Assembly: GCA_002457675.1 (NCBI GenBank)
Contig: NTKK01000002.1
Span: 1 to 64,000, forward strand
Origin: Bacteroidetes bacterium MED-G17
Lineage (GTDB): Bacteria; Bacteroidota; Bacteroidia; NS11-12g; UBA9320
Length of the DNA stretch: 64,000 bases
Reading direction: 5' to 3'
Position numbers and translations under genes: made by a program. Below are positions 1 through 64,000 of this stretch, in pieces. Position 1 is the first letter of the stretch. Every line of letters begins with the position of its first letter. The notes below the pieces were generated by a model, which was not told where the DNA came from, searched no databases, and was given only the letters and a program-made list of their open reading frames with translations.

Positions 1-1
1 A

Positions 2-130
2 ATCAGTATTTGGGCAGTACCTAAAGAATCTTTGTATGCTGGTACAAACATTATTCAAAAGGAAAAATATTGCATGAAGAAAAAGCGAGATAGTTTAAAC
101 CATTTCAGCCTGAAGATACGTCTGTTTTAA
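2..130 (+). CDS. C-terminal end of an unidentified protein (partial, cut by window edge)
   Basis: One plus-strand frame is open from the first bases to a TAA and encodes about 42 residues ending HFSLKIRLF. The composition (charged, ending in a basic run such as MKKKRD) looks like a genuine protein C-terminus, and the other two plus frames close earlier. If real, it converges on and overlaps the 3' end of the next minus-strand gene by about 36 bases. I do not recognise the family, and the fragment is too short to exclude chance. Confidence 0.3.
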   Translation: MSIWAVPKESLYAGTNIIQKEKYCMKKKRDSLNHFSLKIRLF

Positions 131-751
131 TAGCGGGGCTATTTTGTATCGTTCCTCTTTGGTGTCTTCATGCAAAGCCTCTAAGGTTTCGTAAACATCT
201 TTTATTCCAAACTTTTCGACCCATTCAAAGGGCCCAAAAGGATAATTTGTCCCCAATTTCATCCCCATGTTGATATCCTCCTTGGAGGCAGTTCCTTCTT
301 GAACAGTATAAAAAGCTTCATTAATAATCATGTACAAAATTCTCGGACTTACCATGCCAACGCTGTCTTCTACCATTTCGTATTGCCATCCCAAGTTTGT
401 CATCAGGTCATTGAGCAGGTCTTTGTCATTTTTGTTCAATAAAGACATCTCTTTTTTCTGGAATGACAAAAATCCTGAGAGTGCATTTATTCCAAAAATT
501 TTATTTTTTCTTTTGCTTTGGTTAATGAAAAGTGCCTGTCGCAGGCTACATTTTGCAGAAGCCAATACTAGTGGAATCTCATCCAAACCCTCGTAAATTT
601 CAAAATCTTGGTGTTCGTCAAAGTCTAAATCCACAAGCAAATCAAAGTCGTTTAAATGATTGTCTTTAATTTGTATAATCTTGCACCTGTCTGAAAAACT
701 AGGAAGTAAGCTCTGGCATTTTTTTTCAGCACCTAATAAACCAATAAGCAT
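95..751 (-). CDS. 3-hydroxyacyl-CoA dehydrogenase C-terminal-domain protein
   Basis: The last 80 or so residues match the helical C-terminal domain of 3-hydroxyacyl-CoA dehydrogenases (VSPRILYMIINEA, then YPFGPFEW), which in full-length enzymes carries the dimer interface and part of the substrate site of beta-oxidation. The N-terminal half is short and has no GxGxxG NAD-binding loop, so dehydrogenase activity on its own is doubtful. An upstream in-frame GTG at 769 exists, but I choose the ATG at 751 because a -7 promoter box covers the bases between them. It is divergent from ridA. Function beyond the domain is unknown. Confidence 0.8.
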   Translation of the reverse strand: MLIGLLGAEKKCQSLLPSFSDRCKIIQIKDNHLNDFDLLVDLDFDEHQDFEIYEGLDEIPLVLASAKCSLRQALFINQSKRKNKIFGINALSGFLSFQKKEMSLLNKNDKDLLNDLMTNLGWQYEMVEDSVGMVSPRILYMIINEAFYTVQEGTASKEDINMGMKLGTNYPFGPFEWVEKFGIKDVYETLEALHEDTKEERYKIAPLLKQTYLQAEMV

Positions 752-758
752 AAGGCAA

Positions 759-792
759 CAAAGATACACGAGTTTAATATGAATCTTATCAA
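759..792 (-). promoter_or_regulatory. Bacteroidota-type promoter for the 3HCDH-domain gene
   Basis: On the minus strand TATCTTTG (766 to 759) is a perfect TAnnTTTG -7 box, with TTTG at 792-789 22 bases upstream as the -33 element. Only seven bases separate the box from the ATG at 751, so the transcript would start at or very near the start codon. The -33 part lies inside the start of ridA. Confidence 0.6.
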
Positions 793-1174
793 AGCCATTA
801 ATACAACAAATGCCCCATCAGCAATTGGACCGTATCATCAAGCCATTAAGGCCAATGGTTTTTTATTTTGTTCTGGGCAAATTGCTATAGACCCAAAGAC
901 CAATCAGTTGGTCACCAGCGATATTGCATCGGAAACCGAACAGATTATGAAAAATATTTGTGCACTGCTTGAAGCGGAATCCTTAAGTACAGGCAATATT
1001 GTAAAGGCCAGCATTTTTATGCGAAATATGGATGATTATGCCCAGGTCAATAAAATCTATGCCCAATATTTTAAAGACGGGAAATATCCTGCCCGAGAGG
1101 CTGTAGCTGTTGCAGGATTGCCCAAAAATGTTAACCTTGAAATTTCTATAATCGCAACATACCAATGGCCATAG
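779..1174 (+). CDS. ridA: RidA family deaminase (YjgF/YER057c/UK114)
   Basis: Cytosolic RidA-type protein of 131 residues, the usual length. The family hydrolyses reactive 2-aminoacrylate and related enamines/imines released by PLP enzymes such as threonine dehydratase, forming 2-oxo acids and ammonia. Visible signatures are AIGPYHQA near the N-terminus, FCSGQIAIDP, and the C-terminal PAREAVAV (substrate-carboxylate-binding Arg) with LEISIIA (Glu that activates water). It is the first gene of a tightly packed plus-strand operon: its last 10 bases overlap the next gene. Assignment to the family is firm; the physiological substrate is inferred. Confidence 0.95.
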   Translation: MNLIKAINTTNAPSAIGPYHQAIKANGFLFCSGQIAIDPKTNQLVTSDIASETEQIMKNICALLEAESLSTGNIVKASIFMRNMDDYAQVNKIYAQYFKDGKYPAREAVAVAGLPKNVNLEISIIATYQWP

Positions 1175-1503
1175 AACTACCCCGAATACCATATAAACGG
1201 AAAGCAAACAGAAGGTTCAATTATGTTCCAAAATATTATGATCCCGAAAAAGAAAGACTTCAAGCGCAAATAGATTTTCACAAGAAAAAAAGTATTTCAA
1301 AAAATGAAGATATTGAGCAGGTTAAAAGAAACATTCGCAATAGTTTTAGCTATAACAACATAGAAAAAACAAGATACAATTTGGATGAAAAAGGAAGAAA
1401 AGTGCGCACATTTTTAATTGCCATTTTGCTCATAGTTATTTTTTACTTTGTTGTCGATGGCAATTTACTAGACAAACTTTTTTACATTTTCTATTCGAAA
1501 TAA
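1165..1503 (+). CDS. Small membrane protein upstream of mutL, function unknown
   Basis: 112 residues: a basic, charged N-terminal 75 residues (RIPYKRKANRR, YYDPEKERLQAQ) followed by one C-terminal membrane helix (FLIAILLIVIFYFVV) and a short tail. The topology suggests a tail-anchored inner-membrane protein with the charged part in the cytoplasm. From memory, similar small proteins sit before mutL in many Bacteroidota and are sometimes mislabelled as riboflavin synthase subunits; nothing here supports that. It overlaps ridA by 10 bases and ends six bases before mutL, so it is co-transcribed. Confidence 0.85.
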   Translation: MAIELPRIPYKRKANRRFNYVPKYYDPEKERLQAQIDFHKKKSISKNEDIEQVKRNIRNSFSYNNIEKTRYNLDEKGRKVRTFLIAILLIVIFYFVVDGNLLDKLFYIFYSK

Positions 1504-1509
1504 GCAGTT

Positions 1510-3315
1510 TTGGAAAAGAACAAAATCTCTACAATTCAAATATTAAGCGATGCGGTAGCCAACCAAATTGCTGCCGGAGAGGTAGTTCAAAGACCCGCTT
1601 CAGTAGTTAAAGAGCTGCTCGAAAATGCTGTAGATGCTAAAGCCAACAATATAGAATTGTTTATTGAGGAAGGAGGTATCCGGAAAGTTTTGGTTAAAGA
1701 CGACGGATGTGGCATGAGTGCCATGGACGCAAAACTCTGTTTTGAAAGACACGCTACTTCAAAAATTAACAATGCAGACGACCTGTTTAAATTGAATACG
1801 TTTGGGTTCAGAGGTGAAGCACTAGCAAGTATTTCTGCTGTTGCAAGAGTTACGCTCAAAACACGCACAGAAAATGATCAGTTGGGTACAGAAGTTAAAA
1901 TTGATGGCAGCACATGGATTCATCAAAATGCCATAGCTTGTCCAAAAGGGACCCAGATAGAAATAAAATCGTTGTTTTTTAATCTTCCTGCACGAAAACA
2001 CTTTCTCAAAACAATTCATACGGAAACAAGATACATTGTTGAAGAGTTTAACCGCGTAGCCATTTGCAATCCTCATCTTGATTTTACGCTATACAACAAC
2101 AATAAGATGCTGCTTCGCTACACAAAAAGTTCAGTAGAAAAACGAATTGCTGAAGTATTCGAAATCGAAGACACAAACCAACTACTTTCGGTCAATGAAG
2201 ATACTGAAATCGTAAAAATATCAGGATTTATCGGTACGCCGAAAATTGCTCAAAGAACGAGAGCAAAACAATACTTTATAGCAAATGGAAGATTCATCAA
2301 AGACAACTATTTAAACCACGCCATTGGCAACAACTTTCAAGGTTTTATTGAAAGTAAACAATACCCAAGCTATTGCCTATATCTGGATGTTGATCCAAAT
2401 AAAATTGATATCAATATACACCCCACCAAAACCGAAGTAAAATTTGAAGAACAACGCTATATCTACCAAATTCTGCAATCAGCAGTAAAAAAAACCTTAG
2501 GAACCCATCATCAGGTGCCAGATATTGAAGGACAAAATATGTTAAAAAATTTGGGTCTCAAGCCTGTTGAGGATATAGATTATGTGCGCAATCCGAATAC
2601 GGAAATTCCAAAAATCAATACTTCTTTTTTTGAAAAATCAAACCCAAATAATCAAGATTGGCCAGCACTATTTAAGACAGATGAAATATTTGATGAGAAA
2701 AAAGTGGTTGAATTGCAAAAACCCCTTTTCTCCGAAAAAGATGTTCAAATACAAATCAACAATTGCTTTCAAGTAAACAATACCTATTTGGTGGCTTCGC
2801 TCAATACTGAAATGTATATTGTCCATCAACAGAGGGCGCACCAAAGAATATTGTTTGAATCACATTTAAACGCCCATCGACTGCAAAATGCCGTGTCACA
2901 AGAATTGCTATTCCCTAGAACCGTAGAACTTGAAACCACAGAAGCATTGCAAATGCATGAACTTTTACCTATCCTGAATACCATGGGGTTTAACATTGCT
3001 GAATTTGGTCGAAATACTTTTATCATTAATGGAATACCTCCAAAAATTAGCAAGGGAAATGAAGAAAAAATTGTTTACCAGATATTGCATAATTATAAGC
3101 AAACACAGCTTTCAAAAGATACAACATTGGATGAACAACTTGCCTTTTCTATCGCCGTCTCTACATGTATTCCGAGCACAAAGTCTTTAAGTCTTGAGGA
3201 ACAAGAAAACTTAATAACCCAATTATTTAATTGTAAATACCCTACCTATACACCTAACAAACGGGCTATATTTCATAAATTTGATGCAGAATTTCTTTCC
3301 AATTTTTTTAATTAA
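1510..3315 (+). CDS. mutL: DNA mismatch repair protein MutL
   Basis: GHKL ATPase that links MutS mismatch recognition to strand processing. N-terminal ATPase motifs are complete: NQIAAGEVVQRP and ELLENAVDA (motif I), DDGCGM (II), ATSKI, GFRGEALAS (III), with the transducer domain after them and a C-terminal dimerisation domain from about residue 425. The start is a TTG, since the first in-frame ATG lies beyond motif II. In the C-terminal domain the metal-binding motif expected as DQHA-x2-E-x4-E reads HQQRAHQRILFE (about 439-450), so Asp, His and the first Glu are replaced and endonuclease activity is unlikely. Length 601 is normal. Located between the small membrane protein and two rhomboids. 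Confidence 0.98.
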   Translation: MEKNKISTIQILSDAVANQIAAGEVVQRPASVVKELLENAVDAKANNIELFIEEGGIRKVLVKDDGCGMSAMDAKLCFERHATSKINNADDLFKLNTFGFRGEALASISAVARVTLKTRTENDQLGTEVKIDGSTWIHQNAIACPKGTQIEIKSLFFNLPARKHFLKTIHTETRYIVEEFNRVAICNPHLDFTLYNNNKMLLRYTKSSVEKRIAEVFEIEDTNQLLSVNEDTEIVKISGFIGTPKIAQRTRAKQYFIANGRFIKDNYLNHAIGNNFQGFIESKQYPSYCLYLDVDPNKIDINIHPTKTEVKFEEQRYIYQILQSAVKKTLGTHHQVPDIEGQNMLKNLGLKPVEDIDYVRNPNTEIPKINTSFFEKSNPNNQDWPALFKTDEIFDEKKVVELQKPLFSEKDVQIQINNCFQVNNTYLVASLNTEMYIVHQQRAHQRILFESHLNAHRLQNAVSQELLFPRTVELETTEALQMHELLPILNTMGFNIAEFGRNTFIINGIPPKISKGNEEKIVYQILHNYKQTQLSKDTTLDEQLAFSIAVSTCIPSTKSLSLEEQENLITQLFNCKYPTYTPNKRAIFHKFDAEFLSNFFN

Positions 3316-3317
3316 AC

Positions 3318-4085
3318 GTGTTTAGATTTAATAGATATAACAACAACAGTTCTGAAGTGGTAAGAAATATCGTGAACCTGAACATTGGGTTTTTCATACT
3401 TACATTTCTAGGTCCATACTTTAGTGGTCTTGATTTTTACAAACTATTTGGATTGCATCACTACAGTTCGGCCTACTTTAAACCATGGCAATTGCTTACG
3501 CATATGTTTATGCACGGAAGTTTATTGCATATTTTTTTTAACATGTTTGCTGTATGGATGATCGGCAGTTATTTGGAAAGACTTTGGGGTGGACGACGCT
3601 TTTTAATTTTTTATTTTTTCTCAGGTGCGGGCGCCATTTTATTACATACGCTTGTGCAGAATTATCAAATTGAACAAATTATCAAATACCTAAATACAGA
3701 GCAGCTAGAAATGATAAGAAGTTCTGTAACCTATTCATTTAATGATATAGTAGCACAAAACCCAAATTCCGCAGGTGCCGTTATCAAATATAATCGTTTG
3801 ATCAATACTCCTACCGTAGGCGCCTCAGGTGCGGTATTTGGTATATTAGGTGCCTTTGCATTATTGTTTCCAAATACTGAGCTTATGCTAATGTTTTTAC
3901 CTATTCCAATAAAGGCCAAATGGTTTGCAATTGGCTATGGCCTTATCGAATTGTTTTTGGGGTACAGAGGTGTCACTAGTGGAGCAAGTGATGGAATTGC
4001 ACATTTTGCACATATAGGAGGGCTAATATTTGGCGTACTTTTGGTGCTATACTGGAACAAAACAAAGAAAAATGAGTTCTTTTAA
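3318..4085 (+). CDS. Rhomboid family intramembrane serine protease (copy 1)
   Basis: Multi-pass inner-membrane protease that cleaves transmembrane substrates. The active site is visible: HIFFN (His71, Asn75, oxyanion hole), GASGAVFG with catalytic Ser170, and AHFAHIGG with catalytic His232. HMFMHGS in TM2 and the WGGRRF loop are also rhomboid features. A 50-residue hydrophilic insertion (about 112-160) separates two membrane segments. GTG start two bases after mutL; the next rhomboid begins on the last base of its stop codon. Substrate unknown. Confidence 0.93.
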   Translation: MFRFNRYNNNSSEVVRNIVNLNIGFFILTFLGPYFSGLDFYKLFGLHHYSSAYFKPWQLLTHMFMHGSLLHIFFNMFAVWMIGSYLERLWGGRRFLIFYFFSGAGAILLHTLVQNYQIEQIIKYLNTEQLEMIRSSVTYSFNDIVAQNPNSAGAVIKYNRLINTPTVGASGAVFGILGAFALLFPNTELMLMFLPIPIKAKWFAIGYGLIELFLGYRGVTSGASDGIAHFAHIGGLIFGVLLVLYWNKTKKNEFF

Positions 4086-4948
4086 TGATGCTTACCGATT
4101 GGTGGGAAAAAATAAAATCTAGATTTAAACTAGGCGACTCAGCAGTTAATCAGCTTTTGTTCATTAATGTAGTTGCATTTTTTATTTTTTACATACCCCG
4201 AATTTTGTCTTTCTTCTTTTTAATTGATCTGAGCAGAGTAATTAAATTATTCTACCTACCAGCCGATTTTACAAAGCAACTTTTGCAACCCTGGACATGG
4301 CTTACTTATATGTTTTTACATGCAAGCTTCAACCATATCCTCTACAACATGTTATTTTTCTATTTTATCGCCAACATATTAGAAGGATTTCTAGGCGGTA
4401 AAAGAATTTGGAGGTTGTATCTGATGGGTGGAATATTGGGCGGTCTTTTCTTTGTTCTTTCTTACAATATATTTCCAGTTTTTAAACCAATGCTTGGGGG
4501 TGCAAGTTTGGTAGGTGCATCTGCGGCTGTTTTGGCCATTGTTGTTGCAGCAGCAACCTACTTGCCTGAATATTCTGTAAAGTTGTTTGGTATCATTCCT
4601 ATAAAGCTTAAGTGGCTTGCGATCATTTCCATCGCATTAGATTTCGTAATGATTGAGCAGAGTAATCCTGGTGGACATTTGGCACATTTGGGAGGCGCCT
4701 TGTATGGTTTTTTATATGTTTTAGATATTCAGGGCAAAATTAATTTACCACAGTTAGATAAAATTTTGACCAAATTCAAACGGAAAGAAAAGACGATAGA
4801 CGAAAGAAAAATAAAACGAAAAAGAAGACCAAAAAATAATCTTCCTAATCAAGATGAAGTGGATGCCATTCTTGACAAAATTTCACAAAAAGGATACAAC
4901 AGCTTGAGTAAAGAAGAAAAAGACACCTTGTTTAGAGCTTCAAAATAA
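4085..4948 (+). CDS. Rhomboid family protein (copy 2) with C-terminal cytosolic tail
   Basis: Second rhomboid of the operon, 287 residues. It keeps the His/Asn pair in HILYN (84 and 88), a serine in GASA (Ser146) where the family norm is GxSG, and His201 in GGHLAHLGG, so catalysis is still possible although the Gly after Ser is replaced by Ala. After the last membrane helix comes a basic linker (KRKRRPKN) and a small C-terminal module (DEVDAILDKI...GYNSLSKEEKD) that I associate with the DUF6576 tail found on Bacteroidota rhomboids. One-base overlaps on both sides indicate translational coupling. It may form a functional pair with copy 1. Confidence 0.92.
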   Translation: MMLTDWWEKIKSRFKLGDSAVNQLLFINVVAFFIFYIPRILSFFFLIDLSRVIKLFYLPADFTKQLLQPWTWLTYMFLHASFNHILYNMLFFYFIANILEGFLGGKRIWRLYLMGGILGGLFFVLSYNIFPVFKPMLGGASLVGASAAVLAIVVAAATYLPEYSVKLFGIIPIKLKWLAIISIALDFVMIEQSNPGGHLAHLGGALYGFLYVLDIQGKINLPQLDKILTKFKRKEKTIDERKIKRKRRPKNNLPNQDEVDAILDKISQKGYNSLSKEEKDTLFRASK

Positions 4949-5988
4949 TGTTCAAATTATTGAAGCAATTTCTTTTTTTACTCAATCTTTTGGTGCTTTT
5001 GGCACTCTTACTTTCGTATGTATCCTCTTCGGTTGATCCACGTGTGTTTCCCTATCTTCACTTTTTTAGTTTAAGCTATTTGGTATGGCTTTTAATTGCC
5101 TGCTTTTTTTGCTTTGTATGGCTACTTTTAAAATTTAAATACCTTTTGATTAACCTATTGGTCATTGCAATTGGTTTAAAAACGCACAAGAATAATTTTA
5201 ATTTTTCCACCCAAAATGAAAATGATGAAGGTCTTAGGGTGGCAAGTTTCAATTCACAGGGTTTGGGCCAAGCAGTTCAAGGAAATTTTGACGAAATTAT
5301 TGCCTATGCAAAAAAAGAAAAGTTAGATGTCATCTCCATTTTAGAATACAAAACCAAACATGACCACAAACCTGCTAATTGGTATAGCCAATTTGTGCCT
5401 TTTAAGGACGATGGATTGGTGCGCCCCGGAATAAAACTTCTTTCCAAATACCCCATAGTAAAGGCACAAAAAATTGATTTTGACAAAACCAAGGGCAACA
5501 TGGCCATTCAATTCGAAATAAATATCAAAGGGCAAAAAGTGGCCATTTTCGCTGTGCATTTAGAAACCAATAGCGTTCAAAGATTGGATTATCAAAAAAT
5601 GAAAAAACCAGTATTGGATTCGTCTTATATTTTTCATGCAAAAAATCTGTCGCAAAAATTGTCAAGACAAGTAGCTACAAGAAGTTTACAAAGCAAAACT
5701 ATAATCAATAAAATTAAAGAGACAGAAATACCCTATTTGGTCATGGGTGATTTTAATGATGTCCCTAGCAGCTTTGTATACCAACAGTTTACGCCCTATA
5801 CTTCCGATGCTTTTTTAAGCAAAGGGTTTGGCTGGGGGCCAACCTATTTAAAGCCTTTTCCTATTTTTCGAATCGACTATATTTTATATTCCAAAGAGTT
5901 TACATGCAATTGCTATTTTAGTAGCCAAGAAATATATTCCGACCATAAATTGGTCGGCGCAAACCTATCTTTAGATGGAATTCATTGA
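4948..5988 (+). CDS. Membrane-anchored endonuclease/exonuclease/phosphatase family protein
   Basis: About three N-terminal membrane helices (residues 1-75) followed by an EEP-fold domain. EEP motifs in order: RVASFNSQG, the metal-binding Glu in ISILEYKT, HLETNS, MGDFND, RIDYILYS and the C-terminal SDHKLVGA. The topology puts the catalytic domain outside the cytoplasm. Members of this superfamily cleave phosphodiesters in nucleic acids, phosphoinositides or sphingolipids; the substrate here cannot be read from sequence. It sits between a rhomboid gene (one-base overlap) and an O-methyltransferase gene (14-base overlap). Confidence 0.9.
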   Translation: MFKLLKQFLFLLNLLVLLALLLSYVSSSVDPRVFPYLHFFSLSYLVWLLIACFFCFVWLLLKFKYLLINLLVIAIGLKTHKNNFNFSTQNENDEGLRVASFNSQGLGQAVQGNFDEIIAYAKKEKLDVISILEYKTKHDHKPANWYSQFVPFKDDGLVRPGIKLLSKYPIVKAQKIDFDKTKGNMAIQFEINIKGQKVAIFAVHLETNSVQRLDYQKMKKPVLDSSYIFHAKNLSQKLSRQVATRSLQSKTIINKIKETEIPYLVMGDFNDVPSSFVYQQFTPYTSDAFLSKGFGWGPTYLKPFPIFRIDYILYSKEFTCNCYFSSQEIYSDHKLVGANLSLDGIH

Positions 5989-6619
5989 CAAAAATTTAAA
6001 CGACTACGCAGAAAATCACAGCCAAGAAGCATCTGACGTACTTAAAGAACTTCACCGATATACCTACGCAAAAGTCTTGACGCCTAGAATGCTTTCTGGC
6101 CATTTACAAGGAAGATTTTTAAGCTTTATTAGCCAATTCATTCAAGCAAACAATATCCTAGAAATAGGAACATACACGGGCTATTCAGCTATCTGTTTGG
6201 CCGAAGGACTAGAGAAAGATGGGCAGTTACACACCATTGAAATAAACAAAGAATTACAAGAACAGGCCCTAACCTATTTTGAAAAGGCGCAATTGAACAA
6301 CAAAATACACATGCATATTGGTCATGCTTTAGATATTATACCAAACCTAGATTGCACTTTCGATTTGGTATTTATTGATGCAGATAAAGAAAACTATGCG
6401 CATTATTATGAAGCCGTTTTACCGAAATTAAGAAAAGGTGGGGTAATTATTGCTGACAATGTTCTTTGGAGTGGCAAGGTTCTTGACCAAAATCAACTTG
6501 ATAAAGATATAGAGACCAAAGCCCTTGACGCTTTTAATAAAAAAGTTCATCAAGACAATCGGGTTCAAAACTTGTTGTTGCCAGTTCGGGACGGACTCAT
6601 GTTGCTTATAAAAAATTAA
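5975..6619 (+). CDS. Class I SAM-dependent O-methyltransferase (CCoAOMT family)
   Basis: Cytosolic methyltransferase of 214 residues. The SAM-binding motif EIGTYTGYSA, the acidic residue in LHTIEIN, and the metal-binding FIDADKENYAHYYE and ADNVLWSG motifs are typical of the caffeoyl-CoA O-methyltransferase/YrrM group, which methylate catechol-like hydroxyls with a divalent metal. The natural substrate is unknown; some relatives modify tRNA. Last gene of the ridA operon, overlapping the EEP gene by 14 bases and ending two bases from the convergent dtd gene. Confidence 0.93.
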   Translation: MEFIDKNLNDYAENHSQEASDVLKELHRYTYAKVLTPRMLSGHLQGRFLSFISQFIQANNILEIGTYTGYSAICLAEGLEKDGQLHTIEINKELQEQALTYFEKAQLNNKIHMHIGHALDIIPNLDCTFDLVFIDADKENYAHYYEAVLPKLRKGGVIIADNVLWSGKVLDQNQLDKDIETKALDAFNKKVHQDNRVQNLLLPVRDGLMLLIKN

Positions 6620-6620
6620 A

Positions 6621-7073
6621 CTACGCTCTATCCCTGCTATCAAGCAAAATGGTCACTGGACCATCGTTTTTTAAGCTTACCTGCATATCTGCTCCGAAAA
6701 TTCCTTTTTGAACAGGTATAGCGCCTTTATTAGATAGTTGTTGGCAAAACTTATCAAACCATTTTTTGGCACCTTCACCCTTGGCAGAACCCCCAAAAGA
6801 AGGTCTATTACCCTTCTTTGTACTTGCAAAAAGAGTAAACTGACTAACTACCAAAATTTCACCACCTATGTCGGTAACTGAGTTATTCATTTTTCCTGCT
6901 TGATCTGAAAAAATACGCATAGACAAAACTTTATTTACCGTCCATTCCAAATCTTCTGTTTGCTCATTTTCTGCCACAGCACAAAGAATTAGCAAGCCCT
7001 CATTAATTTTTGAAACAGTTCGCTGGTCAACCAAAACCCCAGCATTCTTTACTCTTTGAATAACAAGACGCAT
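6621..7073 (-). CDS. dtd: D-aminoacyl-tRNA deacylase
   Basis: Removes D-amino acids (and mischarged Gly/Ala) from tRNA. The 150-residue protein beginning MRLVIQRV has the family length and motifs: VVSQFTLFA (Ser-Gln-x-Thr motif in the active site) and DGPVTILLDS (the Gly-cisPro-containing NxGPxT-type motif with Asp for Asn). A longer in-frame extension to 7145 adds 24 hydrophobic residues that do not belong to the family, so I take the ATG at 7073. It faces the AlbA_2 gene divergently. Confidence 0.97.
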   Translation of the reverse strand: MRLVIQRVKNAGVLVDQRTVSKINEGLLILCAVAENEQTEDLEWTVNKVLSMRIFSDQAGKMNNSVTDIGGEILVVSQFTLFASTKKGNRPSFGGSAKGEGAKKWFDKFCQQLSNKGAIPVQKGIFGADMQVSLKNDGPVTILLDSRDRA

Positions 7074-7117
7074 AAAATGGAAACATGTTAAAAATAAAAA
7101 TGTTATTTGTATGTCGA

Positions 7118-7765
7118 ATGGAAAAGATACAACTTTCCATACCACCCGAAATTTCCAAAAAAATACAGGAAGGTGAAAGCACCGTTTTGGATTTTAAACA
7201 AACTGTTTCTAGCGCCCACAAAATTGCCAAAACGATGTGTTCATTTGCCAATACCAAAGGTGGCACACTCCTCATAGGCGTTAGAGATAACGGCTCAATA
7301 GCAGGCATAAAATCTGAAGATGAAATTTATATGCTCGATTTGGCAGCCAAATTTTATTGTAAACCTAGCCTAGATATCAGAATAACACTTTGGAATATTG
7401 GCCAAAAAGAAATCGTGGAATGTACCATTCCTATAGGTAGCCAACAGCCATATTTTGCAAAAGGAGAAGATGAAAAATGGTGGGCGTATGTAAGGGTGAA
7501 CGACAAAAGCTTGCTGGCGAGCAAAGTTGTGTTGGATGTAATGAAAAGAACCCAATCCGACAAAAACACCTTCATAAAATATTCGTCCAAGGAAAAAGCC
7601 ATCTTAAATTATCTCCAAAAAAATGAGCGAATTACACTTCAGGAGTTTCGAAAAATGGTGAATATTTCTAAACAAAGAGCCTCAAGAATATTGGTGAATT
7701 TAATCTCAGCTGGAATAATTAGGAACCATACTACCGAAAAAACCGAGTTTTATACTTTAGTTTGA
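7118..7765 (+). CDS. AlbA_2 (Schlafen-like) domain protein with winged-helix C-terminus
   Basis: Residues 15-150 form an AlbA_2 domain: LDFKQTVSS, SFANTKGGTLLIGVRDNGSI (written here in part; the FANTKGG and GVRDNG cores are diagnostic) and QPYFAKGEDE. The last 60 residues look like a winged helix (ILNYLQKNERITLQEF, then KQRASRILVNLI). Such proteins are predicted DNA-binding transcription regulators in bacteria. I start it at MEKIQL; an in-frame ATG 33 bases upstream adds an unlike hydrophobic leader. It is four bases from purQ, so the two are probably co-expressed, but whether it regulates purine genes is only a guess. Confidence 0.88.
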   Translation: MEKIQLSIPPEISKKIQEGESTVLDFKQTVSSAHKIAKTMCSFANTKGGTLLIGVRDNGSIAGIKSEDEIYMLDLAAKFYCKPSLDIRITLWNIGQKEIVECTIPIGSQQPYFAKGEDEKWWAYVRVNDKSLLASKVVLDVMKRTQSDKNTFIKYSSKEKAILNYLQKNERITLQEFRKMVNISKQRASRILVNLISAGIIRNHTTEKTEFYTLV

Positions 7766-7769
7766 AGTA

Positions 7770-8471
7770 ATGAAATTTGGTGTTGTAGTTTTTCCAGGAT
7801 CCAATTGCGACCAAGACTTAGTAAATGCTATTGAACGAGTAACCAAACAAAAAGCCATCAAGCTTTGGCATAAAGAAACCAACCTACAAGAAGTTGATTT
7901 TGTGTTTTTACCTGGAGGATTTTCTTACGGGGATTACCTACGAAGTGGTTCCATTGCCAAACTTTCCCCAATCATGCAGTCAGTAGTTGCTTTTGCCAAT
8001 AAGGGCTTTCCTGTGATGGGTATTTGTAATGGTTTCCAAATTTTGTGCGAATCTGGGCTGCTTCCTGGAGCCCTATTGCGAAACACCAATCAAAAGTTTA
8101 TTTGCCAAAATAGTCTGCTAAAAGTAGAAAATACCAAAACCATTTTGACAAGCCAACTGCAATCAAACCGAAGGTACAAAATACCTATTGCCCATGGAGA
8201 AGGCCGTTTTTTCGCTAATCCAGAGACAATTGCTTCAATGGAAGCCCATCAACAAATATTGTTTAGATACGTCGACGATAACTTGGAAGCAAGTGAACAA
8301 GCCAATCCCAATGGCTCGGTAAAAAACATTGCCGGTATTTGCAATACAAACAAAAACGTATTTGGTATGATGCCACACCCAGAAAGAGCCGCAGACTTGG
8401 CATTAAATAACCAAGATGGTGAAGGCTTCTTCCTTAGCATCCTCCATCATTTTGAGCATGAACTGGCTTGA
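7770..8471 (+). CDS. purQ: Phosphoribosylformylglycinamidine synthase subunit PurQ (glutaminase)
   Basis: Glutaminase subunit of the purine pathway enzyme that converts FGAR to FGAM, supplying ammonia to PurL. Class I glutamine amidotransferase motifs: FPGSNCDQD at the N-terminus, PGGFSYGDYLR (oxyanion loop), GICNGFQILCE with the nucleophilic Cys, HGEGRF and MMPHPER with the catalytic His. At 233 residues it is the stand-alone small subunit, so this genome should encode a separate small-type PurL and PurS, neither of which lies in the window. Overlaps the following gene by 14 bases. Confidence 0.98.
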   Translation: MKFGVVVFPGSNCDQDLVNAIERVTKQKAIKLWHKETNLQEVDFVFLPGGFSYGDYLRSGSIAKLSPIMQSVVAFANKGFPVMGICNGFQILCESGLLPGALLRNTNQKFICQNSLLKVENTKTILTSQLQSNRRYKIPIAHGEGRFFANPETIASMEAHQQILFRYVDDNLEASEQANPNGSVKNIAGICNTNKNVFGMMPHPERAADLALNNQDGEGFFLSILHHFEHELA

Positions 8472-8802
8472 AAAAAGAGAAGATATTGATCTACAGCTGA
8501 GCAAGGAAAATATCCACAAACTTTTTGTACAACAAATCGCACAAGACTTTAGTCGATGCGCCATTGAAATAGATTCTTCACAGCTCGAAATTTTGTTTGA
8601 TGCAATGGAATTAAATACAACAATTGCCCTTGCTCTTCAAAAACACCACAACAAATTAGACCAAATATTATACATAATAGATGTGCCCGAAAAGTACACG
8701 CTTAAGCTTGATAAGGAAAAACCAAATTTCCTTCAAGATTTGGCCATGTTGATTTTAAAAAGAGTATTGCAAAAAGTGCTAACAAGACTAGCTTTCCAAT
8801 GA
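8458..8802 (+). CDS. Hypothetical protein, 114 residues
   Basis: I start it at MNWLEKRED, which overlaps the end of purQ by 14 bases; an earlier in-frame start would run 14 residues deeper into purQ without similarity to anything. The protein is soluble, helical and leucine-rich, with no signal peptide, membrane helix or cysteine cluster beyond one Cys. I do not recognise a family. Its tight coupling to purQ and its convergent partner two bases away suggest it is a real expressed gene. Confidence 0.75.
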   Translation: MNWLEKREDIDLQLSKENIHKLFVQQIAQDFSRCAIEIDSSQLEILFDAMELNTTIALALQKHHNKLDQILYIIDVPEKYTLKLDKEKPNFLQDLAMLILKRVLQKVLTRLAFQ

Positions 8803-8804
8803 AG

Positions 8805-9344
8805 CTACTTAGCTACTCGCCAATCTTTGTAAAAATCTCTTGCTTCAATATTTCGTGGATGTAAATAAACGCCACTTACCCAATAGTCATCCATGTGAGG
8901 TGAGTCGTTATCCTCATTATAAAAACGCAAACTATTTTCACCATTTTGCAAATAGCTATTTGGAACATAAACAATGAGCTTGGCAGTTGACTGCATGGAG
9001 TCTTTTTCTTTATCATAAACACCTTCATTAACAACCGTATAATTTTTGTGGTCTGTATCCCAAAAAGAAAATCTTGAATTGGCCAAATCAGTTTGAATAT
9101 GTGCAGTAAGTGACTTTTGATTTACTGTAACCTGAAAGTGGTTAAATACATTCAAACTTCCCACATAGCACTCAATAATTAACAATCTAGGAACTGAGTC
9201 TAGATTGAAAATAAGCTCCTTACTAATGCTCGACAACTCATTGTCTCCAATCCCAAATGGTGATTCAATTAAATTGTTTTGCGCTTTGAGCGAGATGCCA
9301 AAACACCCCAAAAAAAGCAATATAAAAATAATAGATTTGTTCAT
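8805..9344 (-). CDS. Secreted hypothetical protein
   Basis: 179 residues with a clear signal peptide (basic MNKS, hydrophobic IIFILLFLGCFGISL, cleavage near KAQ/NN; alternatively a lipobox around GC is less likely because the Cys is inside the hydrophobic core). The mature part is rich in beta-type segments and aromatic residues (LRFYNEDNDSPHMDDYW, YLHPRN) and could be a carbohydrate-binding-like sandwich, but no family is recognised. Its promoter box lies four bases from the ATG. Confidence 0.8.
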   Translation of the reverse strand: MNKSIIFILLFLGCFGISLKAQNNLIESPFGIGDNELSSISKELIFNLDSVPRLLIIECYVGSLNVFNHFQVTVNQKSLTAHIQTDLANSRFSFWDTDHKNYTVVNEGVYDKEKDSMQSTAKLIVYVPNSYLQNGENSLRFYNEDNDSPHMDDYWVSGVYLHPRNIEARDFYKDWRVAK

Positions 9345-9348
9345 AAGA

Positions 9349-9356
9349 CAAACTTA
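9349..9356 (-). promoter_or_regulatory. -7 box for the secreted hypothetical gene
   Basis: TAAGTTTG on the minus strand matches TAnnTTTG exactly and ends only four bases before the ATG at 9344, so the mRNA must be leaderless or nearly so. I see no TTG at a correct -33 distance. Confidence 0.5.
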
Positions 9357-9402
9357 CTTTAACGGCAGTCAACTTATTTTAAATTGAAATTAACTTATTG
9401 TT

Positions 9403-9933
9403 TTGAATACATTTCATGTGCACGAAGAATTAGCTGAAATAAAGCATAAAACTGACTTAAATCAAGTCATATTCTTGGCGCTGGAAGATAAAAATTTATT
9501 CAAAAAATTGGTTGAATGTCTTTTTCACAATAACCAAAATATAGCCGATAAAGCTGCCTGGGCAGTCAGCGATTGTGCATTACAAAAAAGCCATATCATA
9601 GAACCATACCTTCCAATTGTCATCGAAAAGTTGCTAAAAGCCAACACCAATATGCAAAAAAGATGTTTGACTAGAATTTTTCAAACTCAACAAGTGCCAA
9701 AAGCCCAGCAGGCTTTGGTATTTAATCATTGTATAACTTGGGTTCAAAACAACAACGAACAAGTAGCAATTCGCGCTTTTGCGATGAAGGTATGTCTAGA
9801 AATAGGCAAAATACACAAAGACCTACTGGAGGAACTAAAGCATTCTATTCACCTAATACTTCCATTTTCTTCAAAAGGGCTTTTTAATAGAGGTAAAAAA
9901 ATTTTGAAAGAAATAGAACTTTATCAAGGATAG
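9403..9933 (+). CDS. HEAT-repeat-like hypothetical protein
   Basis: 176 residues, soluble, mostly helical, with paired amphipathic helices of about 35-40 residues (for example IADKAAWAVSDCALQ followed by YLPIVIEKLLKAN) resembling armadillo/HEAT repeats that mediate protein contacts. The frame opens with TTG (9403) or GTG (9418); there is no ATG near the N-terminus, so the true start is uncertain. No catalytic motif is visible. It precedes the glycosyltransferase gene, which has its own promoter. Confidence 0.75.
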   Translation: MNTFHVHEELAEIKHKTDLNQVIFLALEDKNLFKKLVECLFHNNQNIADKAAWAVSDCALQKSHIIEPYLPIVIEKLLKANTNMQKRCLTRIFQTQQVPKAQQALVFNHCITWVQNNNEQVAIRAFAMKVCLEIGKIHKDLLEELKHSIHLILPFSSKGLFNRGKKILKEIELYQG

Positions 9934-9945
9934 TCTAATAAATTA

Positions 9946-9953
9946 TACCTTTG
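9946..9953 (+). promoter_or_regulatory. -7 box for the fused glycosyltransferase gene
   Basis: TACCTTTG is an exact TAnnTTTG element in the short intergenic gap, 16 bases before the TTG start of the following gene. No clear -33 TTG is seen at the usual spacing. Confidence 0.45.
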
Positions 9954-9969
9954 GTACAGATAAGTTGGC

Positions 9970-11892
9970 TTGAATCTCTCTGTCGTAATAGTAAATTATA
10001 ATGTTAAGTTCTTTTTAGAACAATGCCTACTTTCGGTCAAAAAATCTAGTACAAATTTGGCTTGCGAGGTTTTTGTAGTGGACAACAATTCGGTAGATGG
10101 CTCAGTCTCCATGATCAAAGAAAAATTTCCATGGGTAAAACTTATAGAAAACCATGAAAATCTTGGTTTTTCCCAAGCGAATAACCAAGCCATAAAACAA
10201 AGCACTGGTAAATATATTTTATTACTAAATCCAGATACCTTAGTAAAAGAAGACACCTTTCAAAAATGCTTTCAATTTATGGAAGAAAATAGCCAGGCAG
10301 GTGCTCTTGGTGTAAGAATGATAGATGGAAAAGGTCAATTTTTGCCAGAAAGTAAAAGAGGACTACCAACTCCTGAAGTGGCAATATATAAAATGCTCGG
10401 GCTGAATAAAATTTTTCCAAAATCTAAAATATTTGGTAAATATCACTTGGGGTTTCTTCCAGAAAACCACACCTCTGAAGTGGATGTTTTGGCTGGTGCA
10501 TTTATGTTTTTGAGAAAAAAAACACTAGTTAAGATTGGACTCTTTGATGAAAGATTTTTTATGTACGGCGAAGATATTGACCTTTCTTTCAGAGTGCAAT
10601 TAGGCGGGTATAAGAACATATATTTTCCACATACCACCATCATTCATTACAAAGGTGAAAGTACAAAAAAACAAAGTGCCAAATACATTAGAATATTTTA
10701 CGGAGCCATGCTCATTTTTGCCAATAAGCATTATACAAAAGGAAATAAAAAATTACTTGCCACTTTCTTAAAAATAGCAATTTGGCTTAGGGCATTTATG
10801 GCTCAATTAGGCAGATTAAGCAATAAGTATGGCCTCTTAGTTTCCGAAACATTTATCATATTTGGCTTACTCATTTATATGAAATTTTATTGGGAAGAGC
10901 ATATAAAGCTTGACCAATTGTATCCAAAGGAATTGGTACAAGTAAATTTTCCAATCTATACGCTTTTCTGGATAATTTCCCTAATATTTAGCGGTAGTTA
11001 CGCAGATAAATTTTCTCTAAAAAATTTATTTAGAGGTCTGCTCATTGGCACAATTACTATTCTAGCTTTTTACGGCCTAATGCCAGAAAATCTGCGTTTT
11101 TCAAGAGGCATAATACTTGCAAGCAGTTTAAGTATTGGAGCCGCACTATTAACCGTCAGGTCCTTATTACATTACAACAAATTCAAGCACTTAAATTTTG
11201 GCCAAAGTCTTAGCTCAAAAGCTTTGGTTATTAGTAATTACGATGAGTTCATGAGAATAAAACAGTTGGCATCCACTCATGGTGAAAGATACCAAATTCT
11301 TGGATATTTAAGCCCAAAAAAACCTAAAGCAAAAAGTGCTCTTGGGCATACTGAGCAAATTGTAGAAATAGTTAATGTATTTGATGTAGAAGAAATAATA
11401 TTTAGCTCTACGTCTGTAGATTCAGAATTTATCATGCAAACCATGATGAATTTAGGAAATAAGCTGAACTACAAAATAGTGCCAGAAAATAGTACATTTA
11501 TTATTGGAAGCAACAGCAAGGATCAACGTGGAGAGTTTTTAGGAAACGAAATAGAATTAAAACTCAATAAAGAATCTATTCAAAGCAAGAAAAGACTATT
11601 AGACATTTTGGTTTCCTCATTTTTACTTTTATTTTTTCCTTTACTTATTTGGTTGGTCAGGAATAAAAAAAGGTATCTTAAAAATGCTCTATCTACCCTT
11701 TTTGGACAAAAAACATGGATAGGTTACTGTGATATAAATTCGATAACAGTTCTGCCTCAAATAAAAAAAGGTGTCTACAATAATTGCCTCCAAAAAAATC
11801 AAGAAACAACACTATTAAAAACCATTGATCAAAATTATGCGAAATACTATAACCCTTGGAATGACCTGTATTTAATAATTAAAAAACTATAA
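9970..11892 (+). CDS. Glycosyltransferase family 2 fused to a degenerate polyprenyl glycosylphosphotransferase
   Basis: Residues 1-240 are a GT2 domain: VVIVNYN, VVDNNS, NPDT (87-90) in the metal/nucleotide site and MYGEDIDLSFR with the catalytic-base region. Residues 290-400 contain about four membrane helices, followed by a Rossmann-like domain (SKALVISNYDEF to about 520) as in WbaP/WcaJ-type initiating enzymes, and a fifth helix (KRLLDILVSSFLLL). The catalytic bacterial sugar transferase domain that should follow is cut to about 80 residues with no recognisable active-site motif, though the end (NPWNDLYLIIKKL) still resembles that family. It probably adds a sugar to a lipid-linked surface glycan; the phosphotransferase half is likely non-catalytic. 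TTG start. Confidence 0.88.
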   Translation: MNLSVVIVNYNVKFFLEQCLLSVKKSSTNLACEVFVVDNNSVDGSVSMIKEKFPWVKLIENHENLGFSQANNQAIKQSTGKYILLLNPDTLVKEDTFQKCFQFMEENSQAGALGVRMIDGKGQFLPESKRGLPTPEVAIYKMLGLNKIFPKSKIFGKYHLGFLPENHTSEVDVLAGAFMFLRKKTLVKIGLFDERFFMYGEDIDLSFRVQLGGYKNIYFPHTTIIHYKGESTKKQSAKYIRIFYGAMLIFANKHYTKGNKKLLATFLKIAIWLRAFMAQLGRLSNKYGLLVSETFIIFGLLIYMKFYWEEHIKLDQLYPKELVQVNFPIYTLFWIISLIFSGSYADKFSLKNLFRGLLIGTITILAFYGLMPENLRFSRGIILASSLSIGAALLTVRSLLHYNKFKHLNFGQSLSSKALVISNYDEFMRIKQLASTHGERYQILGYLSPKKPKAKSALGHTEQIVEIVNVFDVEEIIFSSTSVDSEFIMQTMMNLGNKLNYKIVPENSTFIIGSNSKDQRGEFLGNEIELKLNKESIQSKKRLLDILVSSFLLLFFPLLIWLVRNKKRYLKNALSTLFGQKTWIGYCDINSITVLPQIKKGVYNNCLQKNQETTLLKTIDQNYAKYYNPWNDLYLIIKKL

Positions 11893-11933
11893 CATTTAAC
11901 TTTGGATTAAAATTTAAATCGCTCCTTTGTTCA

Positions 11934-13238
11934 ATGCCTAAATATATAATCAGTACAATTTTTTTTCTTGTAGCCTGTAAATTTTCCTTCGGTCAATTGC
12001 AAAGTGGACCAATGCCAGGCTATTCAGAAATGCGCGAGACAGCCATTTGGGTTCAAACTAAAGGTAGCCACGAAGTATTCATAAAATATGGTAGCAATGG
12101 GCATTTTAAAAACCAAACAAATACCGTTTTAACGGGAAAAGAAAAAGCATTTTGCGCCACACTTATAGCCGACAAAGTAGAGCCTGGCAAAACTTATTCA
12201 TACCAACTTTTTATTGACGGTAAGCATTTCCCTATAAATAGGAAATTACAATTCAAAACACCTCCGCTTTGGCAATTTCGAACGGATCCTCCCAATATGA
12301 AATTTATAGCAGGAAGTTGCACCTATATCAATGATAAAAAATATGATAGAAAAGGTCGATCATATGGCGGTGGGTATGAAATTTTTGAAACCATGGCACA
12401 ACAGAAAGCTGATTTTATGCTCTGGTTGGGCGACAATACCTATTATAGAGAACTTGACTGGAATACATTTACCGGTATGGCTTACAGAAATTCGCATACA
12501 CGTTCGAACCCCGATATGCAAAATTTACTTTCCTCGACCAACCACTTGGCTATTTGGGATGACCATGATTATGGACCAAACGACAGCGACAGGAGCTTTT
12601 GGAACAAAAAAATGGCAAAAGAGGTTTTTGATTTATTCTGGGCAAACCCCAAACATAAAATTGAAGGGTGCAATGGTATTACCAATTATTTCACTTGGGG
12701 AGATATTGATTTTTTTATGCTTGACAATAGGTATGACCGAAGCCCTAATCAAAGAAAATCAGGCGAAAGAACCATTTTAGGCAAAATACAAAAAGAGTGG
12801 CTCAAAGATGTTTTAGCGTCAAGTAAAGCATCCTTCAAAATAGTAATTATGGGAGGTCAATTTTTGAACGATGCAGCAAAATATGAAATGTATTCTAACT
12901 ACGGTTTTCATGAAGAACGACAAGAGATTATCGACTTCATTCAAAATGAAAATATCAGAAATGTTGTTTTCTTGAATGGCGATCGTCATCACTCAGAGTT
13001 TAGTGTACTTAAAAAAGAAAATTTTCCGACTATATATGACCTCACCGTTTCTCCTCTTACTTCAGGAACTCACGCAGGAGCACCGAGAGAAAAAAACACC
13101 TTAAGAGTTCCAAAATCGTTGATTTCTAACAGAAATTTCGCGCTAATTGAGGTTAGTGGGAAACGAAAGCACAGAAAAATGAGCATCAAAATTATGGACC
13201 AAAAAGGCAAAATAAACTTTAAGGCGAACATAAATTAG
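11934..13238 (+). CDS. PhoD-like metallophosphatase (alkaline phosphatase D family), secreted
   Basis: Exported phosphoesterase of 434 residues. After a signal peptide (YIISTIFFLVACKFSFGQ) there is an N-terminal fibronectin-like domain (to about 110) and a metallophosphatase domain with GSCTY (127-131), LWLGDNTYY (around 164), WDDHDYGPNDSD (208 on) and the late GDRHHSE (349-355), which together bind the metals. PhoD relatives hydrolyse phosphodiesters or monoesters outside the cytoplasm, usually Ca/Fe dependent. Could supply phosphate or act on cell-wall polymers; substrate not determined. Followed by a repeat and terminator. Confidence 0.93.
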   Translation: MPKYIISTIFFLVACKFSFGQLQSGPMPGYSEMRETAIWVQTKGSHEVFIKYGSNGHFKNQTNTVLTGKEKAFCATLIADKVEPGKTYSYQLFIDGKHFPINRKLQFKTPPLWQFRTDPPNMKFIAGSCTYINDKKYDRKGRSYGGGYEIFETMAQQKADFMLWLGDNTYYRELDWNTFTGMAYRNSHTRSNPDMQNLLSSTNHLAIWDDHDYGPNDSDRSFWNKKMAKEVFDLFWANPKHKIEGCNGITNYFTWGDIDFFMLDNRYDRSPNQRKSGERTILGKIQKEWLKDVLASSKASFKIVIMGGQFLNDAAKYEMYSNYGFHEERQEIIDFIQNENIRNVVFLNGDRHHSEFSVLKKENFPTIYDLTVSPLTSGTHAGAPREKNTLRVPKSLISNRNFALIEVSGKRKHRKMSIKIMDQKGKINFKANIN

Positions 13239-13294
13239 CTTAGATACTGATTCAAATTAGCTTAGACACTGATTCAAATCAGCCTTGAAGCTGA
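13237..13294 (+). repeat. 22-bp tandem repeat after the PhoD-like gene
   Basis: Two copies of a 22-base unit beginning AGCTTAGA (13237-13258 and 13259-13280) differ at two positions; a third copy (13281-13294) is degenerate and truncated. The first copy begins on the last two bases of the stop codon. Function unknown; probably replication slippage. Confidence 0.85.
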
Positions 13295-13436
13295 CGGAAA
13301 GGTTTTTTTTCATTTTTTTATTTTTTTCATTTGCACTCTTCATTTATCAATTCATTGTTGATGGATAAATAGATGATTTTTTTCATACGCATAGTTAGGT
13401 AAACTTAACCCTAGCTAGTCTTTCTCTTAACCAAGT

Positions 13437-13460
13437 AAAACCCAGCCCAGGCTGGGTTTT
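13437..13460 (+). terminator. Intrinsic terminator
   Basis: AAAACCCAGC, tetraloop CCAG, GCTGGGTTTT: a perfect 10-bp stem with A and T tracts, 200 bases after the PhoD-like gene. The 349-base gap 13239-13587 otherwise holds the 22-bp repeat, a T-rich tract near 13302-13330 and an 11-bp repeat; no gene is seen there. Confidence 0.8.
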
Positions 13461-13527
13461 GCGTTTTATTTAAATCTTGATACTTTTCAATCGGTCAAAA
13501 TCAATAATGTGAATTTTTTGAGGTGAT

Positions 13528-13549
13528 TGTTTTAGGCATGTTTTAGGCA
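13528..13549 (+). repeat. Perfect 11-bp tandem duplication upstream of the radical SAM gene
   Basis: TGTTTTAGGCA occurs twice with no spacer, 39 bases before the ATG of the next gene. A direct repeat spaced one helical turn apart could be a regulator site, but no known consensus fits. Confidence 0.6.
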
Positions 13550-13587
13550 AGATACTTCATTACTTTCAATTACATTCGCCATGGGTA

Positions 13588-14619
13588 ATGAATTTTAGAA
13601 TTTTATATGCCTATTTGAGAAAATTAACCGCACGAAAAATTATCAATTCCCTCGTATTGTATCTTTCGTACTTTAGATCCAAATGGTCGAAAAAAAATTA
13701 TCACAGAGGGATGCCCATGTCTCTTTCTATTGAGCCAACTACTTCATGCAATTTACGCTGTCCACAATGTCCGAGTGGCTTACGTTCATTTTCAAGAGAT
13801 ACAGGTATGCTGCAAAAAGAGGTATATGAGAAAGTGATCGATGAGCTGCACCCTTATCTAAGCTTCCTAACCTTTTATTTTCAAGGCGAACCCTACCTAA
13901 ATCCTCTTTTTTTTAACATGGTGGAATACGCCAGTAAGAAAAATATTTTTACCCATACCTCCACCAATGCACATTATTTAAATGAAAAAAACTCCTTATT
14001 GACGGTTCAAAGTGGTTTGGATCAAATAATTATTTCTATTGATGGGTTTAGTGAGGAGACTTACACAAAATATAGGATTGGAGGAAGCTTGGAGAAAGTT
14101 TTGCAAGGCACAAAAAATCTTGTTGAAGCAAAAAAAAAGTTGCGCTCTGACAGCCCCAACATTATATGGCAATTTATTGCTTTTGACCACAATTTACATG
14201 AAATACCTTTTGCCAAAAAAGTTGCCAAAGAATATGACGTTAATCAATTGAAAATCAAAACCGCTCAAATCTATAATTTCGAAGAGGGGAATGAATTAAT
14301 ACCTAAAAACAACAAATGGGCAAGGTATCGAAAAGTAGGTGGTAAATATGAAATAAAAAATAAATTACTAAATCATTGCTGGAGAATGTGGCAATCGGCA
14401 GTAATTACTTGGGATGGGATTATGGTGCCATGTTGCTTTGACAAAGACGCTAAATATCAAATGGGTAATGTGTTAGAAAACAAGGTCAAAGAGATTTGGC
14501 AAAATGGTCAATATCAATCCTTCAGAAAACTTATTTTAAAATCTCGAAAAAATATTGACATATGTAAAAATTGTACCGAAGGCACCAAAATATGGATGAA
14601 CGGCTTGACACAACAGTAG
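13588..14619 (+). CDS. Radical SAM/SPASM domain protein
   Basis: The N-terminal CNLRCPQC (Cys54, 58, 61) is the CxxxCxxC motif that binds the SAM-cleaving 4Fe-4S cluster; IEPTTSC before it and FQGEPYLNP, IIISIDG after it are the usual radical SAM strands. The C-terminal part (CWRMWQS, VPCCFDKD, ICKNCTEG) is a SPASM-type cysteine cluster that ligates one or two extra Fe-S clusters. SPASM enzymes modify peptides, sugars or tRNA. No precursor peptide is visible beside it, and the neighbours are surface-related, so a glycan or cofactor substrate is as likely as a peptide. Confidence 0.9.
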   Translation: MNFRILYAYLRKLTARKIINSLVLYLSYFRSKWSKKNYHRGMPMSLSIEPTTSCNLRCPQCPSGLRSFSRDTGMLQKEVYEKVIDELHPYLSFLTFYFQGEPYLNPLFFNMVEYASKKNIFTHTSTNAHYLNEKNSLLTVQSGLDQIIISIDGFSEETYTKYRIGGSLEKVLQGTKNLVEAKKKLRSDSPNIIWQFIAFDHNLHEIPFAKKVAKEYDVNQLKIKTAQIYNFEEGNELIPKNNKWARYRKVGGKYEIKNKLLNHCWRMWQSAVITWDGIMVPCCFDKDAKYQMGNVLENKVKEIWQNGQYQSFRKLILKSRKNIDICKNCTEGTKIWMNGLTQQ

Positions 14620-14656
14620 ATGCTTTTTAGGAAACAATTTTTTAATTTTCAGTTTA

Positions 14657-14664
14657 TATCTTTA
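14657..14664 (+). promoter_or_regulatory. Putative -7 box for the OmpA-family gene
   Basis: TATCTTTA differs from TAnnTTTG at the last base and lies 31 bases before the ATG in a 76-base gap. No clear -33 element. Confidence 0.35.
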
Positions 14665-14695
14665 TTATTGAATAATATCAACATCTTAAACAACT

Positions 14696-16021
14696 ATGAC
14701 AAAGAAATATAATTTAATTTTCTGTTTGTTTCTGAGCTTTATTTTTTCTTCACATTTTGTTTTTGCTCAAAATGAAACTAAAAGATTTGGTTTAGAAATT
14801 TCAGGAGGTATAAGAGAATATACTGGGGATTTAGCCAACGATATTTTTTTCGCTAAAAGACCAACCTATCATGCAGTTGGTGGTGCATTAAGCATGTACT
14901 ACAACAAAAATTTTGACATTACTCTTTTTGGTTCTGTTGGAAATTTAGGCTACCAAAAAAGAGAAAGGCTTGAGCCCATCTCCTTTCACTCTAGAGTGCT
15001 AGATGTAGTTGGAGGACTTCGATATAAACTAAATAACGACCTTATTTTGCCTGTTAACTCTAGGGTGCGTCCATTCATACAAGCTGGAATTGGTTATGGA
15101 CAGTACACGTCAAAAATCAAAACAAACAATGAGTACTTAAACGAAAAAAATCAAAACCCAATTGACCCAAATGACGAGGTAACATGGCGAACAGCCCATA
15201 AACTTCACATTTCTGGAGGTCTAGGTGTGAGATACGCATTGTCTGACCAACTAGATCTTTTGGTTCAGTCTAGACTAAATATGTTGTTTGATGACTATAT
15301 CGATGGTTCACCTCATTATTCCGTTGGTCCATCAATTAAAAAATACAATGATATGTATCTTTATCATTCAGCCGGTTTGGTCATTAATTTCAACTACGGC
15401 AAGAGCAATTGGAGGGTGAAAGATGAAGATGAAGACATTCCAGAAGAAATTTTGCAAAGAACAGAAGATGCAGCCAACAACATCTTTTTTGAATTGGCTA
15501 GTTGGGAAATTAAAGAAGAAAGTTTCGACGATTTGGATACAATTGTTTCAATACTATTGGCTTACCCAACCATTAATATTTTGGTTGAGGGACATACAGA
15601 TAACGCCGGAACTCCTGATCTAAACATGGTAATATCAAAAAAACGAGCAAACTCGGTTAGAGATTATATTATTTCTAATGGTGTTTCTGCTACAAGAGTT
15701 TTTGCTGAAGGTTTTGGACAAACCCAACCCATTGCAGATAATGCTACAGAAAAAGGTAGAGCCATTAACCGAAGAGTCCGTATGAAATTGTTTTATAGTG
15801 CAGGCGCGGAGCGAGAAAAAGAAACCTCAGAAATCATTAAAGAAACAAATGATGGAGGTGATTCTTCAAAAAAGGAGAAAAAAGATAAAAAGGAAAAAAA
15901 GGAGAAAAAGGAGAAAAAAGATAAAAAAGTAAAAGCTGAGAAAGTAAAAACCGAGAAAAAAGGTAAGAAGAAAAAAATATCTGAAGAGCAAACAGAAGAT
16001 CTTGAAGATTCAAAAAATTAA
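14696..16021 (+). CDS. OmpA family outer-membrane protein with lysine-rich tail
   Basis: Signal peptide (FLSFIFSSHFVFAQ), an outer-membrane beta-barrel-like region (about 30-245; alternating aromatic strands such as FDITLFGSVGNLGY), then a periplasmic OmpA peptidoglycan-binding domain: FFELASWEI, LVEGHTDNAG, KKRANSVRDYII, GFGQTQPIADN, INRRVRMKLF. The domain ties the outer membrane to peptidoglycan. The last 70 residues are an unusual Lys/Glu/Asp tail built from KKEKKDKK-like units. Monocistronic, ending in a shared terminator with uvrB. Confidence 0.93.
   Translation: MTKKYNLIFCLFLSFIFSSHFVFAQNETKRFGLEISGGIREYTGDLANDIFFAKRPTYHAVGGALSMYYNKNFDITLFGSVGNLGYQKRERLEPISFHSRVLDVVGGLRYKLNNDLILPVNSRVRPFIQAGIGYGQYTSKIKTNNEYLNEKNQNPIDPNDEVTWRTAHKLHISGGLGVRYALSDQLDLLVQSRLNMLFDDYIDGSPHYSVGPSIKKYNDMYLYHSAGLVINFNYGKSNWRVKDEDEDIPEEILQRTEDAANNIFFELASWEIKEESFDDLDTIVSILLAYPTINILVEGHTDNAGTPDLNMVISKKRANSVRDYIISNGVSATRVFAEGFGQTQPIADNATEKGRAINRRVRMKLFYSAGAEREKETSEIIKETNDGGDSSKKEKKDKKEKKEKKEKKDKKVKAEKVKTEKKGKKKKISEEQTEDLEDSKN
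15870..15985 (+). repeat. A/G-rich low-complexity repeat encoding the Lys tail
   Basis: Nearly pure purine stretch of short units (GAAAAA, GATAAAAAG) within the OmpA-family gene. Likely to vary in copy number between strains by slippage. It stays in frame to a normal stop, so it is not a broken gene. Confidence 0.7.
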
Positions 16022-16039
16022 TCGCTTTTTGATTGACAG

Positions 16040-16070
16040 AAAAGGCCTAGCTAATTACTAGGCCTTTTTT
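16040..16070. terminator. Bidirectional terminator between the OmpA gene and uvrB
   Basis: AAAAGGCCTAG, loop CTAATTA, CTAGGCCTTTT followed by a T run; the A run at the other end lets it work in both directions. The last codons and the stop of uvrB lie inside the hairpin. Confidence 0.85.
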
Positions 16071-18081
16071 TTTCTAATCTAAACATCTCGTCCCTTAATC
16101 TAGCTGCTTCCATAAAGTCCATTTCTTTAGCAGCGAGCATCATTTTTTTACGGGTATGCTCAATGGCTTTTTCCAGATCGTTTGGTGATAAGAGATCGGT
16201 AACTGGGTCTGCTACTTGACTAAGTTTTTCTTCTTGTAACTTGTATTTCCTTCTTTCCTTTAAAGGCTTATGTTCCTCAACTACTCTAGTCTGCTCAAAT
16301 ATTTCGTTTTTGGTTTTTCGAACAGTTTTAGGAACAATACCTTTTTCATCGTTGTATTGGGTTTGAATTTCTCTTCTTCTGTTGGTTTCATCTATAGTTT
16401 TTTGTATGGACTCTGTAATTTCGTCTGCGTACATGATTACTCTTCCGTCTGCATTTCTTGCGGCTCGACCAATGGTTTGAGTGAGCGATCTTTCTGAGCG
16501 TAAAAACCCTTCTTTATCTGCATCCAATATAGCTACTAAAGATACTTCTGGTAGATCTAAACCCTCTCTTAATAAATTCACACCAACCAATACATCTATA
16601 TCTCCCAAACGTAAGGATCTTAAAATTTCTACTCGATCAAGGGTTTTAATTTCTGAATGTATATACCCTGATTTTATATTCAATTTTCTCAAATACTTGT
16701 GCAGCTCCTCTGCCATTCTTTTGGTTAAGGTAGTAACCAACACTCTATCTCCTTTTTTTGCTGTTTCATCTATCTCTTCAAGTAAATCTTCTACCTGATT
16801 TCCGCACGGGCGAACATCAATCGGGGGATCTAGCAAACCAGTTGGTCTTATGATTTGCTCAACAATCAGTCCTTCAGACTTTTGAATTTCATAGTCTGCA
16901 GGTGTTGCACTGACATAGACTGTTTGTGGCGTCATAGTTTCAAATTCCTCAAATTTTAATGGTCTGTTGTCAATTGCTGCAGGCAAACGAAAGCCATACT
17001 CTACCAAATTTTGCTTTCTAGCTCTATCACCCCCAAACATGCCTCTAACTTGTGGAATCGTAACATGGCTCTCGTCCACAATTAATAAAAAATCTTTTGG
17101 AAAGTAATCTAACAAACAAAAGGGTCTTTCTCCTGGATTTCGTCGATCAAAATAACGACTATAATTTTCAATACCACTGCAATAGCCTAGTTCACGCATC
17201 ATTTCTAAATCAAAATTTGTTCTTTCCTCCAATCTTTTCGATTCCAAAAATTTGCCTAAATCGTTGAAATATTGTGTTTGTGCAACTAGGTCATCTTGAA
17301 TCTCTTTTATAACGTTCTGTAATCGATCCCTAGGCGTTACAAACAAATTGGCAGGGAAAATTGCTATATGCTCATAGTTCTGTATTGTTAAACCTGATTG
17401 GGGATCAAAACTTTGTATTTCTTCAATTTCATTTCCAAAAAATGAAATGCGAATACCCAAATCTTCGTAAGCCAGATGAACATCAACTGTATCACCATTT
17501 ACACGAAAATTTCCTCGCTCAAACTGAGCTGTAGTCCTTGAATACAAAGATTCTACCAAAGCATACAACACAGCATCTCGCGCAATGATTTGACCTTTTT
17601 CCAAACGTATAATACTGTCTTCATAATCATTTGGATTTCCCGCACCATAAATGCAAGAAACTGAAGCGAGCACTACAACATCTCTTCTTCCAGATAATAA
17701 ACTTGATGTTGTTTTTAACCTCAGTTTTTCAATCTCCTCATTTATTTGAAGGTCTTTCTCTATATATACATTGCTTGAAGGGATGTAAGCTTCTGGTTGA
17801 TAATAATCATAATAGCTCACAAAATATTCAACCGCATTTTTTGGAAAAAATTGTTTGAATTCCCCATACAATTGAGCAACCAAGGTTTTGTTATGACTAA
17901 TTATCAAGGTAGGTTTTTGAACTGCTTGAATAACATTTGCCATAGTAAATGTTTTTCCAGATCCCGTCACACCTAATAAGGTCTGCGCTGGTAAGTTTTG
18001 TTCAATTCCATCCACTAATTTTTGGATGGCTTGGGGCTGATCACCACTTGGCTGGAATTCAGAAACAAGCTGAAATTTCAT
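16051..18081 (-). CDS. uvrB: Excinuclease ABC subunit B
   Basis: Helicase-like ATPase that verifies DNA damage delivered by UvrA and recruits UvrC in nucleotide excision repair. Visible: GVTGSGKTFTMA (Walker A), the YYDYYQPEAYIP damage-reading beta-hairpin, LLIVDESHVTIPQ (Walker B), VSATPADYE, helicase motifs V and VI (LLREGLDLPEV, QTIGRAARN) and a C-terminal UVR domain (AAKEMDFMEAARLRDEM) for UvrC contact. Length 676 is standard. The last codons overlap the terminator hairpin. A weak -7 box (TAGTTTTA, one mismatch) lies eight bases before the ATG. Confidence 0.99.
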   Translation of the reverse strand: MKFQLVSEFQPSGDQPQAIQKLVDGIEQNLPAQTLLGVTGSGKTFTMANVIQAVQKPTLIISHNKTLVAQLYGEFKQFFPKNAVEYFVSYYDYYQPEAYIPSSNVYIEKDLQINEEIEKLRLKTTSSLLSGRRDVVVLASVSCIYGAGNPNDYEDSIIRLEKGQIIARDAVLYALVESLYSRTTAQFERGNFRVNGDTVDVHLAYEDLGIRISFFGNEIEEIQSFDPQSGLTIQNYEHIAIFPANLFVTPRDRLQNVIKEIQDDLVAQTQYFNDLGKFLESKRLEERTNFDLEMMRELGYCSGIENYSRYFDRRNPGERPFCLLDYFPKDFLLIVDESHVTIPQVRGMFGGDRARKQNLVEYGFRLPAAIDNRPLKFEEFETMTPQTVYVSATPADYEIQKSEGLIVEQIIRPTGLLDPPIDVRPCGNQVEDLLEEIDETAKKGDRVLVTTLTKRMAEELHKYLRKLNIKSGYIHSEIKTLDRVEILRSLRLGDIDVLVGVNLLREGLDLPEVSLVAILDADKEGFLRSERSLTQTIGRAARNADGRVIMYADEITESIQKTIDETNRRREIQTQYNDEKGIVPKTVRKTKNEIFEQTRVVEEHKPLKERRKYKLQEEKLSQVADPVTDLLSPNDLEKAIEHTRKKMMLAAKEMDFMEAARLRDEMFRLEKKRPSN

Positions 18082-18126
18082 TGTTTATGTAAAACTAATG
18101 AAAAGCGATTGTGTTGGTAAAATAAG

Positions 18127-18807
18127 ATGAAAAAAGCTATTTTAATTGGGGGAACTTCAGGTATTGGTAATTCTTTGCTTAAAATTTTACAAGAAAATGA
18201 ATGGGAAGTTCATGTGATAAGTAGAAACGCAGGGGAACATGTTTCCTCAAGTAATACATATTTTTATTCAGCAGATGTAACCAAAGAAGATCCTTCTTTC
18301 CCTGCTATTGAAGGTATTGACGGTTTTGTGTATCTGCCTGGTAGCATAAATTTAAAACCATTCCGTGCGCTAAAACCAGATTTTTTCATGGCCGACTTTC
18401 AAATCAACCTGTTGGGTGCTGTAAAAGCACTTCAACATTTTTCTCCAAATTTCAATCCTGAGGCAAGTAGCGTTTTATACAGCACTGTGGCTGTACAAAA
18501 AGGTATGTCATTTCATAGCTCTGTGGCTTCTGCTAAAGGCGCGGTTGAAGGCTTAGTAAGATCTTTAGCGGCAGAATGGGCGCCAAAATACAGAGTAAAC
18601 TGTATTGCACCATCGCTCACTGACACGCCTCTGGCAGAAAGATTGTTGCGCAATGACAAAATGCGAGAAGCTGCAAAAGACCGACATCCCTTGAAGCGTA
18701 TCGGAAGCGCAGAAGATATAGCAAGTGCCACCCATTTTTTGTTATCCAATAAAAGTAAATTTATTACTGGACAAATTATAGGAATCGACGGTGGGTTGTC
18801 TGGTTAA
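18127..18807 (+). CDS. SDR family oxidoreductase lacking the catalytic tyrosine
   Basis: Rossmann-fold SDR protein of 226 residues: GGTSGIGNSL (cofactor loop), a YLPGSI variant of the NAG region, VLYSTVAVQ with the active-site Ser, PSLTDTPLA and GQIIGIDGG. In the Y-x3-K motif the sequence is V-A-S-A-K (Val133, Lys137), so the catalytic Tyr is missing. A similar change occurs in a recognised subgroup of SDR proteins, so the gene is probably functional but not a standard dehydrogenase. Its last four bases overlap the end of metG. Confidence 0.88.
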   Translation: MKKAILIGGTSGIGNSLLKILQENEWEVHVISRNAGEHVSSSNTYFYSADVTKEDPSFPAIEGIDGFVYLPGSINLKPFRALKPDFFMADFQINLLGAVKALQHFSPNFNPEASSVLYSTVAVQKGMSFHSSVASAKGAVEGLVRSLAAEWAPKYRVNCIAPSLTDTPLAERLLRNDKMREAAKDRHPLKRIGSAEDIASATHFLLSNKSKFITGQIIGIDGGLSG

Positions 18808-20792
18808 TTTACTTTACTACCGTTGGCAACTTTTACACTGGGTTGGTTGAATTGTAATTGACCCGATAAATCCTCTGACATCAAAATCATTCCCTGACTT
18901 TCGAAACCTCTAATTTTTCGTGGTGCCAAGTTACACACAACCGTAACCTGCTGTCCCAAGACGTCATTTGGACTAAAATGATGTGCAATCCCTGAAATTA
19001 TTGTTCTTATTTCTCCCCCCATATCTACCTGTAGTGTAAGCAATTTATCCGCTTTTTCCATTTTTTTGGCTTCTATTATCGTGCCAACGCGTAGATCTAT
19101 TTTTTCAAAATCATCAAACTGAATTTCTTCTTTATACATAGGTTTATTTTCTTTTTTTGGTAGTAATTTATCGATTTGAATTTGGATTTCGGCATCCTCT
19201 ATTTTTTCAAATAGCAGCATAGGTTTGTTAAGCTTGTGCTTGGGTGAAAGTACTTCTGCATTTGAAAGATTCAAGGTGTTTTTTATTTTTTCCGCAGTAT
19301 TGGGGAGAAATATTTGTGCCTGTCTTTTAATTTCTTCAACCAATTTCAGACAGGTAAATAAACAATTACGAACCTGTGGCTTGAGATTTTCCTCCTTCCA
19401 CTTTTTCCATGGCTCTTGCTCTTGAAGATATTTGTTGCCCAATCTTGCTAAATCTATAAAAAACGTATTTGCTTGTCTAAATTCAAAATTTGATAGCGCA
19501 AAGTCTATTTTTTGAGCTAAATCTTGCACCTTACTTTCAACAGTTATATCCATTTGACCTTGAGCCACATAACCTTCAAAATATTTATGGCTTAAAACCA
19601 AAACACGGTTAATGAAATTTCCTAAAATAGCCACCAACTCGTTATTTACCCTAGCTTGAAAATCTTTCCATGTAAAATCTGCATCGTTATTTTCGGGCAT
19701 TATTGAAGTTAATACATATCTTAACTCATCAACTTTATGTGGGAAATCTTTGAGGTAGTCATTTACCCAAATTGCATGATTTCTTGAGGTGGAAATTTTT
19801 TTTCCTTCTAAGTTTAAAAATTCATTGGCAGGAACATATTTAGGCAAAATAAAATCACCGTGTGCATGCAACATTGCTGGAAAAATGAGGCAGTGAAAAA
19901 CAATATTGTCTTTCCCGATAAAATGGATTAATTCAGTCTTTTCGTCTTGCCAATACTCCGTCCACTTTTCTGTTAATTCCTCTGTCATAGAAATATAGCC
20001 GATTGGGGCATCAAACCAAACATAAAGAACTTTGCCGTCGGCGCCTTCAACGGGAACTTTAATACCCCAATTTAAGTCCCTGGTCATGGCTCGTGGTTTT
20101 AATCCTTCGTTGAGCCAACTTTTACACTGTCCATATACATGGGGTTTTAAACTTGTGCGAAGACCTTCTATATAGGAATCCAAAAAAGAGCTTTGCAATT
20201 TATCCAAAGGTAAATACCAGTTTTTTGTTTTTTTAAGGATTGGTGGACGCCCACTTAAGGCTGATTTTGGATTAATTAATTCTAATGGACTAAGTGATTT
20301 ACCACAAGATTCACACTGGTCACCATACGCATTTTCATAACTACAATTTGGACACCGTCCGGTGATGTATCTATCCGCCAAAAATTGCTGAGTTGATTGA
20401 TCATAATATTGTTCACTTTCATGTTCTTCAAAAACACCATTGTCGTATAATTTTTTGAAAAAGGATTGAGATCTACGATGATGGGTATCAGAGCTTGTTC
20501 TTGAAAAAACATCAAAATTTATCTTTAGTCCTTCAAAAGATTTTTTGATGTTTTCGTGGTAAAAGTCAACCACTTCTTTTGGAGACTTTCCCTCTTTTTT
20601 TGCTCTAATAGTAATAGGAACTCCATGCTCATCTGTGCCACATATAAATTTTACATCTAGATTTTTTTTGTGCCTTAAGAAGCGCACGTATAAATCAGCG
20701 GGTAAATAAGCCCCAGCAATATGACCAATATGCAAAGGCCCATTAGCATAAGGAAGTGCTGAGGTTACTATGTATTTATGGGTATTGGTCAT
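18804..20792 (-). CDS. metG: Methionyl-tRNA synthetase
   Basis: Class I synthetase that charges tRNA-Met. PYANGPLHIGHIAGAY contains the HIGH motif, KISTSRNHA is the KMSKS-type loop, and CPNCSYENAYGDQCESCG is the zinc-knuckle of the connective domain. The C-terminal 110 residues (DFEKIDLRVGTIIEA, GMILMSE) form a Trbp111-type tRNA-binding domain that promotes dimerisation. Length 662 agrees with this architecture. Its own promoter sits between it and the upstream EamA gene. Confidence 0.99.
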   Translation of the reverse strand: MTNTHKYIVTSALPYANGPLHIGHIAGAYLPADLYVRFLRHKKNLDVKFICGTDEHGVPITIRAKKEGKSPKEVVDFYHENIKKSFEGLKINFDVFSRTSSDTHHRRSQSFFKKLYDNGVFEEHESEQYYDQSTQQFLADRYITGRCPNCSYENAYGDQCESCGKSLSPLELINPKSALSGRPPILKKTKNWYLPLDKLQSSFLDSYIEGLRTSLKPHVYGQCKSWLNEGLKPRAMTRDLNWGIKVPVEGADGKVLYVWFDAPIGYISMTEELTEKWTEYWQDEKTELIHFIGKDNIVFHCLIFPAMLHAHGDFILPKYVPANEFLNLEGKKISTSRNHAIWVNDYLKDFPHKVDELRYVLTSIMPENNDADFTWKDFQARVNNELVAILGNFINRVLVLSHKYFEGYVAQGQMDITVESKVQDLAQKIDFALSNFEFRQANTFFIDLARLGNKYLQEQEPWKKWKEENLKPQVRNCLFTCLKLVEEIKRQAQIFLPNTAEKIKNTLNLSNAEVLSPKHKLNKPMLLFEKIEDAEIQIQIDKLLPKKENKPMYKEEIQFDDFEKIDLRVGTIIEAKKMEKADKLLTLQVDMGGEIRTIISGIAHHFSPNDVLGQQVTVVCNLAPRKIRGFESQGMILMSEDLSGQLQFNQPSVKVANGSKVN

Positions 20793-20798
20793 TTAAGG

Positions 20799-20806
20799 CA
20801 AAGGTA
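20799..20806 (-). promoter_or_regulatory. -7 box for metG
   Basis: TACCTTTG is a perfect TAnnTTTG box in the 17-base gap after the EamA stop codon. Six bases separate it from the metG ATG, so initiation would be at or next to the start codon. No TTG is present at the -33 distance. Confidence 0.5.
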
Positions 20807-20809
20807 TTG

Positions 20810-21715
20810 TTAAGAATGAACTCTCTGATTTATTTTTGATTTTTGAAATCTCAATAGTATTGGATGGATAAAAACCGCAATCAGGATAATTCCTGTACCC
20901 CAATAAAAAGATGGTGCCAATTCTTTATTTTCCTTGAAAATAATACCTGCCAATAAAATACCATAAACTGGTTCAAGATTGATCGCCAAATTTGAGGTAA
21001 ATGCACTCAAGTCTTTTAAGGCTATTACACTCAAAACAAAAGCAAGACTTGTACATAAAATTGCAAGAATTAGTAGATATGGAATATCCTGTTTTGGAAG
21101 AGTAAACTGATTATAAAATGATTGATCAAGTAAAGGTGTAACACAAACCAAAAAAACCCATCCGGCAAAAAGTTCTAATGACGAAATACTCAAAGCGTTA
21201 TATTTTGCTTTGATATATTTTTTGTTGAGGGTTGAGAATAGCGCCGCAAACAATGCGGAAAGTAATCCTACCCAAATAGCTTGGTAAAAAGCTTTACCCA
21301 TTTGTGCAATGAGCAATATGCCCAAAATGATAATTAACCCAATTACAAGCTCCACCCATTGGAATTTTGTTTTTGTAAGCCACGGTTCAAGAAATGACGT
21401 GAAGAGGGTTACTGTACTTAGGCAAGCTAATGTTAAAGATGCACTATTGCCAAGTTTTATGCTTCCATAAAAAGTAATCCAATGTATAGCAATCAATATG
21501 CCAATGAGGATAAATCTCTTTTTATCAACTGGTTGAATTTTTTTTATACCACGCCAAACTTTTGGAACGAATAAAAGGGCGAAAGCAGCCATCCACATTC
21601 TGTGCCAAACCAATGAAATAGCAGAAAGCGATATCTGCTTACCTAAAATGGCTGTAAAGCCAAAAAGAAAAACTGCTATATGTAAGTATATGTAAGATTT
21701 TATTCTAGAACTCAT
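20810..21715 (-). CDS. EamA family (DMT superfamily) transporter
   Basis: Inner-membrane protein with ten predicted helices in two repeated EamA halves (first ending near LLIAQMGKAF, second starting near IWVGLLSALFAALFS). Signature pieces are LVWHRMWMAA, ASLTLACLSTVTLFTS and NLEPVYGILLAGIIF at the end of the second repeat. DMT carriers export amino acids, nucleobases or other small metabolites; the substrate cannot be told. Four bases downstream of bshA, so probably in its operon. Confidence 0.93.
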   Translation of the reverse strand: MSSRIKSYIYLHIAVFLFGFTAILGKQISLSAISLVWHRMWMAAFALLFVPKVWRGIKKIQPVDKKRFILIGILIAIHWITFYGSIKLGNSASLTLACLSTVTLFTSFLEPWLTKTKFQWVELVIGLIIILGILLIAQMGKAFYQAIWVGLLSALFAALFSTLNKKYIKAKYNALSISSLELFAGWVFLVCVTPLLDQSFYNQFTLPKQDIPYLLILAILCTSLAFVLSVIALKDLSAFTSNLAINLEPVYGILLAGIIFKENKELAPSFYWGTGIILIAVFIHPILLRFQKSKINQRVHS

Positions 21716-21719
21716 TTCA

Positions 21720-22847
21720 TTACGAATTGTTGAGCAATTTTTGATACAGTTTTTCGTACGAAGGAATTATTTCTTTTTGGTCAAATTTTTGGGCTTGTTT
21801 ACGAGCGTCCTTTTGGAAATTTGCCATTTTATGAGGATCATTCAATAGTGATAGCGCTTTCTCTGTCATTCCATCAATGTCCCCAACTGAACAACAATAA
21901 CCTGTGCGCCCATCAAGCATAACTTCCTTCTGACCTCCCGTATTGGTGCAAATCACTGGAACTTCACACGCCATTGCCTCCAAGGCTGCTAACCCAAAAC
22001 TTTCTGTTTCACTGGTAATAAGAAAAAGGTCGCCAACAGACAAAATTTCTTCAATTTTATTTTGTTTTCCCAAAAATTTAATGTTGTCAGCTTGGTTATT
22101 TTGACGAGATTTATTTTCTAAATTTTTTCTCTCCGGGCCATCACCAATTAGTAGCAACTTGGCAGGCAATTTCTCTCTGATCTTACAAAAGACTTTTATT
22201 ACATCTTGCACTCTTTTTACTTTTCTAAAATTAGATGCATGGATAATGATGTGTTCATTTTGAGGTGCTACCCAATCTTTTAATGCATTATTTTCCATTT
22301 TCTTAAAACGATTAAGATCCAAAAAATTCGGAACCACCGTAATATCTCTTTTCACATTAAAATAATCAATTGTATCTTCCTTTAAACTCTCAGAAACTGT
22401 TGTAACTACATCTGAATGCTCAATACAATGGCTAATTACTGGAGTGTACATTTTGTCTCTTCCAATAAGGGTAATATCAGTTCCATGAAGGGTAGTAATT
22501 ATTGGCAATTGAATCGCGCTACTTTTCAAAATATTTTTGGCCATAATTGCTGCTGCTGCATGAGGAATCGCGTAGTGAACATGCAACAAATCCAACTTTT
22601 CGTACTTTACCAAATCAACTATTTTGCCTGTTAGGGCCAATTCGTATGGTGGGAATCTAAATAATGGGTATTTTGAAACAGAAACTTCATGAAAAAAAAT
22701 GTTTTCTGAGAAATGTTCAAAACGAACCGGCTGCTCGTAGCTAATAAAATGTACTTGGTGTCCTTTTTTTGCCAAACTTTTACCTAGCTCAGTCGCAATA
22801 ACACCACTACCCCCAAAAGTTGGGTATAAAACGATACCTATTCGCAC
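21720..22847 (-). CDS. bshA: N-acetyl-alpha-D-glucosaminyl L-malate synthase (bacillithiol biosynthesis)
   Basis: GT-B (GT4) enzyme that joins UDP-GlcNAc and L-malate in the first step of bacillithiol synthesis. The N-terminal GIVLYPTFGGSGVIATELG core is diagnostic of BshA; LHVHYAIPHA, TTLHGTDITLIG, VPNFLDLNRF and SETESFGLAALEAMACEVPVI (EX7E, shown in part) follow. The frame is open to an ATG at 22952, but those 35 extra residues do not belong to the family, so I take the GTG at 22847 (VRIGIVLYP), which a -7-like box precedes. Divergent from the T9SS gene. Confidence 0.95.
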   Translation of the reverse strand: MRIGIVLYPTFGGSGVIATELGKSLAKKGHQVHFISYEQPVRFEHFSENIFFHEVSVSKYPLFRFPPYELALTGKIVDLVKYEKLDLLHVHYAIPHAAAAIMAKNILKSSAIQLPIITTLHGTDITLIGRDKMYTPVISHCIEHSDVVTTVSESLKEDTIDYFNVKRDITVVPNFLDLNRFKKMENNALKDWVAPQNEHIIIHASNFRKVKRVQDVIKVFCKIREKLPAKLLLIGDGPERKNLENKSRQNNQADNIKFLGKQNKIEEILSVGDLFLITSETESFGLAALEAMACEVPVICTNTGGQKEVMLDGRTGYCCSVGDIDGMTEKALSLLNDPHKMANFQKDARKQAQKFDQKEIIPSYEKLYQKLLNNS

Positions 22848-22857
22848 TTTTAGAGAA

Positions 22858-22865
22858 CAAAGTTC
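22858..22865 (-). promoter_or_regulatory. Putative -7 box for bshA
   Basis: GAACTTTG on the minus strand has one mismatch to TAnnTTTG and lies ten bases before the preferred GTG start. It supports the shorter bshA reading. Confidence 0.35.
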
Positions 22866-22952
22866 TTTAATTTCCGATTTAAGCGAATAGAAATCATATT
22901 TATTTGACCATCTAGTAAGGTTAAATTTACATTCTACCCATTTTTTTGTCAC

Positions 22953-23894
22953 ATGCGAGTATGCCTTTTAATCATTCATTTAGTTTTCCTAAATTCTATT
23001 CTTTTTGGACAAACCAGATTTGAGGTCAGTATAAAACGAACTTCCTTTGAGTTGGTAGAAAATGATACCGTAAATATTTCCAGTGATGATGCCGAACAAG
23101 AAAACCAAACAATGGATAAACTGTATGATGATGACCTGGACGCAGGTTGGGAAGGCGATGATTTTAATACCCTATTTGTTGGCTTAAGATTTACAAATGT
23201 TCAAATACCTCAAGGCGCAATTGTTGATTCAGCCTATCTAGAAGTTTACTCTCATGAAGAAGAAAACGATCAAGCCTTAATTACTATCATCGGTGAAGCA
23301 ACGGATAACGCTGAAACTTTTGATTTGGATAACCTTATTACTGATAGAAAACAAACGAATGATTCAGTGCTCTGGAACGTAAACGAAAAATGGACGATCT
23401 GGACAAAATACAAATCAGCTGATTTTGCACAAGTCATTCAAGAAATTGTCGATAGAAGTGGATGGAAATCTGGAAATGCCCTTGCAATTTTTTTAAAGGG
23501 TTCTGACCAAGGCGCAAGCAATGAAGACAATGCACGAGATATGGAATCTTTCGAAAATGAAGAAGATCCAGCAGATGGTGGTGATGGAAAAAATCATCCT
23601 GAAAGAGCACCTAAATTAGTGGTTGTTTACAGCGGAGCAGCATCCACAAGCAATATAGATATTTCACAAAATGTTGAAATTATTCCAAACCCTGCAAATG
23701 ATTTTATTCAAATAAATATAGGAAAAAACCAAGAGTTTTACGTCTCAATAGTTGACCTAAATGGTAAAAAGATATATGAAAGAAATGTAAGGTCTAATGA
23801 ATATATCAATCTTTCCGAATTACCTAAGGGATCATACCTTATTCAAGGCACTCTAGAAATGGGGTCATTCAGCAAAAAATTATTGCTTAAATAA
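22953..23894 (+). CDS. T9SS type A secreted protein with a beta-sandwich domain of the phytase locus
   Basis: 313 residues. Signal peptide (CLLIIHLVFLNSILFGQ), then a domain of about 200 residues (30-228) with VGLRFTNVQIPQGAIVDSAY, ITIIGEATDNAETF, WTIWTKYKSADFAQVIQEI and GNALAIFLKGSDQG, which resembles carbohydrate/surface-binding sandwich modules (DNRLRE-like). The same domain reappears, split, in the 1359-residue protein downstream. The C-terminal 70 residues (IIPNPANDFIQINI, LPKGSYLIQG, SFSKKLLLK) are a type A T9SS sorting signal. The next gene starts on its stop codon. Probably displayed on the cell surface; activity unknown. Confidence 0.85.
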   Translation: MRVCLLIIHLVFLNSILFGQTRFEVSIKRTSFELVENDTVNISSDDAEQENQTMDKLYDDDLDAGWEGDDFNTLFVGLRFTNVQIPQGAIVDSAYLEVYSHEEENDQALITIIGEATDNAETFDLDNLITDRKQTNDSVLWNVNEKWTIWTKYKSADFAQVIQEIVDRSGWKSGNALAIFLKGSDQGASNEDNARDMESFENEEDPADGGDGKNHPERAPKLVVVYSGAASTSNIDISQNVEIIPNPANDFIQINIGKNQEFYVSIVDLNGKKIYERNVRSNEYINLSELPKGSYLIQGTLEMGSFSKKLLLK

Positions 23895-26773
23895 TGCTCG
23901 GAAACTTTTTCCAAGATAAAAAAGAAGTCAAATTCATCTTATTGAATTTGGCTTTTTTGTTTCATATACAGGGATACGGTCAAAACTTTATTTCAGGGAC
24001 CATAAAAGACGCTGAAACACAAAACATACTTGTTGGAGCTGACATACGTCAAATTGAAGGTAAAACAATTGCAATCAGTAATGAAAACGGTGAGTTTAAA
24101 CTAAAGTTATCCGATAAGTCTCCAGTGGTTATCAATTATATTGGCTACAAAAGCGACACACTTAGAAATTTTTCTACATTAAGCGTTGAAATCTTCCTTA
24201 CACCCTCGTCAAAAGGATTAGATGCATTTACAGTAAATAGTAGATTTAGCCTCCAGCAAATTGGGTTAAGAAATCAAAAGGAATCTAAAAATATTAAAAA
24301 TATCATCAGCGCAGATCAAATAAAATTATTTCCCGACATGAATGCAGCTGAAGCTGTGGCTCGTGTTCCCGGAATTACCTTGCAAAGAGATCAAGGCGAG
24401 GGTCGTTTTGTTCAATTACGTGGAACTGCGCCTTGGTTAAGTACATTAAATATCAATGGAGAACAAGTGCCAAGCCCGGAAGGAGATGTACGTTATGTTG
24501 GCCTTGATGTTATTGCTGCTGACCAAATAGAGTTTGTTGAGATTACAAAAGCGCTAACACCTGATATGGATGGAGACGCAATTGCAGGAAATGTGAATAT
24601 CATTACTAAAAGAGCCCGAAATACTGAACCCACGTTAAATATGGCTTTTTCAGGAGGCTATAACAACATAAGTAAACAACCCAATTTAATGGCAAGTGTT
24701 TCGTTCGGTCAAAGAATTAAAAAGCTTGGCTTTCACCTCAATGCAAATCATCAAATAAATAATCAGGGAGCTCATAATATAGAATATAAATTTGTACAGA
24801 GACCCACTCAAGAAGATACTAGCTTTAATCCCGTTTACTCTGATATCCAGTTTAGGCACTATAGCATAACAAGAAAAAGGACTGGTATAACCGCTACAAT
24901 GGACTACAGCTTTTCCAAAAATTCCTTCATTATTTTACGAGGAATGTTTAACAATTTTTCGGACAACGAAATTCGCAGCAGAGTAAGACATAAATTGGGC
25001 AGTGGAACTATAATAAATAAGTACTATGCTAAAGAAGCCAAAATAGAAAGAGATCTTAAAATGAGAACCAAACAGCAACAAATTGCGTCCTTGAATCTAA
25101 ATGGATCAAACTATATAAATAAAGCTAAATTAGAATATGGACTCGCCATTTCAAACGCCTTCGAACATACTCCTGACCGTTTTGAAATGGTTTTTGAAAG
25201 TGACGAACTTGACATACAGTTGGATTTATCAGAGCCTAACTTTCCAAGGATTTCATATCCCTTAGAAAGAGATATAAGTAATGCTTTTGATTTTGAGAAT
25301 TACACTTTTGAAGAAATGGAACTACGAAACGACTTGGTTGAAGACCTCAACAAAACTGCGAGATTGGATTTAAGTATTCCTCTAAAAAATCCTAAAAACT
25401 ACCTAAAAGTTGGGGGGAAATGGAGAAATAAAACCCGAGAAAGAAACAATATTGGAGTAACCTACAATAAATACTATGGCATCTTTTTACCAGGCTCAAG
25501 ACAAATTTATCTTCAAGAAGGACCAGATTTAAATTTAGCTCTTTTGGCTGAAGATTTAAAAGTTAATAACCTTTTAAATCGTGGCTATGAACTTGGTCCA
25601 ACTCCAGATCCTCAGCTTAGCAAGGACTTCTATGAATATTATCAACAACATTTTAAAATTGACGAAGACCAAAGCAAGCAGAAATCTTTTAATTCAGATT
25701 ATCAAGCTAAAGAAAATATCTATGCTGCGTATGCAATGGGTGAATATAATTTGGGTAAATTAAGTATTGTAGGTGGTTTGAGGTATGAGCTTACGGAAAT
25801 TGAACACAAGGGAAATGTTTTAAAACTTGAAAAAGGCAGGTTCTTCAGAGATTTATTTGAAGAACAAAAAAACTATTCGCGAAGTTTTCTTTTGCCACAA
25901 ATACACCTTACCTATCGGCCAGATAGAAATACCAACATAAGATTTGCGGCAACCACTTCTTACTCTCGTCCGAATTTTGAAGACAATTTGCCTTATAGAG
26001 AAGAAGAGAATGAAGACGAAGTTACTTATGGAAACCCCCTACTAAATTACCCTAAATCCTTCAATCTTGACTTTATGCTTGAAAAATACTTATCAAACAA
26101 TGGTCTTTTATCTGGAGGTTTGTTCTACAAAAGAATTGATGATTTTATATTTTTCTATAAGCGATTTGCGCATGAAGATTCTAATTTTAGTACTGCAGGC
26201 CTTAACGAAATAACTATGGCCAATAATGGTCTTTTTGCAAACGTTATGGGAATAGAACTTACAGCGAATATCAAATTTTCTAAGCTACCCAAAAATTGGC
26301 GATATCTTGGGATTTTATCAAATTACACCTTTACACTATCCGAAGCTTTTATAAATCAAAGATTACCAATTGAAAGATTAGACCAAGTATTCATCTATGG
26401 TACGGATGGCAAAGGTTTTCTTTTGAATAATAAGCAGCGAGAAAAAATAACACTACCCGGACAATCTCCTCACACAGCTAATTTTTCACTTTTTTATGAC
26501 CATCCAAAATTTTATGCGAAACTTTCAGCAAACTTTCAAGATCGGTTCTTAAATGAACTTGGGGCAGAAAAAGAACTTGATGTATTTTACGATAGGCAAT
26601 TTCACCTAGATTTTCTGGCAGACTATGTTCTAAATCCCAAAATCAAATGTTTTATTCAAATTAACAATATCACCAACCAGCCACTAAGGTATTACTTAGG
26701 AAATCCTTCGTTAACGAAGCAATATGAGTTTTACTCATGGTGGGGAAGAATTGGTTTAAAAGCAAACTTTTAG
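23894..26773 (+). CDS. TonB-dependent receptor with N-terminal carboxypeptidase-like domain
   Basis: Outer-membrane receptor, 959 residues. After a signal segment comes a CarboxypepD_reg-like domain (about 31-110; SGTIKDAETQNILVGA, IAISNENGEFKL), a plug (ADQIKLFPDMNAAEAVARVPG, FVQLRGTAPWLSTLNINGEQ in two parts, IAGNVNIITKRA) and a 22-strand-type barrel ending in FYSWWGRIGLKANF with a terminal Phe. The plug wording (MNAAEAVARVPGI, ITKALTPDMDGDA) is that of the TIGR01782-type subgroup. Placed directly before a phytase gene, it probably imports phytate or its breakdown products. One-base overlap with the previous gene. Confidence 0.95.
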   Translation: MLGNFFQDKKEVKFILLNLAFLFHIQGYGQNFISGTIKDAETQNILVGADIRQIEGKTIAISNENGEFKLKLSDKSPVVINYIGYKSDTLRNFSTLSVEIFLTPSSKGLDAFTVNSRFSLQQIGLRNQKESKNIKNIISADQIKLFPDMNAAEAVARVPGITLQRDQGEGRFVQLRGTAPWLSTLNINGEQVPSPEGDVRYVGLDVIAADQIEFVEITKALTPDMDGDAIAGNVNIITKRARNTEPTLNMAFSGGYNNISKQPNLMASVSFGQRIKKLGFHLNANHQINNQGAHNIEYKFVQRPTQEDTSFNPVYSDIQFRHYSITRKRTGITATMDYSFSKNSFIILRGMFNNFSDNEIRSRVRHKLGSGTIINKYYAKEAKIERDLKMRTKQQQIASLNLNGSNYINKAKLEYGLAISNAFEHTPDRFEMVFESDELDIQLDLSEPNFPRISYPLERDISNAFDFENYTFEEMELRNDLVEDLNKTARLDLSIPLKNPKNYLKVGGKWRNKTRERNNIGVTYNKYYGIFLPGSRQIYLQEGPDLNLALLAEDLKVNNLLNRGYELGPTPDPQLSKDFYEYYQQHFKIDEDQSKQKSFNSDYQAKENIYAAYAMGEYNLGKLSIVGGLRYELTEIEHKGNVLKLEKGRFFRDLFEEQKNYSRSFLLPQIHLTYRPDRNTNIRFAATTSYSRPNFEDNLPYREEENEDEVTYGNPLLNYPKSFNLDFMLEKYLSNNGLLSGGLFYKRIDDFIFFYKRFAHEDSNFSTAGLNEITMANNGLFANVMGIELTANIKFSKLPKNWRYLGILSNYTFTLSEAFINQRLPIERLDQVFIYGTDGKGFLLNNKQREKITLPGQSPHTANFSLFYDHPKFYAKLSANFQDRFLNELGAEKELDVFYDRQFHLDFLADYVLNPKIKCFIQINNITNQPLRYYLGNPSLTKQYEFYSWWGRIGLKANF

Positions 26774-26775
26774 AT

Positions 26776-27750
26776 ATGAAGCTTGGCATTTTAGGTTTTT
26801 TGATTGGTCTTTTTTCAATCCAGACAAAAATAAAACCAGACGTAATCACTCAAAAAGTGCGTTATGATAGCGACGATCCAGCAATTTGGTATAACACAAA
26901 AAATCCCAACAACAGTGTAATTTTCGGAACGGATAAAGATACAGATGGCTCAGTTTTAGCCTTTGATTTAAATGGAAAAATTATCGACTCGCTTTGCATC
27001 TTTGGGCTTAGAAGACCCAACAACATAGATATTCAACAAAACTTTAGTTATAACGGAAAACAACATTCAATTTTAGCACTTACTGAGAGGGAACTAAAAC
27101 AAATTCGATTATTTTCTATTCCAGATATGCATGAAATTGGAAATGGTTTTAAGGTCTTTAAACATGATACATTTCCACGTTTTGACCTGCCGATGGGAAT
27201 TACCTTAGGCGCTAAAAATCAAAAGTTGCTAATTTTTATCAGCAGAAAAGAAGGACCATCAAAAGGTTATATTCATCAATATTCCTTTGACCCAGCCAAT
27301 GCAAGTTTGAATCTGACAAAAACACTAGGAAATTTTGATGGTAAAAATGAAATTGAAGCTTTGTGTTTAGACGACGACGAAAATATCTTGTATTACAGCG
27401 ACGAAGGATTTGGCGTTCACGCACTGAATTTAACAACCGAACATGATACTGTTTTTGGAGGAACTCAATTTGGAGAAGACCATGAAGGTATCGCCTTGAT
27501 TAAAAATGACTCGCTTAACTTGGTTGTTGTTTCGGACCAAAAAAATGGTGAACTAGAACTCTTTGACGCTTCCAACAACTATATACATGTTGCAAGTGTA
27601 AAAATGAGTGCCAAAGAAACGGATGGAATTGAAATACTCAACTATCCAATAAAAATGTTTCCAAAGGGTTTATTAGTAATCATGTCAGATAACCGAACTT
27701 TTCAATACTATTCTTTAAATAAACTAATTAATTCCTTAACAAATAATTAA
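26776..27750 (+). CDS. Beta-propeller phytase (3-phytase)
   Basis: Exported phytase of about 324 residues that releases phosphate from myo-inositol hexakisphosphate with Ca2+. SDDPAIWYN near the N-terminus is the phytase-like domain signature; FGTDKDTDGSVLAFDLNGK, RRPNNID, LPMGITLG, NEIEALCLDDDENILYYSDEG and EDHEGIAL follow in propeller order. The hydrophobic start (LGILGFLIGLFSIQ) is a signal peptide. An in-frame start 39 bases upstream lies inside the receptor gene, so I use the ATG two bases after its stop. Beta-propeller phytases linked to TonB receptors are known in other proteobacteria and Bacteroidota; co-transcription here is strongly implied. Confidence 0.93.
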   Translation: MKLGILGFLIGLFSIQTKIKPDVITQKVRYDSDDPAIWYNTKNPNNSVIFGTDKDTDGSVLAFDLNGKIIDSLCIFGLRRPNNIDIQQNFSYNGKQHSILALTERELKQIRLFSIPDMHEIGNGFKVFKHDTFPRFDLPMGITLGAKNQKLLIFISRKEGPSKGYIHQYSFDPANASLNLTKTLGNFDGKNEIEALCLDDDENILYYSDEGFGVHALNLTTEHDTVFGGTQFGEDHEGIALIKNDSLNLVVVSDQKNGELELFDASNNYIHVASVKMSAKETDGIEILNYPIKMFPKGLLVIMSDNRTFQYYSLNKLINSLTNN

Positions 27751-27802
27751 CTTACTGCGAAAGGCAATACGTTTTCTTTGTTTCACTATAATTAAAAAAA
27801 AT

Positions 27803-30800
27803 ATGTTTAGAAATTACAAAATTCTTTTGATGCTTTTTGTGCTTTTCTTTTTTACAAGAAATAGCACAGCTCAGCTAAAAATGGAAAAATTAGGAACTTT
27901 CACTGCGGATGCAGATTTCGCTGAAAGTGGATCGGAAATCATTGCTTTTGACGAAACTAGTAACAGAGTTTTTTCGACCAATGGCTTTCAAAACCGAATT
28001 GATATTATTGACGCAAGTGACCCAACCAATCCCACATTTGTCAACTCGATAGATGTTTCACTAATTGGTGACGGTGTACAAAGTGTTGCTGTAAGTGGAG
28101 GCATTGTAGCTGTTGCTATTTCTAATGCCGATGGTATGCAGAATGGTTTTGTAGGATTTTTCGATACAGACGGAATATTCAAGTCTTCAGTAGAAGTTGG
28201 GGTGCTTCCTGACGCGGTAACTTTTTCCCCAGATGGAAACACTGTCATCACATCGAACGAAGGAGAGCCAAGCGATGATTATTTACAAGATCCAAAAGGA
28301 TCTATTTCTATTATTGATGTTTCTGTGGGTATTGATGCAATCTCTCAAGCGAATGTTACAACGCTTAGTTTTGATGAATACAACAATAACTACGACAGAA
28401 ATATCAGAGTCTTTGGGGTGACACAACCTTTTTTAACAGAATTCCTAGACACTACCCTAGAAGCCAACGGTGTAAAAACTTACAACAATGCTTCTGACAA
28501 AGACTGGAGATTGTCTTCTAGAGATGGAATATTTTACGCGGAGATAAATGGATTTCGCGGAGATGTAGCCTCGAATGACTGGTTGGTTGTTGATTCATTA
28601 GATCTTGCGACTAGTGGACACGAGCATGCCTACCTCAGCTTTTTGAATGAAAGAAGATTCAATGGAAACGGAATGGAAGTTTTAGCTTCCACGGACTTTG
28701 CAGGCGATGTGAATACAGCCACTTGGGTTAATATTGAAGACAATAAGTCCATAAGTATGATGCTTAGTGCTGCCTCTGATGATACCGAAGAATACGTAGA
28801 TGGACCAAATCAAACGGAAACTGTCGGTTCTAATGATTTTGGAAGTTCAGATCTTGAATTTAACTCTGAAAGAGACGGTATGACTAGACCTCAAGCGGTC
28901 GCAGTTAGATTTGATAATGTTCAAATTCAAAAGGGTGCAACTGTTAAAAATGCTTACGTACAATTTACAGTTGATGAAGCCGCAAAAAATGATGGAGAAT
29001 GTTCTGTAGATATTTTGGTAGAAGCTAATGAAAATGCATCCACATTTGACGGAACTGATTCTTTAGTTGCTAATAGAACGAAGATGAAAAATCCGAACGC
29101 CAGTGATTTAATTATCTCTGAAGTAGCTGAAGGTTCTTCGTATAACAAGTACATGGAAATTTATAACGGAACAGGTTCTGCAATTGATCTTTCCGACTAT
29201 GCCTTAGCAAATGTTGGTAATGCTCCAAGGAGAGAAGGTGAACATGAATTTTGGAGAGATTTCGATTCAGGTGCCGTAATACCTGCGGGTGGAACATATA
29301 TTATTGCCGATGATAGAGCAGACTCAGCATCAATTGTGAGCAAGGCAGATGAATTCCACAACTTTTTAAGCAATGGTGATGACGGTTATTGCTTGGTTAA
29401 AGGAAACAATTGGTATGGGCCAACTGGAAAATGGAAACCTGTTTCCATAGCAGTAGGCCCGGGAAGAGGAAGAGCAGATTATTTTGCTTTCAACTATATC
29501 ACCAATGCAGCAAGAAATTCTGTAGATGATGACAGGATTGTTTTTAATCTCGACGGAACCTTCGAAAATGAATTTGGAGCAGATGGAAGAACCTGGATAG
29601 AGAATTGGTTTGATGGTGCAGGTGATAGAGACGCTGAGCCTTCAACGCCATTTAATAATCCAGCAGGTTCAAGATGGCAAAAGATAGGAACAGACACTAT
29701 AAGAATCATAGGTGCGGGATCGTATATAGGCCTACAAAAAACTGTCAATGGTGGCGAATTTGGAAATGATGTGGCATGGACTGGAGTCGCTAGAGATACA
29801 TTAGAATATCTAATATCATCTGAAAATCCTTCTATTACTGAAACGCTAGTACATTTTGATATTCAAGTAGGAGGTGGAAACTGGTGGAGATTTACCTACA
29901 GTGATGAGGGACAAGATATTTATTTCCCATATGCTAAGGTTGACTGTGTAGGTGATTTTATGGGTGATCCTGGTTCTGGATGGGACGTTGCAGGTGTTAA
30001 CAATGGTACAAAAGATCACACCCTAATAAGAAAGTCTTCTGTAGCTGATGGAAACGGCGGAAATTGGACCGCTAGTGCTGGAACAAGTGCTGAAAACTCT
30101 GAGTGGATTGTAAAAGATAAGGATGACTGGAATGATATTGCAAAGCACGCCACTGACATTGGAAAAGATATGTCTGTTCGTTGGACTATTGCAGCAAATA
30201 CTTGGCAAACAGCAGACGAATCTGGTGCCGATCAACAAACCGTAGATATTTCTAAATTGGTTCAATCTGTAATTGATATGCCAGATTGGGAAGCTGGAAA
30301 TGCAATCGCATTATACTTCATGCCTGCCGGAATTGACCAAGGTATAAGAGTTGCTAAATCAGCTGATGATGCTCCAGATGAAGCAGCAGAATTACACCTA
30401 GAATTTGACGGTGGTGTAATCAACTGGTCTGATAACAACGAATGGCAATGGACAGAGTCAGGTTATATCGATATCTCAGAACACATTTCTGACAATACTG
30501 CTATAGCTTTTCACTACACAGGTGGAAATGGTCAAGGCGACGGATCCGGTTCGTGGTACAGAATTTCTGATATTGAAATCGCTCAGCAAGATTTGGCAAA
30601 TGATTTAGAGCCAGAATACTCTGTTGTTGGTTCAGACAATAATACTGTCTACACCGTTGCTCAAGAAAATAATGCAATGATTGTTAGTACAATCAACCCT
30701 CCTGCCATTTATGGAATCTATCCATTAGGCACCAAAGACCACAGCGCACCAGGAAACGGTTTAGACCCAACGAATGACGACGGTGGAATCAATATTGGCA

Positions 30801-31882
30801 ACTTCCCCCTAAATGGAATGTATATGCCAGATGGTATGGCAGTTGCGAACATTGGAGGAAATGATTATGTATTCACTGCCAATGAGGGCGATGCTAGAGA
30901 ATATGAAGATCTTCCTGGATTAATCGAAGAGGTTGATTTAATTGATGGAGGTAACGGTCTTGTGGGACAAGGATTCATGGATATGGATGACAATGATACA
31001 GCTGACGATGGAACTGAAGACTGGTATACACAATGGGGTGGAGATGATAAATTAAATGACATGTCTTACCCAGTTGCGTTCAATGCGCACACAAATGGTG
31101 TTACAGCAGAAGTAAATCTATATGGAGATACAGACGGTGATGGTCTAATCGAAGAATTGCACAGTTATGGTGCCAGATCATTTACCATATGGGATAATAG
31201 ATTGGCCGTAATTTATGACAGTAAAGATGAGTTTGAGCAAAACATTGCCAAAGAACACCCAGATAACTTCGGAAATGACAATGATGAGCAAGATTTTGAA
31301 GGTAGAAGTGACAACAAAGGCCCAGAACCAGAATCAGTAGCCGTTGGACAACTCGGAGATAAATACTTCGCATTCATAGGCCTAGAAAGAGCTGGAGGAA
31401 TAATGGTATATGACGTTACTGACCCTGCTAATTCAAAATATGTTATGTATGAGTTGAACAGAGATGTAACCTTACCAATTGAAGAGCAAGGTGATCTTGG
31501 TCCAGAAGATGTAAAGTTTGTTTCAGCTGAAAATAGCCCTAACGGAAAAGCTATGGTTATTGTATCAAATGAAGTAAGTAATACGGTTACATTCTATAAT
31601 GTTGAATATTTAACTGGAAACATTGAAGACATCAACGATAAAGATGTTGTTAAAATTGCTCCAAACCCTTCCAACGGATTAGTTAATCTATATGTGCACA
31701 ATGCAATTAAAGAAAACTACAATGTAGAAGTTTACAACCTAGTTGGAACTGTTGTTTACAGTGAAAGTAATTTACGTGGTGGAGTGACCGCCCTAGACCT
31801 AAACCATCTTGACAAAGGTGTTTATATCATCTCTGTAGGAAACAACAAAGTTTCTAGCAAACAAAGAGTTGTATTGAAATAG
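27803..31882 (+). CDS. Choice-of-anchor I protein with large nested insertion, T9SS type A secreted
   Basis: 1359 residues. Signal peptide to about residue 23, then the first part of a choice-of-anchor I beta-propeller (to about 210: VLPDAVTFSPDGNTVIT, NEGEPSDDY). The propeller resumes near 935 (DLEPEYSVVGSD, QENNAMIV, LGTKDHSAPGNG, FTANEGDAREYED, GARSFTIWD, SDNKGPEPESVAVG, FIGLERAGGIMVYDVTDP). Between them lie about 720 residues: half of a sandwich domain also seen in the first gene of the locus (about 320-430), a lamin-tail-like domain (about 434-560, IISEVAEGSSYNKYMEIYN), and the matching second half (to about 870). The last 75 residues are a T9SS sorting domain. Choice-of-anchor I domains occur in atypical secreted alkaline phosphatases, which fits the phytase next door. 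Acidic, Ca2+-binding-like. Confidence 0.88.
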   Translation: MFRNYKILLMLFVLFFFTRNSTAQLKMEKLGTFTADADFAESGSEIIAFDETSNRVFSTNGFQNRIDIIDASDPTNPTFVNSIDVSLIGDGVQSVAVSGGIVAVAISNADGMQNGFVGFFDTDGIFKSSVEVGVLPDAVTFSPDGNTVITSNEGEPSDDYLQDPKGSISIIDVSVGIDAISQANVTTLSFDEYNNNYDRNIRVFGVTQPFLTEFLDTTLEANGVKTYNNASDKDWRLSSRDGIFYAEINGFRGDVASNDWLVVDSLDLATSGHEHAYLSFLNERRFNGNGMEVLASTDFAGDVNTATWVNIEDNKSISMMLSAASDDTEEYVDGPNQTETVGSNDFGSSDLEFNSERDGMTRPQAVAVRFDNVQIQKGATVKNAYVQFTVDEAAKNDGECSVDILVEANENASTFDGTDSLVANRTKMKNPNASDLIISEVAEGSSYNKYMEIYNGTGSAIDLSDYALANVGNAPRREGEHEFWRDFDSGAVIPAGGTYIIADDRADSASIVSKADEFHNFLSNGDDGYCLVKGNNWYGPTGKWKPVSIAVGPGRGRADYFAFNYITNAARNSVDDDRIVFNLDGTFENEFGADGRTWIENWFDGAGDRDAEPSTPFNNPAGSRWQKIGTDTIRIIGAGSYIGLQKTVNGGEFGNDVAWTGVARDTLEYLISSENPSITETLVHFDIQVGGGNWWRFTYSDEGQDIYFPYAKVDCVGDFMGDPGSGWDVAGVNNGTKDHTLIRKSSVADGNGGNWTASAGTSAENSEWIVKDKDDWNDIAKHATDIGKDMSVRWTIAANTWQTADESGADQQTVDISKLVQSVIDMPDWEAGNAIALYFMPAGIDQGIRVAKSADDAPDEAAELHLEFDGGVINWSDNNEWQWTESGYIDISEHISDNTAIAFHYTGGNGQGDGSGSWYRISDIEIAQQDLANDLEPEYSVVGSDNNTVYTVAQENNAMIVSTINPPAIYGIYPLGTKDHSAPGNGLDPTNDDGGINIGNFPLNGMYMPDGMAVANIGGNDYVFTANEGDAREYEDLPGLIEEVDLIDGGNGLVGQGFMDMDDNDTADDGTEDWYTQWGGDDKLNDMSYPVAFNAHTNGVTAEVNLYGDTDGDGLIEELHSYGARSFTIWDNRLAVIYDSKDEFEQNIAKEHPDNFGNDNDEQDFEGRSDNKGPEPESVAVGQLGDKYFAFIGLERAGGIMVYDVTDPANSKYVMYELNRDVTLPIEEQGDLGPEDVKFVSAENSPNGKAMVIVSNEVSNTVTFYNVEYLTGNIEDINDKDVVKIAPNPSNGLVNLYVHNAIKENYNVEVYNLVGTVVYSESNLRGGVTALDLNHLDKGVYIISVGNNKVSSKQRVVLK

Positions 31883-31902
31883 GTTTTATAAAAATAATCA
31901 TT

Positions 31903-31934
31903 AAAAAAGGCCCATCTGTTGATGGGCCTTTTTT
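31903..31934. terminator. Strong bidirectional intrinsic terminator
   Basis: A perfect 14-bp stem AAAAAAGGCCCATC / GATGGGCCTTTTTT around the loop TGTT. It ends the phytase locus on the plus strand and, because the arms are A/T flanked on both sides, also serves the tRNA-Pro transcript on the minus strand. Confidence 0.92.
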
Positions 31935-31946
31935 GTTTTTAGCTTG

Positions 31947-32021
31947 TCGGGATGAGTGGATTCGAACCACCGATCTCACGCCCCCCAGACGTGCACTTTA
32001 ACCGGACTAAGCTACATCCCG
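31947..32021 (-). tRNA. tRNA-Pro (anticodon GGG)
   Basis: Cloverleaf on the minus strand: acceptor CGGGATG/CATCCCG, T-arm GGTGGTTCGAATCCACT, anticodon stem CACGT/GCGTG with loop CTGGGGG, so anticodon GGG (31984-31986). Discriminator A; the CCA end is not encoded. It lies 13 bases after the Glu/Leu dehydrogenase stop and may be transcribed with it or from a weak TAAGTTCG box. Confidence 0.95.
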
Positions 32022-32034
32022 ATGTGATGCGAAC

Positions 32035-33264
32035 TTATACCAAATTGCTTAGGGTCATTTCGAGTGCTTTACTCGAAATACCCGTATTTTTTGGATTAAA
32101 TTGATGAACCCGCATCAAGGTTCTTCTCATCAGTTCACTTGTGTCTTTAAAGATGGTAACATCCTCTACATTATTTCCTACTTGGTGTAAATAGGCAAAT
32201 GTTCTCGCCATGCCTGAATTTGCTATAAAATCTGGGATTACCGCTATATTCTCATCCGCGAATTGAGCGATAGGACCCATAAAAATTTCTTTATCTGCAA
32301 AAGGGACATTGGCACCATTTGAAATTACCTCTATACCTGAGTCGATCAGTTGCTCTACATGTCCGCGAGATATCAATCTAGAAGCTGCACCAGGAATAAA
32401 TATTTCCGCACTCAAATTCCAAATTTTTTCATCTACTTCTTGAAATGACAGCATTTTAGGATGATTGAGTTTATTGCCTTTTCGATTGATAAATAAGTCT
32501 TTTACTTCTGACAAACTCAGACCCTCTTCTTTTATCAAACCATTTTCTTTATCTATAATTCCAGTTATAAGCGCTCCATGCTTAGCAAGATAAAATGCTG
32601 CTGCAGCTGCAACATTTCCCCAACCTTGAATAATGGCCCTCCTTCCCTGCAATCTTCCTCCCCAAATTTCATAGTAATGACGAACGCACTCTGCGACACC
32701 AAATCCAGTAATCATGTCACTAATCGTATAGGCCTTTTCCACGTCTGGACTAAATCTTTCGTCTGTTATGCTTAAAGAAACGCCATCTTGGAGTTGCTGA
32801 ATAGCTTGCATTTTTTCCTGTTCGGAATATCTTTCGAAATGGCCGTTGACTGTTCCCTCTTGCGGATGCAATAAACCTAGGTCTGCGGTATAAGGAATGA
32901 CTTCATGAATTTCATCAACATTCATATCTCCCCCAGTTCCATAATACATTTTCAAAAGCGGATAAACCGCCTTATACCATCTTCTAAGCACCCCTTCTTT
33001 CCTTGGATCATTGGGATCAAAATTGATTCCTGACTTAGCTCCTCCAATATCTGGACCACTTACAGCGAATTTTACTTCCATGGTTTTTGCCAAAGACTCC
33101 ACCTCTCTCATGTTCAAACCTTTTCTCATGCGCGTACCACCACCAGCTGAACCATTTCTTAACGAATTGATTACCAACCAACCTTCAGCTTCGGTTTCAG
33201 TGTCTGACCATTCAAATACGATTTCTGGTCTTTTCTCTTCAAATTGTTGAAGTAATTTGAGCAT
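32035..33264 (-). CDS. Glu/Leu/Phe/Val dehydrogenase family protein
   Basis: NAD(P)-dependent amino-acid dehydrogenase of 409 residues that interconverts an L-amino acid and its 2-oxo acid. Motifs: GGGTRMRKGLNMREV, GPDIGGAKSGINFDP with the catalytic Lys, TGGDMNVDE with the catalytic Asp, and a C-terminal Rossmann domain (IQGWGNVAAAAAFYLAKHG). LISNGANVPFA near residue 330 is also typical. Substrate preference (Glu, Leu/Val or Phe) cannot be assigned safely. Starts two bases after anmK, so the two form an operon. Confidence 0.93.
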   Translation of the reverse strand: MLKLLQQFEEKRPEIVFEWSDTETEAEGWLVINSLRNGSAGGGTRMRKGLNMREVESLAKTMEVKFAVSGPDIGGAKSGINFDPNDPRKEGVLRRWYKAVYPLLKMYYGTGGDMNVDEIHEVIPYTADLGLLHPQEGTVNGHFERYSEQEKMQAIQQLQDGVSLSITDERFSPDVEKAYTISDMITGFGVAECVRHYYEIWGGRLQGRRAIIQGWGNVAAAAAFYLAKHGALITGIIDKENGLIKEEGLSLSEVKDLFINRKGNKLNHPKMLSFQEVDEKIWNLSAEIFIPGAASRLISRGHVEQLIDSGIEVISNGANVPFADKEIFMGPIAQFADENIAVIPDFIANSGMARTFAYLHQVGNNVEDVTIFKDTSELMRRTLMRVHQFNPKNTGISSKALEMTLSNLV

Positions 33265-33266
33265 AC

Positions 33267-34358
33267 CTATAAGAGGTCAGAGAAGTTTCCATGTAGTGAT
33301 CCCGCGAGGACATCATCATCAGCACCCGTAACTGATTTATAAATATTGTCAATATTTTTTACCCTCAAAATACCTAGAAGAGCAAAAATTAATGCTTCTT
33401 TATATTTTACTAGCATATCGTCAGGAATTACAATTTCAACATCTGTATGGGTTTTTATATGATCAATTAATGTTTTGTTGTGAACACCCCCACCTGTGGC
33501 GAGTACGCGCTTTACGCTTCCTTCCCCACCTGTTAAATCTTCAATGTTATTGCCAATTTGTGAACCAACGTGGTCGCAAAGGGTTTTCATTTTGTCCTCT
33601 TTACTAATGCCACTTTCTCTAACGTTAAACCAAAACTGATCGTTTATCCATTCTCTTCCTAATGTTTTAGAACCACTTTGATGATAATACTCAATTTTAT
33701 TCAACTTATCCAATAATTGGTAGTCGATTTTCCCTGATTCAGCAATGGTCCCGTTCTCGTCATAGTCTTTGCCAAACTCTCGTGCAATACGATTGAATAA
33801 AATATTTGCAGGGCAAATGTCAAATCCAATTCTTGCTCCGTTTTGATTTGAGGAAATATTGGCAAAACCACCAATATTAAGACATACATCATACTCTGAA
33901 AAAAGAAGCTCATCTCCAACGGCACTAAGAGGTGCGCCATGTCCACCAAAAATTACATCCATGGCTCTAAAGTTGGTTACCGATGGAATACCTGTCATAG
34001 CCGTAATGGAATTCCCATCACCAATTTGCACCGAAAGATTATTGTGTGGTTGGTGAAAAATAGTATGCCCGTGCGAAGCAATTAAATCCGCATCTAAACT
34101 ATTTTCATCAAGAAAATCGGCTATACACTCGCCAATATACTGACCGAAAAACCTATCTGTTTTATAAAAAATCAATGATGATTGATTTCTTAATTTGGAA
34201 AGTCGCAATCGCCATTTGTCGCCATAGGGTATTGTTTTGGCGTGGTTGATCTTATAATCCCATTTTTTGTCTTCCCTTTCACTTAATGTGAAATGTGCTA
34301 TGTCTAAACCGTCCATTGAAGTTCCAGACATTACACCAATTATATTATATGAACGCAT
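33267..34358 (-). CDS. anmK: Anhydro-N-acetylmuramic acid kinase
   Basis: Phosphorylates and hydrolyses 1,6-anhydro-MurNAc from peptidoglycan turnover to MurNAc-6-phosphate. Diagnostic motifs of the sugar-kinase/ASKHA fold: GVMSGTSMDGLDIAHF at the N-terminus, ASHGHTIFHQP, NIGGFANIS, GFDICPANI and LATGGGVHNKTLID. Length 363 is normal. It is the first gene of a two-gene operon with the Glu/Leu dehydrogenase and has its own good promoter upstream. Confidence 0.97.
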   Translation of the reverse strand: MRSYNIIGVMSGTSMDGLDIAHFTLSEREDKKWDYKINHAKTIPYGDKWRLRLSKLRNQSSLIFYKTDRFFGQYIGECIADFLDENSLDADLIASHGHTIFHQPHNNLSVQIGDGNSITAMTGIPSVTNFRAMDVIFGGHGAPLSAVGDELLFSEYDVCLNIGGFANISSNQNGARIGFDICPANILFNRIAREFGKDYDENGTIAESGKIDYQLLDKLNKIEYYHQSGSKTLGREWINDQFWFNVRESGISKEDKMKTLCDHVGSQIGNNIEDLTGGEGSVKRVLATGGGVHNKTLIDHIKTHTDVEIVIPDDMLVKYKEALIFALLGILRVKNIDNIYKSVTGADDDVLAGSLHGNFSDLL

Positions 34359-34401
34359 AATTATTTAAATTGAATATGTAACTAAAAATTTAGCAGGGGT
34401 G

Positions 34402-34433
34402 CAAATTTACGTTTTTGTGGTGCTTCATACAAT
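34402..34433 (-). promoter_or_regulatory. Promoter for anmK
   Basis: TAAATTTG (34409-34402, minus strand) is an exact -7 box with ATTG (34433-34430) 20 bases upstream as -33 element. The leader to the ATG is about 40 bases, unlike the very short leaders elsewhere in the window. Confidence 0.6.
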
Positions 34434-34441
34434 CATTTTAT

Positions 34442-34455
34442 AATAAGGCCTTATT
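34442..34455. promoter_or_regulatory. 14-bp perfect palindrome between anmK and the GT gene
   Basis: AATAAGGCCTTATT is self-complementary and lies in the divergent gap, about 18 bases before the glycosyltransferase start and just beyond the anmK -33 element. It could be an operator for a dimeric regulator; no known site matches. Confidence 0.4.
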
Positions 34456-34472
34456 TTGCAATCATATCTTTG

Positions 34473-35339
34473 ATGAAAGTAGCTGGAGTAACATTCATTC
34501 GCAATGCAGAAAAATTTGCCTATCCAATTAAAGAAGCTATATTATCAATTTTACCGATTTGTGATGAATTGGTCGTTGCTGTTGGCAAGTCAGAAGACAA
34601 AACGCTAGAAATAATTCAACATATAGATAGCGACAAAATCCAAATAATTCAAACAGTTTGGGATGACAACATAAGAACTGGCGGGCAGGTTCTAGCGATA
34701 GAAACCAACAAAGCCTTAGATGCTGTTTCAAATGATATAGATTGGTGTTTCTATATCCAAGCTGACGAGGCTATTCATGAAAAATATCTTTCCAATGTTC
34801 GAAAAGCAATGCAAGACAATCTTAACAACAAAAACATTGATGGCTTGCTTTTTCATTACAAACACTTTTGGGGAAATTATGACTACATTGGAAACTCTAG
34901 AAAATGGTACAGAAAAGAAGTTCGCATTATAAGAAACAATAAAAAAATTAGATCTTACAAAGACGCCCAAGGTTTTAGAAAAAATAATCTAAAACTAAAC
35001 GTAAAGCAAGTGGATGCATATATCTACCATTATGGCTGGGTAAGGCCACCTGAAAAACTTCAACTTAAAAATTTGGAGGCCAATAAACTTTGGCATTCCG
35101 ACGATTGGATAAGTAAAAATGTACCCAAGGGTTCTGAATTTGATTTTTCAAATATTGATTCTTTAGAAAAATTTGATGGTACACACCCGGAAGCAATGGC
35201 AAAACTGATATCAACAATCAATTGGCATTTTAATCCCCCTCCGAACCGGTTGGGAACTAAAGAAAGAATTTCAAGATGGATAGAAAAACTTACTAATTAT
35301 CGCTTGGGAGAATACAAAAACTACAATTTGAGTAAATAA
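34473..35339 (+). CDS. Glycosyltransferase family 2-like protein
   Basis: 289 residues with the start of a GT2 fold: KVAGVTFIRNAEKFAYPI, LPICDELVVAVGKSEDKT, and DIDWCFYIQADEAIHEKY, where QADEA is a DxD-like metal site. Then comes KWYRKEVRIIRNN and YHYGWVRPPEK, patterns I associate with Bacteroidota LPS/surface-glycan glycosyltransferases. It probably acts at the cytoplasmic face. TTG at 34470 directly precedes the ATG I chose. It ends four bases before a second glycosyltransferase gene. Confidence 0.85.
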   Translation: MKVAGVTFIRNAEKFAYPIKEAILSILPICDELVVAVGKSEDKTLEIIQHIDSDKIQIIQTVWDDNIRTGGQVLAIETNKALDAVSNDIDWCFYIQADEAIHEKYLSNVRKAMQDNLNNKNIDGLLFHYKHFWGNYDYIGNSRKWYRKEVRIIRNNKKIRSYKDAQGFRKNNLKLNVKQVDAYIYHYGWVRPPEKLQLKNLEANKLWHSDDWISKNVPKGSEFDFSNIDSLEKFDGTHPEAMAKLISTINWHFNPPPNRLGTKERISRWIEKLTNYRLGEYKNYNLSK

Positions 35340-35343
35340 ACTA

Positions 35344-36876
35344 ATGAATAAAATATCTGCGAGCATAATAACCTACAACGAAGAAGAACATATTATAAAG
35401 TGTATTCAATCAGTAGCTAAGGTAGCAGATGAAATTGTGGTTTTGGACTCAAATAGCACAGACAATACCGTTGCATTGGCAGAGAAATATGGAGCACGTG
35501 TTTTTCAGAGAAAATTTGTAGGCTTTACAGAACAAAAAAATGCAGCCGTGAGCCATTGTAATTACAATTTTATATTGTCTCTTGATGCTGATGAGGAACT
35601 ATCTGAAGAATTGATCAGGGCTATTTTACTATGTAAGAAAGATGGTGAAGGCAAAATTTTTTCTTTTAACCGCTTAAATCATTTCAACAGAAAACCTATC
35701 AAATCATGCGGTTGGTATCCAGATAAAAAAATAAGACTTTTCCATAAAGATTATGCCCGTTGGGTAGGTGGTATGGTTCATGAAGAAGTTCAATCCAACA
35801 AGCCCAACGAGAAAATAGTACATCTCAAAGGTGACCTTTTGCATTACGGATTCAATAATTCCAATGACTTACTAAATAAAATGCAAAAATATGCCACCAT
35901 ATATGCGAGAGAAAACGCATATAAAAAGAAAGTAAACGGCTTGGAAATATGGATCAAAACACAAGCGGCATTTTTTAAAAACTTTTGGCTAAAAAAAGGT
36001 TTTGCTGATGGATACATAGGATATCTTATTTCTAAAGCCAATGCAAATGGGGTGCATTATAAATATGCCCAGCTTAAAGAACAAAACGAATCCTTAAGAT
36101 GCAGCCTCATCATCACCACCTATAACAGGCCCGAGGCACTCCAAATTGTTTTAGAATCCGCACTAAGGCAAAATAAATTACCAAAAGAAATAATCGTTGC
36201 TGATGATGGTTCAGGGTTTGAAACAAAAGAACTACTTGCGCAATACTCCAATCGGATAATTCCTATAAAGCACATTTGGCAAGAAGACCAGGGTTTTAGA
36301 GCTTCCCATGCCCGAAACAAAGCCATTGCAGCTGCCCAAGAAATGTATATTATTTTGATTGACGGTGATATGGTTTTACCAAAAACATTTATCCAAGACC
36401 ATCTATCCGCTTCCAAAAAAAGTAGGTTGGTGCAAGGATCAAGAGTTTTACTTAGTGAGCATTTGAGCATTAAAACAATTAAAAATATGCAAACACCAGG
36501 ATTTTTTAGCCTTGGTTTAAAAAACCGAAAAAATAGAATTCATTCTAAAGTTTTATCCAAGATTTTTTCATATCCTAACGAAAATATCTTTAAAGTGCGG
36601 AGCGCAAATATTTCTTTTTGGAAGTCTGACGCAATTGCAGTTAACGGTTTCAACGAAGACTTTAATGGCTGGGGGAGAGAAGATTCTGAATTTGTGCAAC
36701 GCATATTAAATAATGGCATACAAAAATTTCATCCTAAATTTATGGCGTCTGCCTATCATTTATACCACAAAGAAAGTTCTAGAAAACAACTTCCAGAAAA
36801 TGAGAAAATACTCCAAGAGACAGTTAGTAACAAGCTGTTAAAATGCGCTAATGGTCTAAATAAATACCTCAACTAA
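35344..36876 (+). CDS. Two-domain glycosyltransferase (GT2-GT2 fusion), LPS core type
   Basis: Residues 1-250 resemble WaaE/KdtX-type LPS core glucosyltransferases: SASIITYNEEEHI, EIVVLDSNSTDNT, LSLDADEELSEEL, KKIRLFHKDYARWVGGMVHE. Residues 255-510 are a second GT2 domain: CSLIITTYNRPEAL, IIVADDGSGF, GFRASHARNKAIA, LIDGDMVLP and the C-terminal GFNEDFNGWGREDSEF of the Glyco_tranf_2_C/galactosyltransferase group. Each half has its own DxD, so two consecutive sugar transfers to lipid A-core are plausible. Elsewhere the two are separate genes. Confidence 0.9.
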   Translation: MNKISASIITYNEEEHIIKCIQSVAKVADEIVVLDSNSTDNTVALAEKYGARVFQRKFVGFTEQKNAAVSHCNYNFILSLDADEELSEELIRAILLCKKDGEGKIFSFNRLNHFNRKPIKSCGWYPDKKIRLFHKDYARWVGGMVHEEVQSNKPNEKIVHLKGDLLHYGFNNSNDLLNKMQKYATIYARENAYKKKVNGLEIWIKTQAAFFKNFWLKKGFADGYIGYLISKANANGVHYKYAQLKEQNESLRCSLIITTYNRPEALQIVLESALRQNKLPKEIIVADDGSGFETKELLAQYSNRIIPIKHIWQEDQGFRASHARNKAIAAAQEMYIILIDGDMVLPKTFIQDHLSASKKSRLVQGSRVLLSEHLSIKTIKNMQTPGFFSLGLKNRKNRIHSKVLSKIFSYPNENIFKVRSANISFWKSDAIAVNGFNEDFNGWGREDSEFVQRILNNGIQKFHPKFMASAYHLYHKESSRKQLPENEKILQETVSNKLLKCANGLNKYLN

Positions 36877-36890
36877 ACTTATAGTTAGCC

Positions 36891-36898
36891 TATTTTTG
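36891..36898 (+). promoter_or_regulatory. -7 box for the threonine dehydrogenase gene
   Basis: TATTTTTG is an exact TAnnTTTG box eight bases before the TTG start at 36907. No clear -33 TTG. Another case of a very short leader. Confidence 0.45.
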
Positions 36899-36906
36899 AA
36901 GTCGTT

Positions 36907-37842
36907 TTGAAAGAAAAAGTATTGGTCATTGGTGCCATGGGTCAGGTAGGAACAGATTTGGTAAATAAACTGGCAAGCATTTATGGTACGTCTAATGTGA
37001 TAGCAAGTGACATTAAATCGCCACAAAAAAGCAACACCTTTTTTGAAACAATGGATGTCTTAGACAAAAATGCCATAAAAGATGTTTTCACCAGGCACAA
37101 ACCAACAATGGTTTACCACCTTGCGGCTATGCTTTCTGCAACAGCAGAAAAATATCCAAAAAAAGCCTGGGAACTTAATATGCAAGGTCAATTTAATATT
37201 TTCGACGCATGTTTAGACCACCAAGTAGATCGTCTATTTTGGCCCAGCTCAATAGCCGTTTTTGGCCCAAATACACCTAAAATTTTAACTCCTCAAAATG
37301 CCTATTGTGATCCAACTACCATTTATGGAATTAGCAAACTCGCTGGTGAGCAGTATTGCAATTACTACTACAAAAGGTATAACCTTGACGTAAGAAGCAT
37401 TAGATATCCAGGTTTAATTAGCTGGAAGGCACAGGCTGGTGGAGGAACAACCGACTATGCGGTAGAGGTTTTTTCAGAAATTATTAAAACTAAAAGTTAC
37501 AGCTGCTTTCTTAAACCAGATACTATGTTGCCAATGATGTATATGGATGACGCAATTAGAGCGACCATCGAAATCTTAGAAGCTCCTTCAGTTAAAATTA
37601 AAGAAAGGACATCATACAACATTGCTGGGTTTTCTTTCACACCAAAACAACTTTTTGACGAAATTGCGCTGCACGAACCTGCTGCTGAATTTGACTACCA
37701 AACTGATGAGCGACAACAAATTGCTGACTCTTGGCCAAAAAGTATTGATGACAAAGTAGCAAGAAATGATTGGTCATGGCACCATCAATTTTCCCTAAGC
37801 AAGATGGTTAGCAATATGTTTGAAAACCTAACCAAACCTTAG
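36907..37842 (+). CDS. L-threonine 3-dehydrogenase, short-chain (epimerase-like) type
   Basis: NAD-dependent extended SDR enzyme that oxidises L-threonine to 2-amino-3-ketobutyrate. Visible: VLVIGAMGQVGTDLV, NVIASDIKSP, VYHLAAMLSATAEK, PSSIAVFGP, the Y-x3-K pair in TIYGISKLAGEQY, and the TDH-specific GGGTTDYAVEVF, LPMMYMDDAIRAT and ERQQIADSWPKSIDD. The last group distinguishes it from sugar epimerases. Length 311 fits. TTG start. Ends one base from the convergent xth gene, so there is no room for a terminator. Confidence 0.92.
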   Translation: MKEKVLVIGAMGQVGTDLVNKLASIYGTSNVIASDIKSPQKSNTFFETMDVLDKNAIKDVFTRHKPTMVYHLAAMLSATAEKYPKKAWELNMQGQFNIFDACLDHQVDRLFWPSSIAVFGPNTPKILTPQNAYCDPTTIYGISKLAGEQYCNYYYKRYNLDVRSIRYPGLISWKAQAGGGTTDYAVEVFSEIIKTKSYSCFLKPDTMLPMMYMDDAIRATIEILEAPSVKIKERTSYNIAGFSFTPKQLFDEIALHEPAAEFDYQTDERQQIADSWPKSIDDKVARNDWSWHHQFSLSKMVSNMFENLTKP

Positions 37843-38610
37843 CTACATATCCAACTCAATGTAACTAGGGCAATGATCTGAGTGCATAGCTTTACTCAAA
37901 ATTTTTGCACCTTTTATTTTTGCGTCCAAGGAATCACTTACAGATATATAGTCTATTCGCCAACCCTTATTGTTTTTTCGTGCATTGGCTCTATAACTCC
38001 ACCATGTATAGTGATTTTGCTCATCAGGATGAAAATGCCGAAAACTATCGATGTTGCCTGAGGAGAAATATTTATCCATCCACGCTCTTTCTTCTGGTAA
38101 AAAGCCACTTGAATTTTTATTGCCAATAGGGTTATGTATATCAATGGATTGGTGACATATATTAAAATCACCGCATACAATTAAATTGGGATGATCTTTT
38201 TTTAATGCAGTCTGGTATTCCATAAAAAAATCCAAAAAGTCATATTTGACTTGCTGCCGAAAATCTCCTGAAGAACCTGAAGGAAAATAAGCAGATAGTA
38301 CAGTGAAATTATCGAATTTCATCTGTAAAATTCTTCCCTCGCTATCAAAAAGGCTGTGTTTGCACTCATAAATAAGCTCTTTAGGTGTGCGTTTGGTCAA
38401 AATACCTACACCGCTATACCCTTTCTTTTCAGCTGATTTCCAGTAGCATGAATAACCTAAATGTTCAAATAAAGAATCGTCTATTTGATCTGGTTGTGCT
38501 TTGGTTTCTTGCAAGCACACTATATCAGGATTTTCCTCTTCCAAAAAACCGAGTAAGTTCTTTTTCAAAGCAGCCCTTATTCCATTTATGTTGTAGGTTA
38601 ATATCTTCAT
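37843..38610 (-). CDS. xth: Exodeoxyribonuclease III
   Basis: EEP-fold AP endonuclease/3'-5' exonuclease of base excision repair, 255 residues. Motifs: YNINGIRAALKK, CLQETKAQPDQID with the metal-binding Glu, YSGVGILTK, NLIVCGDFNICH, GWRIDYISVS and the C-terminal SDHCPSYIEL with the catalytic His. Last gene of a five-gene minus-strand cluster starting at radA or metK, three bases after the E1 gene. Confidence 0.97.
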   Translation of the reverse strand: MKILTYNINGIRAALKKNLLGFLEEENPDIVCLQETKAQPDQIDDSLFEHLGYSCYWKSAEKKGYSGVGILTKRTPKELIYECKHSLFDSEGRILQMKFDNFTVLSAYFPSGSSGDFRQQVKYDFLDFFMEYQTALKKDHPNLIVCGDFNICHQSIDIHNPIGNKNSSGFLPEERAWMDKYFSSGNIDSFRHFHPDEQNHYTWWSYRANARKNNKGWRIDYISVSDSLDAKIKGAKILSKAMHSDHCPSYIELDM

Positions 38611-38613
38611 ATT

Positions 38614-40674
38614 TTAAAAACGTATGAGTTCCTCTAAAGCTTTTGTAAGCTTTTCTGCAGATGGGAGCATAATTTTTTCCTGACTTTTATTTAGCGGAAC
38701 GGCCGGTAAGTCAAGTGACCCTAGCAATTTTATGGGTGCATCTAAGTAGGCAAAACAGTATTCTTGAATCCTACCCGCTATGGCTTGAGCAAATGAGTTG
38801 TTTAAAGTTTCTTCGGTGAGGATAAGTACTTTACCGTGTTTTTTACTAAGCTCAAATATTGCCTCGTCATCGCACGGACTTAAGGTTCTTAAATCCAAAA
38901 TTTCAATTCGACCCAAAAATGATTTTGCTGCATGTAGTGCCCAGTGCACACCCATTCCGTAAGTAATTATCCCAATTGATTCTCCATTTTCTATCATTTC
39001 TTTTGATGCAGAAAGAGCTATACGTGCTTTGCCCAGAGGAATTACGTAATCTTGATTTGGCTCTTTTGTTTTCGCATTTTCAGTTCCAGGTACTTTACTC
39101 CAATAAAGTCCTTTATGTTCGAACATAACTACAGGATTTGGATCATAAAAAGCCGCTTTCATTAATCCTTTCATATCTGCAGCATTGCTTGGATAACATA
39201 TTTTGATTCCTTTAATAGGCAAAATACTAGACTCTACTGTTCCAGAGTGATAAGGTCCACCCCCACCGTAGGCACCGGTAGGAACCCGAATTAGCGCTTG
39301 CACAGGAAATTTGCCTTTTGATAAATAATTGGATTTTGATAATTCTGTTACAAGTTGATTAATCCCTGGCCACAGGTAGTCGGCAAATTGAATTTCAACA
39401 ATGGGAAGCGCACCCGCAGCAGCCATTCCTGCCGTACTTCCTACAATATAAGCTTCTTGTATGGGCGTATTAAACACTCTATCTGTTCCATGCTTTTTTG
39501 CAAGTGTTGCGGCCTCACGAAAAACTCCTCCTAATCGTATGCCAACATCTTGACCATATAAGACAGCATTGGGGTGATTTGTCAAAATTTCATCTATGGC
39601 ATGAAGTGCCGCATCAACCATAATCACTTTATCAGAATTTGGAGGTGTCCTTAGACCTTTTTCCTCGAGTATTGGTGTTGGTGCTAGAACATGTTCGTAT
39701 ATGGAATTTGCTGTTGGTTCTTGTGCATTTTTGGCACGTTCAAAATCCTTATTGATTTGTTTTCCAACCTCTTCAAAAACCAGTTCAATTTGTTCTTTTG
39801 TGAAATCTGCTTTTTCTAATTCTTCAATGAAAATGGGCAAGGGGTCATTTTTTTGATGCTTATCCAAATCATCTCTATACCATTCGCTTCTCACCCCTGA
39901 AGTATGATGACCTAAAAGGGGAACTTTAACGTGCAAAAGGGCAGGCAGCCTATCTTTCCGACACTTTTTTACCCAATGTTGTATTTTGTTATAACATGTT
40001 GAAAAGGATCTTCCATCGAAACTGTCTCTTTCTAGTCCCTTAAAACCGGCTGCGTATTCATAGGCATTCATTGTTCGCATTTCGTCTCCGCTTGCAGAGA
40101 TGCCCCAATCATTGTCTTGTACCAAAAAAATGATGGGTAAATTATGTAATACGGACATTTGAAGTGCTTCTGAAACCTCCCCTTCTGTAACCGATCCATC
40201 ACCTAAAGAGCAGACTACAACAGATTTTTTATTGTTTTGAAGTAGTTTTCGATTCTCTAAAAACTTTAGTCCGTGAGCCAATCCTGTGGTAGGTATGGCT
40301 TGCATGCCTGTAGCACTACTTTGGTGAATTATTTTGGGTTTGTCTTCATCAAGTGAGGAAGGATGTGCATAATATGTCCGACCACCCGAAAAGGGATCAT
40401 CTTTTTTGGCCAATAGTTGAAGCATTAGCTCATATGGGGAGTACCCCAAACCCAAAAGCAAAGAATCATCTCGATAATAGGGAGAAACCCAGTCTTGCGT
40501 TTCTAAACTAAAGGCAAGAGCCAATTGAATCGCTTCATGACCTTTTGAAGTGGAATGAACGTAGGTAGCAATGTCTCTATTTTCGTCATAAATTTTGGAA
40601 AGATGCCTTGCTTGTGCAAAACACTTTAGCGCCTTTTGAAAGGTTATGTTAGAGATTTTTTTGCTACTTGACAC
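38614..40674 (-). CDS. Fused 2-oxo acid dehydrogenase E1 alpha/beta
   Basis: 686-residue fusion of the two E1 subunits of a branched-chain 2-oxo acid (or acetoin/pyruvate-type) dehydrogenase. The alpha half (1-330) binds thiamine diphosphate with GDGSVTEGEVSEALQ...N and contains VSPYYRDDS and HHTSGVRSEWYR. The beta half (from about 350) has YGQDVGIRLGGVFREA, ADYLWPGINQLVTE, GAYGGGGPYHSGTVES and DLRTLSPCD. E1 fusion is usual in Bacteroidota. E2 and E3 are not in the window. Co-transcribed with glmS (seven-base gap). Confidence 0.94.
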   Translation of the reverse strand: MSSSKKISNITFQKALKCFAQARHLSKIYDENRDIATYVHSTSKGHEAIQLALAFSLETQDWVSPYYRDDSLLLGLGYSPYELMLQLLAKKDDPFSGGRTYYAHPSSLDEDKPKIIHQSSATGMQAIPTTGLAHGLKFLENRKLLQNNKKSVVVCSLGDGSVTEGEVSEALQMSVLHNLPIIFLVQDNDWGISASGDEMRTMNAYEYAAGFKGLERDSFDGRSFSTCYNKIQHWVKKCRKDRLPALLHVKVPLLGHHTSGVRSEWYRDDLDKHQKNDPLPIFIEELEKADFTKEQIELVFEEVGKQINKDFERAKNAQEPTANSIYEHVLAPTPILEEKGLRTPPNSDKVIMVDAALHAIDEILTNHPNAVLYGQDVGIRLGGVFREAATLAKKHGTDRVFNTPIQEAYIVGSTAGMAAAGALPIVEIQFADYLWPGINQLVTELSKSNYLSKGKFPVQALIRVPTGAYGGGGPYHSGTVESSILPIKGIKICYPSNAADMKGLMKAAFYDPNPVVMFEHKGLYWSKVPGTENAKTKEPNQDYVIPLGKARIALSASKEMIENGESIGIITYGMGVHWALHAAKSFLGRIEILDLRTLSPCDDEAIFELSKKHGKVLILTEETLNNSFAQAIAGRIQEYCFAYLDAPIKLLGSLDLPAVPLNKSQEKIMLPSAEKLTKALEELIRF

Positions 40675-40681
40675 GCTTTGT

Positions 40682-42526
40682 TTATTCCACTGTTACACTT
40701 TTGGCCAAATTTCTCGGCTGATCAACATTGCACCCACGGAGGACAGCAATATAATAGGAAATTAGTTGTAAGGGAATAATTGACAATAATGGCACAAGCG
40801 CGTCCTCAACATCTGGTATTTCTATTGCAAAATCTGCAAGCGCTTTTACCTCATTATCACCTTTTGACACGATGGCTATTACCACACCATTTCTAGCTTT
40901 AATTTCTTGTATGTTACTAACTATTTTTTCATAATGCCCTCGTTTGGTTGCAATTACTATAATGGGCATATTTTCATCAATTAGTGCAATGGGTCCATGT
41001 TTCATTTCCGCGGCAGGATAGCCCTCTGCATGGATATACGAAATTTCTTTTAGCTTAAGTGCTCCTTCTAATGCGATTGGAAAATTGTAGCCACGTCCTA
41101 AATATAAAAAATTACTGGCTTCATGATATTTTTCTGAAATTTCCCTGCACAAGTTATCGCATTCCTTAAGCAATGATTCTACTTGCTTAGGAATAACTTC
41201 TAATCCGCTTAGCATTTCACGAAGTTTTTGGGTGCCAATTGCACCTCTAATTTGCGCCAAACCTAAAGAGAGTAAAGTTAGCACGGAAACTTGTGCAGTA
41301 AAAGCCTTTGTTGAAGCAACGCCAATTTCTGGGCCTGCATGGGTGTATGCGCCTGCGTCTGTAAGTCTGGCTATGGAAGACCCTACTACATTGCAAATAC
41401 CATAAATAGTTGCGCCTTTACTTTTGGCTAATTCTAGTGCGGCCAGCGTATCTGCAGTTTCCCCAGATTGTGATATAGCAATAACCAAATCATCTTCAGT
41501 AATTATTGGATTTCTGTATCTAAATTCTGAGGCGTATTCAACTTCGACTGGTAGTCTTGCAAAATCTTCAATTAGGTATTCTCCTATCAGACCTGAATGC
41601 CATGAAGTCCCACAAGCGACAATGATAATTCTTTTTAAATTTTTTATTTTATCTTCATATTCAATTAAACTGCTCATGGCAAACCTCAACTCAGTTGGGC
41701 TAAATCTGCCACGTAGGCTATTGCTAATACTCGTTGGTTGTTCAAATATTTCTTTAAGCATGAAATGCTCATATCCACCCTTTTCTATAGCTTCCAAGCT
41801 AATAGACAGTTCTTGGATAAAAGGTGTCTTTTCTACATTCTCAAGTGTTTTTATTGATAGCTCACCCTTTTCAATAATCACAATTTCTTCATCTTCAAGA
41901 TAGCTTACTTGTCTTGTGTATTCTATGATCGGTGTGGCATCTGAAGCTATGAAATACTCGCCCTTATTTTGGCCTATTCCAACAACAAGAGGACTGCCTT
42001 TTTTTGCGCCTATTAATATGTTCGGGTTTTTTTGATCAATCAAAACGATAGCATAAGCACCAATTACCTCATTCAGTGCCAGTCGGACGGCTTCATAAAG
42101 TTCTACACCGTTTTTCTCTTGTATTTCTTCTATCAGTTGCAGCAAGACTTCGGTATCTGTATCACTTGCGAAAGTTCTTCCTCTATTTTCCAATGCTTTT
42201 TTTATGGTCGCATAATTTTCAATGATTCCATTGTGAATCATTGCCAAACTGCCTGATTGACTAATATGTGGATGTGCGTTAGCATAGTTTGGAGCGCCGT
42301 GGGTTGCCCATCTTGTGTGACCTATACCTAGACTTCCCTGAATATTTTGATCTTGCACAACATGGACTAAGTCTTTAACTTTTCCTTGTGTTTTGTATAC
42401 TTTTAGCTCTTCGTCTAATAAAGCCACTCCAGCGCTATCGTATCCTCTGTATTCCAGCCTCTCGAGTCCTTTGATTAGGTAATCAAAAGCATTTTTATTC
42501 CCAATATATCCTACAATTCCACACAT
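40682..42526 (-). CDS. glmS: Glutamine-fructose-6-phosphate aminotransferase
   Basis: Makes glucosamine-6-phosphate from fructose-6-P and glutamine, the entry to peptidoglycan and LPS sugars. MCGIVGYIGNK carries the Ntn Cys1; TRWATHGAPNYANAHPH and HNGIIENYATIK belong to the glutaminase domain. Two SIS domains follow (ACGTSWHSGLIGEY, SQSGETADTLAAL, then GRGYNFPIALEGALKLKE and EGYPAAEMKHGPIALI) and the C-terminal end NLAKSVTVE is conserved. 614 residues, normal. Begins three bases after metK stops. I see no glmS ribozyme, consistent with phylum. Confidence 0.99.
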   Translation of the reverse strand: MCGIVGYIGNKNAFDYLIKGLERLEYRGYDSAGVALLDEELKVYKTQGKVKDLVHVVQDQNIQGSLGIGHTRWATHGAPNYANAHPHISQSGSLAMIHNGIIENYATIKKALENRGRTFASDTDTEVLLQLIEEIQEKNGVELYEAVRLALNEVIGAYAIVLIDQKNPNILIGAKKGSPLVVGIGQNKGEYFIASDATPIIEYTRQVSYLEDEEIVIIEKGELSIKTLENVEKTPFIQELSISLEAIEKGGYEHFMLKEIFEQPTSISNSLRGRFSPTELRFAMSSLIEYEDKIKNLKRIIIVACGTSWHSGLIGEYLIEDFARLPVEVEYASEFRYRNPIITEDDLVIAISQSGETADTLAALELAKSKGATIYGICNVVGSSIARLTDAGAYTHAGPEIGVASTKAFTAQVSVLTLLSLGLAQIRGAIGTQKLREMLSGLEVIPKQVESLLKECDNLCREISEKYHEASNFLYLGRGYNFPIALEGALKLKEISYIHAEGYPAAEMKHGPIALIDENMPIIVIATKRGHYEKIVSNIQEIKARNGVVIAIVSKGDNEVKALADFAIEIPDVEDALVPLLSIIPLQLISYYIAVLRGCNVDQPRNLAKSVTVE

Positions 42527-42529
42527 GTT

Positions 42530-43783
42530 TTAGAGATTAAATTTTTCCTTTATTGTATCGACAAAATTCAATTTTTCCCACGGAAATAACTCTACTTCTA
42601 ACGATTTTTTTTCTCCATTAGAATCAATAAACGTTTTCAATTTTATTTCTGGTGTTCTACCCATATGTCCATATGCAGCAGTTTCCGAATAAATTGGTGT
42701 TCTAAGTTTTAGTCTAGTTTCTATTGCTACTGGACGCATGTCAAAAATTTCCAAAAGCTTTCGAGCTATTTCTCCTTCTGAAAGTTGGGTTCTGTTCGAG
42801 CCATAAGTATTAACATACAATCCAGTAGGTTGAGCAACGCCAATTGCATATGATACTTGAACCAAAATTTCATCGGCCAATCCTGCTGCAACTGCATTTT
42901 TGGCGATGTGTCTTGTGGCATATGCTGCTGATCTGTCTACCTTACTCGGATCTTTACCCGAAAAGGCTCCGCCGCCATGGGCTCCTTTTCCTCCATAGGT
43001 ATCCACTATTATTTTTCTTCCTGTGAGTCCTGTATCTCCATGTGGACCACCAATGACAAACTTGCCCGTTGGATTGATATGGTACGTAACGTCTTTGCCA
43101 AATAAGTTCTGCACTTCAGGTTGATATTTTTCAATCACTTTGGGCATAAGAATGTTGACTAGGTCCGAACTGATTTGATGGTGCATTTTTTCATCGGAAT
43201 CAAATTCATCATGTTGGGTGGATATAACGATTGAATCAATTCGCTCCGGTTTATGATTATCAGAGTATTGTATGGTGACTTGTGACTTAGCGTCTGGTCT
43301 AAGGTATTCAAATTCTTTTGTTTCTTTTCTTATTTTGGCAAGTTCAACAAGTATTTTGTGTGCGATTGATAACGCAAGTGGCATAAATTCTTCGGTTTCT
43401 TTTGATGCATAGCCAAACATCATTCCTTGATCACCTGCACCCTGATCTTCTTCATCTTTTCTTTCAACACCTCTATTTATATCTGCACTTTGACTATGAA
43501 TTGCAGACATTATTCCACAACTATTGCCATCAAATTGATAAGCGCTCTTTGTATAACCAATGTTATTAATTACACTGCGTGTAATATCTTGAACGTCTAA
43601 GTATGTATTGGATTTTACTTCGCCTGCCACAATTACCTGCCCCGTAGTTACCAAAGTCTCACACGCTACTTTGCTTTTGGGATCAAAGGCTAAAAAATTA
43701 TCTACCAAAGCATCGCTAATTTGGTCCGCAATTTTATCTGGATGACCTTCTGATACCGATTCTGAAGTGAAGAAATAAGACAT
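42530..43783 (-). CDS. metK: S-adenosylmethionine synthetase
   Basis: Forms SAM from ATP and methionine in the cytosol. Motifs: [25 protein letters not shown] (ATP-binding hexapeptide region), [20 protein letters not shown] in part, and [16 protein letters not shown]. The long frame begins with a TTG three codons earlier, but that codon overlaps the -7 box; I choose the ATG at 43783 ([14 protein letters not shown]). 418 residues. First gene of the metK-glmS-E1-xth run. Confidence 0.99.
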
Positions 43784-43789
43784 GTTCGA

Positions 43790-43822
43790 CAAATCTAATT
43801 TATTCTCGATTACCCAAACAAA
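43790..43822 (-). promoter_or_regulatory. Promoter of metK inside the end of radA
   Basis: TAGATTTG (43797-43790) is an exact -7 box; TTTG occurs at 43818-43815 and 43822-43819 (17 or 21 bases upstream). Six bases separate the box from the ATG, giving a leaderless or nearly leaderless mRNA and no space for a SAM riboswitch. The -33 element is in the last codons of radA. Confidence 0.6.
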
Positions 43823-45147
43823 TGTTCCATCAACTTGGGAATATTTTCAAATTCAAGATATTGTTGATTTTGTTTTCCGTTCGGAGATGGAGGAAGAAAA
43901 ATATGCTCCGCACCATTTTTTATGGCCTCTTCCTTCCGTAGGTTTATTTTATTGCTTCCCCTAATTTCTCCTGTAAGACCTACCTCACCGATAAAAATAG
44001 AAGTATGTGGCAAAGCTATTTCATAAAAAGAGCTTAACAGCGCAGCAATTACTGCCAGATCAACTGTCGGGTCTTCTAATTTTAGTCCGCCAGTAATATT
44101 TAGAAAAATATCCTTGTTGCCCAATTGAAGATCACATTTTTTTTCGAGTACAGCAATAAGCATATTTAGTCGTCGCATATCAAAACCATTGGTATTTCTT
44201 TGAGACGTTCCGTATACAGCATTACCTACCAATGCCTGTATTTCAACCATTAATGGTCGAATACCTTCTATGGAAACTGATCTTGCCAGTCCAGGATGGT
44301 TTTCATTTCGCTTTGTTAAAGTTAGCTGAGAAGAATCCTGCAGCGGGATAAGCCCTTTGTGAGTCATTTGGTAAATACCTAAAGCCATAGCCGAACCAAA
44401 TCGATTTTTTACTGCCCGAACCATTCGATAATCATGGTTACGGTTACCCTCAAAATATAAAACAACATCGACCAAATGTTCTAAAATTTTTGGTCCAGCA
44501 AGTTGTCCGTCTTTGGTGATGTGACCTATCAAAAAGATACATTTATTTGTTTTCTTGGCCAATTGCATTAACTCTTGCGAACAGAATCTAATTTGATTAA
44601 GACTCCCAGGGGCAGAATCAATTCTGTTGGAATAAAGGGTTTGTATGGAATCTACCACAACCAAAGGATGATTGTTGTTTTTTAAGACGTCTAAAATTTG
44701 CTCTAGATCTGTGGTGTTCAATAGCATTACATTTTTATTTAATTGTTTGTGTAGTCTTTGGGCTCTTTGCCTGACTTGATTTGGACTCTCTTCGCCCGTT
44801 ACATAAATACTAGTCCATGGAGATTGAAGTAAGTTTTGTAACATTAAGGTTGACTTTCCTACACCTGGTTCGCCTCCCAAAAGTATAAGAGATCCAGGAA
44901 CCAAACCGCCCCCAAGCACTTCATTAAATTCATCATCTACAAATTGTATTCTATTCTCTTTTTGCTCGTTAACTAAGGTAAGGGGAATTAAATCGCTATT
45001 TTTTTGTGAGCCTTTTGAAACGCTGGTTTTTACTTTTTGCTGTTCTTCAAACGAATTCCAAGCCTGACAGGCGCTACACTTTCCTAACCATTTAGATGAT
45101 TCAAAACCACAAGATTTGCATTTATAAATCCACTTGCTCTTTGCCAT
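43810..45147 (-). CDS. radA: DNA repair protein RadA
   Basis: RecA-like ATPase/helicase that processes recombination intermediates. N-terminal zinc finger [18 protein letters not shown] (Cys10, 13, 24, 27), Walker [11 protein letters not shown], Walker [12 protein letters not shown], the RadA-specific VKNRFGSA motif and a C-terminal Lon-like domain ([16 protein letters not shown]-type region, [13 protein letters not shown]). 445 residues is normal. Divergent from the ExbB operon. Confidence 0.98.
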
Positions 45148-45228
45148 ACATTTTTATCGTCAAAATAAACCATAAAATTATTGATGGAAAATCAAGTTTC
45201 AATAATCTGTCATATTTCAAGTATTTTA

Positions 45229-45261
45229 TTTGTGCGTGGCTTACAAAATTTTCTATTTTTG
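45229..45261 (+). promoter_or_regulatory. Promoter of the ExbB/ExbD operon
   Basis: TTTG (45229-45232), 21 bases, then TATTTTTG (45254-45261): both elements match the Bacteroidota sigma-ABfr consensus. The start codon follows 38 bases later. This is the best full promoter match in the window. Confidence 0.75.
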
Positions 45262-45299
45262 TTCGCGTTATATCAAAGAATCGCTAATCGATCAAAAAA

Positions 45300-46142
45300 A
45301 TGAAAAAACAAATTCTAATTTTCGCAATCTTATCTGGATTATTCCTTTTTGGCTCTACATCAGTCCTAATTGCAGAAGAAATTGAGAATGACACAGCAGA
45401 GACAGAACAAATAGACAGTTCGACTGTAGAAACAGCAGACTCTGGGGTTACAAACGAGAACCCAGAGGAAGCCAACGAAAAAGCACCTGTTGTAAAAAAA
45501 CAAGGGAGGAAAGTAATCAAAGAAAAGTTTATCGAAGGGGGAGCAGGATTTATGGCTTTACCTCTAATTGCATTGATACTTGGACTAGCGATTGCGATTG
45601 AAAGAATGTTGACATTGTGGTTGGGAAGTATCAATACAGTCAAATTCGTAGAAAGTATTGACGAAGCGACTGCAGACGGAAACGTTGAAAAAGCTTTAGA
45701 AATCAGTAGAAACACCAAAGGTCCTGTTGCTTCAATATTTTATCAAGGACTTGATAGAGCAAAAGAGGGTATTGATATGGTAGAAAAATCGGTAGTTAGC
45801 TATGGTTCTGTCCAAACGGGTAAATTAGAAAAGGGTTTGGTTTGGATTTCTTTGTGCATTGCTCTAGCACCTATGCTTGGTTTTTTAGGTACAGTAATCG
45901 GTATGATTCAAGCGTTTGACGAGATTGAAAGAGTGGGAGATATTTCTCCAAGTGTTGTGGCAGGAGGTATTAAAGTGGCACTTTTAACCACTGTTGCTGG
46001 TTTGATTGTAGCTATTATCCTACAGATATTTTACAACTTAATTTTAAGTAAAGTTGACTCTGTTGTCAATGAAATGGAAGAAACCTCCGTTTCTTTAGTG
46101 GATATTCTATTGAAGAACAACGTAGTTAATACAGAAAAATAA
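45300..46142 (+). CDS. exbB: MotA/TolQ/ExbB proton channel family protein
   Basis: Inner-membrane proton channel that, with ExbD, energises TonB or Tol. 280 residues: signal-like first helix, an acidic low-complexity periplasmic stretch (EEIENDTAETEQIDSS), a helix FMALPLIALILGLAIAIERM, and the conserved pair near the C-terminus ISLCIALAPMLGFLGTVIGM and GGIKVALLTTVAGLIVAIIL in part. Heads a four-gene operon and could power the TonB receptor found earlier in the window. Confidence 0.95.
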   Translation: MKKQILIFAILSGLFLFGSTSVLIAEEIENDTAETEQIDSSTVETADSGVTNENPEEANEKAPVVKKQGRKVIKEKFIEGGAGFMALPLIALILGLAIAIERMLTLWLGSINTVKFVESIDEATADGNVEKALEISRNTKGPVASIFYQGLDRAKEGIDMVEKSVVSYGSVQTGKLEKGLVWISLCIALAPMLGFLGTVIGMIQAFDEIERVGDISPSVVAGGIKVALLTTVAGLIVAIILQIFYNLILSKVDSVVNEMEETSVSLVDILLKNNVVNTEK

Positions 46143-46147
46143 TCGAC

Positions 46148-46561
46148 ATGCAAAAGAATATTCGTTGGGCATATTACCTTGTTGTACTGTTGTTGGTTCT
46201 CATATCAGCTTTTGGCCTTTTTGGCAAAAACATCAATATGGGGGCCAATGTAGGGCTTAATCTTGCCTTCGGCCTTTTAGCTGTTGGTACTTTAGTAGCC
46301 ATTGCAGGATTTGCCATCCAATTAAAGAATAATCCCCAAAATAGCCGAAAATCTTTAATGGGTATCGGCATTATTGTGATTTTGTGTGGCATTTGCTATG
46401 CTTTTGCGAGTAGTGAAGTTACTGAGCTTTATATCAACAATGGACTGGAAAGTGCCTCTGCGTCGAAAAGGGTAGGTGGTGGATTGTTACTCACTTACAT
46501 TTTGGGTTCTATTGCCATTGTAGTAAGCATCCTGTCTGGATTGATAAAGTCTATAAGATAA
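46148..46561 (+). CDS. Small four-helix membrane protein in the ExbB/ExbD operon
   Basis: 137 residues with four predicted membrane helices (YYLVVLLLVLISAFGLF, AFGLLAVGTLVAIAGFAI, LMGIGIIVILCGICYAFA, LLTYILGSIAIVVSIL). No catalytic motif and no recognised family. It starts five bases after exbB and ends nine bases before exbD; a membrane protein in this position is common in Bacteroidota operons of this type, which suggests an accessory subunit. Confidence 0.85.
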   Translation: MQKNIRWAYYLVVLLLVLISAFGLFGKNINMGANVGLNLAFGLLAVGTLVAIAGFAIQLKNNPQNSRKSLMGIGIIVILCGICYAFASSEVTELYINNGLESASASKRVGGGLLLTYILGSIAIVVSILSGLIKSIR

Positions 46562-46570
46562 AAATTCAAA

Positions 46571-47119
46571 ATGGCCAGAAAACCAAGATCCGTACCAGAA
46601 ATAAACGCCGGCTCAATGGCAGACATTGCCTTTTTATTGTTGGTATTTTTTTTGGTGACAACAACCATGGATATCCCTACGGGCTTGCAAGTAGGTTTGC
46701 CACCTATTCCTGATGGTCCACCACCTGAATCAAAACAAAGGCAAAAAAATGTTCTAGAAGTTCTAATTAATTCTAGAAACCAACTTTTAGTAGAGGGCGA
46801 TTTAGCAGAGATTTCTCAATTGAATGAGATTACTAAGACCCATTTGTTAAATGAAGGAAGAGATCCTCGGTATGCAGAATCTTCCGAGGAAGCAATTGTA
46901 TCACTTAAAAACGACCGAGGTACTGACTTTGTAACTTATGTAGGTGTTTACAACGAAATAAAACGTGCTTACAATGAGGTCAGAGATGAATATTCCGAAG
47001 CCAAATTTGGAAAACCCTTCGCTAAATTGAAAAAGAAAAGTGTTCCCTACGACGAAGTAAAAAAGAAATACCCAATAAAAATTTCAGAAGCGGAACCAGA
47101 AGATATGGGAGGAAACTAG
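46571..47119 (+). CDS. exbD: ExbD/TolR family biopolymer transport protein (copy 1)
   Basis: Single-helix protein whose helix (MADIAFLLLVFFLVTTTMD) carries the conserved Asp of the proton path, followed by a periplasmic domain of 130 residues. N-terminal basic RKPRSVPEINAGS is cytoplasmic. Works with ExbB. 182 residues, longer than classic ExbD, with a charged C-terminal extension. Three bases from copy 2. Confidence 0.93.
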   Translation: MARKPRSVPEINAGSMADIAFLLLVFFLVTTTMDIPTGLQVGLPPIPDGPPPESKQRQKNVLEVLINSRNQLLVEGDLAEISQLNEITKTHLLNEGRDPRYAESSEEAIVSLKNDRGTDFVTYVGVYNEIKRAYNEVRDEYSEAKFGKPFAKLKKKSVPYDEVKKKYPIKISEAEPEDMGGN

Positions 47120-47122
47120 ATT

Positions 47123-47596
47123 ATGTCTAAATTCAAAAAGAAAGAAAGCAGAGGTTCTCAAACCATAAATACATCTTCATTGCCTGATATCGTATTCATG
47201 TTGTTGTTTTTTTTCATGGTTGCTACCAAAATGAGAGACAATGAAATGAAAGTAAGAACATCTGTTCCTAAGGCCTCAGAAGTAGAAAAAATGGAGAAAA
47301 AATCTTGGGTAAATTTCATTTTTGTAGGCCCTCCGTTAAAAACAGAAGTTTATGGTGAGACCCCAAGAATACAACTAAATGACAAAATTTCCTCAGTTGA
47401 CGATGTACAAGAATTTATAACTCTTGAAAGAGAAAAGGTAACTGAAGCTGAAATTCCATTTCTAACAACTGCCATCAAAGCAGACAAAGAGGTAAAAATG
47501 GGTATTGTTCAAGATATCAAACAAGAACTTAGAAAAATCAATGCACTCAAATTGAGTTATATTGCTTCAAAAGAAGAACGAGGTGCTGTTCAATAA
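47123..47596 (+). CDS. exbD: ExbD/TolR family biopolymer transport protein (copy 2)
   Basis: 157 residues with the same plan: cytoplasmic basic start, helix LPDIVFMLLFFFMVATKM with the conserved Asp, and a periplasmic domain ending KLSYIASKEERG. The tandem ExbD copies are typical of Bacteroidota, where hetero-oligomers with ExbB are presumed. Last operon member before the polyprenyl synthase gene. Confidence 0.93.
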   Translation: MSKFKKKESRGSQTINTSSLPDIVFMLLFFFMVATKMRDNEMKVRTSVPKASEVEKMEKKSWVNFIFVGPPLKTEVYGETPRIQLNDKISSVDDVQEFITLEREKVTEAEIPFLTTAIKADKEVKMGIVQDIKQELRKINALKLSYIASKEERGAVQ

Positions 47597-47620
47597 AGCA
47601 CCGGTTTCTTAAACCCGTAT

Positions 47621-48592
47621 ATGCCATCAAATTTTGATTCGGTAAAAAAATATCTCAAACCTCAACTACACGAGTTCGAAAAAAGATTCAGAGAAAGTAT
47701 GCGCAGTCAAGTCCCTTTGCTTGACACCATCATGACTTATATTGTAAAGCGAAAAGGGAAACAGATAAGACCAATGTTTGTGCTGCTTTCTGCCGACCTA
47801 TTTGGTGAAATAAACGAAAAAACTTTCCGTGGCGCCTCATTGGTTGAACTTTTACATACAGCTACGCTAGTTCATGATGATGTAGTGGATGAGGCGAATT
47901 ATCGACGCGGTTTTTTATCAATTAATGCCCTTTGGAAAAATAAAATTGCTGTTTTGGTTGGTGACTATTTACTCTCAAAAGGACTTCTTCTATCGCTAAA
48001 AAATGAAGAATTTGATTTTCTCAAGATATTGTCACACGCAGTAGAACAAATGAGCGAAGGCGAATTATTACAGCTAGAAAAAGCACGAAAAATTGATACC
48101 TCAGAAGATATTTATTTTGAAATCATCCAGAAAAAAACTGCCTCTCTTTTGTCTTCTTCTTGCACCATTGGAGCCGCCAGCGTCATCCAAGATCAAGAAG
48201 TTCTTAAAAAAATGGCTGTTTTTGGAGAGAAAATCGGATTAGCTTTTCAAATTAAAGATGATCTTTTTGATTATGGTAAGCATAGTGTTGGTAAACCACT
48301 TGCCAATGATTTAAAAGATAAAAAACTTACACTACCCTTACTTTATTCCCTTAGGGTAAGTTCATCTTCAACAAAAAAAGAAATTATTAAAATCATAAAA
48401 AGCGGAAAAAGCAACAAAGACTTTAGTCGACTAATTGAAATAGTAAACCGAGAAGGTGGAATTCAATACGCTACAAATAAAATGAATCAATTCAGAGAAG
48501 AAGGACTTGAAATTCTCAACGCAATTCCACAAACAAAAAACACGAGTTACCTAGAAAGTCTCGTAAACTTTGTCGTGGAAAGAAAAAACTAG
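47621..48592 (+). CDS. Polyprenyl synthetase family protein
   Basis: Trans-prenyl transferase that extends allylic diphosphates with IPP, giving quinone side chains or longer lipids. First aspartate-rich motif LVHDDVVDEANYRRG (DDxxD), second FQIKDDLFDYG (DDxxD-like), plus GKQIRPMFVLLSA and GDYLLSKGLLL. 323 residues suits octaprenyl-type synthases, but chain length cannot be fixed from motifs. The end overlaps the convergent thioredoxin gene by four bases. Confidence 0.95.
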   Translation: MPSNFDSVKKYLKPQLHEFEKRFRESMRSQVPLLDTIMTYIVKRKGKQIRPMFVLLSADLFGEINEKTFRGASLVELLHTATLVHDDVVDEANYRRGFLSINALWKNKIAVLVGDYLLSKGLLLSLKNEEFDFLKILSHAVEQMSEGELLQLEKARKIDTSEDIYFEIIQKKTASLLSSSCTIGAASVIQDQEVLKKMAVFGEKIGLAFQIKDDLFDYGKHSVGKPLANDLKDKKLTLPLLYSLRVSSSSTKKEIIKIIKSGKSNKDFSRLIEIVNREGGIQYATNKMNQFREEGLEILNAIPQTKNTSYLESLVNFVVERKN

Positions 48593-49320
48593 TTTAGCAA
48601 GTTGATGATGTTTTCTAAAAGTTCTTCTTTTTGACTAGGTTGGTAACCTTTTTGTGTGGCTACTAATTTGCCATTTTTATAAAACATAAGAAATGGAATT
48701 GACTGAATTTTATGATAATCTGTAATAAAACTTTCTTCATCTACATCAATGTTTACGACACGTAAACCCTGTTCTCTTTGATTCTCCTGTAAAGAATCCA
48801 AAATAGGACTTAGCAGTTTACAAGGTCCACACCACTTGGCTTTAAAATCAAAAAGAACCAACCTTCCACTTTGGCTTAAATTCTCAAATTGCTGAATATC
48901 AATGCTGCCTTTTTTTTGATCATTTTCTAATGGATAATTTTTTGCCGACCAAGCCATTATTCCACCATCTAAATCATATATCTCTTTAAAACCCATTGCC
49001 AATAACTTTGTTGCTGCCACTCGACTTCTACCACCTGATTTACAATAAACCAAAGTGGGCTTACTTTTATCAAGTTGTTGAACTGATTGATTAAAATTTG
49101 ACGCATAAACGCTAATATTTTTTGCGCTTTTTAGGGAAGAGGATAAAAATTCCTGGCTTGTACGGACGTCCAATATTTGTATTTCTTTATGTTTATTTAT
49201 CAATTCTCTGGTCTGCTCAGGACTTCTCAACGAAATCCCTTCTTTTTGAGACAATCCTTTTTGACACGATGAAAAAAAGATGATATATAGGACAAAAAAT
49301 AATTTAGTTACTCTTTTCAT
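48589..49320 (-). CDS. Rhodanese-thioredoxin fusion lipoprotein
   Basis: Starts MKRVTKLFFVLYIIFFSSCQKG: a lipoprotein signal with the lipobox Cys in SSCQ. Next, a rhodanese domain (ILDVRTSQEFLSSSLK, VYCKSGGRSRVAA with the active Cys) and a thioredoxin domain (LFDFKAKWCGPCKLLSP with WCGPC, VDEESFITDYHKIQSIPFLM). Probably acts in the periplasm on thiol or sulfur chemistry. The in-frame start 22 residues earlier is inside the GH3 gene with no signal sequence, so I reject it. Overlaps GH3 by 17 bases. Confidence 0.92.
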   Translation of the reverse strand: MKRVTKLFFVLYIIFFSSCQKGLSQKEGISLRSPEQTRELINKHKEIQILDVRTSQEFLSSSLKSAKNISVYASNFNQSVQQLDKSKPTLVYCKSGGRSRVAATKLLAMGFKEIYDLDGGIMAWSAKNYPLENDQKKGSIDIQQFENLSQSGRLVLFDFKAKWCGPCKLLSPILDSLQENQREQGLRVVNIDVDEESFITDYHKIQSIPFLMFYKNGKLVATQKGYQPSQKEELLENIINLLN

Positions 49321-50821
49321 TGTATAGTATGATTTCCTCAATGATACGTCGATTATTAGACAATCTTGGAACTTTGTTTTGACCACCCAATTTTCCGTGA
49401 CTTTTTAGCCATTGATAAAAAGTATTTTTTGAAAGTTGGGTTATTTTAGGTGGGAGCATAGCAAGATTTCCATTTCGTTTTGCTTCATAGTCGGAATTCA
49501 GTTCTTTCAGTTTTTGGTCTAAAAAGTTGATAAATCTTTGTAAATCAGTTGGGACTTTGTTGAACTCTATTAACCATTCGTGCCCACCAGATTTTCCATC
49601 CTCAATATATACTGGTGCCGCCGTAAACTCATGAAAATCTGCTCCTGTATTTTTACATGCCCATTCCATTGCCTCCTCTGCATTGTGAATCATCAACTCT
49701 TCTCCAAAGGCATTTATAAATAATTTAGTTCGACCTGTTATCCTGAATCGATAGGGTTTTTTACTTGTAAAAACAATGGTATCCCCTAAATCATATCTCC
49801 ACAAACCAGAGTTGGTGCTAATAAGTACAGCGTAATCCTTGTTTGTTTCAATTTGATCGAGCATATAGGTTTTTGGATTGTCCTCTTCATAGTTTTCCAT
49901 AGGGATAAACTCATAAAAAATACCATAGTCAACCATAAGAAGCATATCCTTGTTGAGCTCTTGTTGCATGCCAAAAAAGCCTTCTGATGCATTATACGCC
50001 TCCATAAATCTCATGTTTTTTTTGGCTATAAGTTGCTCAAATTGTGCATGATATGGTTTGAAATTAACCCCTCCATGAAAGTACAATTCCAGATTTGGCC
50101 AAAGCTCTCCAATGCTCTTGCACCCAGAAATTTCCAAAAGCCTTTTAAGCAACAATAAAGTCCATGTTGGAACTCCAGATATATTTGTAACATCTTGATT
50201 AACAATTTCTTGCGCCATCGCTTCAATTTTTACCTCCCAGTCCGGCATTAGAGCCACTTTCGGTTTGGGCGTTGAAATCAAGTTAATGTAAAACGGTAAA
50301 TTGTTCATCATAACAGCGCTCAAATCGCCAGTATAAGAATGGTCATTGTATTTATTTATAGATTTACTCCCACCGATAAAAAGAGATTTTCCAGTAAAAA
50401 TTTTTGAATCTGGGTATTGATCAAAATAAAAGGTAAGCATATCTCTGCCTCCTCTAAAATGACAGGATTCAAGTGTTTCAAAACTAACTGGAATGTATTT
50501 ACTCTTGTTTGAAGTTGTGCCGCTTGATTTGGCAAACCATTTGATTTCTGAAGGCCATAAAATATTCTGTTGTCCTTCTAAGTTTTTGTTGATAAAAGGT
50601 TTTAGCGCTTCATAGTTCGCAACTGGAAGCCTATCTGTAAATTTCGTGAATGTTGAAATGGACTCAAAACCGTATTTTTTGCCATAAACTGTACTTTGCG
50701 CCACCTTAAGCAAGTTAAAAAGCGTATTAATTTGGGCATCAATTGGGTTTTCAATGCTTTTGTAAATCTGAGGTAAACGTTTACGCATATACCACCCAAC
50801 TAAAGAATTTACAACACCCAT
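49304..50821 (-). CDS. GH3 auxin-responsive promoter family protein
   Basis: 505-residue acyl-adenylate-forming protein of the ANL/GH3 fold, as in plant amino-acid conjugating enzymes. Visible: WFAKSSGTTSNKSKYIPVS (motif 1 with the Ser/Thr-rich phosphate loop), FMEAYNASEGFFG (motif 2, Tyr/Asn/Ser), WRYDLGDTIVF (motif 3, adenine/ribose Asp) and TGRTKLFINAFGEEL. The bacterial substrate is unknown. I use the ATG at 50821; the frame could open six codons earlier at a TTG inside the promoter. Transcribed with the thioredoxin gene. Confidence 0.92.
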   Translation of the reverse strand: MGVVNSLVGWYMRKRLPQIYKSIENPIDAQINTLFNLLKVAQSTVYGKKYGFESISTFTKFTDRLPVANYEALKPFINKNLEGQQNILWPSEIKWFAKSSGTTSNKSKYIPVSFETLESCHFRGGRDMLTFYFDQYPDSKIFTGKSLFIGGSKSINKYNDHSYTGDLSAVMMNNLPFYINLISTPKPKVALMPDWEVKIEAMAQEIVNQDVTNISGVPTWTLLLLKRLLEISGCKSIGELWPNLELYFHGGVNFKPYHAQFEQLIAKKNMRFMEAYNASEGFFGMQQELNKDMLLMVDYGIFYEFIPMENYEEDNPKTYMLDQIETNKDYAVLISTNSGLWRYDLGDTIVFTSKKPYRFRITGRTKLFINAFGEELMIHNAEEAMEWACKNTGADFHEFTAAPVYIEDGKSGGHEWLIEFNKVPTDLQRFINFLDQKLKELNSDYEAKRNGNLAMLPPKITQLSKNTFYQWLKSHGKLGGQNKVPRLSNNRRIIEEIILYNEKSN

Positions 50822-50836
50822 TTTTCTGATTATAAC

Positions 50837-50868
50837 CAAAATTAGTCTCTTTTATTGAATGCCACAAT
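50837..50868 (-). promoter_or_regulatory. Promoter of the GH3 gene
   Basis: TAATTTTG (50844-50837) is an exact -7 box with TTG at 50868-50866, 21 bases upstream. Fifteen bases separate the box from the ATG. Confidence 0.6.
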
Positions 50869-50884
50869 TACTAAGAAATAATTG

Positions 50885-50914
50885 TTGACCTACGGATAGA
50901 AATCTTTAGTATTG
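50885..50914 (+). promoter_or_regulatory. Putative promoter of the PnuC gene
   Basis: TTG (50885-50887), 19 bases, then TAGTATTG (one mismatch to TAnnTTTG), nine bases before the ATG. It overlaps no coding sequence. Confidence 0.4.
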
Positions 50915-50923
50915 CTTGACGTT

Positions 50924-51502
50924 ATGCAAGTTTTTGAACTTGAAGTTCTGCCATGGACTATTGTGCTTTTGAGTATGATCTATTTGATACTCTTATTGCA
51001 ACAGAGTCATTGGTGTTGGCTATTTGGTATTGCTTCTTCAGGCTTGTCATATATTGTGTTTCAGCCTAAATTATTTTTCGAAAGCCTTTTGTATTTATAC
51101 TACGTAGCTATTGGCATTTACGCATGGCGAGATTGGCTTAAAAAAGGCGTAAAAAACAACAGTAGGGTAAGAAGATTGTCAATAAGAAGTCATGCTTTTT
51201 TACTTATTTTCCAAATAGCCTTGGTAACTTTAATTGGGTATTTATTTAAATCAAAGCAAGATGATTTAAAATCTTTTGTTAGCGAAAGGCCTTATGCTGA
51301 CGCGTTTACAAGTATATTTAGTGTTGTAGCTACTTTTTTAGAAGCCAGACGCTATTTAGTTTCTTGGTTATATTGGATTGTTATTAATTTCTTTTCTGTT
51401 TGGCTTTACCTCAAGGTACAAGAACCGGTTTTGGCGGGACAAATGGCAGCATATGGTTTGCTCTCTATGCTTGGTTTTTGGAGGTGGAAAAAATTATCTT
51501 AA
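50924..51502 (+). CDS. pnuC: PnuC-like nicotinamide riboside/NMN transporter
   Basis: About seven-helix membrane protein of 192 residues. Typical of PnuC: WLFGIASSGLSYIVF, LYYVAIGIYAWRDWL, TFLEARRYLVSWLYWIVIN and the terminal GQMAAYGLLSMLGFWRWKK. PnuC proteins pass nicotinamide riboside or thiamine-like molecules by facilitated diffusion. The TTG four codons earlier is possible; I use ATG (MQVFELEVLPW). Its end overlaps the 3' end of the giant gene by nine bases. Confidence 0.92.
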   Translation: MQVFELEVLPWTIVLLSMIYLILLLQQSHWCWLFGIASSGLSYIVFQPKLFFESLLYLYYVAIGIYAWRDWLKKGVKNNSRVRRLSIRSHAFLLIFQIALVTLIGYLFKSKQDDLKSFVSERPYADAFTSIFSVVATFLEARRYLVSWLYWIVINFFSVWLYLKVQEPVLAGQMAAYGLLSMLGFWRWKKLS

Positions 51503-54500
51503 TAATTTTACAGTACCTTTTAAATATTTGACTTCACCATTATAAGATTCTGTTCTTATTTGATATTGATACACACCTAATGGTGATTTTTTTCCATTCC
51601 AAGCTTGGTTTTTGGCACCATCAAAAATTAATTGACCCCATCTATTGTATATTTTCATTTGATATGATTTCATACCCAATCCAATGGGTTTAAACGCTTC
51701 GTTTATATCGTTATTATTAGGGCTAAATGCGTTGGGTATATAAGTGGTAGCTAAAAAATGTACTTTAAGCATTTTAGCAATACTATCTTCACATCCATTT
51801 TTTGAAGTTAGTATTTGTTTTATCTCATAAGTCCCACTATCCGAAAATTGGTGAAAGAAACTTGCATCTGTATATAGGGAACTATCACTAATCTCATATT
51901 GGTATTTCGTAGCACCAACACTTTTGTCTATAAATTCAATATTGGCATTTAGAATATCTGTTTCATTCGGGAAAAAATCAAAGCCTGTTTTGGGTAAAGG
52001 GTATATCTCTATGGACTTCGTAGCCTCATAAAAACAATTTGGTAGCGTTTCAAATTTTAGGAAAATAGTATACAGACCACTTTTTTGATAAGTATATAAC
52101 AAGGTATTCTGATTGCTTACTGTATTCCCATCACCTAGATCAAAAATTGAATTGGAAATACTTGTTTTTAAACCTTCAGAAGCATTATTGATGATTTGTT
52201 GATCTCCAATGCAAACACTGTCTGCTACAATTTTAGCTCTGACTATGTTTTGAATTTTTATGTTTTCAAATGCCGTGTCTTTACAGCCTAAGTCATCAGT
52301 TAAAATAAGGCTTACAGTGTACAATCCAGTATCTGAATAGGCATATTCAAAACTGTCCAAGACACTATTTTTACCGTCTCCTAGCGTCCATTGAGGATTT
52401 ATGTTAGGTGATTTAAAAAGAGCTAAATTATCCGAACACGGCAAGGAGATATCTATTTGTGCCTGCGGCTTTTCTAACAAATTAAAATTATAGGTAGAAT
52501 CTTTGATACAATCATTTTTTGCTTTGGTAAACAGTTGAACTTGATATGCTCCGCTTGACAATTTTTTCCTCCAATTGCTTTTTTGAATAGTATCGCCCTC
52601 AAAAACCCAAAAAAGTTCGCTCAAAGAGTCTATTGGGCTAGGTGTAGCTTCCCAAGTAAAATATTCGTTTTCACATTTTCCTGAAAAGTTGGCTATTGGG
52701 CTTACCAAAGACTTGGTCCAGAATGTTTTTTGAATCGAGTCTTTACAACCAAATTGATTTTCTACATATTGCCAGATATGGCTTTGTCCACCCTTTTTAG
52801 GAACTACAAGTAGGGGATTTACTTGTACAAACTCTTGATTTTTCCAATACCATTTTATCTCTTTTACTTTATTCCGTGGAAAAATAGCCTGGTCTATTGC
52901 ATGTAAAGTATCGCCAAGACATATGTTGGAAGCAACAAAATTGGCTGATGGTTTAGGAAATACATCAAGAATTTTAGTCAGCGTGTCTTTACAAGCAAAA
53001 TTGGTTTCTATTTCTAAGCTCATATTGAATTTTCCGGTATCGTTGTGCACCATTTTAAATTGCTTGCTGCTGTTTATCAATTGAGTATCTAATCGCCAAT
53101 TATAATTCAATATTGTATCAATCGATGTGTTTTTTGAAATGTAGAAAATTGTGTCTCCTAAACATTTTTCTTTATAATCAAAATTGGCTACCGGTTTTTG
53201 ATAAACCCATGTCGTATCTATAGTATAATCTTCACATCCAAATGGAGTTCGAGTCGCCAACACAATTTCTTTTTTTCCGTCTGTTTTCCAACGAATAATA
53301 GCTGTATCACCTACTATAGAGTCATTATTTATCCTCCAATAATGTGAAAAAGAATCTGTTGATTGTGTAGTTGCCACATAACTCAAATAATCCATCTGAC
53401 AGCCATTGGCAATTTGCAAGCTTGGCTTGGGTGCTTTATAAATTTGCAGAGTGTCTCGAATAGTGTCTTGACATCCTCTAGAATCAACTATCCACAATTT
53501 GATGGCTTTATGCCCTGAACTATCAAACATTACTTTGGGTTCAAAAACATCGAAACTGTCTTTGCCAATTGTCCAACTTGTTGTAACAAGCGGATTGCTG
53601 AACGAGCTTTCATTTTTTGTTTCTACAAGCTGAAAAACACAAGCATTATTGACGATGAAATTAGCTTGAGGGTTTTTGTTTACCCTTACATAAAGCGAGT
53701 CATGGAGATAACAACCCGTGGGATCTGTTACGGATACAAAATACTTTTTGTCCTTACGAATATTGGCGTAAGGTCTAGTAAAAAATGGGTCGCTCAAACT
53801 GTCTTGGGGCGTCCACGCGTATTGTTTAATTCTGCCAACACCTCCATCAGCTATATTGCCAATCCGTATAGGAAAACCTTCACACATGTCGGCGGTATCT
53901 TTCATGTCAATGGTAATAGCTGGATAGACTGTGATGAAAGCTGAGTCTACACTTTTACAATTGCCTCGATCCGTAGTCAATTTGATCAACTGTTTTGCAT
54001 TGGAAGCTGTAAAATTTTGTGCTGAAAAATAAGCTAAACTGCTCGTTGGTTGGTTGATTCTTTGGGTATCGTTCCAAGAATAAGTATAATAAGCAGGGGA
54101 TTTTGTTCCAACCAAAATAGGATCATAGCTACATATTGTCGTATCTGAACGAACATTTTGTAAAACGATTCTACCTACGGCTTCCGTAGCCTCTTCACAT
54201 AAACAACTTTTCGCGTCAATATGTAATAGTAAGTTACAGGCTTGACCTTTTTGTAAGAGATACCTAAATCTTTGTTTGACGGTTTGGTTTTTCTTTATTT
54301 CTACCGAGATAGTATCTCGCGCAAGCAGTGTATCGGAAGGATCCACTATTCCATTTTTATTGGCGTCAAAAATTAACTTAACTCCCAAGTTTATATTTTG
54401 CTTTTTTACCGTACCCATATTGGTAATTTCATAATCTATTTCTGCCCACTCTTCACTTAATTCCATCATTGATTTTGCTTTTACAAACTTCAGTTGGTAA

Positions 54501-57500
54501 ATACTTTTCTTAACAGAATCTAAAAGAAGTTGATCGCTAGTGTTTACAAATATTTTACAAGAGGAATTATTCTTCACACAGGTAACGGACTGCATCACCA
54601 CAGCTTGCATATATAAAGGCACTTGACCGCAGACCAATTCGTCTGAAAGCACATAAGTAGCCAACTGGAAATGTGCGCTATCCCTAGGGGCTATTCCAAC
54701 AGGAATATCCATAATATAGCGGTTGTTGCCATTTGTGGTATCATATGTTATTTTTTGAATACCGTTATGCAAGCTGACTGTTTTTGTAGGATTTATGTAA
54801 AATCCTTTGGGTACATTAAAGATTATTTTGTCTGTTTGGGTAGTGCTATCTGGGCCTAGATTTAGAAACTTAACTGTTGTATTGTCTTCATAGTTACATG
54901 CATCAAGTGGATTCATGGTAAACTTTAGTGACGAATAGTAAGGTTGTTTTACGCCTTTAATTCTTATAGGTTTTCCCGCTGTTATGCCTGCATAAACTGG
55001 ATCTCCACATTTTAAAAATCCGCCTGGTTTTAGCATAAAAAAACTACCACTTATAAAATTGCAATTGGTGTTTATTTTAAATTTTAGTTGGGCATTCGCC
55101 CTCGAACTATTCACTTTTTCAATACCCTTTTTCTTAAGAAGAGCATCATATGGCTCCAAATAGAATCGATAAACATTGTTTGCCACTTTGCTAGGGTTTC
55201 TAACCAATGATGAATCTTGAGCGGATTTATAAAATAGCCAAAGTGTATCGGATAGCTCCATCCCTGGCTGAAGGTATATGTCAATAAATGGATTGTATAC
55301 ATTTGATTGACCAACATTTGATAGTTGCACTTCGTACTGTTGAGGTGAACAAAGATCTACTTTTTGATTGCTGTCGTTTAATGAAATTTCTAAACGTGTA
55401 TTAATTACCTTAAGTGATAAGTTGACTTTAGAAAATTGACAAGCATAGTCATCCAAAGAGTCTGGATAATTTACACAATCCCAACCAGCAAGCAGATCAA
55501 AATTTTTGGGTGTACAAGCGGTAAATTTTGCTTTCACTTCGAACTGCTTTTGTGCTTGGGCAGCCAATGTACCAAAAAGAAAAATATCATTTTGCTTACT
55601 GAGCAACTTGTTTGAAGACAGTTCTTTTATCTGCAAAAGCTGCATTCCTTGATATTTTCTTGCACCAAAAAATAGCTTTTCAGCAATGCCCTGTCTGTTG
55701 GTATTTGAAACACTAATAACCCAAATCGCCGTATCGTTGGCAGGGTTTACTTCTTGTTCTTGAGCTACTATATTTATACTCGCTTTTTCAATATTTACTA
55801 AGTCTCGAGAATTGCTAGAATATAGGGTATCAAGACCGTTTCCTAATTGGTTTCTTTGCCTAAAAACAAAAGAATAGTTGACGGTATTACTTCCCGAATT
55901 GGCTACACAATTGGTAGTAATTTTTGGTTGAAATACTCCATGAAAACCATCATCGCTTAGCAAAAACTCTCCACCTTTATCACTGAACAAAGAATCTAGC
56001 GAAAAAACAACTTGATTTGTGTTGGAACTACTAGGGTATACTTTTAAATTGTATTGGTTTCTAATGCTTCCAATACCTTTGGTTCCATAGTGCCACATCC
56101 GTGCTTCTTGGCATGTAAAACCTTTGGGCAAATGCACAATTACTTTTTCTACATTGGCCCAGTTTCTATACTCATATGGGAATATGTCATTTCCCGCGTA
56201 ATTTGAGCAACATGGCCCTAAACCTAAGTAAAAATTTTGGCTTATGTACTGTTCTTTGCAGCCCGAATTATTATAAGTTCCTGGCCCCCAATTCGTAAAA
56301 TAATAACCCACCAAGTTAAGTCGGTCTGAAAAGGTATCGCATTGAAATTTTTGGCTAGCTGAAGGATTGCTTACGGAGGATATGTAGAATTCGTTGGTAA
56401 ACTCCATTTCTCCAATATTTCCTCCATAATTGTCATTTACAATATACAATACTTCAAGCTCAATACTATCTGCATTTTGGTAATTAAAATTCGTGGGTAA
56501 TCGGCTCCCACCCGAGGTCAGGCCTGCATAACTCAAATCAAAAGAAAAAGTTCTATTTTGACCCGTTGTATTTTGACTGTAGTTTATACCTGTCCCATTA
56601 AAATATTGCACGTTGGAACGATATATTTTAGCGCGCACTGATTGTACGTCCAAAAATTTTCCTAAACGTATTTTGCTAATGGCACGGCAATAATTCCATC
56701 GAAATGAATTGGAGTAAATTTTACCTCTAAAAGTTGCTTTTAGGGTATCACCGAACATAATTCTCTTCTTTTTCACCTTGCCTTGGTCTATACTCCCTGT
56801 ACTGTCTGGAATTCCGTCAGAATTATTGTCTGGTTTACCAAAACTTATTCGCTCAGCTAAAAAATCGTTAAAATGCAAGCCATAAGCACAAGTAGGTGAA
56901 CAATGTAGTTTTATCTGGTCTTCATCGCAAAAAGGAAGAAACCATTTATTCTTTGCACAAGTTGTGTCTGGATTGTAACGCCATTGTATTTTGTACTTGA
57001 GATTGTTGTTTTTGGTATTGATACAATTTCCTTTAATCTTTATTTTCAATTCACCCCGATTTAGCGTTACCTTAGGAGAACCATAAAAAACGGCACGAAT
57101 GGTATCACCTTTTTTAATCAGCTTATTAGGTTTCCAAGAAGTCCCATTTTGGTGAATAAATTGAAAATCCGCAGCTTGCAAGGAATGACTTAAACCAGCT
57201 TCAAGAATTAAATCTAAGGAACTTTTAGCCGCTGTACTTGCCGTGACAAGTCTGCCTGAATTGAATTCATAATTTAGCTCTGCATCACGAGAAGGTTTGA
57301 TGTCTGTAGGGGCCAATTTAGTAAACCTGATGGACTGATAATAACCATATGAACCCCATGTTGTGCCTTCTGTAATTTGGTTTTTACATTGGTTTTGGTG
57401 ATTTACCAAAGTATACCATCTATTGCTCCAAAAAGCCGCATTACAATTTTCTGATATACATGCACGGCTATGCCAATAAACATAAATGCTATCTAGGCTA

Positions 57501-58660
57501 TTGAGCGCTGGCAAGTCGACTATCACTGAAGCTGCTGCATTATTGCCCAAACAAGCATAAATCCCGTTTCTATTTGCGTAACTAAGCACGCTGAGTGTTT
57601 GTATTTTTATTTTCTTACCTTTTTTTCCCATCGAATAATAAAAGCTGTCTGTAAGAACTTCGCTAAGCATATTATTACTTGATTGCCGCACGGTAAGCGT
57701 AAGTTTTCTTGCAGTATCGTTTCCTGTATTTACCAATATAGACCGTTGTGCATGCGGTTTTGAAAAATCAAAGCAAGGTGTGGTATAGGACGTATTGATT
57801 GTTTTTATTTTGGGACTTTTGGTGCTAATCTGACTACCTACTTTTTTGCTTTGTCGAATGCAAATATTGCGCCCGCAATACCAAATTGCTTGATAGTGAA
57901 CATCTAAAGAATCACAAGCTACATTTTGAAAACTATCTACAAAAGTGATTTGCTCGTGTTTATCAAAATAAATGTCTTTGTTGCCAATTTTTTTAAAATA
58001 ACTACTGTCTAAAATGTGCCAAAAGGTATCCTTGCTCTTTTGGGTTAATTTAGGTTTAGCACCTCTCCATTGTAGGCCTGACCCAAGCATTCTGAAAAGA
58101 GCTATTTTGACCAATTTTCCATTGCCGCTGTTGCTTAAAACCACTTTTCTAGAAAATGTATCTTTCACATCTAAAGTATTTAAGGATTGGCTAATAGACA
58201 ATATTTGGAGTGATGGCTGTAGAATATTTAGTGGTGTGGATGTTTTTTGAAGTTTGGTGCTGCCTTGGTTTACTTCCACTTTATAGGTGAATAGAGCGCC
58301 TGAACTAACTTTATTGCTCGCTCCGCAAAGTACTTTGCATCGCAACTTACAGGTAATTGACGAGGCCAGGCCAATTGAGGAAAAAGTAAATATAGGCCGA
58401 GCTGGGTTGCTTACATTGCTTTCTGAAATTCCATTGCCTAACAAGCTACCCGAAGCATACTCCATATTTTCTGGCAAGGATAATTGTATACTGCCTGCGC
58501 CAATAGCAGATGTACTTATATTTCTTAGCTCTATGGTAATAAAATCTCCCGAGGTACATAGGTGAATAGATGATGGATTACTTAAACTTAACACCATGCT
58601 TTGTGAACAAAGCGTATATGGCAGAAAACAAAAAACAATCCATTTAAAAAATCTTTTCAT
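51494..58660 (-). CDS. Giant T9SS type B (gliding-associated C-terminal) surface protein with PKD-like repeats
   Basis: About 2388 residues, signal peptide from MKRFFKWIVFCFLPYTLCSQS. Residues 25-1500 are many beta-sandwich stretches resembling DUF11/conserved-repeat regions (LSNSGNGKLVKIALF, VRAKIYRSN). From about 1500 on, PKD/Ig-like units recur with a C-terminal Cys-Asp pattern (GCQDTIRDTLQIY, ACKDTLTKILDVF, GCKDTAFENIKIQ, GCEDSIAKMLKVH). The terminal 85 residues (YIPNAFSPNNNDINEAF, YNRWGQLIFDG, KSPLGVYQYQI) are a type B T9SS sorting domain. Likely an adhesin or matrix protein on the surface. Upstream in-frame starts exist but the signal peptide fixes this one. Confidence 0.92.
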   Translation of the reverse strand: MKRFFKWIVFCFLPYTLCSQSMVLSLSNPSSIHLCTSGDFITIELRNISTSAIGAGSIQLSLPENMEYASGSLLGNGISESNVSNPARPIFTFSSIGLASSITCKLRCKVLCGASNKVSSGALFTYKVEVNQGSTKLQKTSTPLNILQPSLQILSISQSLNTLDVKDTFSRKVVLSNSGNGKLVKIALFRMLGSGLQWRGAKPKLTQKSKDTFWHILDSSYFKKIGNKDIYFDKHEQITFVDSFQNVACDSLDVHYQAIWYCGRNICIRQSKKVGSQISTKSPKIKTINTSYTTPCFDFSKPHAQRSILVNTGNDTARKLTLTVRQSSNNMLSEVLTDSFYYSMGKKGKKIKIQTLSVLSYANRNGIYACLGNNAAASVIVDLPALNSLDSIYVYWHSRACISENCNAAFWSNRWYTLVNHQNQCKNQITEGTTWGSYGYYQSIRFTKLAPTDIKPSRDAELNYEFNSGRLVTASTAAKSSLDLILEAGLSHSLQAADFQFIHQNGTSWKPNKLIKKGDTIRAVFYGSPKVTLNRGELKIKIKGNCINTKNNNLKYKIQWRYNPDTTCAKNKWFLPFCDEDQIKLHCSPTCAYGLHFNDFLAERISFGKPDNNSDGIPDSTGSIDQGKVKKKRIMFGDTLKATFRGKIYSNSFRWNYCRAISKIRLGKFLDVQSVRAKIYRSNVQYFNGTGINYSQNTTGQNRTFSFDLSYAGLTSGGSRLPTNFNYQNADSIELEVLYIVNDNYGGNIGEMEFTNEFYISSVSNPSASQKFQCDTFSDRLNLVGYYFTNWGPGTYNNSGCKEQYISQNFYLGLGPCCSNYAGNDIFPYEYRNWANVEKVIVHLPKGFTCQEARMWHYGTKGIGSIRNQYNLKVYPSSSNTNQVVFSLDSLFSDKGGEFLLSDDGFHGVFQPKITTNCVANSGSNTVNYSFVFRQRNQLGNGLDTLYSSNSRDLVNIEKASINIVAQEQEVNPANDTAIWVISVSNTNRQGIAEKLFFGARKYQGMQLLQIKELSSNKLLSKQNDIFLFGTLAAQAQKQFEVKAKFTACTPKNFDLLAGWDCVNYPDSLDDYACQFSKVNLSLKVINTRLEISLNDSNQKVDLCSPQQYEVQLSNVGQSNVYNPFIDIYLQPGMELSDTLWLFYKSAQDSSLVRNPSKVANNVYRFYLEPYDALLKKKGIEKVNSSRANAQLKFKINTNCNFISGSFFMLKPGGFLKCGDPVYAGITAGKPIRIKGVKQPYYSSLKFTMNPLDACNYEDNTTVKFLNLGPDSTTQTDKIIFNVPKGFYINPTKTVSLHNGIQKITYDTTNGNNRYIMDIPVGIAPRDSAHFQLATYVLSDELVCGQVPLYMQAVVMQSVTCVKNNSSCKIFVNTSDQLLLDSVKKSIYQLKFVKAKSMMELSEEWAEIDYEITNMGTVKKQNINLGVKLIFDANKNGIVDPSDTLLARDTISVEIKKNQTVKQRFRYLLQKGQACNLLLHIDAKSCLCEEATEAVGRIVLQNVRSDTTICSYDPILVGTKSPAYYTYSWNDTQRINQPTSSLAYFSAQNFTASNAKQLIKLTTDRGNCKSVDSAFITVYPAITIDMKDTADMCEGFPIRIGNIADGGVGRIKQYAWTPQDSLSDPFFTRPYANIRKDKKYFVSVTDPTGCYLHDSLYVRVNKNPQANFIVNNACVFQLVETKNESSFSNPLVTTSWTIGKDSFDVFEPKVMFDSSGHKAIKLWIVDSRGCQDTIRDTLQIYKAPKPSLQIANGCQMDYLSYVATTQSTDSFSHYWRINNDSIVGDTAIIRWKTDGKKEIVLATRTPFGCEDYTIDTTWVYQKPVANFDYKEKCLGDTIFYISKNTSIDTILNYNWRLDTQLINSSKQFKMVHNDTGKFNMSLEIETNFACKDTLTKILDVFPKPSANFVASNICLGDTLHAIDQAIFPRNKVKEIKWYWKNQEFVQVNPLLVVPKKGGQSHIWQYVENQFGCKDSIQKTFWTKSLVSPIANFSGKCENEYFTWEATPSPIDSLSELFWVFEGDTIQKSNWRKKLSSGAYQVQLFTKAKNDCIKDSTYNFNLLEKPQAQIDISLPCSDNLALFKSPNINPQWTLGDGKNSVLDSFEYAYSDTGLYTVSLILTDDLGCKDTAFENIKIQNIVRAKIVADSVCIGDQQIINNASEGLKTSISNSIFDLGDGNTVSNQNTLLYTYQKSGLYTIFLKFETLPNCFYEATKSIEIYPLPKTGFDFFPNETDILNANIEFIDKSVGATKYQYEISDSSLYTDASFFHQFSDSGTYEIKQILTSKNGCEDSIAKMLKVHFLATTYIPNAFSPNNNDINEAFKPIGLGMKSYQMKIYNRWGQLIFDGAKNQAWNGKKSPLGVYQYQIRTESYNGEVKYLKGTVKLLR

Positions 58661-58712
58661 CCTAACCAATATGTAAAAATAGGGGTTTTGAAAAAATTCT
58701 ATTTTCTGGGAC

Positions 58713-58741
58713 AAAAAAAGGAGCACCGATTGGCACTCCTT
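58713..58741 (-). terminator. Intrinsic terminator on the minus strand before the giant gene
   Basis: Read on the minus strand: AAGGAGTGCC, loop AATC, GGTGCTCCTT (10-bp stem with two G-U pairs) followed by seven T. Something upstream on this strand, the 59.1-59.7 kb ORF or an RNA, seems to end here. Confidence 0.65.
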
Positions 58742-58820
58742 CTTGGCAAAATGTTATTTTGCCTGATGCGTATAATGTACAAAGTAAAAGGAAAATTCCC
58801 TTTCACCTTGCAACCCTAAA

Positions 58821-59040
58821 GGGAGTGCCGTTGCTGACACTCCCGAGCTTAAAAACTATATAATAAAAATGAGAAAAGCTATGACATTGCTTTTCAACAC
58901 CAAAGGGAATGCCGTTACTGACACTCCCAATTGGTTTTTGTACCAAGAAAATCCTATAGCTCAATTTTTATAAAGCTTTAGATACCTTTTTCTAGAAAGG
59001 GAGTGCCCCTGTGTGCTGCAAAACAAATAGACACCCCCTC
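58821..59040 (-). repeat. Set of related hairpin repeats (GGGAGTG...CACTCCC)
   Basis: Near-identical 24-base palindrome-like units at 58821-58844 and 58905-58928 (stem GGGAGTG/CACTCCC; the second has one mismatch) and a diverged longer one with arms at 58999-59008 and 59030-59040. The terminator at 58713 is a fourth relative. Spacing is 84-101 bases. The stretch 58743-59109 contains no convincing gene. The role is unknown; see findings. Confidence 0.7.
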
Positions 59041-59109
59041 ATGAGAAAGATATAAATAATCAGCGTGACATCGTAGTGTAATGTTTTAACACACTGATTT
59101 TCTTAACCC

Positions 59110-59688
59110 TTATGCTAGCGCTAATATTGTGCCAGTATTTTGGGTAGTATATAATAAACCCCAAGGCATATGTCCTACAGGGGTAATACTTTGATTTTTT
59201 TGCTCTTTTTCAGTGATCACTCTACATTGCAACGTGTTTTCACTACACAAGAAGCAGCAACCATTAAAAACGCGGACGCCGAATATATCGGCAGTGCCGC
59301 TATTTTGAATGGAAGCCGGGGTATCGCTTAAAACTGAGGTACACACAAGAAAATCAATCATGGTGTTACCTACATTTTCTTTAAATAATTTGCCAATAGA
59401 AACTACAGAGCAAATTATTTTATTATGGCTATTTGGGGTTGAACCCAAAATACTGTACCTAATTATATTTTTTACATTGTACTTTTTTGCAATGTTTGCA
59501 TCGTCCCAAAACTTGACATCACCAAAAACATTGCATTCATCAGTAAAATTGACCTCTGCATTGAGACGATTTGGCAAACACGCAAAAAAACAAGCAATGA
59601 GGACTATGAAAACTTGAAATGAAGACCCCATATCACCATGAAATAAAAAGAAGGAGAGGCCTATGAATACCCCTACCTTTTGCCTCAT
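59110..59688 (-). CDS. Doubtful secreted cysteine-containing protein
   Basis: Open frame with an N-terminal hydrophobic region that could be a signal peptide (RQKVGVFIGLSFFLF, or from a later ATG at 59631, FQVFIVLIACFFACL, ending LNA/EVNF), and about nine cysteines afterwards (ECNVF, NGCCFLCSEN, LQCRV). I see no known domain. Codon choices look normal for the window, but the overlapping plus-strand frame of 102 residues shows the region tolerates open frames. The start could be GTG 59733, ATG 59688 or ATG 59631. Confidence 0.4.
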   Translation of the reverse strand: MRQKVGVFIGLSFFLFHGDMGSSFQVFIVLIACFFACLPNRLNAEVNFTDECNVFGDVKFWDDANIAKKYNVKNIIRYSILGSTPNSHNKIICSVVSIGKLFKENVGNTMIDFLVCTSVLSDTPASIQNSGTADIFGVRVFNGCCFLCSENTLQCRVITEKEQKNQSITPVGHMPWGLLYTTQNTGTILALA

Positions 59689-59733
59689 TGCTCTGACTTT
59701 TAAACTTCCCAATATATCTATTCCGTTTTGCAC

Positions 59734-60182
59734 TCTTTGTATATTATCTTAATACAATTTGCTGTGGCAAAGTTGGGCACAATAGTGCATTGCGGTATTG
59801 ATCCTTTACGGTATTTTACCAGTATTTTTATTCCTCTAAACTGATTTGAATCATGATTACATTGCAAAAAAATATTATTTTTTTTCACAGCAGTAACTAT
59901 ATGATATACAGGCTTTTATATTTTATTAAAAAAATCGATTTTTTTAAGCTGTGGTAAAAAACAACTATTTTCCTTGAGGTAGTAAAAAAATTTGGATTTT
60001 TTGAGAAAAAAAACATCGAGTGTAGTCCAAATTCTTCAAACATATCCAATAACTTTTGGTAAGGAAAAATTGCTCTAAACAATTGAATTGATTATTATAA
60101 TTTTGGCTGAATTTCTTTGGAAAAGACGTAGACTAGGTTAAACTACACAAATGATATGGTCTTTCTCAATACGTTATTGGAA
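59734..60182. other. Gene-free AT-rich stretch
   Basis: No frame on either strand has the look of a gene. The sequence is rich in A and T runs (for example around 59885 and 59985). It lies between the doubtful ORF and the tRNA terminator. I see no repeats or clear promoter. Confidence 0.6.
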
Positions 60183-60211
60183 AAAAAAGCACCTGTTTAA
60201 GGTGCTTTTTT
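60183..60211 (-). terminator. Terminator after tRNA-Ile2
   Basis: AAAAAAGCACC, loop TGTTTAA, GGTGCTTTTTT: 11-bp stem immediately downstream of the tRNA on the minus strand, touching the encoded CCA end. Confidence 0.85.
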
Positions 60212-60287
60212 GGTGGGCCCACCTGGACTCGAACCAGGGACCAACTGATTATGAGTCAGCTACTCTAACCAACTGAGCTATAGGCCC
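60211..60287 (-). tRNA. tRNA-Ile2 (anticodon CAU)
   Basis: Minus-strand cloverleaf: acceptor GGGCCTA/TGGGCCC, D-arm AGCTCAGTTGGTTAGAG, anticodon loop CTCATAA (CAU at 60253-60251), T-arm with TTCGAGT, encoded CCA. The anticodon alone could mean Met, but the body matches the AUA-reading Ile tRNA whose C34 is changed to lysidine by TilS, not elongator or initiator Met. Confidence 0.93.
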
Positions 60288-60305
60288 TTTTTGTAGAAAG
60301 GATTA

Positions 60306-60313
60306 CAAAAGTA
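60306..60313 (-). promoter_or_regulatory. -7 box for tRNA-Ile2
   Basis: TACTTTTG on the minus strand is an exact TAnnTTTG box 18 bases before the mature 5' end. It overlaps the upstream region of the divergent HTTM gene. Confidence 0.5.
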
Positions 60314-60334
60314 ATTTTTTGTTACTTTGTGTCC

Positions 60335-61630
60335 ATGAAAAAGTTTGCGTCTTTCTTGTTTTCGCCACTACCAATTGACAAACTAGCTATTTGGCGCATA
60401 CTTTTTGGATTGCTCATGTGTTGCGAAGCATGGGGGTCTATTGCTGTTGGATGGATTGATAGAGTATTTGTTTCACCTCAGTTTCACTTTCATTTTATAG
60501 GTTTTGAATTTTTGCCAGTGCTGCCAGGTAAATGGCAATACATTCCCTATCTACTAATGGGAGTATTTGCTTTGAGTATGGCATTGGGCTTCAAATATCT
60601 ATTGAGTACAGGCTTGCTGTTTATCTTCTGGTGGAATACTTATTTGACCCACAAAATTGGCTACAATAACCACCATTATTTATACGGTATTTTACTTGGT
60701 CTTTTTTTGCTGGTGCCCGCTGACAAAAAATATAGTTTTTCCAAACAAAAATTGAGTCATGCTTTTCGTTGGCATTACCTAGTTTTTTTGGTTTTGCTTT
60801 TTTTGGCGTTTTCATATGCTGCTGTGGCCAAAATTTATCCAGATTGGTTAAACGGTCACCCTATAGGTTCATGGCTAGACAACAAAGAAGGTTTTCCTGC
60901 TTTCTTTTCCAACCCAAATTTTCATTTGCTCGTTGCCTGGGGAGGAATCGCGTTTGATGGATTGGTAATACCTTTACTACTTTATAATAAGACAAGATGG
61001 ATAGGTGTTACTGCTTCTTTTGTTTTTCACTTATTCAACTCAATAGTTTTTGAAATAGGCACCTTTCCTTATGTAATGCTAGCTGCTTTGTTACTCTTTA
61101 CAGAACAAAACTGGATAGAACGAATGCCCTTCTACAAAAAATCTCCAGCTTATAAACTTCCCCAAGTAAATGGCTTCCAAAAAAGCGTAACAATTTTCTT
61201 TTTTAACATGTTTGTTCTTGTTCAGTTTTTGATCCCTCTTCGCCATTATGCGTTCACAGATAATGTGTTTTGGACTGAAGAAGGCCATAGATTAAGTTGG
61301 CGAATGATGCTTCGATATAAAGTGGGTCATGGGTATTTTTTAATTACAAAATCTGATGGTAAAGTTATTCAACATTGGCCTCAAAAATATTTGAGCCAAG
61401 ATCAGTATAATAGGGTATGTACCAAACCCGATATGCTATACACATATGTTCAATACATAAAAAAACTCTACCCAAAAGCAAAAATTTATGGGCATATACA
61501 AGCCAGTATAAATGGCAGACCGCTCAAAAAATTTGTCGATCCAAGAGTAGATTTGGCTAACATAAAATGGAAGCCTTTTGCTCACGCAAATTGGTTAATA
61601 CCCTTTGAAGGATTCACACCTTTGGAATAG
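60335..61630 (+). CDS. HTTM domain membrane protein (vitamin K-dependent carboxylase-like)
   Basis: About 430 residues; an N-terminal HTTM region with multiple helices (KLAIWRILFGLLMCCEAWG, YLLMGVFALSMALGF, GYNNHHYLYGILLGLFLL, VAWGGIAFDGLVIPLLLY) and a C-terminal extramembrane domain of 150 residues (LSWRMMLRYKVGHGYF). The family includes gamma-glutamyl carboxylase; bacterial members have no settled reaction. ATG at 60335 is preferred over GTG at 60329. Its 3' end overlaps the convergent TIGR03032-like gene by 17 bases. Confidence 0.9.
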   Translation: MKKFASFLFSPLPIDKLAIWRILFGLLMCCEAWGSIAVGWIDRVFVSPQFHFHFIGFEFLPVLPGKWQYIPYLLMGVFALSMALGFKYLLSTGLLFIFWWNTYLTHKIGYNNHHYLYGILLGLFLLVPADKKYSFSKQKLSHAFRWHYLVFLVLLFLAFSYAAVAKIYPDWLNGHPIGSWLDNKEGFPAFFSNPNFHLLVAWGGIAFDGLVIPLLLYNKTRWIGVTASFVFHLFNSIVFEIGTFPYVMLAALLLFTEQNWIERMPFYKKSPAYKLPQVNGFQKSVTIFFFNMFVLVQFLIPLRHYAFTDNVFWTEEGHRLSWRMMLRYKVGHGYFLITKSDGKVIQHWPQKYLSQDQYNRVCTKPDMLYTYVQYIKKLYPKAKIYGHIQASINGRPLKKFVDPRVDLANIKWKPFAHANWLIPFEGFTPLE

Positions 61631-62486
61631 GTAAAATATCAAAAATTTCTTCAATCTCATCTGAAAAAATACATTCGCTTACTATCTGTTTACTTGGCCG
61701 ATGTAAAACCACAACACCTGCTTTGAAATGCCTATGTGCCACAGGGAGTTTTGAAAATGTAGAACTGTTTTTTCTAATTTGACTTCTGGCAATAAATATA
61801 TAATCGCCATAGAATGATAATCCTCGAAGCATTCCACCAATGGCAATATTTTGAAGTTGTTTATTTCGTAAATCAAAGATGGATAACAATCCAAAAGCAC
61901 TTTGTAAAAAATAGATTTTTTCATTTTTGTAGCGAGGAGAGTGGGGCATACCCAAACCCCCTAGCAAGATTTTGTTTTCAATGGCATCGAGAAGTATACC
62001 ACCTTCTATAATATTTTGTCTCCATCCTTGTGGCATAATTGAGTCGCTAAGTGCTGTGATTGCAAAAGGCTGGTTTTCTTTGATGGCCATTCCATTTAGA
62101 TGACACGTATCAAAAAATTGGTTTTTTTGATTGATGAAAAATGGTCGCCATACTTCTTGGCTTTTATGCTGATCTATCCTTGTAAGACAATTGAATTTGG
62201 TATTTACTGCCAATACGCTGCCTTGGCACCAAAAAATATCATGAATATCTAAGTTTTCAGTGTTCCAATGTTCAATAACAAAGGGGCTTTGAAGTTTCCA
62301 TTTTACTCGAGAGATACCTGTTTTTTCAGCCATTATCAAGTCTAAATTTTCATCTAAAGCGAGGCCCAATGGTCTATTGGCTGAAACAGATTTGGTTCGT
62401 ACATTAGTACCGTCATTGGAAAAAATGAAAAGAACTTTACCTCTCTCGTACGTGCTAACAGCTAGTGTTATTTCAAGTTCAGCCAA
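61614..62486 (-). CDS. TIGR03032/DUF4915 family protein, start uncertain
   Basis: Soluble beta-propeller-like protein with the family pieces AVSTYERGKVLF, CHLNGMAIKENQPFAITALS in part, GWRQNIIEGGILLDA, LGMPHSPRYKNEKIYFLQS and LRGLSFYGDYIF. Function unknown. From 62486 the start is TTG, but the frame is open further up and codes for IYHPPFFAQLLAEL, which resembles the family N-terminus. No ATG is present there; CTG at 62531, right after the M1 stop, is the best alternative and would mean translational coupling. Confidence 0.85.
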   Translation of the reverse strand: MAELEITLAVSTYERGKVLFIFSNDGTNVRTKSVSANRPLGLALDENLDLIMAEKTGISRVKWKLQSPFVIEHWNTENLDIHDIFWCQGSVLAVNTKFNCLTRIDQHKSQEVWRPFFINQKNQFFDTCHLNGMAIKENQPFAITALSDSIMPQGWRQNIIEGGILLDAIENKILLGGLGMPHSPRYKNEKIYFLQSAFGLLSIFDLRNKQLQNIAIGGMLRGLSFYGDYIFIARSQIRKNSSTFSKLPVAHRHFKAGVVVLHRPSKQIVSECIFSDEIEEIFDILPIPKV

Positions 62487-62532
62487 TAGCTGAGCAAAAA
62501 ATGGAGGATGATAAATAGACTGTTTTTTCAGC

Positions 62533-64000
62533 TTATTCTAAAATTTCTTCAATGCTTTGGTAGGAAACTGCATGATACCCTGGCTTCGCCTCGATAAAAA
62601 CCTCTTTTGCCCATGCTTTTCCTTCTTCTGTTTGAGCAAGTCTTTCATACAAGGGTGTCAAAAATTTTCTGCGTCCTACCCCTATCAAAAATTTTCTTAT
62701 CGCTGGATACGCTGTTTTGTATTCCTTTTCAATGGCTATTTTAAACCAATCACACAAAATTTCTGCATTGCTTCCATTTGTAAGTTGAAAGTTGGTATCT
62801 AGCATCTTCATTTGTTTGTTGCTAAGATTTTCTAATTCAATCCCTCTCAGAAAATACAGCCAATGATGAGTTGTCCAATCTTGTGTTTCTTTTTTGGTCA
62901 AATTTCCTCCTTTATTGAATGTCAAAAGCAAATTGTCTATTTTATCTAGAGCATGACTTTTAACCTTGGGTATATTTCCAGGAATACCAGGACCATAGAC
63001 CCACATATGTGGCTTAATGCTATCTTCTGCCCCTGACAATGTATCAAGTAAATGCTTGTCTAAATAGTCCAAAAAATCTTGGGTTGACATTGGCTTAAAT
63101 GCATTCTCAGTGAAGTATTGTTTTAGAAAATTGTCAAACTTTTTTCTACCCACAAAACTTTCAATAGTTTGTAAGAAAAATCTTCCTTTTTCATATGCCA
63201 CATCTGTAAGCCCCTCATCTGGATCTCTATTTTCAAGGTTTAAGTATAGATGTGTATCTTTTCTTTTTCCAGCTTTATTTAATCTTTGAATGGTATTTTG
63301 CAATTCACCAAAGCCCAATGTAGTGAGCATCCTTTCGTACTCTGTGCCGTAAATTTTTTCCATTATTCTTTGCTCAAAATACACGGTAAAACCTTCATTT
63401 AGCCAAAAGTCATTCCACGTCTTGTTGGTTACTAAATTTCCACTCCAACTATGCGCCAATTCATGAGCGATTAATGAAACCAATGATTTATCGCCAGCTA
63501 AAATAGTGGGTGTTGCAAAAGTTAATCTTGGGTTTTCCATCCCACCAAAAGGAAAGCTTGGAGGAAGAACCAATACATCATATTGCCCCCATTTGTACGG
63601 ACCGTATAATGCTTCGGCACTATCAATCATGTGTTGCATATCTTCAAACTCATTAACTGATTTTTGGAGCATTGCAGGCTCTGCATATACACCGCTATTT
63701 CGGCCGGTGCTTTTGAATTCCAAATTGCCAACAGCCAAAGCCAATAGATAGCTACTAATAGCTTGCTCCATTTTAAAGTTATATACCCCAGAATTGTTTT
63801 TTTCCTTTGGATTTTCTGCGCTCATTAAGGCCAATAAATTGGGGGGGCAAGTGATTTTTGCATCATAAGTAAATTTAACACCTGGTGCGTCTTGACAAGG
63901 CACCCAAGACCGAGCCAAAATGGCTTGAGATTGACTAAATAAAAATGGATCCTCACCTGCTGTTTGTTGTGGGTCTAACCACTGTAACGCAGCTGCTTCA
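62533..64000 (-). CDS. M1 family aminopeptidase, LTA4-hydrolase-like (partial, N-terminus beyond window)
   Basis: Zinc metallopeptidase. The window holds about 489 C-terminal residues; the frame is still open at the right edge (LQWLDPQQTAGEDPFLF precedes AILARSWVPCQDAPGVKFTY in part). GGMENPRLTFA binds the peptide N-terminus; LIAHELAHSWSGNLV (HExxH) with the downstream Glu in WLNEGFTVYFE coordinates zinc. The last 150 residues match the helical LTA4H C-terminal domain, including PAIRKFLIGVGRRKFLTPLY. Removes N-terminal residues, probably periplasmic, but the signal region is not visible. Confidence 0.94.
   Translation of the reverse strand, partial: EAAALQWLDPQQTAGEDPFLFSQSQAILARSWVPCQDAPGVKFTYDAKITCPPNLLALMSAENPKEKNNSGVYNFKMEQAISSYLLALAVGNLEFKSTGRNSGVYAEPAMLQKSVNEFEDMQHMIDSAEALYGPYKWGQYDVLVLPPSFPFGGMENPRLTFATPTILAGDKSLVSLIAHELAHSWSGNLVTNKTWNDFWLNEGFTVYFEQRIMEKIYGTEYERMLTTLGFGELQNTIQRLNKAGKRKDTHLYLNLENRDPDEGLTDVAYEKGRFFLQTIESFVGRKKFDNFLKQYFTENAFKPMSTQDFLDYLDKHLLDTLSGAEDSIKPHMWVYGPGIPGNIPKVKSHALDKIDNLLLTFNKGGNLTKKETQDWTTHHWLYFLRGIELENLSNKQMKMLDTNFQLTNGSNAEILCDWFKIAIEKEYKTAYPAIRKFLIGVGRRKFLTPLYERLAQTEEGKAWAKEVFIEAKPGYHAVSYQSIEEILE

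Follow-up and report, generated by a model that had tools for sequence, protein, structure and literature searches.

The 64,000-nucleotide stretch analysed here (the window), from contig NTKK01000002.1 of Bacteroidetes bacterium MED-G17, contains a four-gene unit that is probably a calcium-phytate scavenging operon, in which the product of the first gene (ORF1) would capture the substrate, a TonB-dependent receptor would import it and a periplasmic phytase would act on it, accompanied by an auxiliary giant surface protein apparently built by serial domain insertion. For the first three genes, the evidence for a phytate system is good. The giant is best read as an outer-surface, organophosphate-related protein that was recruited to the operon, a role suggested by the fusion of its choice-of-anchor I propeller family to phosphatases and by fusions of the same propeller to the D domain of ORF1 in two other phytase operons.

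The unit lies on the plus strand and consists of ORFs at 22953-23894, 23894-26773, 26776-27750 and 27803-31882. ORF1 and the receptor gene overlap by one base, gaps of 2 and 52 bases precede the phytase and giant genes respectively, and the unit is closed by an intrinsic terminator (31902-31935, plus strand, although listed on the minus strand too) whose 15-pair stem precedes a run of T. These coordinates and the stem confirm the tight four-gene unit with a strong terminator described in the first-pass annotation, and Pfam and NCBIfam matches bear out its naming of the products as a T9SS protein, a TonB receptor, a phytase and a T9SS giant. A further hairpin of 16 pairs, followed by T residues, falls among the earliest codons of the receptor gene (23921-23958); it could attenuate expression between ORF1 and the genes that follow, or be a chance occurrence in AT-rich DNA. 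For the neighbouring bshA gene the listed ORF extends to 22952, but its relatives align from near 22847, which we take to be the true start; this would leave an upstream region of approximately 100 bp before 22953. A scan upstream of 22953 for a Bacteroidota promoter, or for the Pho-box-like site that had been suggested as a check, gave nothing above background. No synteny around bshA was found in relatives, so that nothing is learnt from it on the acquisition of the unit. Elsewhere in the window (51497-58726, minus strand) a 2410-residue open frame has no better than 23-28% matches among the genes found around bshA in relatives. The source genome (1.67 Mb in 17 contigs, 99% complete) encodes the T9SS translocon protein SprA (at C3), so that T9SS cargo can be exported, and both ORF1 and the giant carry the TIGR04183 sorting domain of type A cargo, with PF18962 sorting tails at 6e-12 each.

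The receptor (23894-26773, plus strand) possesses a carboxypeptidase-regulatory-like N-domain, a TonB plug and a barrel, and matches TIGR01782 (TonB-Xanth-Caul) at 1e-127, whereas its score against the SusC/RagA model TIGR04056 is 40.9 bits, far under the cut-off of 368. There is no SusD homologue among the four genes, and the pairing of a SusC-subfamily receptor with a SusD lipoprotein that defines PUS or SusCD-type loci is not found here. The third gene (26776-27750, plus strand) encodes a beta-propeller (3-)phytase, which matches PF02333 at 5.6e-16 (58.9 bits, above the curated cut-off of 21). When aligned to 3amr it keeps the catalytic and calcium-site residues DDPAIW, N82, N83, D85, R105, K158, E194, E210, D235, E237, Q255 and D283, and the residues matching these sites are invariant or nearly so in an alignment of seven sequences. 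The identities of receptor and phytase, considered secure at the outset, are upheld by these matches. The phytase has a signal peptide that lacks the lipobox-like Cys present in all 14 of the phytase relatives compared, and it is therefore probably a soluble periplasmic enzyme, which would mark a shift away from the lipoprotein form.

ORF1 (22953-23894, plus strand) encodes a T9SS-secreted protein of 313 residues with a signal peptide, one CBM96/DNRLRE-like domain (D) and a T9SS type A tail. As noticed earlier, this domain is common to ORF1 and the giant (BLASTP 8e-8), though the copy in the giant is split in two and lacks the acidic DPxDGGDGxNHPER motif of ORF1. Homologues of ORF1 (n=15) display an unusually strict acidic pattern: S43, D45, D46, E48, D55, D59-61, D63, E67, D205, D208, D211 and E217 are invariant, among others, as are the basic or histidine residues R195, H215 and R218. 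The structure model of ORF1 (mean pLDDT 78) is mainly beta; compared with PDB entries by Foldseek, it comes closest, among structures of similar size, to 8wab, a CBM for chondroitin sulfate (TMt 0.65-0.67), and to 7vbo, a CBM for alginate (0.53). A D-rich relative matches CBM96 under the cut-off. It is a natural inference that the D domain of ORF1 may serve as a calcium- and polyanion-binding surface module.

Resemblance to these CBMs would also fit a locus that imports another organophosphate, or a phosphorylated or anionic polymer, with D binding an anionic polysaccharide and the enzyme being a phytase-like phosphatase with a different substrate. The NCBIfam top match of the enzyme is indeed a phytase-like phosphatase, the sequence is among the most divergent phytases found (57 bits, compared with 100-370 for most others), and D accompanies PhoX as well at one locus (L136/L259). 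Nevertheless, the enzyme retains the residues that correspond to the active and calcium sites of phytase, and in other species phytases with better matches occur in the same D-receptor-enzyme arrangement. We therefore consider a different substrate unlikely and retain calcium-phytate as the probable one.

In other Bacteroidia genomes a TonB receptor of this type lies no more than two genes from the phytase in approximately 23 of 29 phytase regions, an adjacency that is conserved as in a phytase/TonB receptor uptake locus. A search through 84,980 species genomes, based on the receptor alignment, yielded 80 loci. The ORF1-type D gene is directly upstream of the receptor in 29 of the 30 nearest (the 29 closest, L111-L139, plus L155), the sole exception being L131, whose contig starts inside the receptor, and in none of the 50 more distant loci. 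Wherever a D locus has enough flanking sequence, the phytase is present as well, in most cases immediately after the receptor gene and in some on its other side or on the other strand. This distribution identifies the D protein, receptor and phytase as the conserved three-gene core of one receptor clade; the E-values, together with the retention of these three genes by about 30 further species, rule out chance. The giant is absent from the nearest locus (L111, in an uncultured Flavobacteriales MAG, where the receptor is 51% identical) and from nearly all other phytase loci. The first-pass annotation had treated the four genes as one set, whose order was to be sought across Bacteroidota; conservation of all four is rejected, whereas that of the first three holds. 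Its reading of the unit as a surface system for phytate or organic phosphate gains from the receptor-phytase linkage, from the way the ORF1-type protein tracks one receptor clade, from the phosphate-starvation induction of the homologous phytase/receptor pair in Flavobacterium johnsoniae (PMC8115612) and from the fusion of choice-of-anchor I proteins to phosphatases; the giant itself is outside the core.

Phytase loci in other Bacteroidia (L080:1606-3207, L089:13253-14947 and L097:1847-3490) are preceded by a TPR protein, probably a regulator, with additional DUF6377 and weak HTH matches at L089 and L097; the window locus has no upstream TPR protein. A Neomarinimicrobiota MAG encodes two tandem phytase genes behind a single receptor (L174:10857-13138).

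The giant (27803-31882, plus strand) is a T9SS surface protein of 1359 residues which, as read from split HMM matches, is a four-deep nest of five unrelated domains: a choice-of-anchor I propeller that contains a jelly-roll (J), which contains a CBM96/DNRLRE-like D domain, which contains a Lamin-tail domain (LTD), which in turn contains the domain termed X. The protein matches choice_anch_I PF22494 at 2.7e-96, LTD PF00932 at 2.9e-11 and choice-of-anchor I NF038117 at 432.8 bits over both propeller parts (cut-off 300), the choice-of-anchor I match being broken in both the Pfam and the NCBIfam scans. HMMs were built from uninterrupted relatives with the window sequence left out, the inner domains being found uninterrupted elsewhere (J within a propeller in L211, L214, L215 and L252; D in triplicate in L193-L195; LTD within a propeller in L027-L029 and L034; X in tandem in L199-L201). 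The resulting order is P1-J1-D1-L1-X-L2-D2-J2-P2, all on the plus strand. The first propeller part, P1 (residues 26-204; 27878-28414), matches positions 9-187 of the propeller (ca) HMM at residues 44-196; J1 (205-328; 28415-28786) matches J positions 6-112 at 210-316; D1 (330-430; 28790-29092) matches D positions 2-97 at 333-429; and L1 (431-537; 29093-29413) matches LTD positions 4-107 at 433-536. The innermost, uninterrupted domain X (538-708; 29414-29926) matches X positions 11-155 at 548-700. The second parts then follow in reverse: L2 (709-788; 29927-30166) with LTD positions 102/108-181, D2 (789-868; 30167-30406) with D positions 98-172 at 790-868, J2 (869-932; 30407-30598) with J positions 110-163 at 872-927, and P2 (933-1268; 30599-31606) with ca positions 207-467 at 927-1261, ahead of the T9SS type A sorting tail (31655-31879; PF18962/TIGR04183).

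Profile positions adjoin at each break (propeller 187|207, J 112|110, D 97|98, LTD 107|102), and joining the halves raises the score in every case to roughly the total of the two (D, 100 and 60 bits to 161; LTD, 124 and 100 to 229; J, 83 and 35 to 98; propeller, 48 and 83 to 135), whereas joins in the wrong order bring no gain. Cross-matches of each HMM to other segments of the giant do not exceed 4 bits. Once joined, the halves of J, D and LTD each match an NCBIfam model that runs unbroken through the splice point, with joined D reaching 21 bits against NF033679, under the cut-off of 34. When residues 329-868 (540 residues) are removed, the giant aligns to a 754-residue protein with J inside the propeller (in L252) as one HSP of 706 columns at 38% identity (4e-145), whereas with the intact giant this alignment breaks between L252 residues 317 and 324. 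Unguided MAFFT likewise places a single gap at this point in the relatives with D, with a length of approximately 360 residues. At the sequence level, therefore, the two halves of each host domain flank a guest and together constitute one domain; a linear multidomain arrangement was ruled out by the split matches and by the 706-column alignment obtained once the inserts are removed. A structure model of the D, LTD and X portion, with a mean pLDDT of 42, is of too low quality to bear on the nesting; its alignment contained D rows only, since the combined MAFFT alignment piled unrelated fragments onto the Lamin-tail region. A PDB sequence search with the giant gave one marginal match.

A second copy of the full four-deep nest was not found in 395 class-level and 392 phylum-level genomes, nor in 15 genomes with the operon, as might be expected if the architecture were an assembly artefact or a decayed chimera. 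Such an origin is highly improbable, however, as the giant is encoded by a single open frame of 4080 bp within a 218-kb contig, all junctions keep the reading frame and coincide with domain boundaries, conservation is good in the two halves of each domain, and shallower nests of the same families exist independently. In one such relative (L197:1-2154, G028:C1) a Lamin-tail domain hosts X at a loop other than the one used in the giant, and the X/Lamin-tail pair therefore seems to have been combined more than once.

Choice-of-anchor I proteins are often fused to PhoX, PF13449 or 5'-nucleotidase domains, which agrees with the initial remark that this domain occurs in some phosphatases. In genomes of the same family PhoX, matched in two stretches, surrounds a choice-of-anchor I propeller that itself surrounds LTD, an arrangement that Pfam shows in L034, L036 and L037. 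We observed this PhoX gene, broken by the propeller, which is in turn broken by the Lamin-tail domain, at L034:5723-11438, with counterparts in L035-L037 and L039. It is followed by a gene of approximately 600 residues, in L034 encoding a MauG-type di-haem peroxidase; PhoX and MauG are a phosphate-starvation pair in Flavobacterium johnsoniae too (PMC8115612). Elsewhere the propeller hosts a PF13449 phytase-like domain (L251, in the genome that holds L111), which may itself contain LTD (L261 and L262). A D-choice-of-anchor I fusion adjoins the phytase and receptor in L120 (Saprospiraceae) and in L136 (a MAG labelled Chitinophaga pinensis). The latter locus also encodes, in the same operon as the phytase, the fusion and the receptor, a T9SS protein with three D domains followed by PhoX (L259:7215-11183). 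The choice-of-anchor I domain may be linked to the MSP130 skeleton proteins of animals, which we treat as a lead only.

These fusions bear on the alternative that the giant has no part in the system, being a T9SS surface adhesin whose gene happens to lie behind that of the phytase and is merely co-transcribed. Its absence from nearly all phytase loci, including L111, would favour this, as would the 52-base gap that precedes it, its slightly higher G+C in comparison with the other three genes, and the presence of J, LTD and X in many surface proteins. Against it, the D domain is common to the giant and ORF1, choice-of-anchor I is fused to D in phytase operons of two other lineages (L120 and L136), and many proteins join choice-of-anchor I to a phosphatase. 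We judge a bystander role to be a minority possibility and continue to favour the giant as an organophosphate-related component of the operon.

In the proposed mechanism, the type IX system would place ORF1 and the giant on the outer surface of the cell, where ORF1 may capture a polyanionic, calcium-bound substrate via its strictly conserved acidic D domain and hand it to the TonB receptor for import, after which the beta-propeller phytase would remove phosphates in the periplasm. The giant, a surface-exposed accessory from the choice-of-anchor I family with its phosphatase links, may provide an extracellular binding or hydrolysing platform, and would have arisen by serial insertion of J into the propeller, D into J, Lamin-tail into D and X into Lamin-tail. 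More speculatively, and with less than even confidence, choice-of-anchor I propellers could form the core of a "Russian-doll" family of organic-phosphorus surface proteins, up to four insertions deep, that sit inside PhoX and host PF13449 phytase-like propellers, jelly rolls or Lamin-tail domains, the window member serving a phytate uptake operon as its arm for phosphate esters outside the cell, perhaps with catalytic activity.

Receptor-phytase loci are already known, as is nesting as such. In the homologous Fjoh_1367/Fjoh_1368 phytase/TBDT pair of F. johnsoniae, which is up under phosphate depletion (PMC8115612), and in Citromicrobium, where a phytase-adjacent TBDT has been noted (PMC3400609), a beta-propeller phytase adjoins a TonB-dependent receptor with predicted phytate import, as in the window; beyond this pair, the window encodes D-domain and choice-of-anchor I proteins displayed through T9SS, and its phytase lacks a lipobox. 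The Flavobacterium PUS loci (PusCD), one cluster of which carries T9SS proteins, similarly combine outer-membrane TonB-linked gates with phosphatases for organic phosphorus (PMC8115612), but the four window genes include no SusD/PusD homologue and the receptor is of the TIGR01782 type. Other choice-of-anchor I proteins (PF22494/NF038117), including PhoX- and 5'-nucleotidase-fused forms, share the propeller and secretion tail of the giant, whereas its own propeller holds the four-deep insert stack and lacks a recognised hydrolase domain. Among the 2.7 million domains of a 2026 survey, insertions were mostly single-level, with an extreme of six levels in cyanobacterial RpoC2 (PMC13114784). The RpoC2 Si3 region has the same recursive A1-B1-C-B2-A2 pattern, but consists largely of hybrid motifs in RNA polymerase, whereas the giant combines five unrelated families in a secreted surface protein and, judged from its domain matches, ranks with the deepest nests so far described in insertion proteins, near the RpoC2 extreme. 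In the literature searched we found no description of the conserved D-domain T9SS partner or of a phosphatase-linked nested choice-of-anchor I family, and no paper joining "choice-of-anchor I" with "phosphatase".

The conserved D-domain T9SS protein extends the known phytase/TonB pair and makes surface capture of phytate by Bacteroidota testable. The giant, with its five unrelated families, and its relatives at shallower stages present a case for studying nested protein evolution and folding after export, and the recurrent link between choice-of-anchor I and phosphatases offers a functional lead for a poorly understood propeller family.
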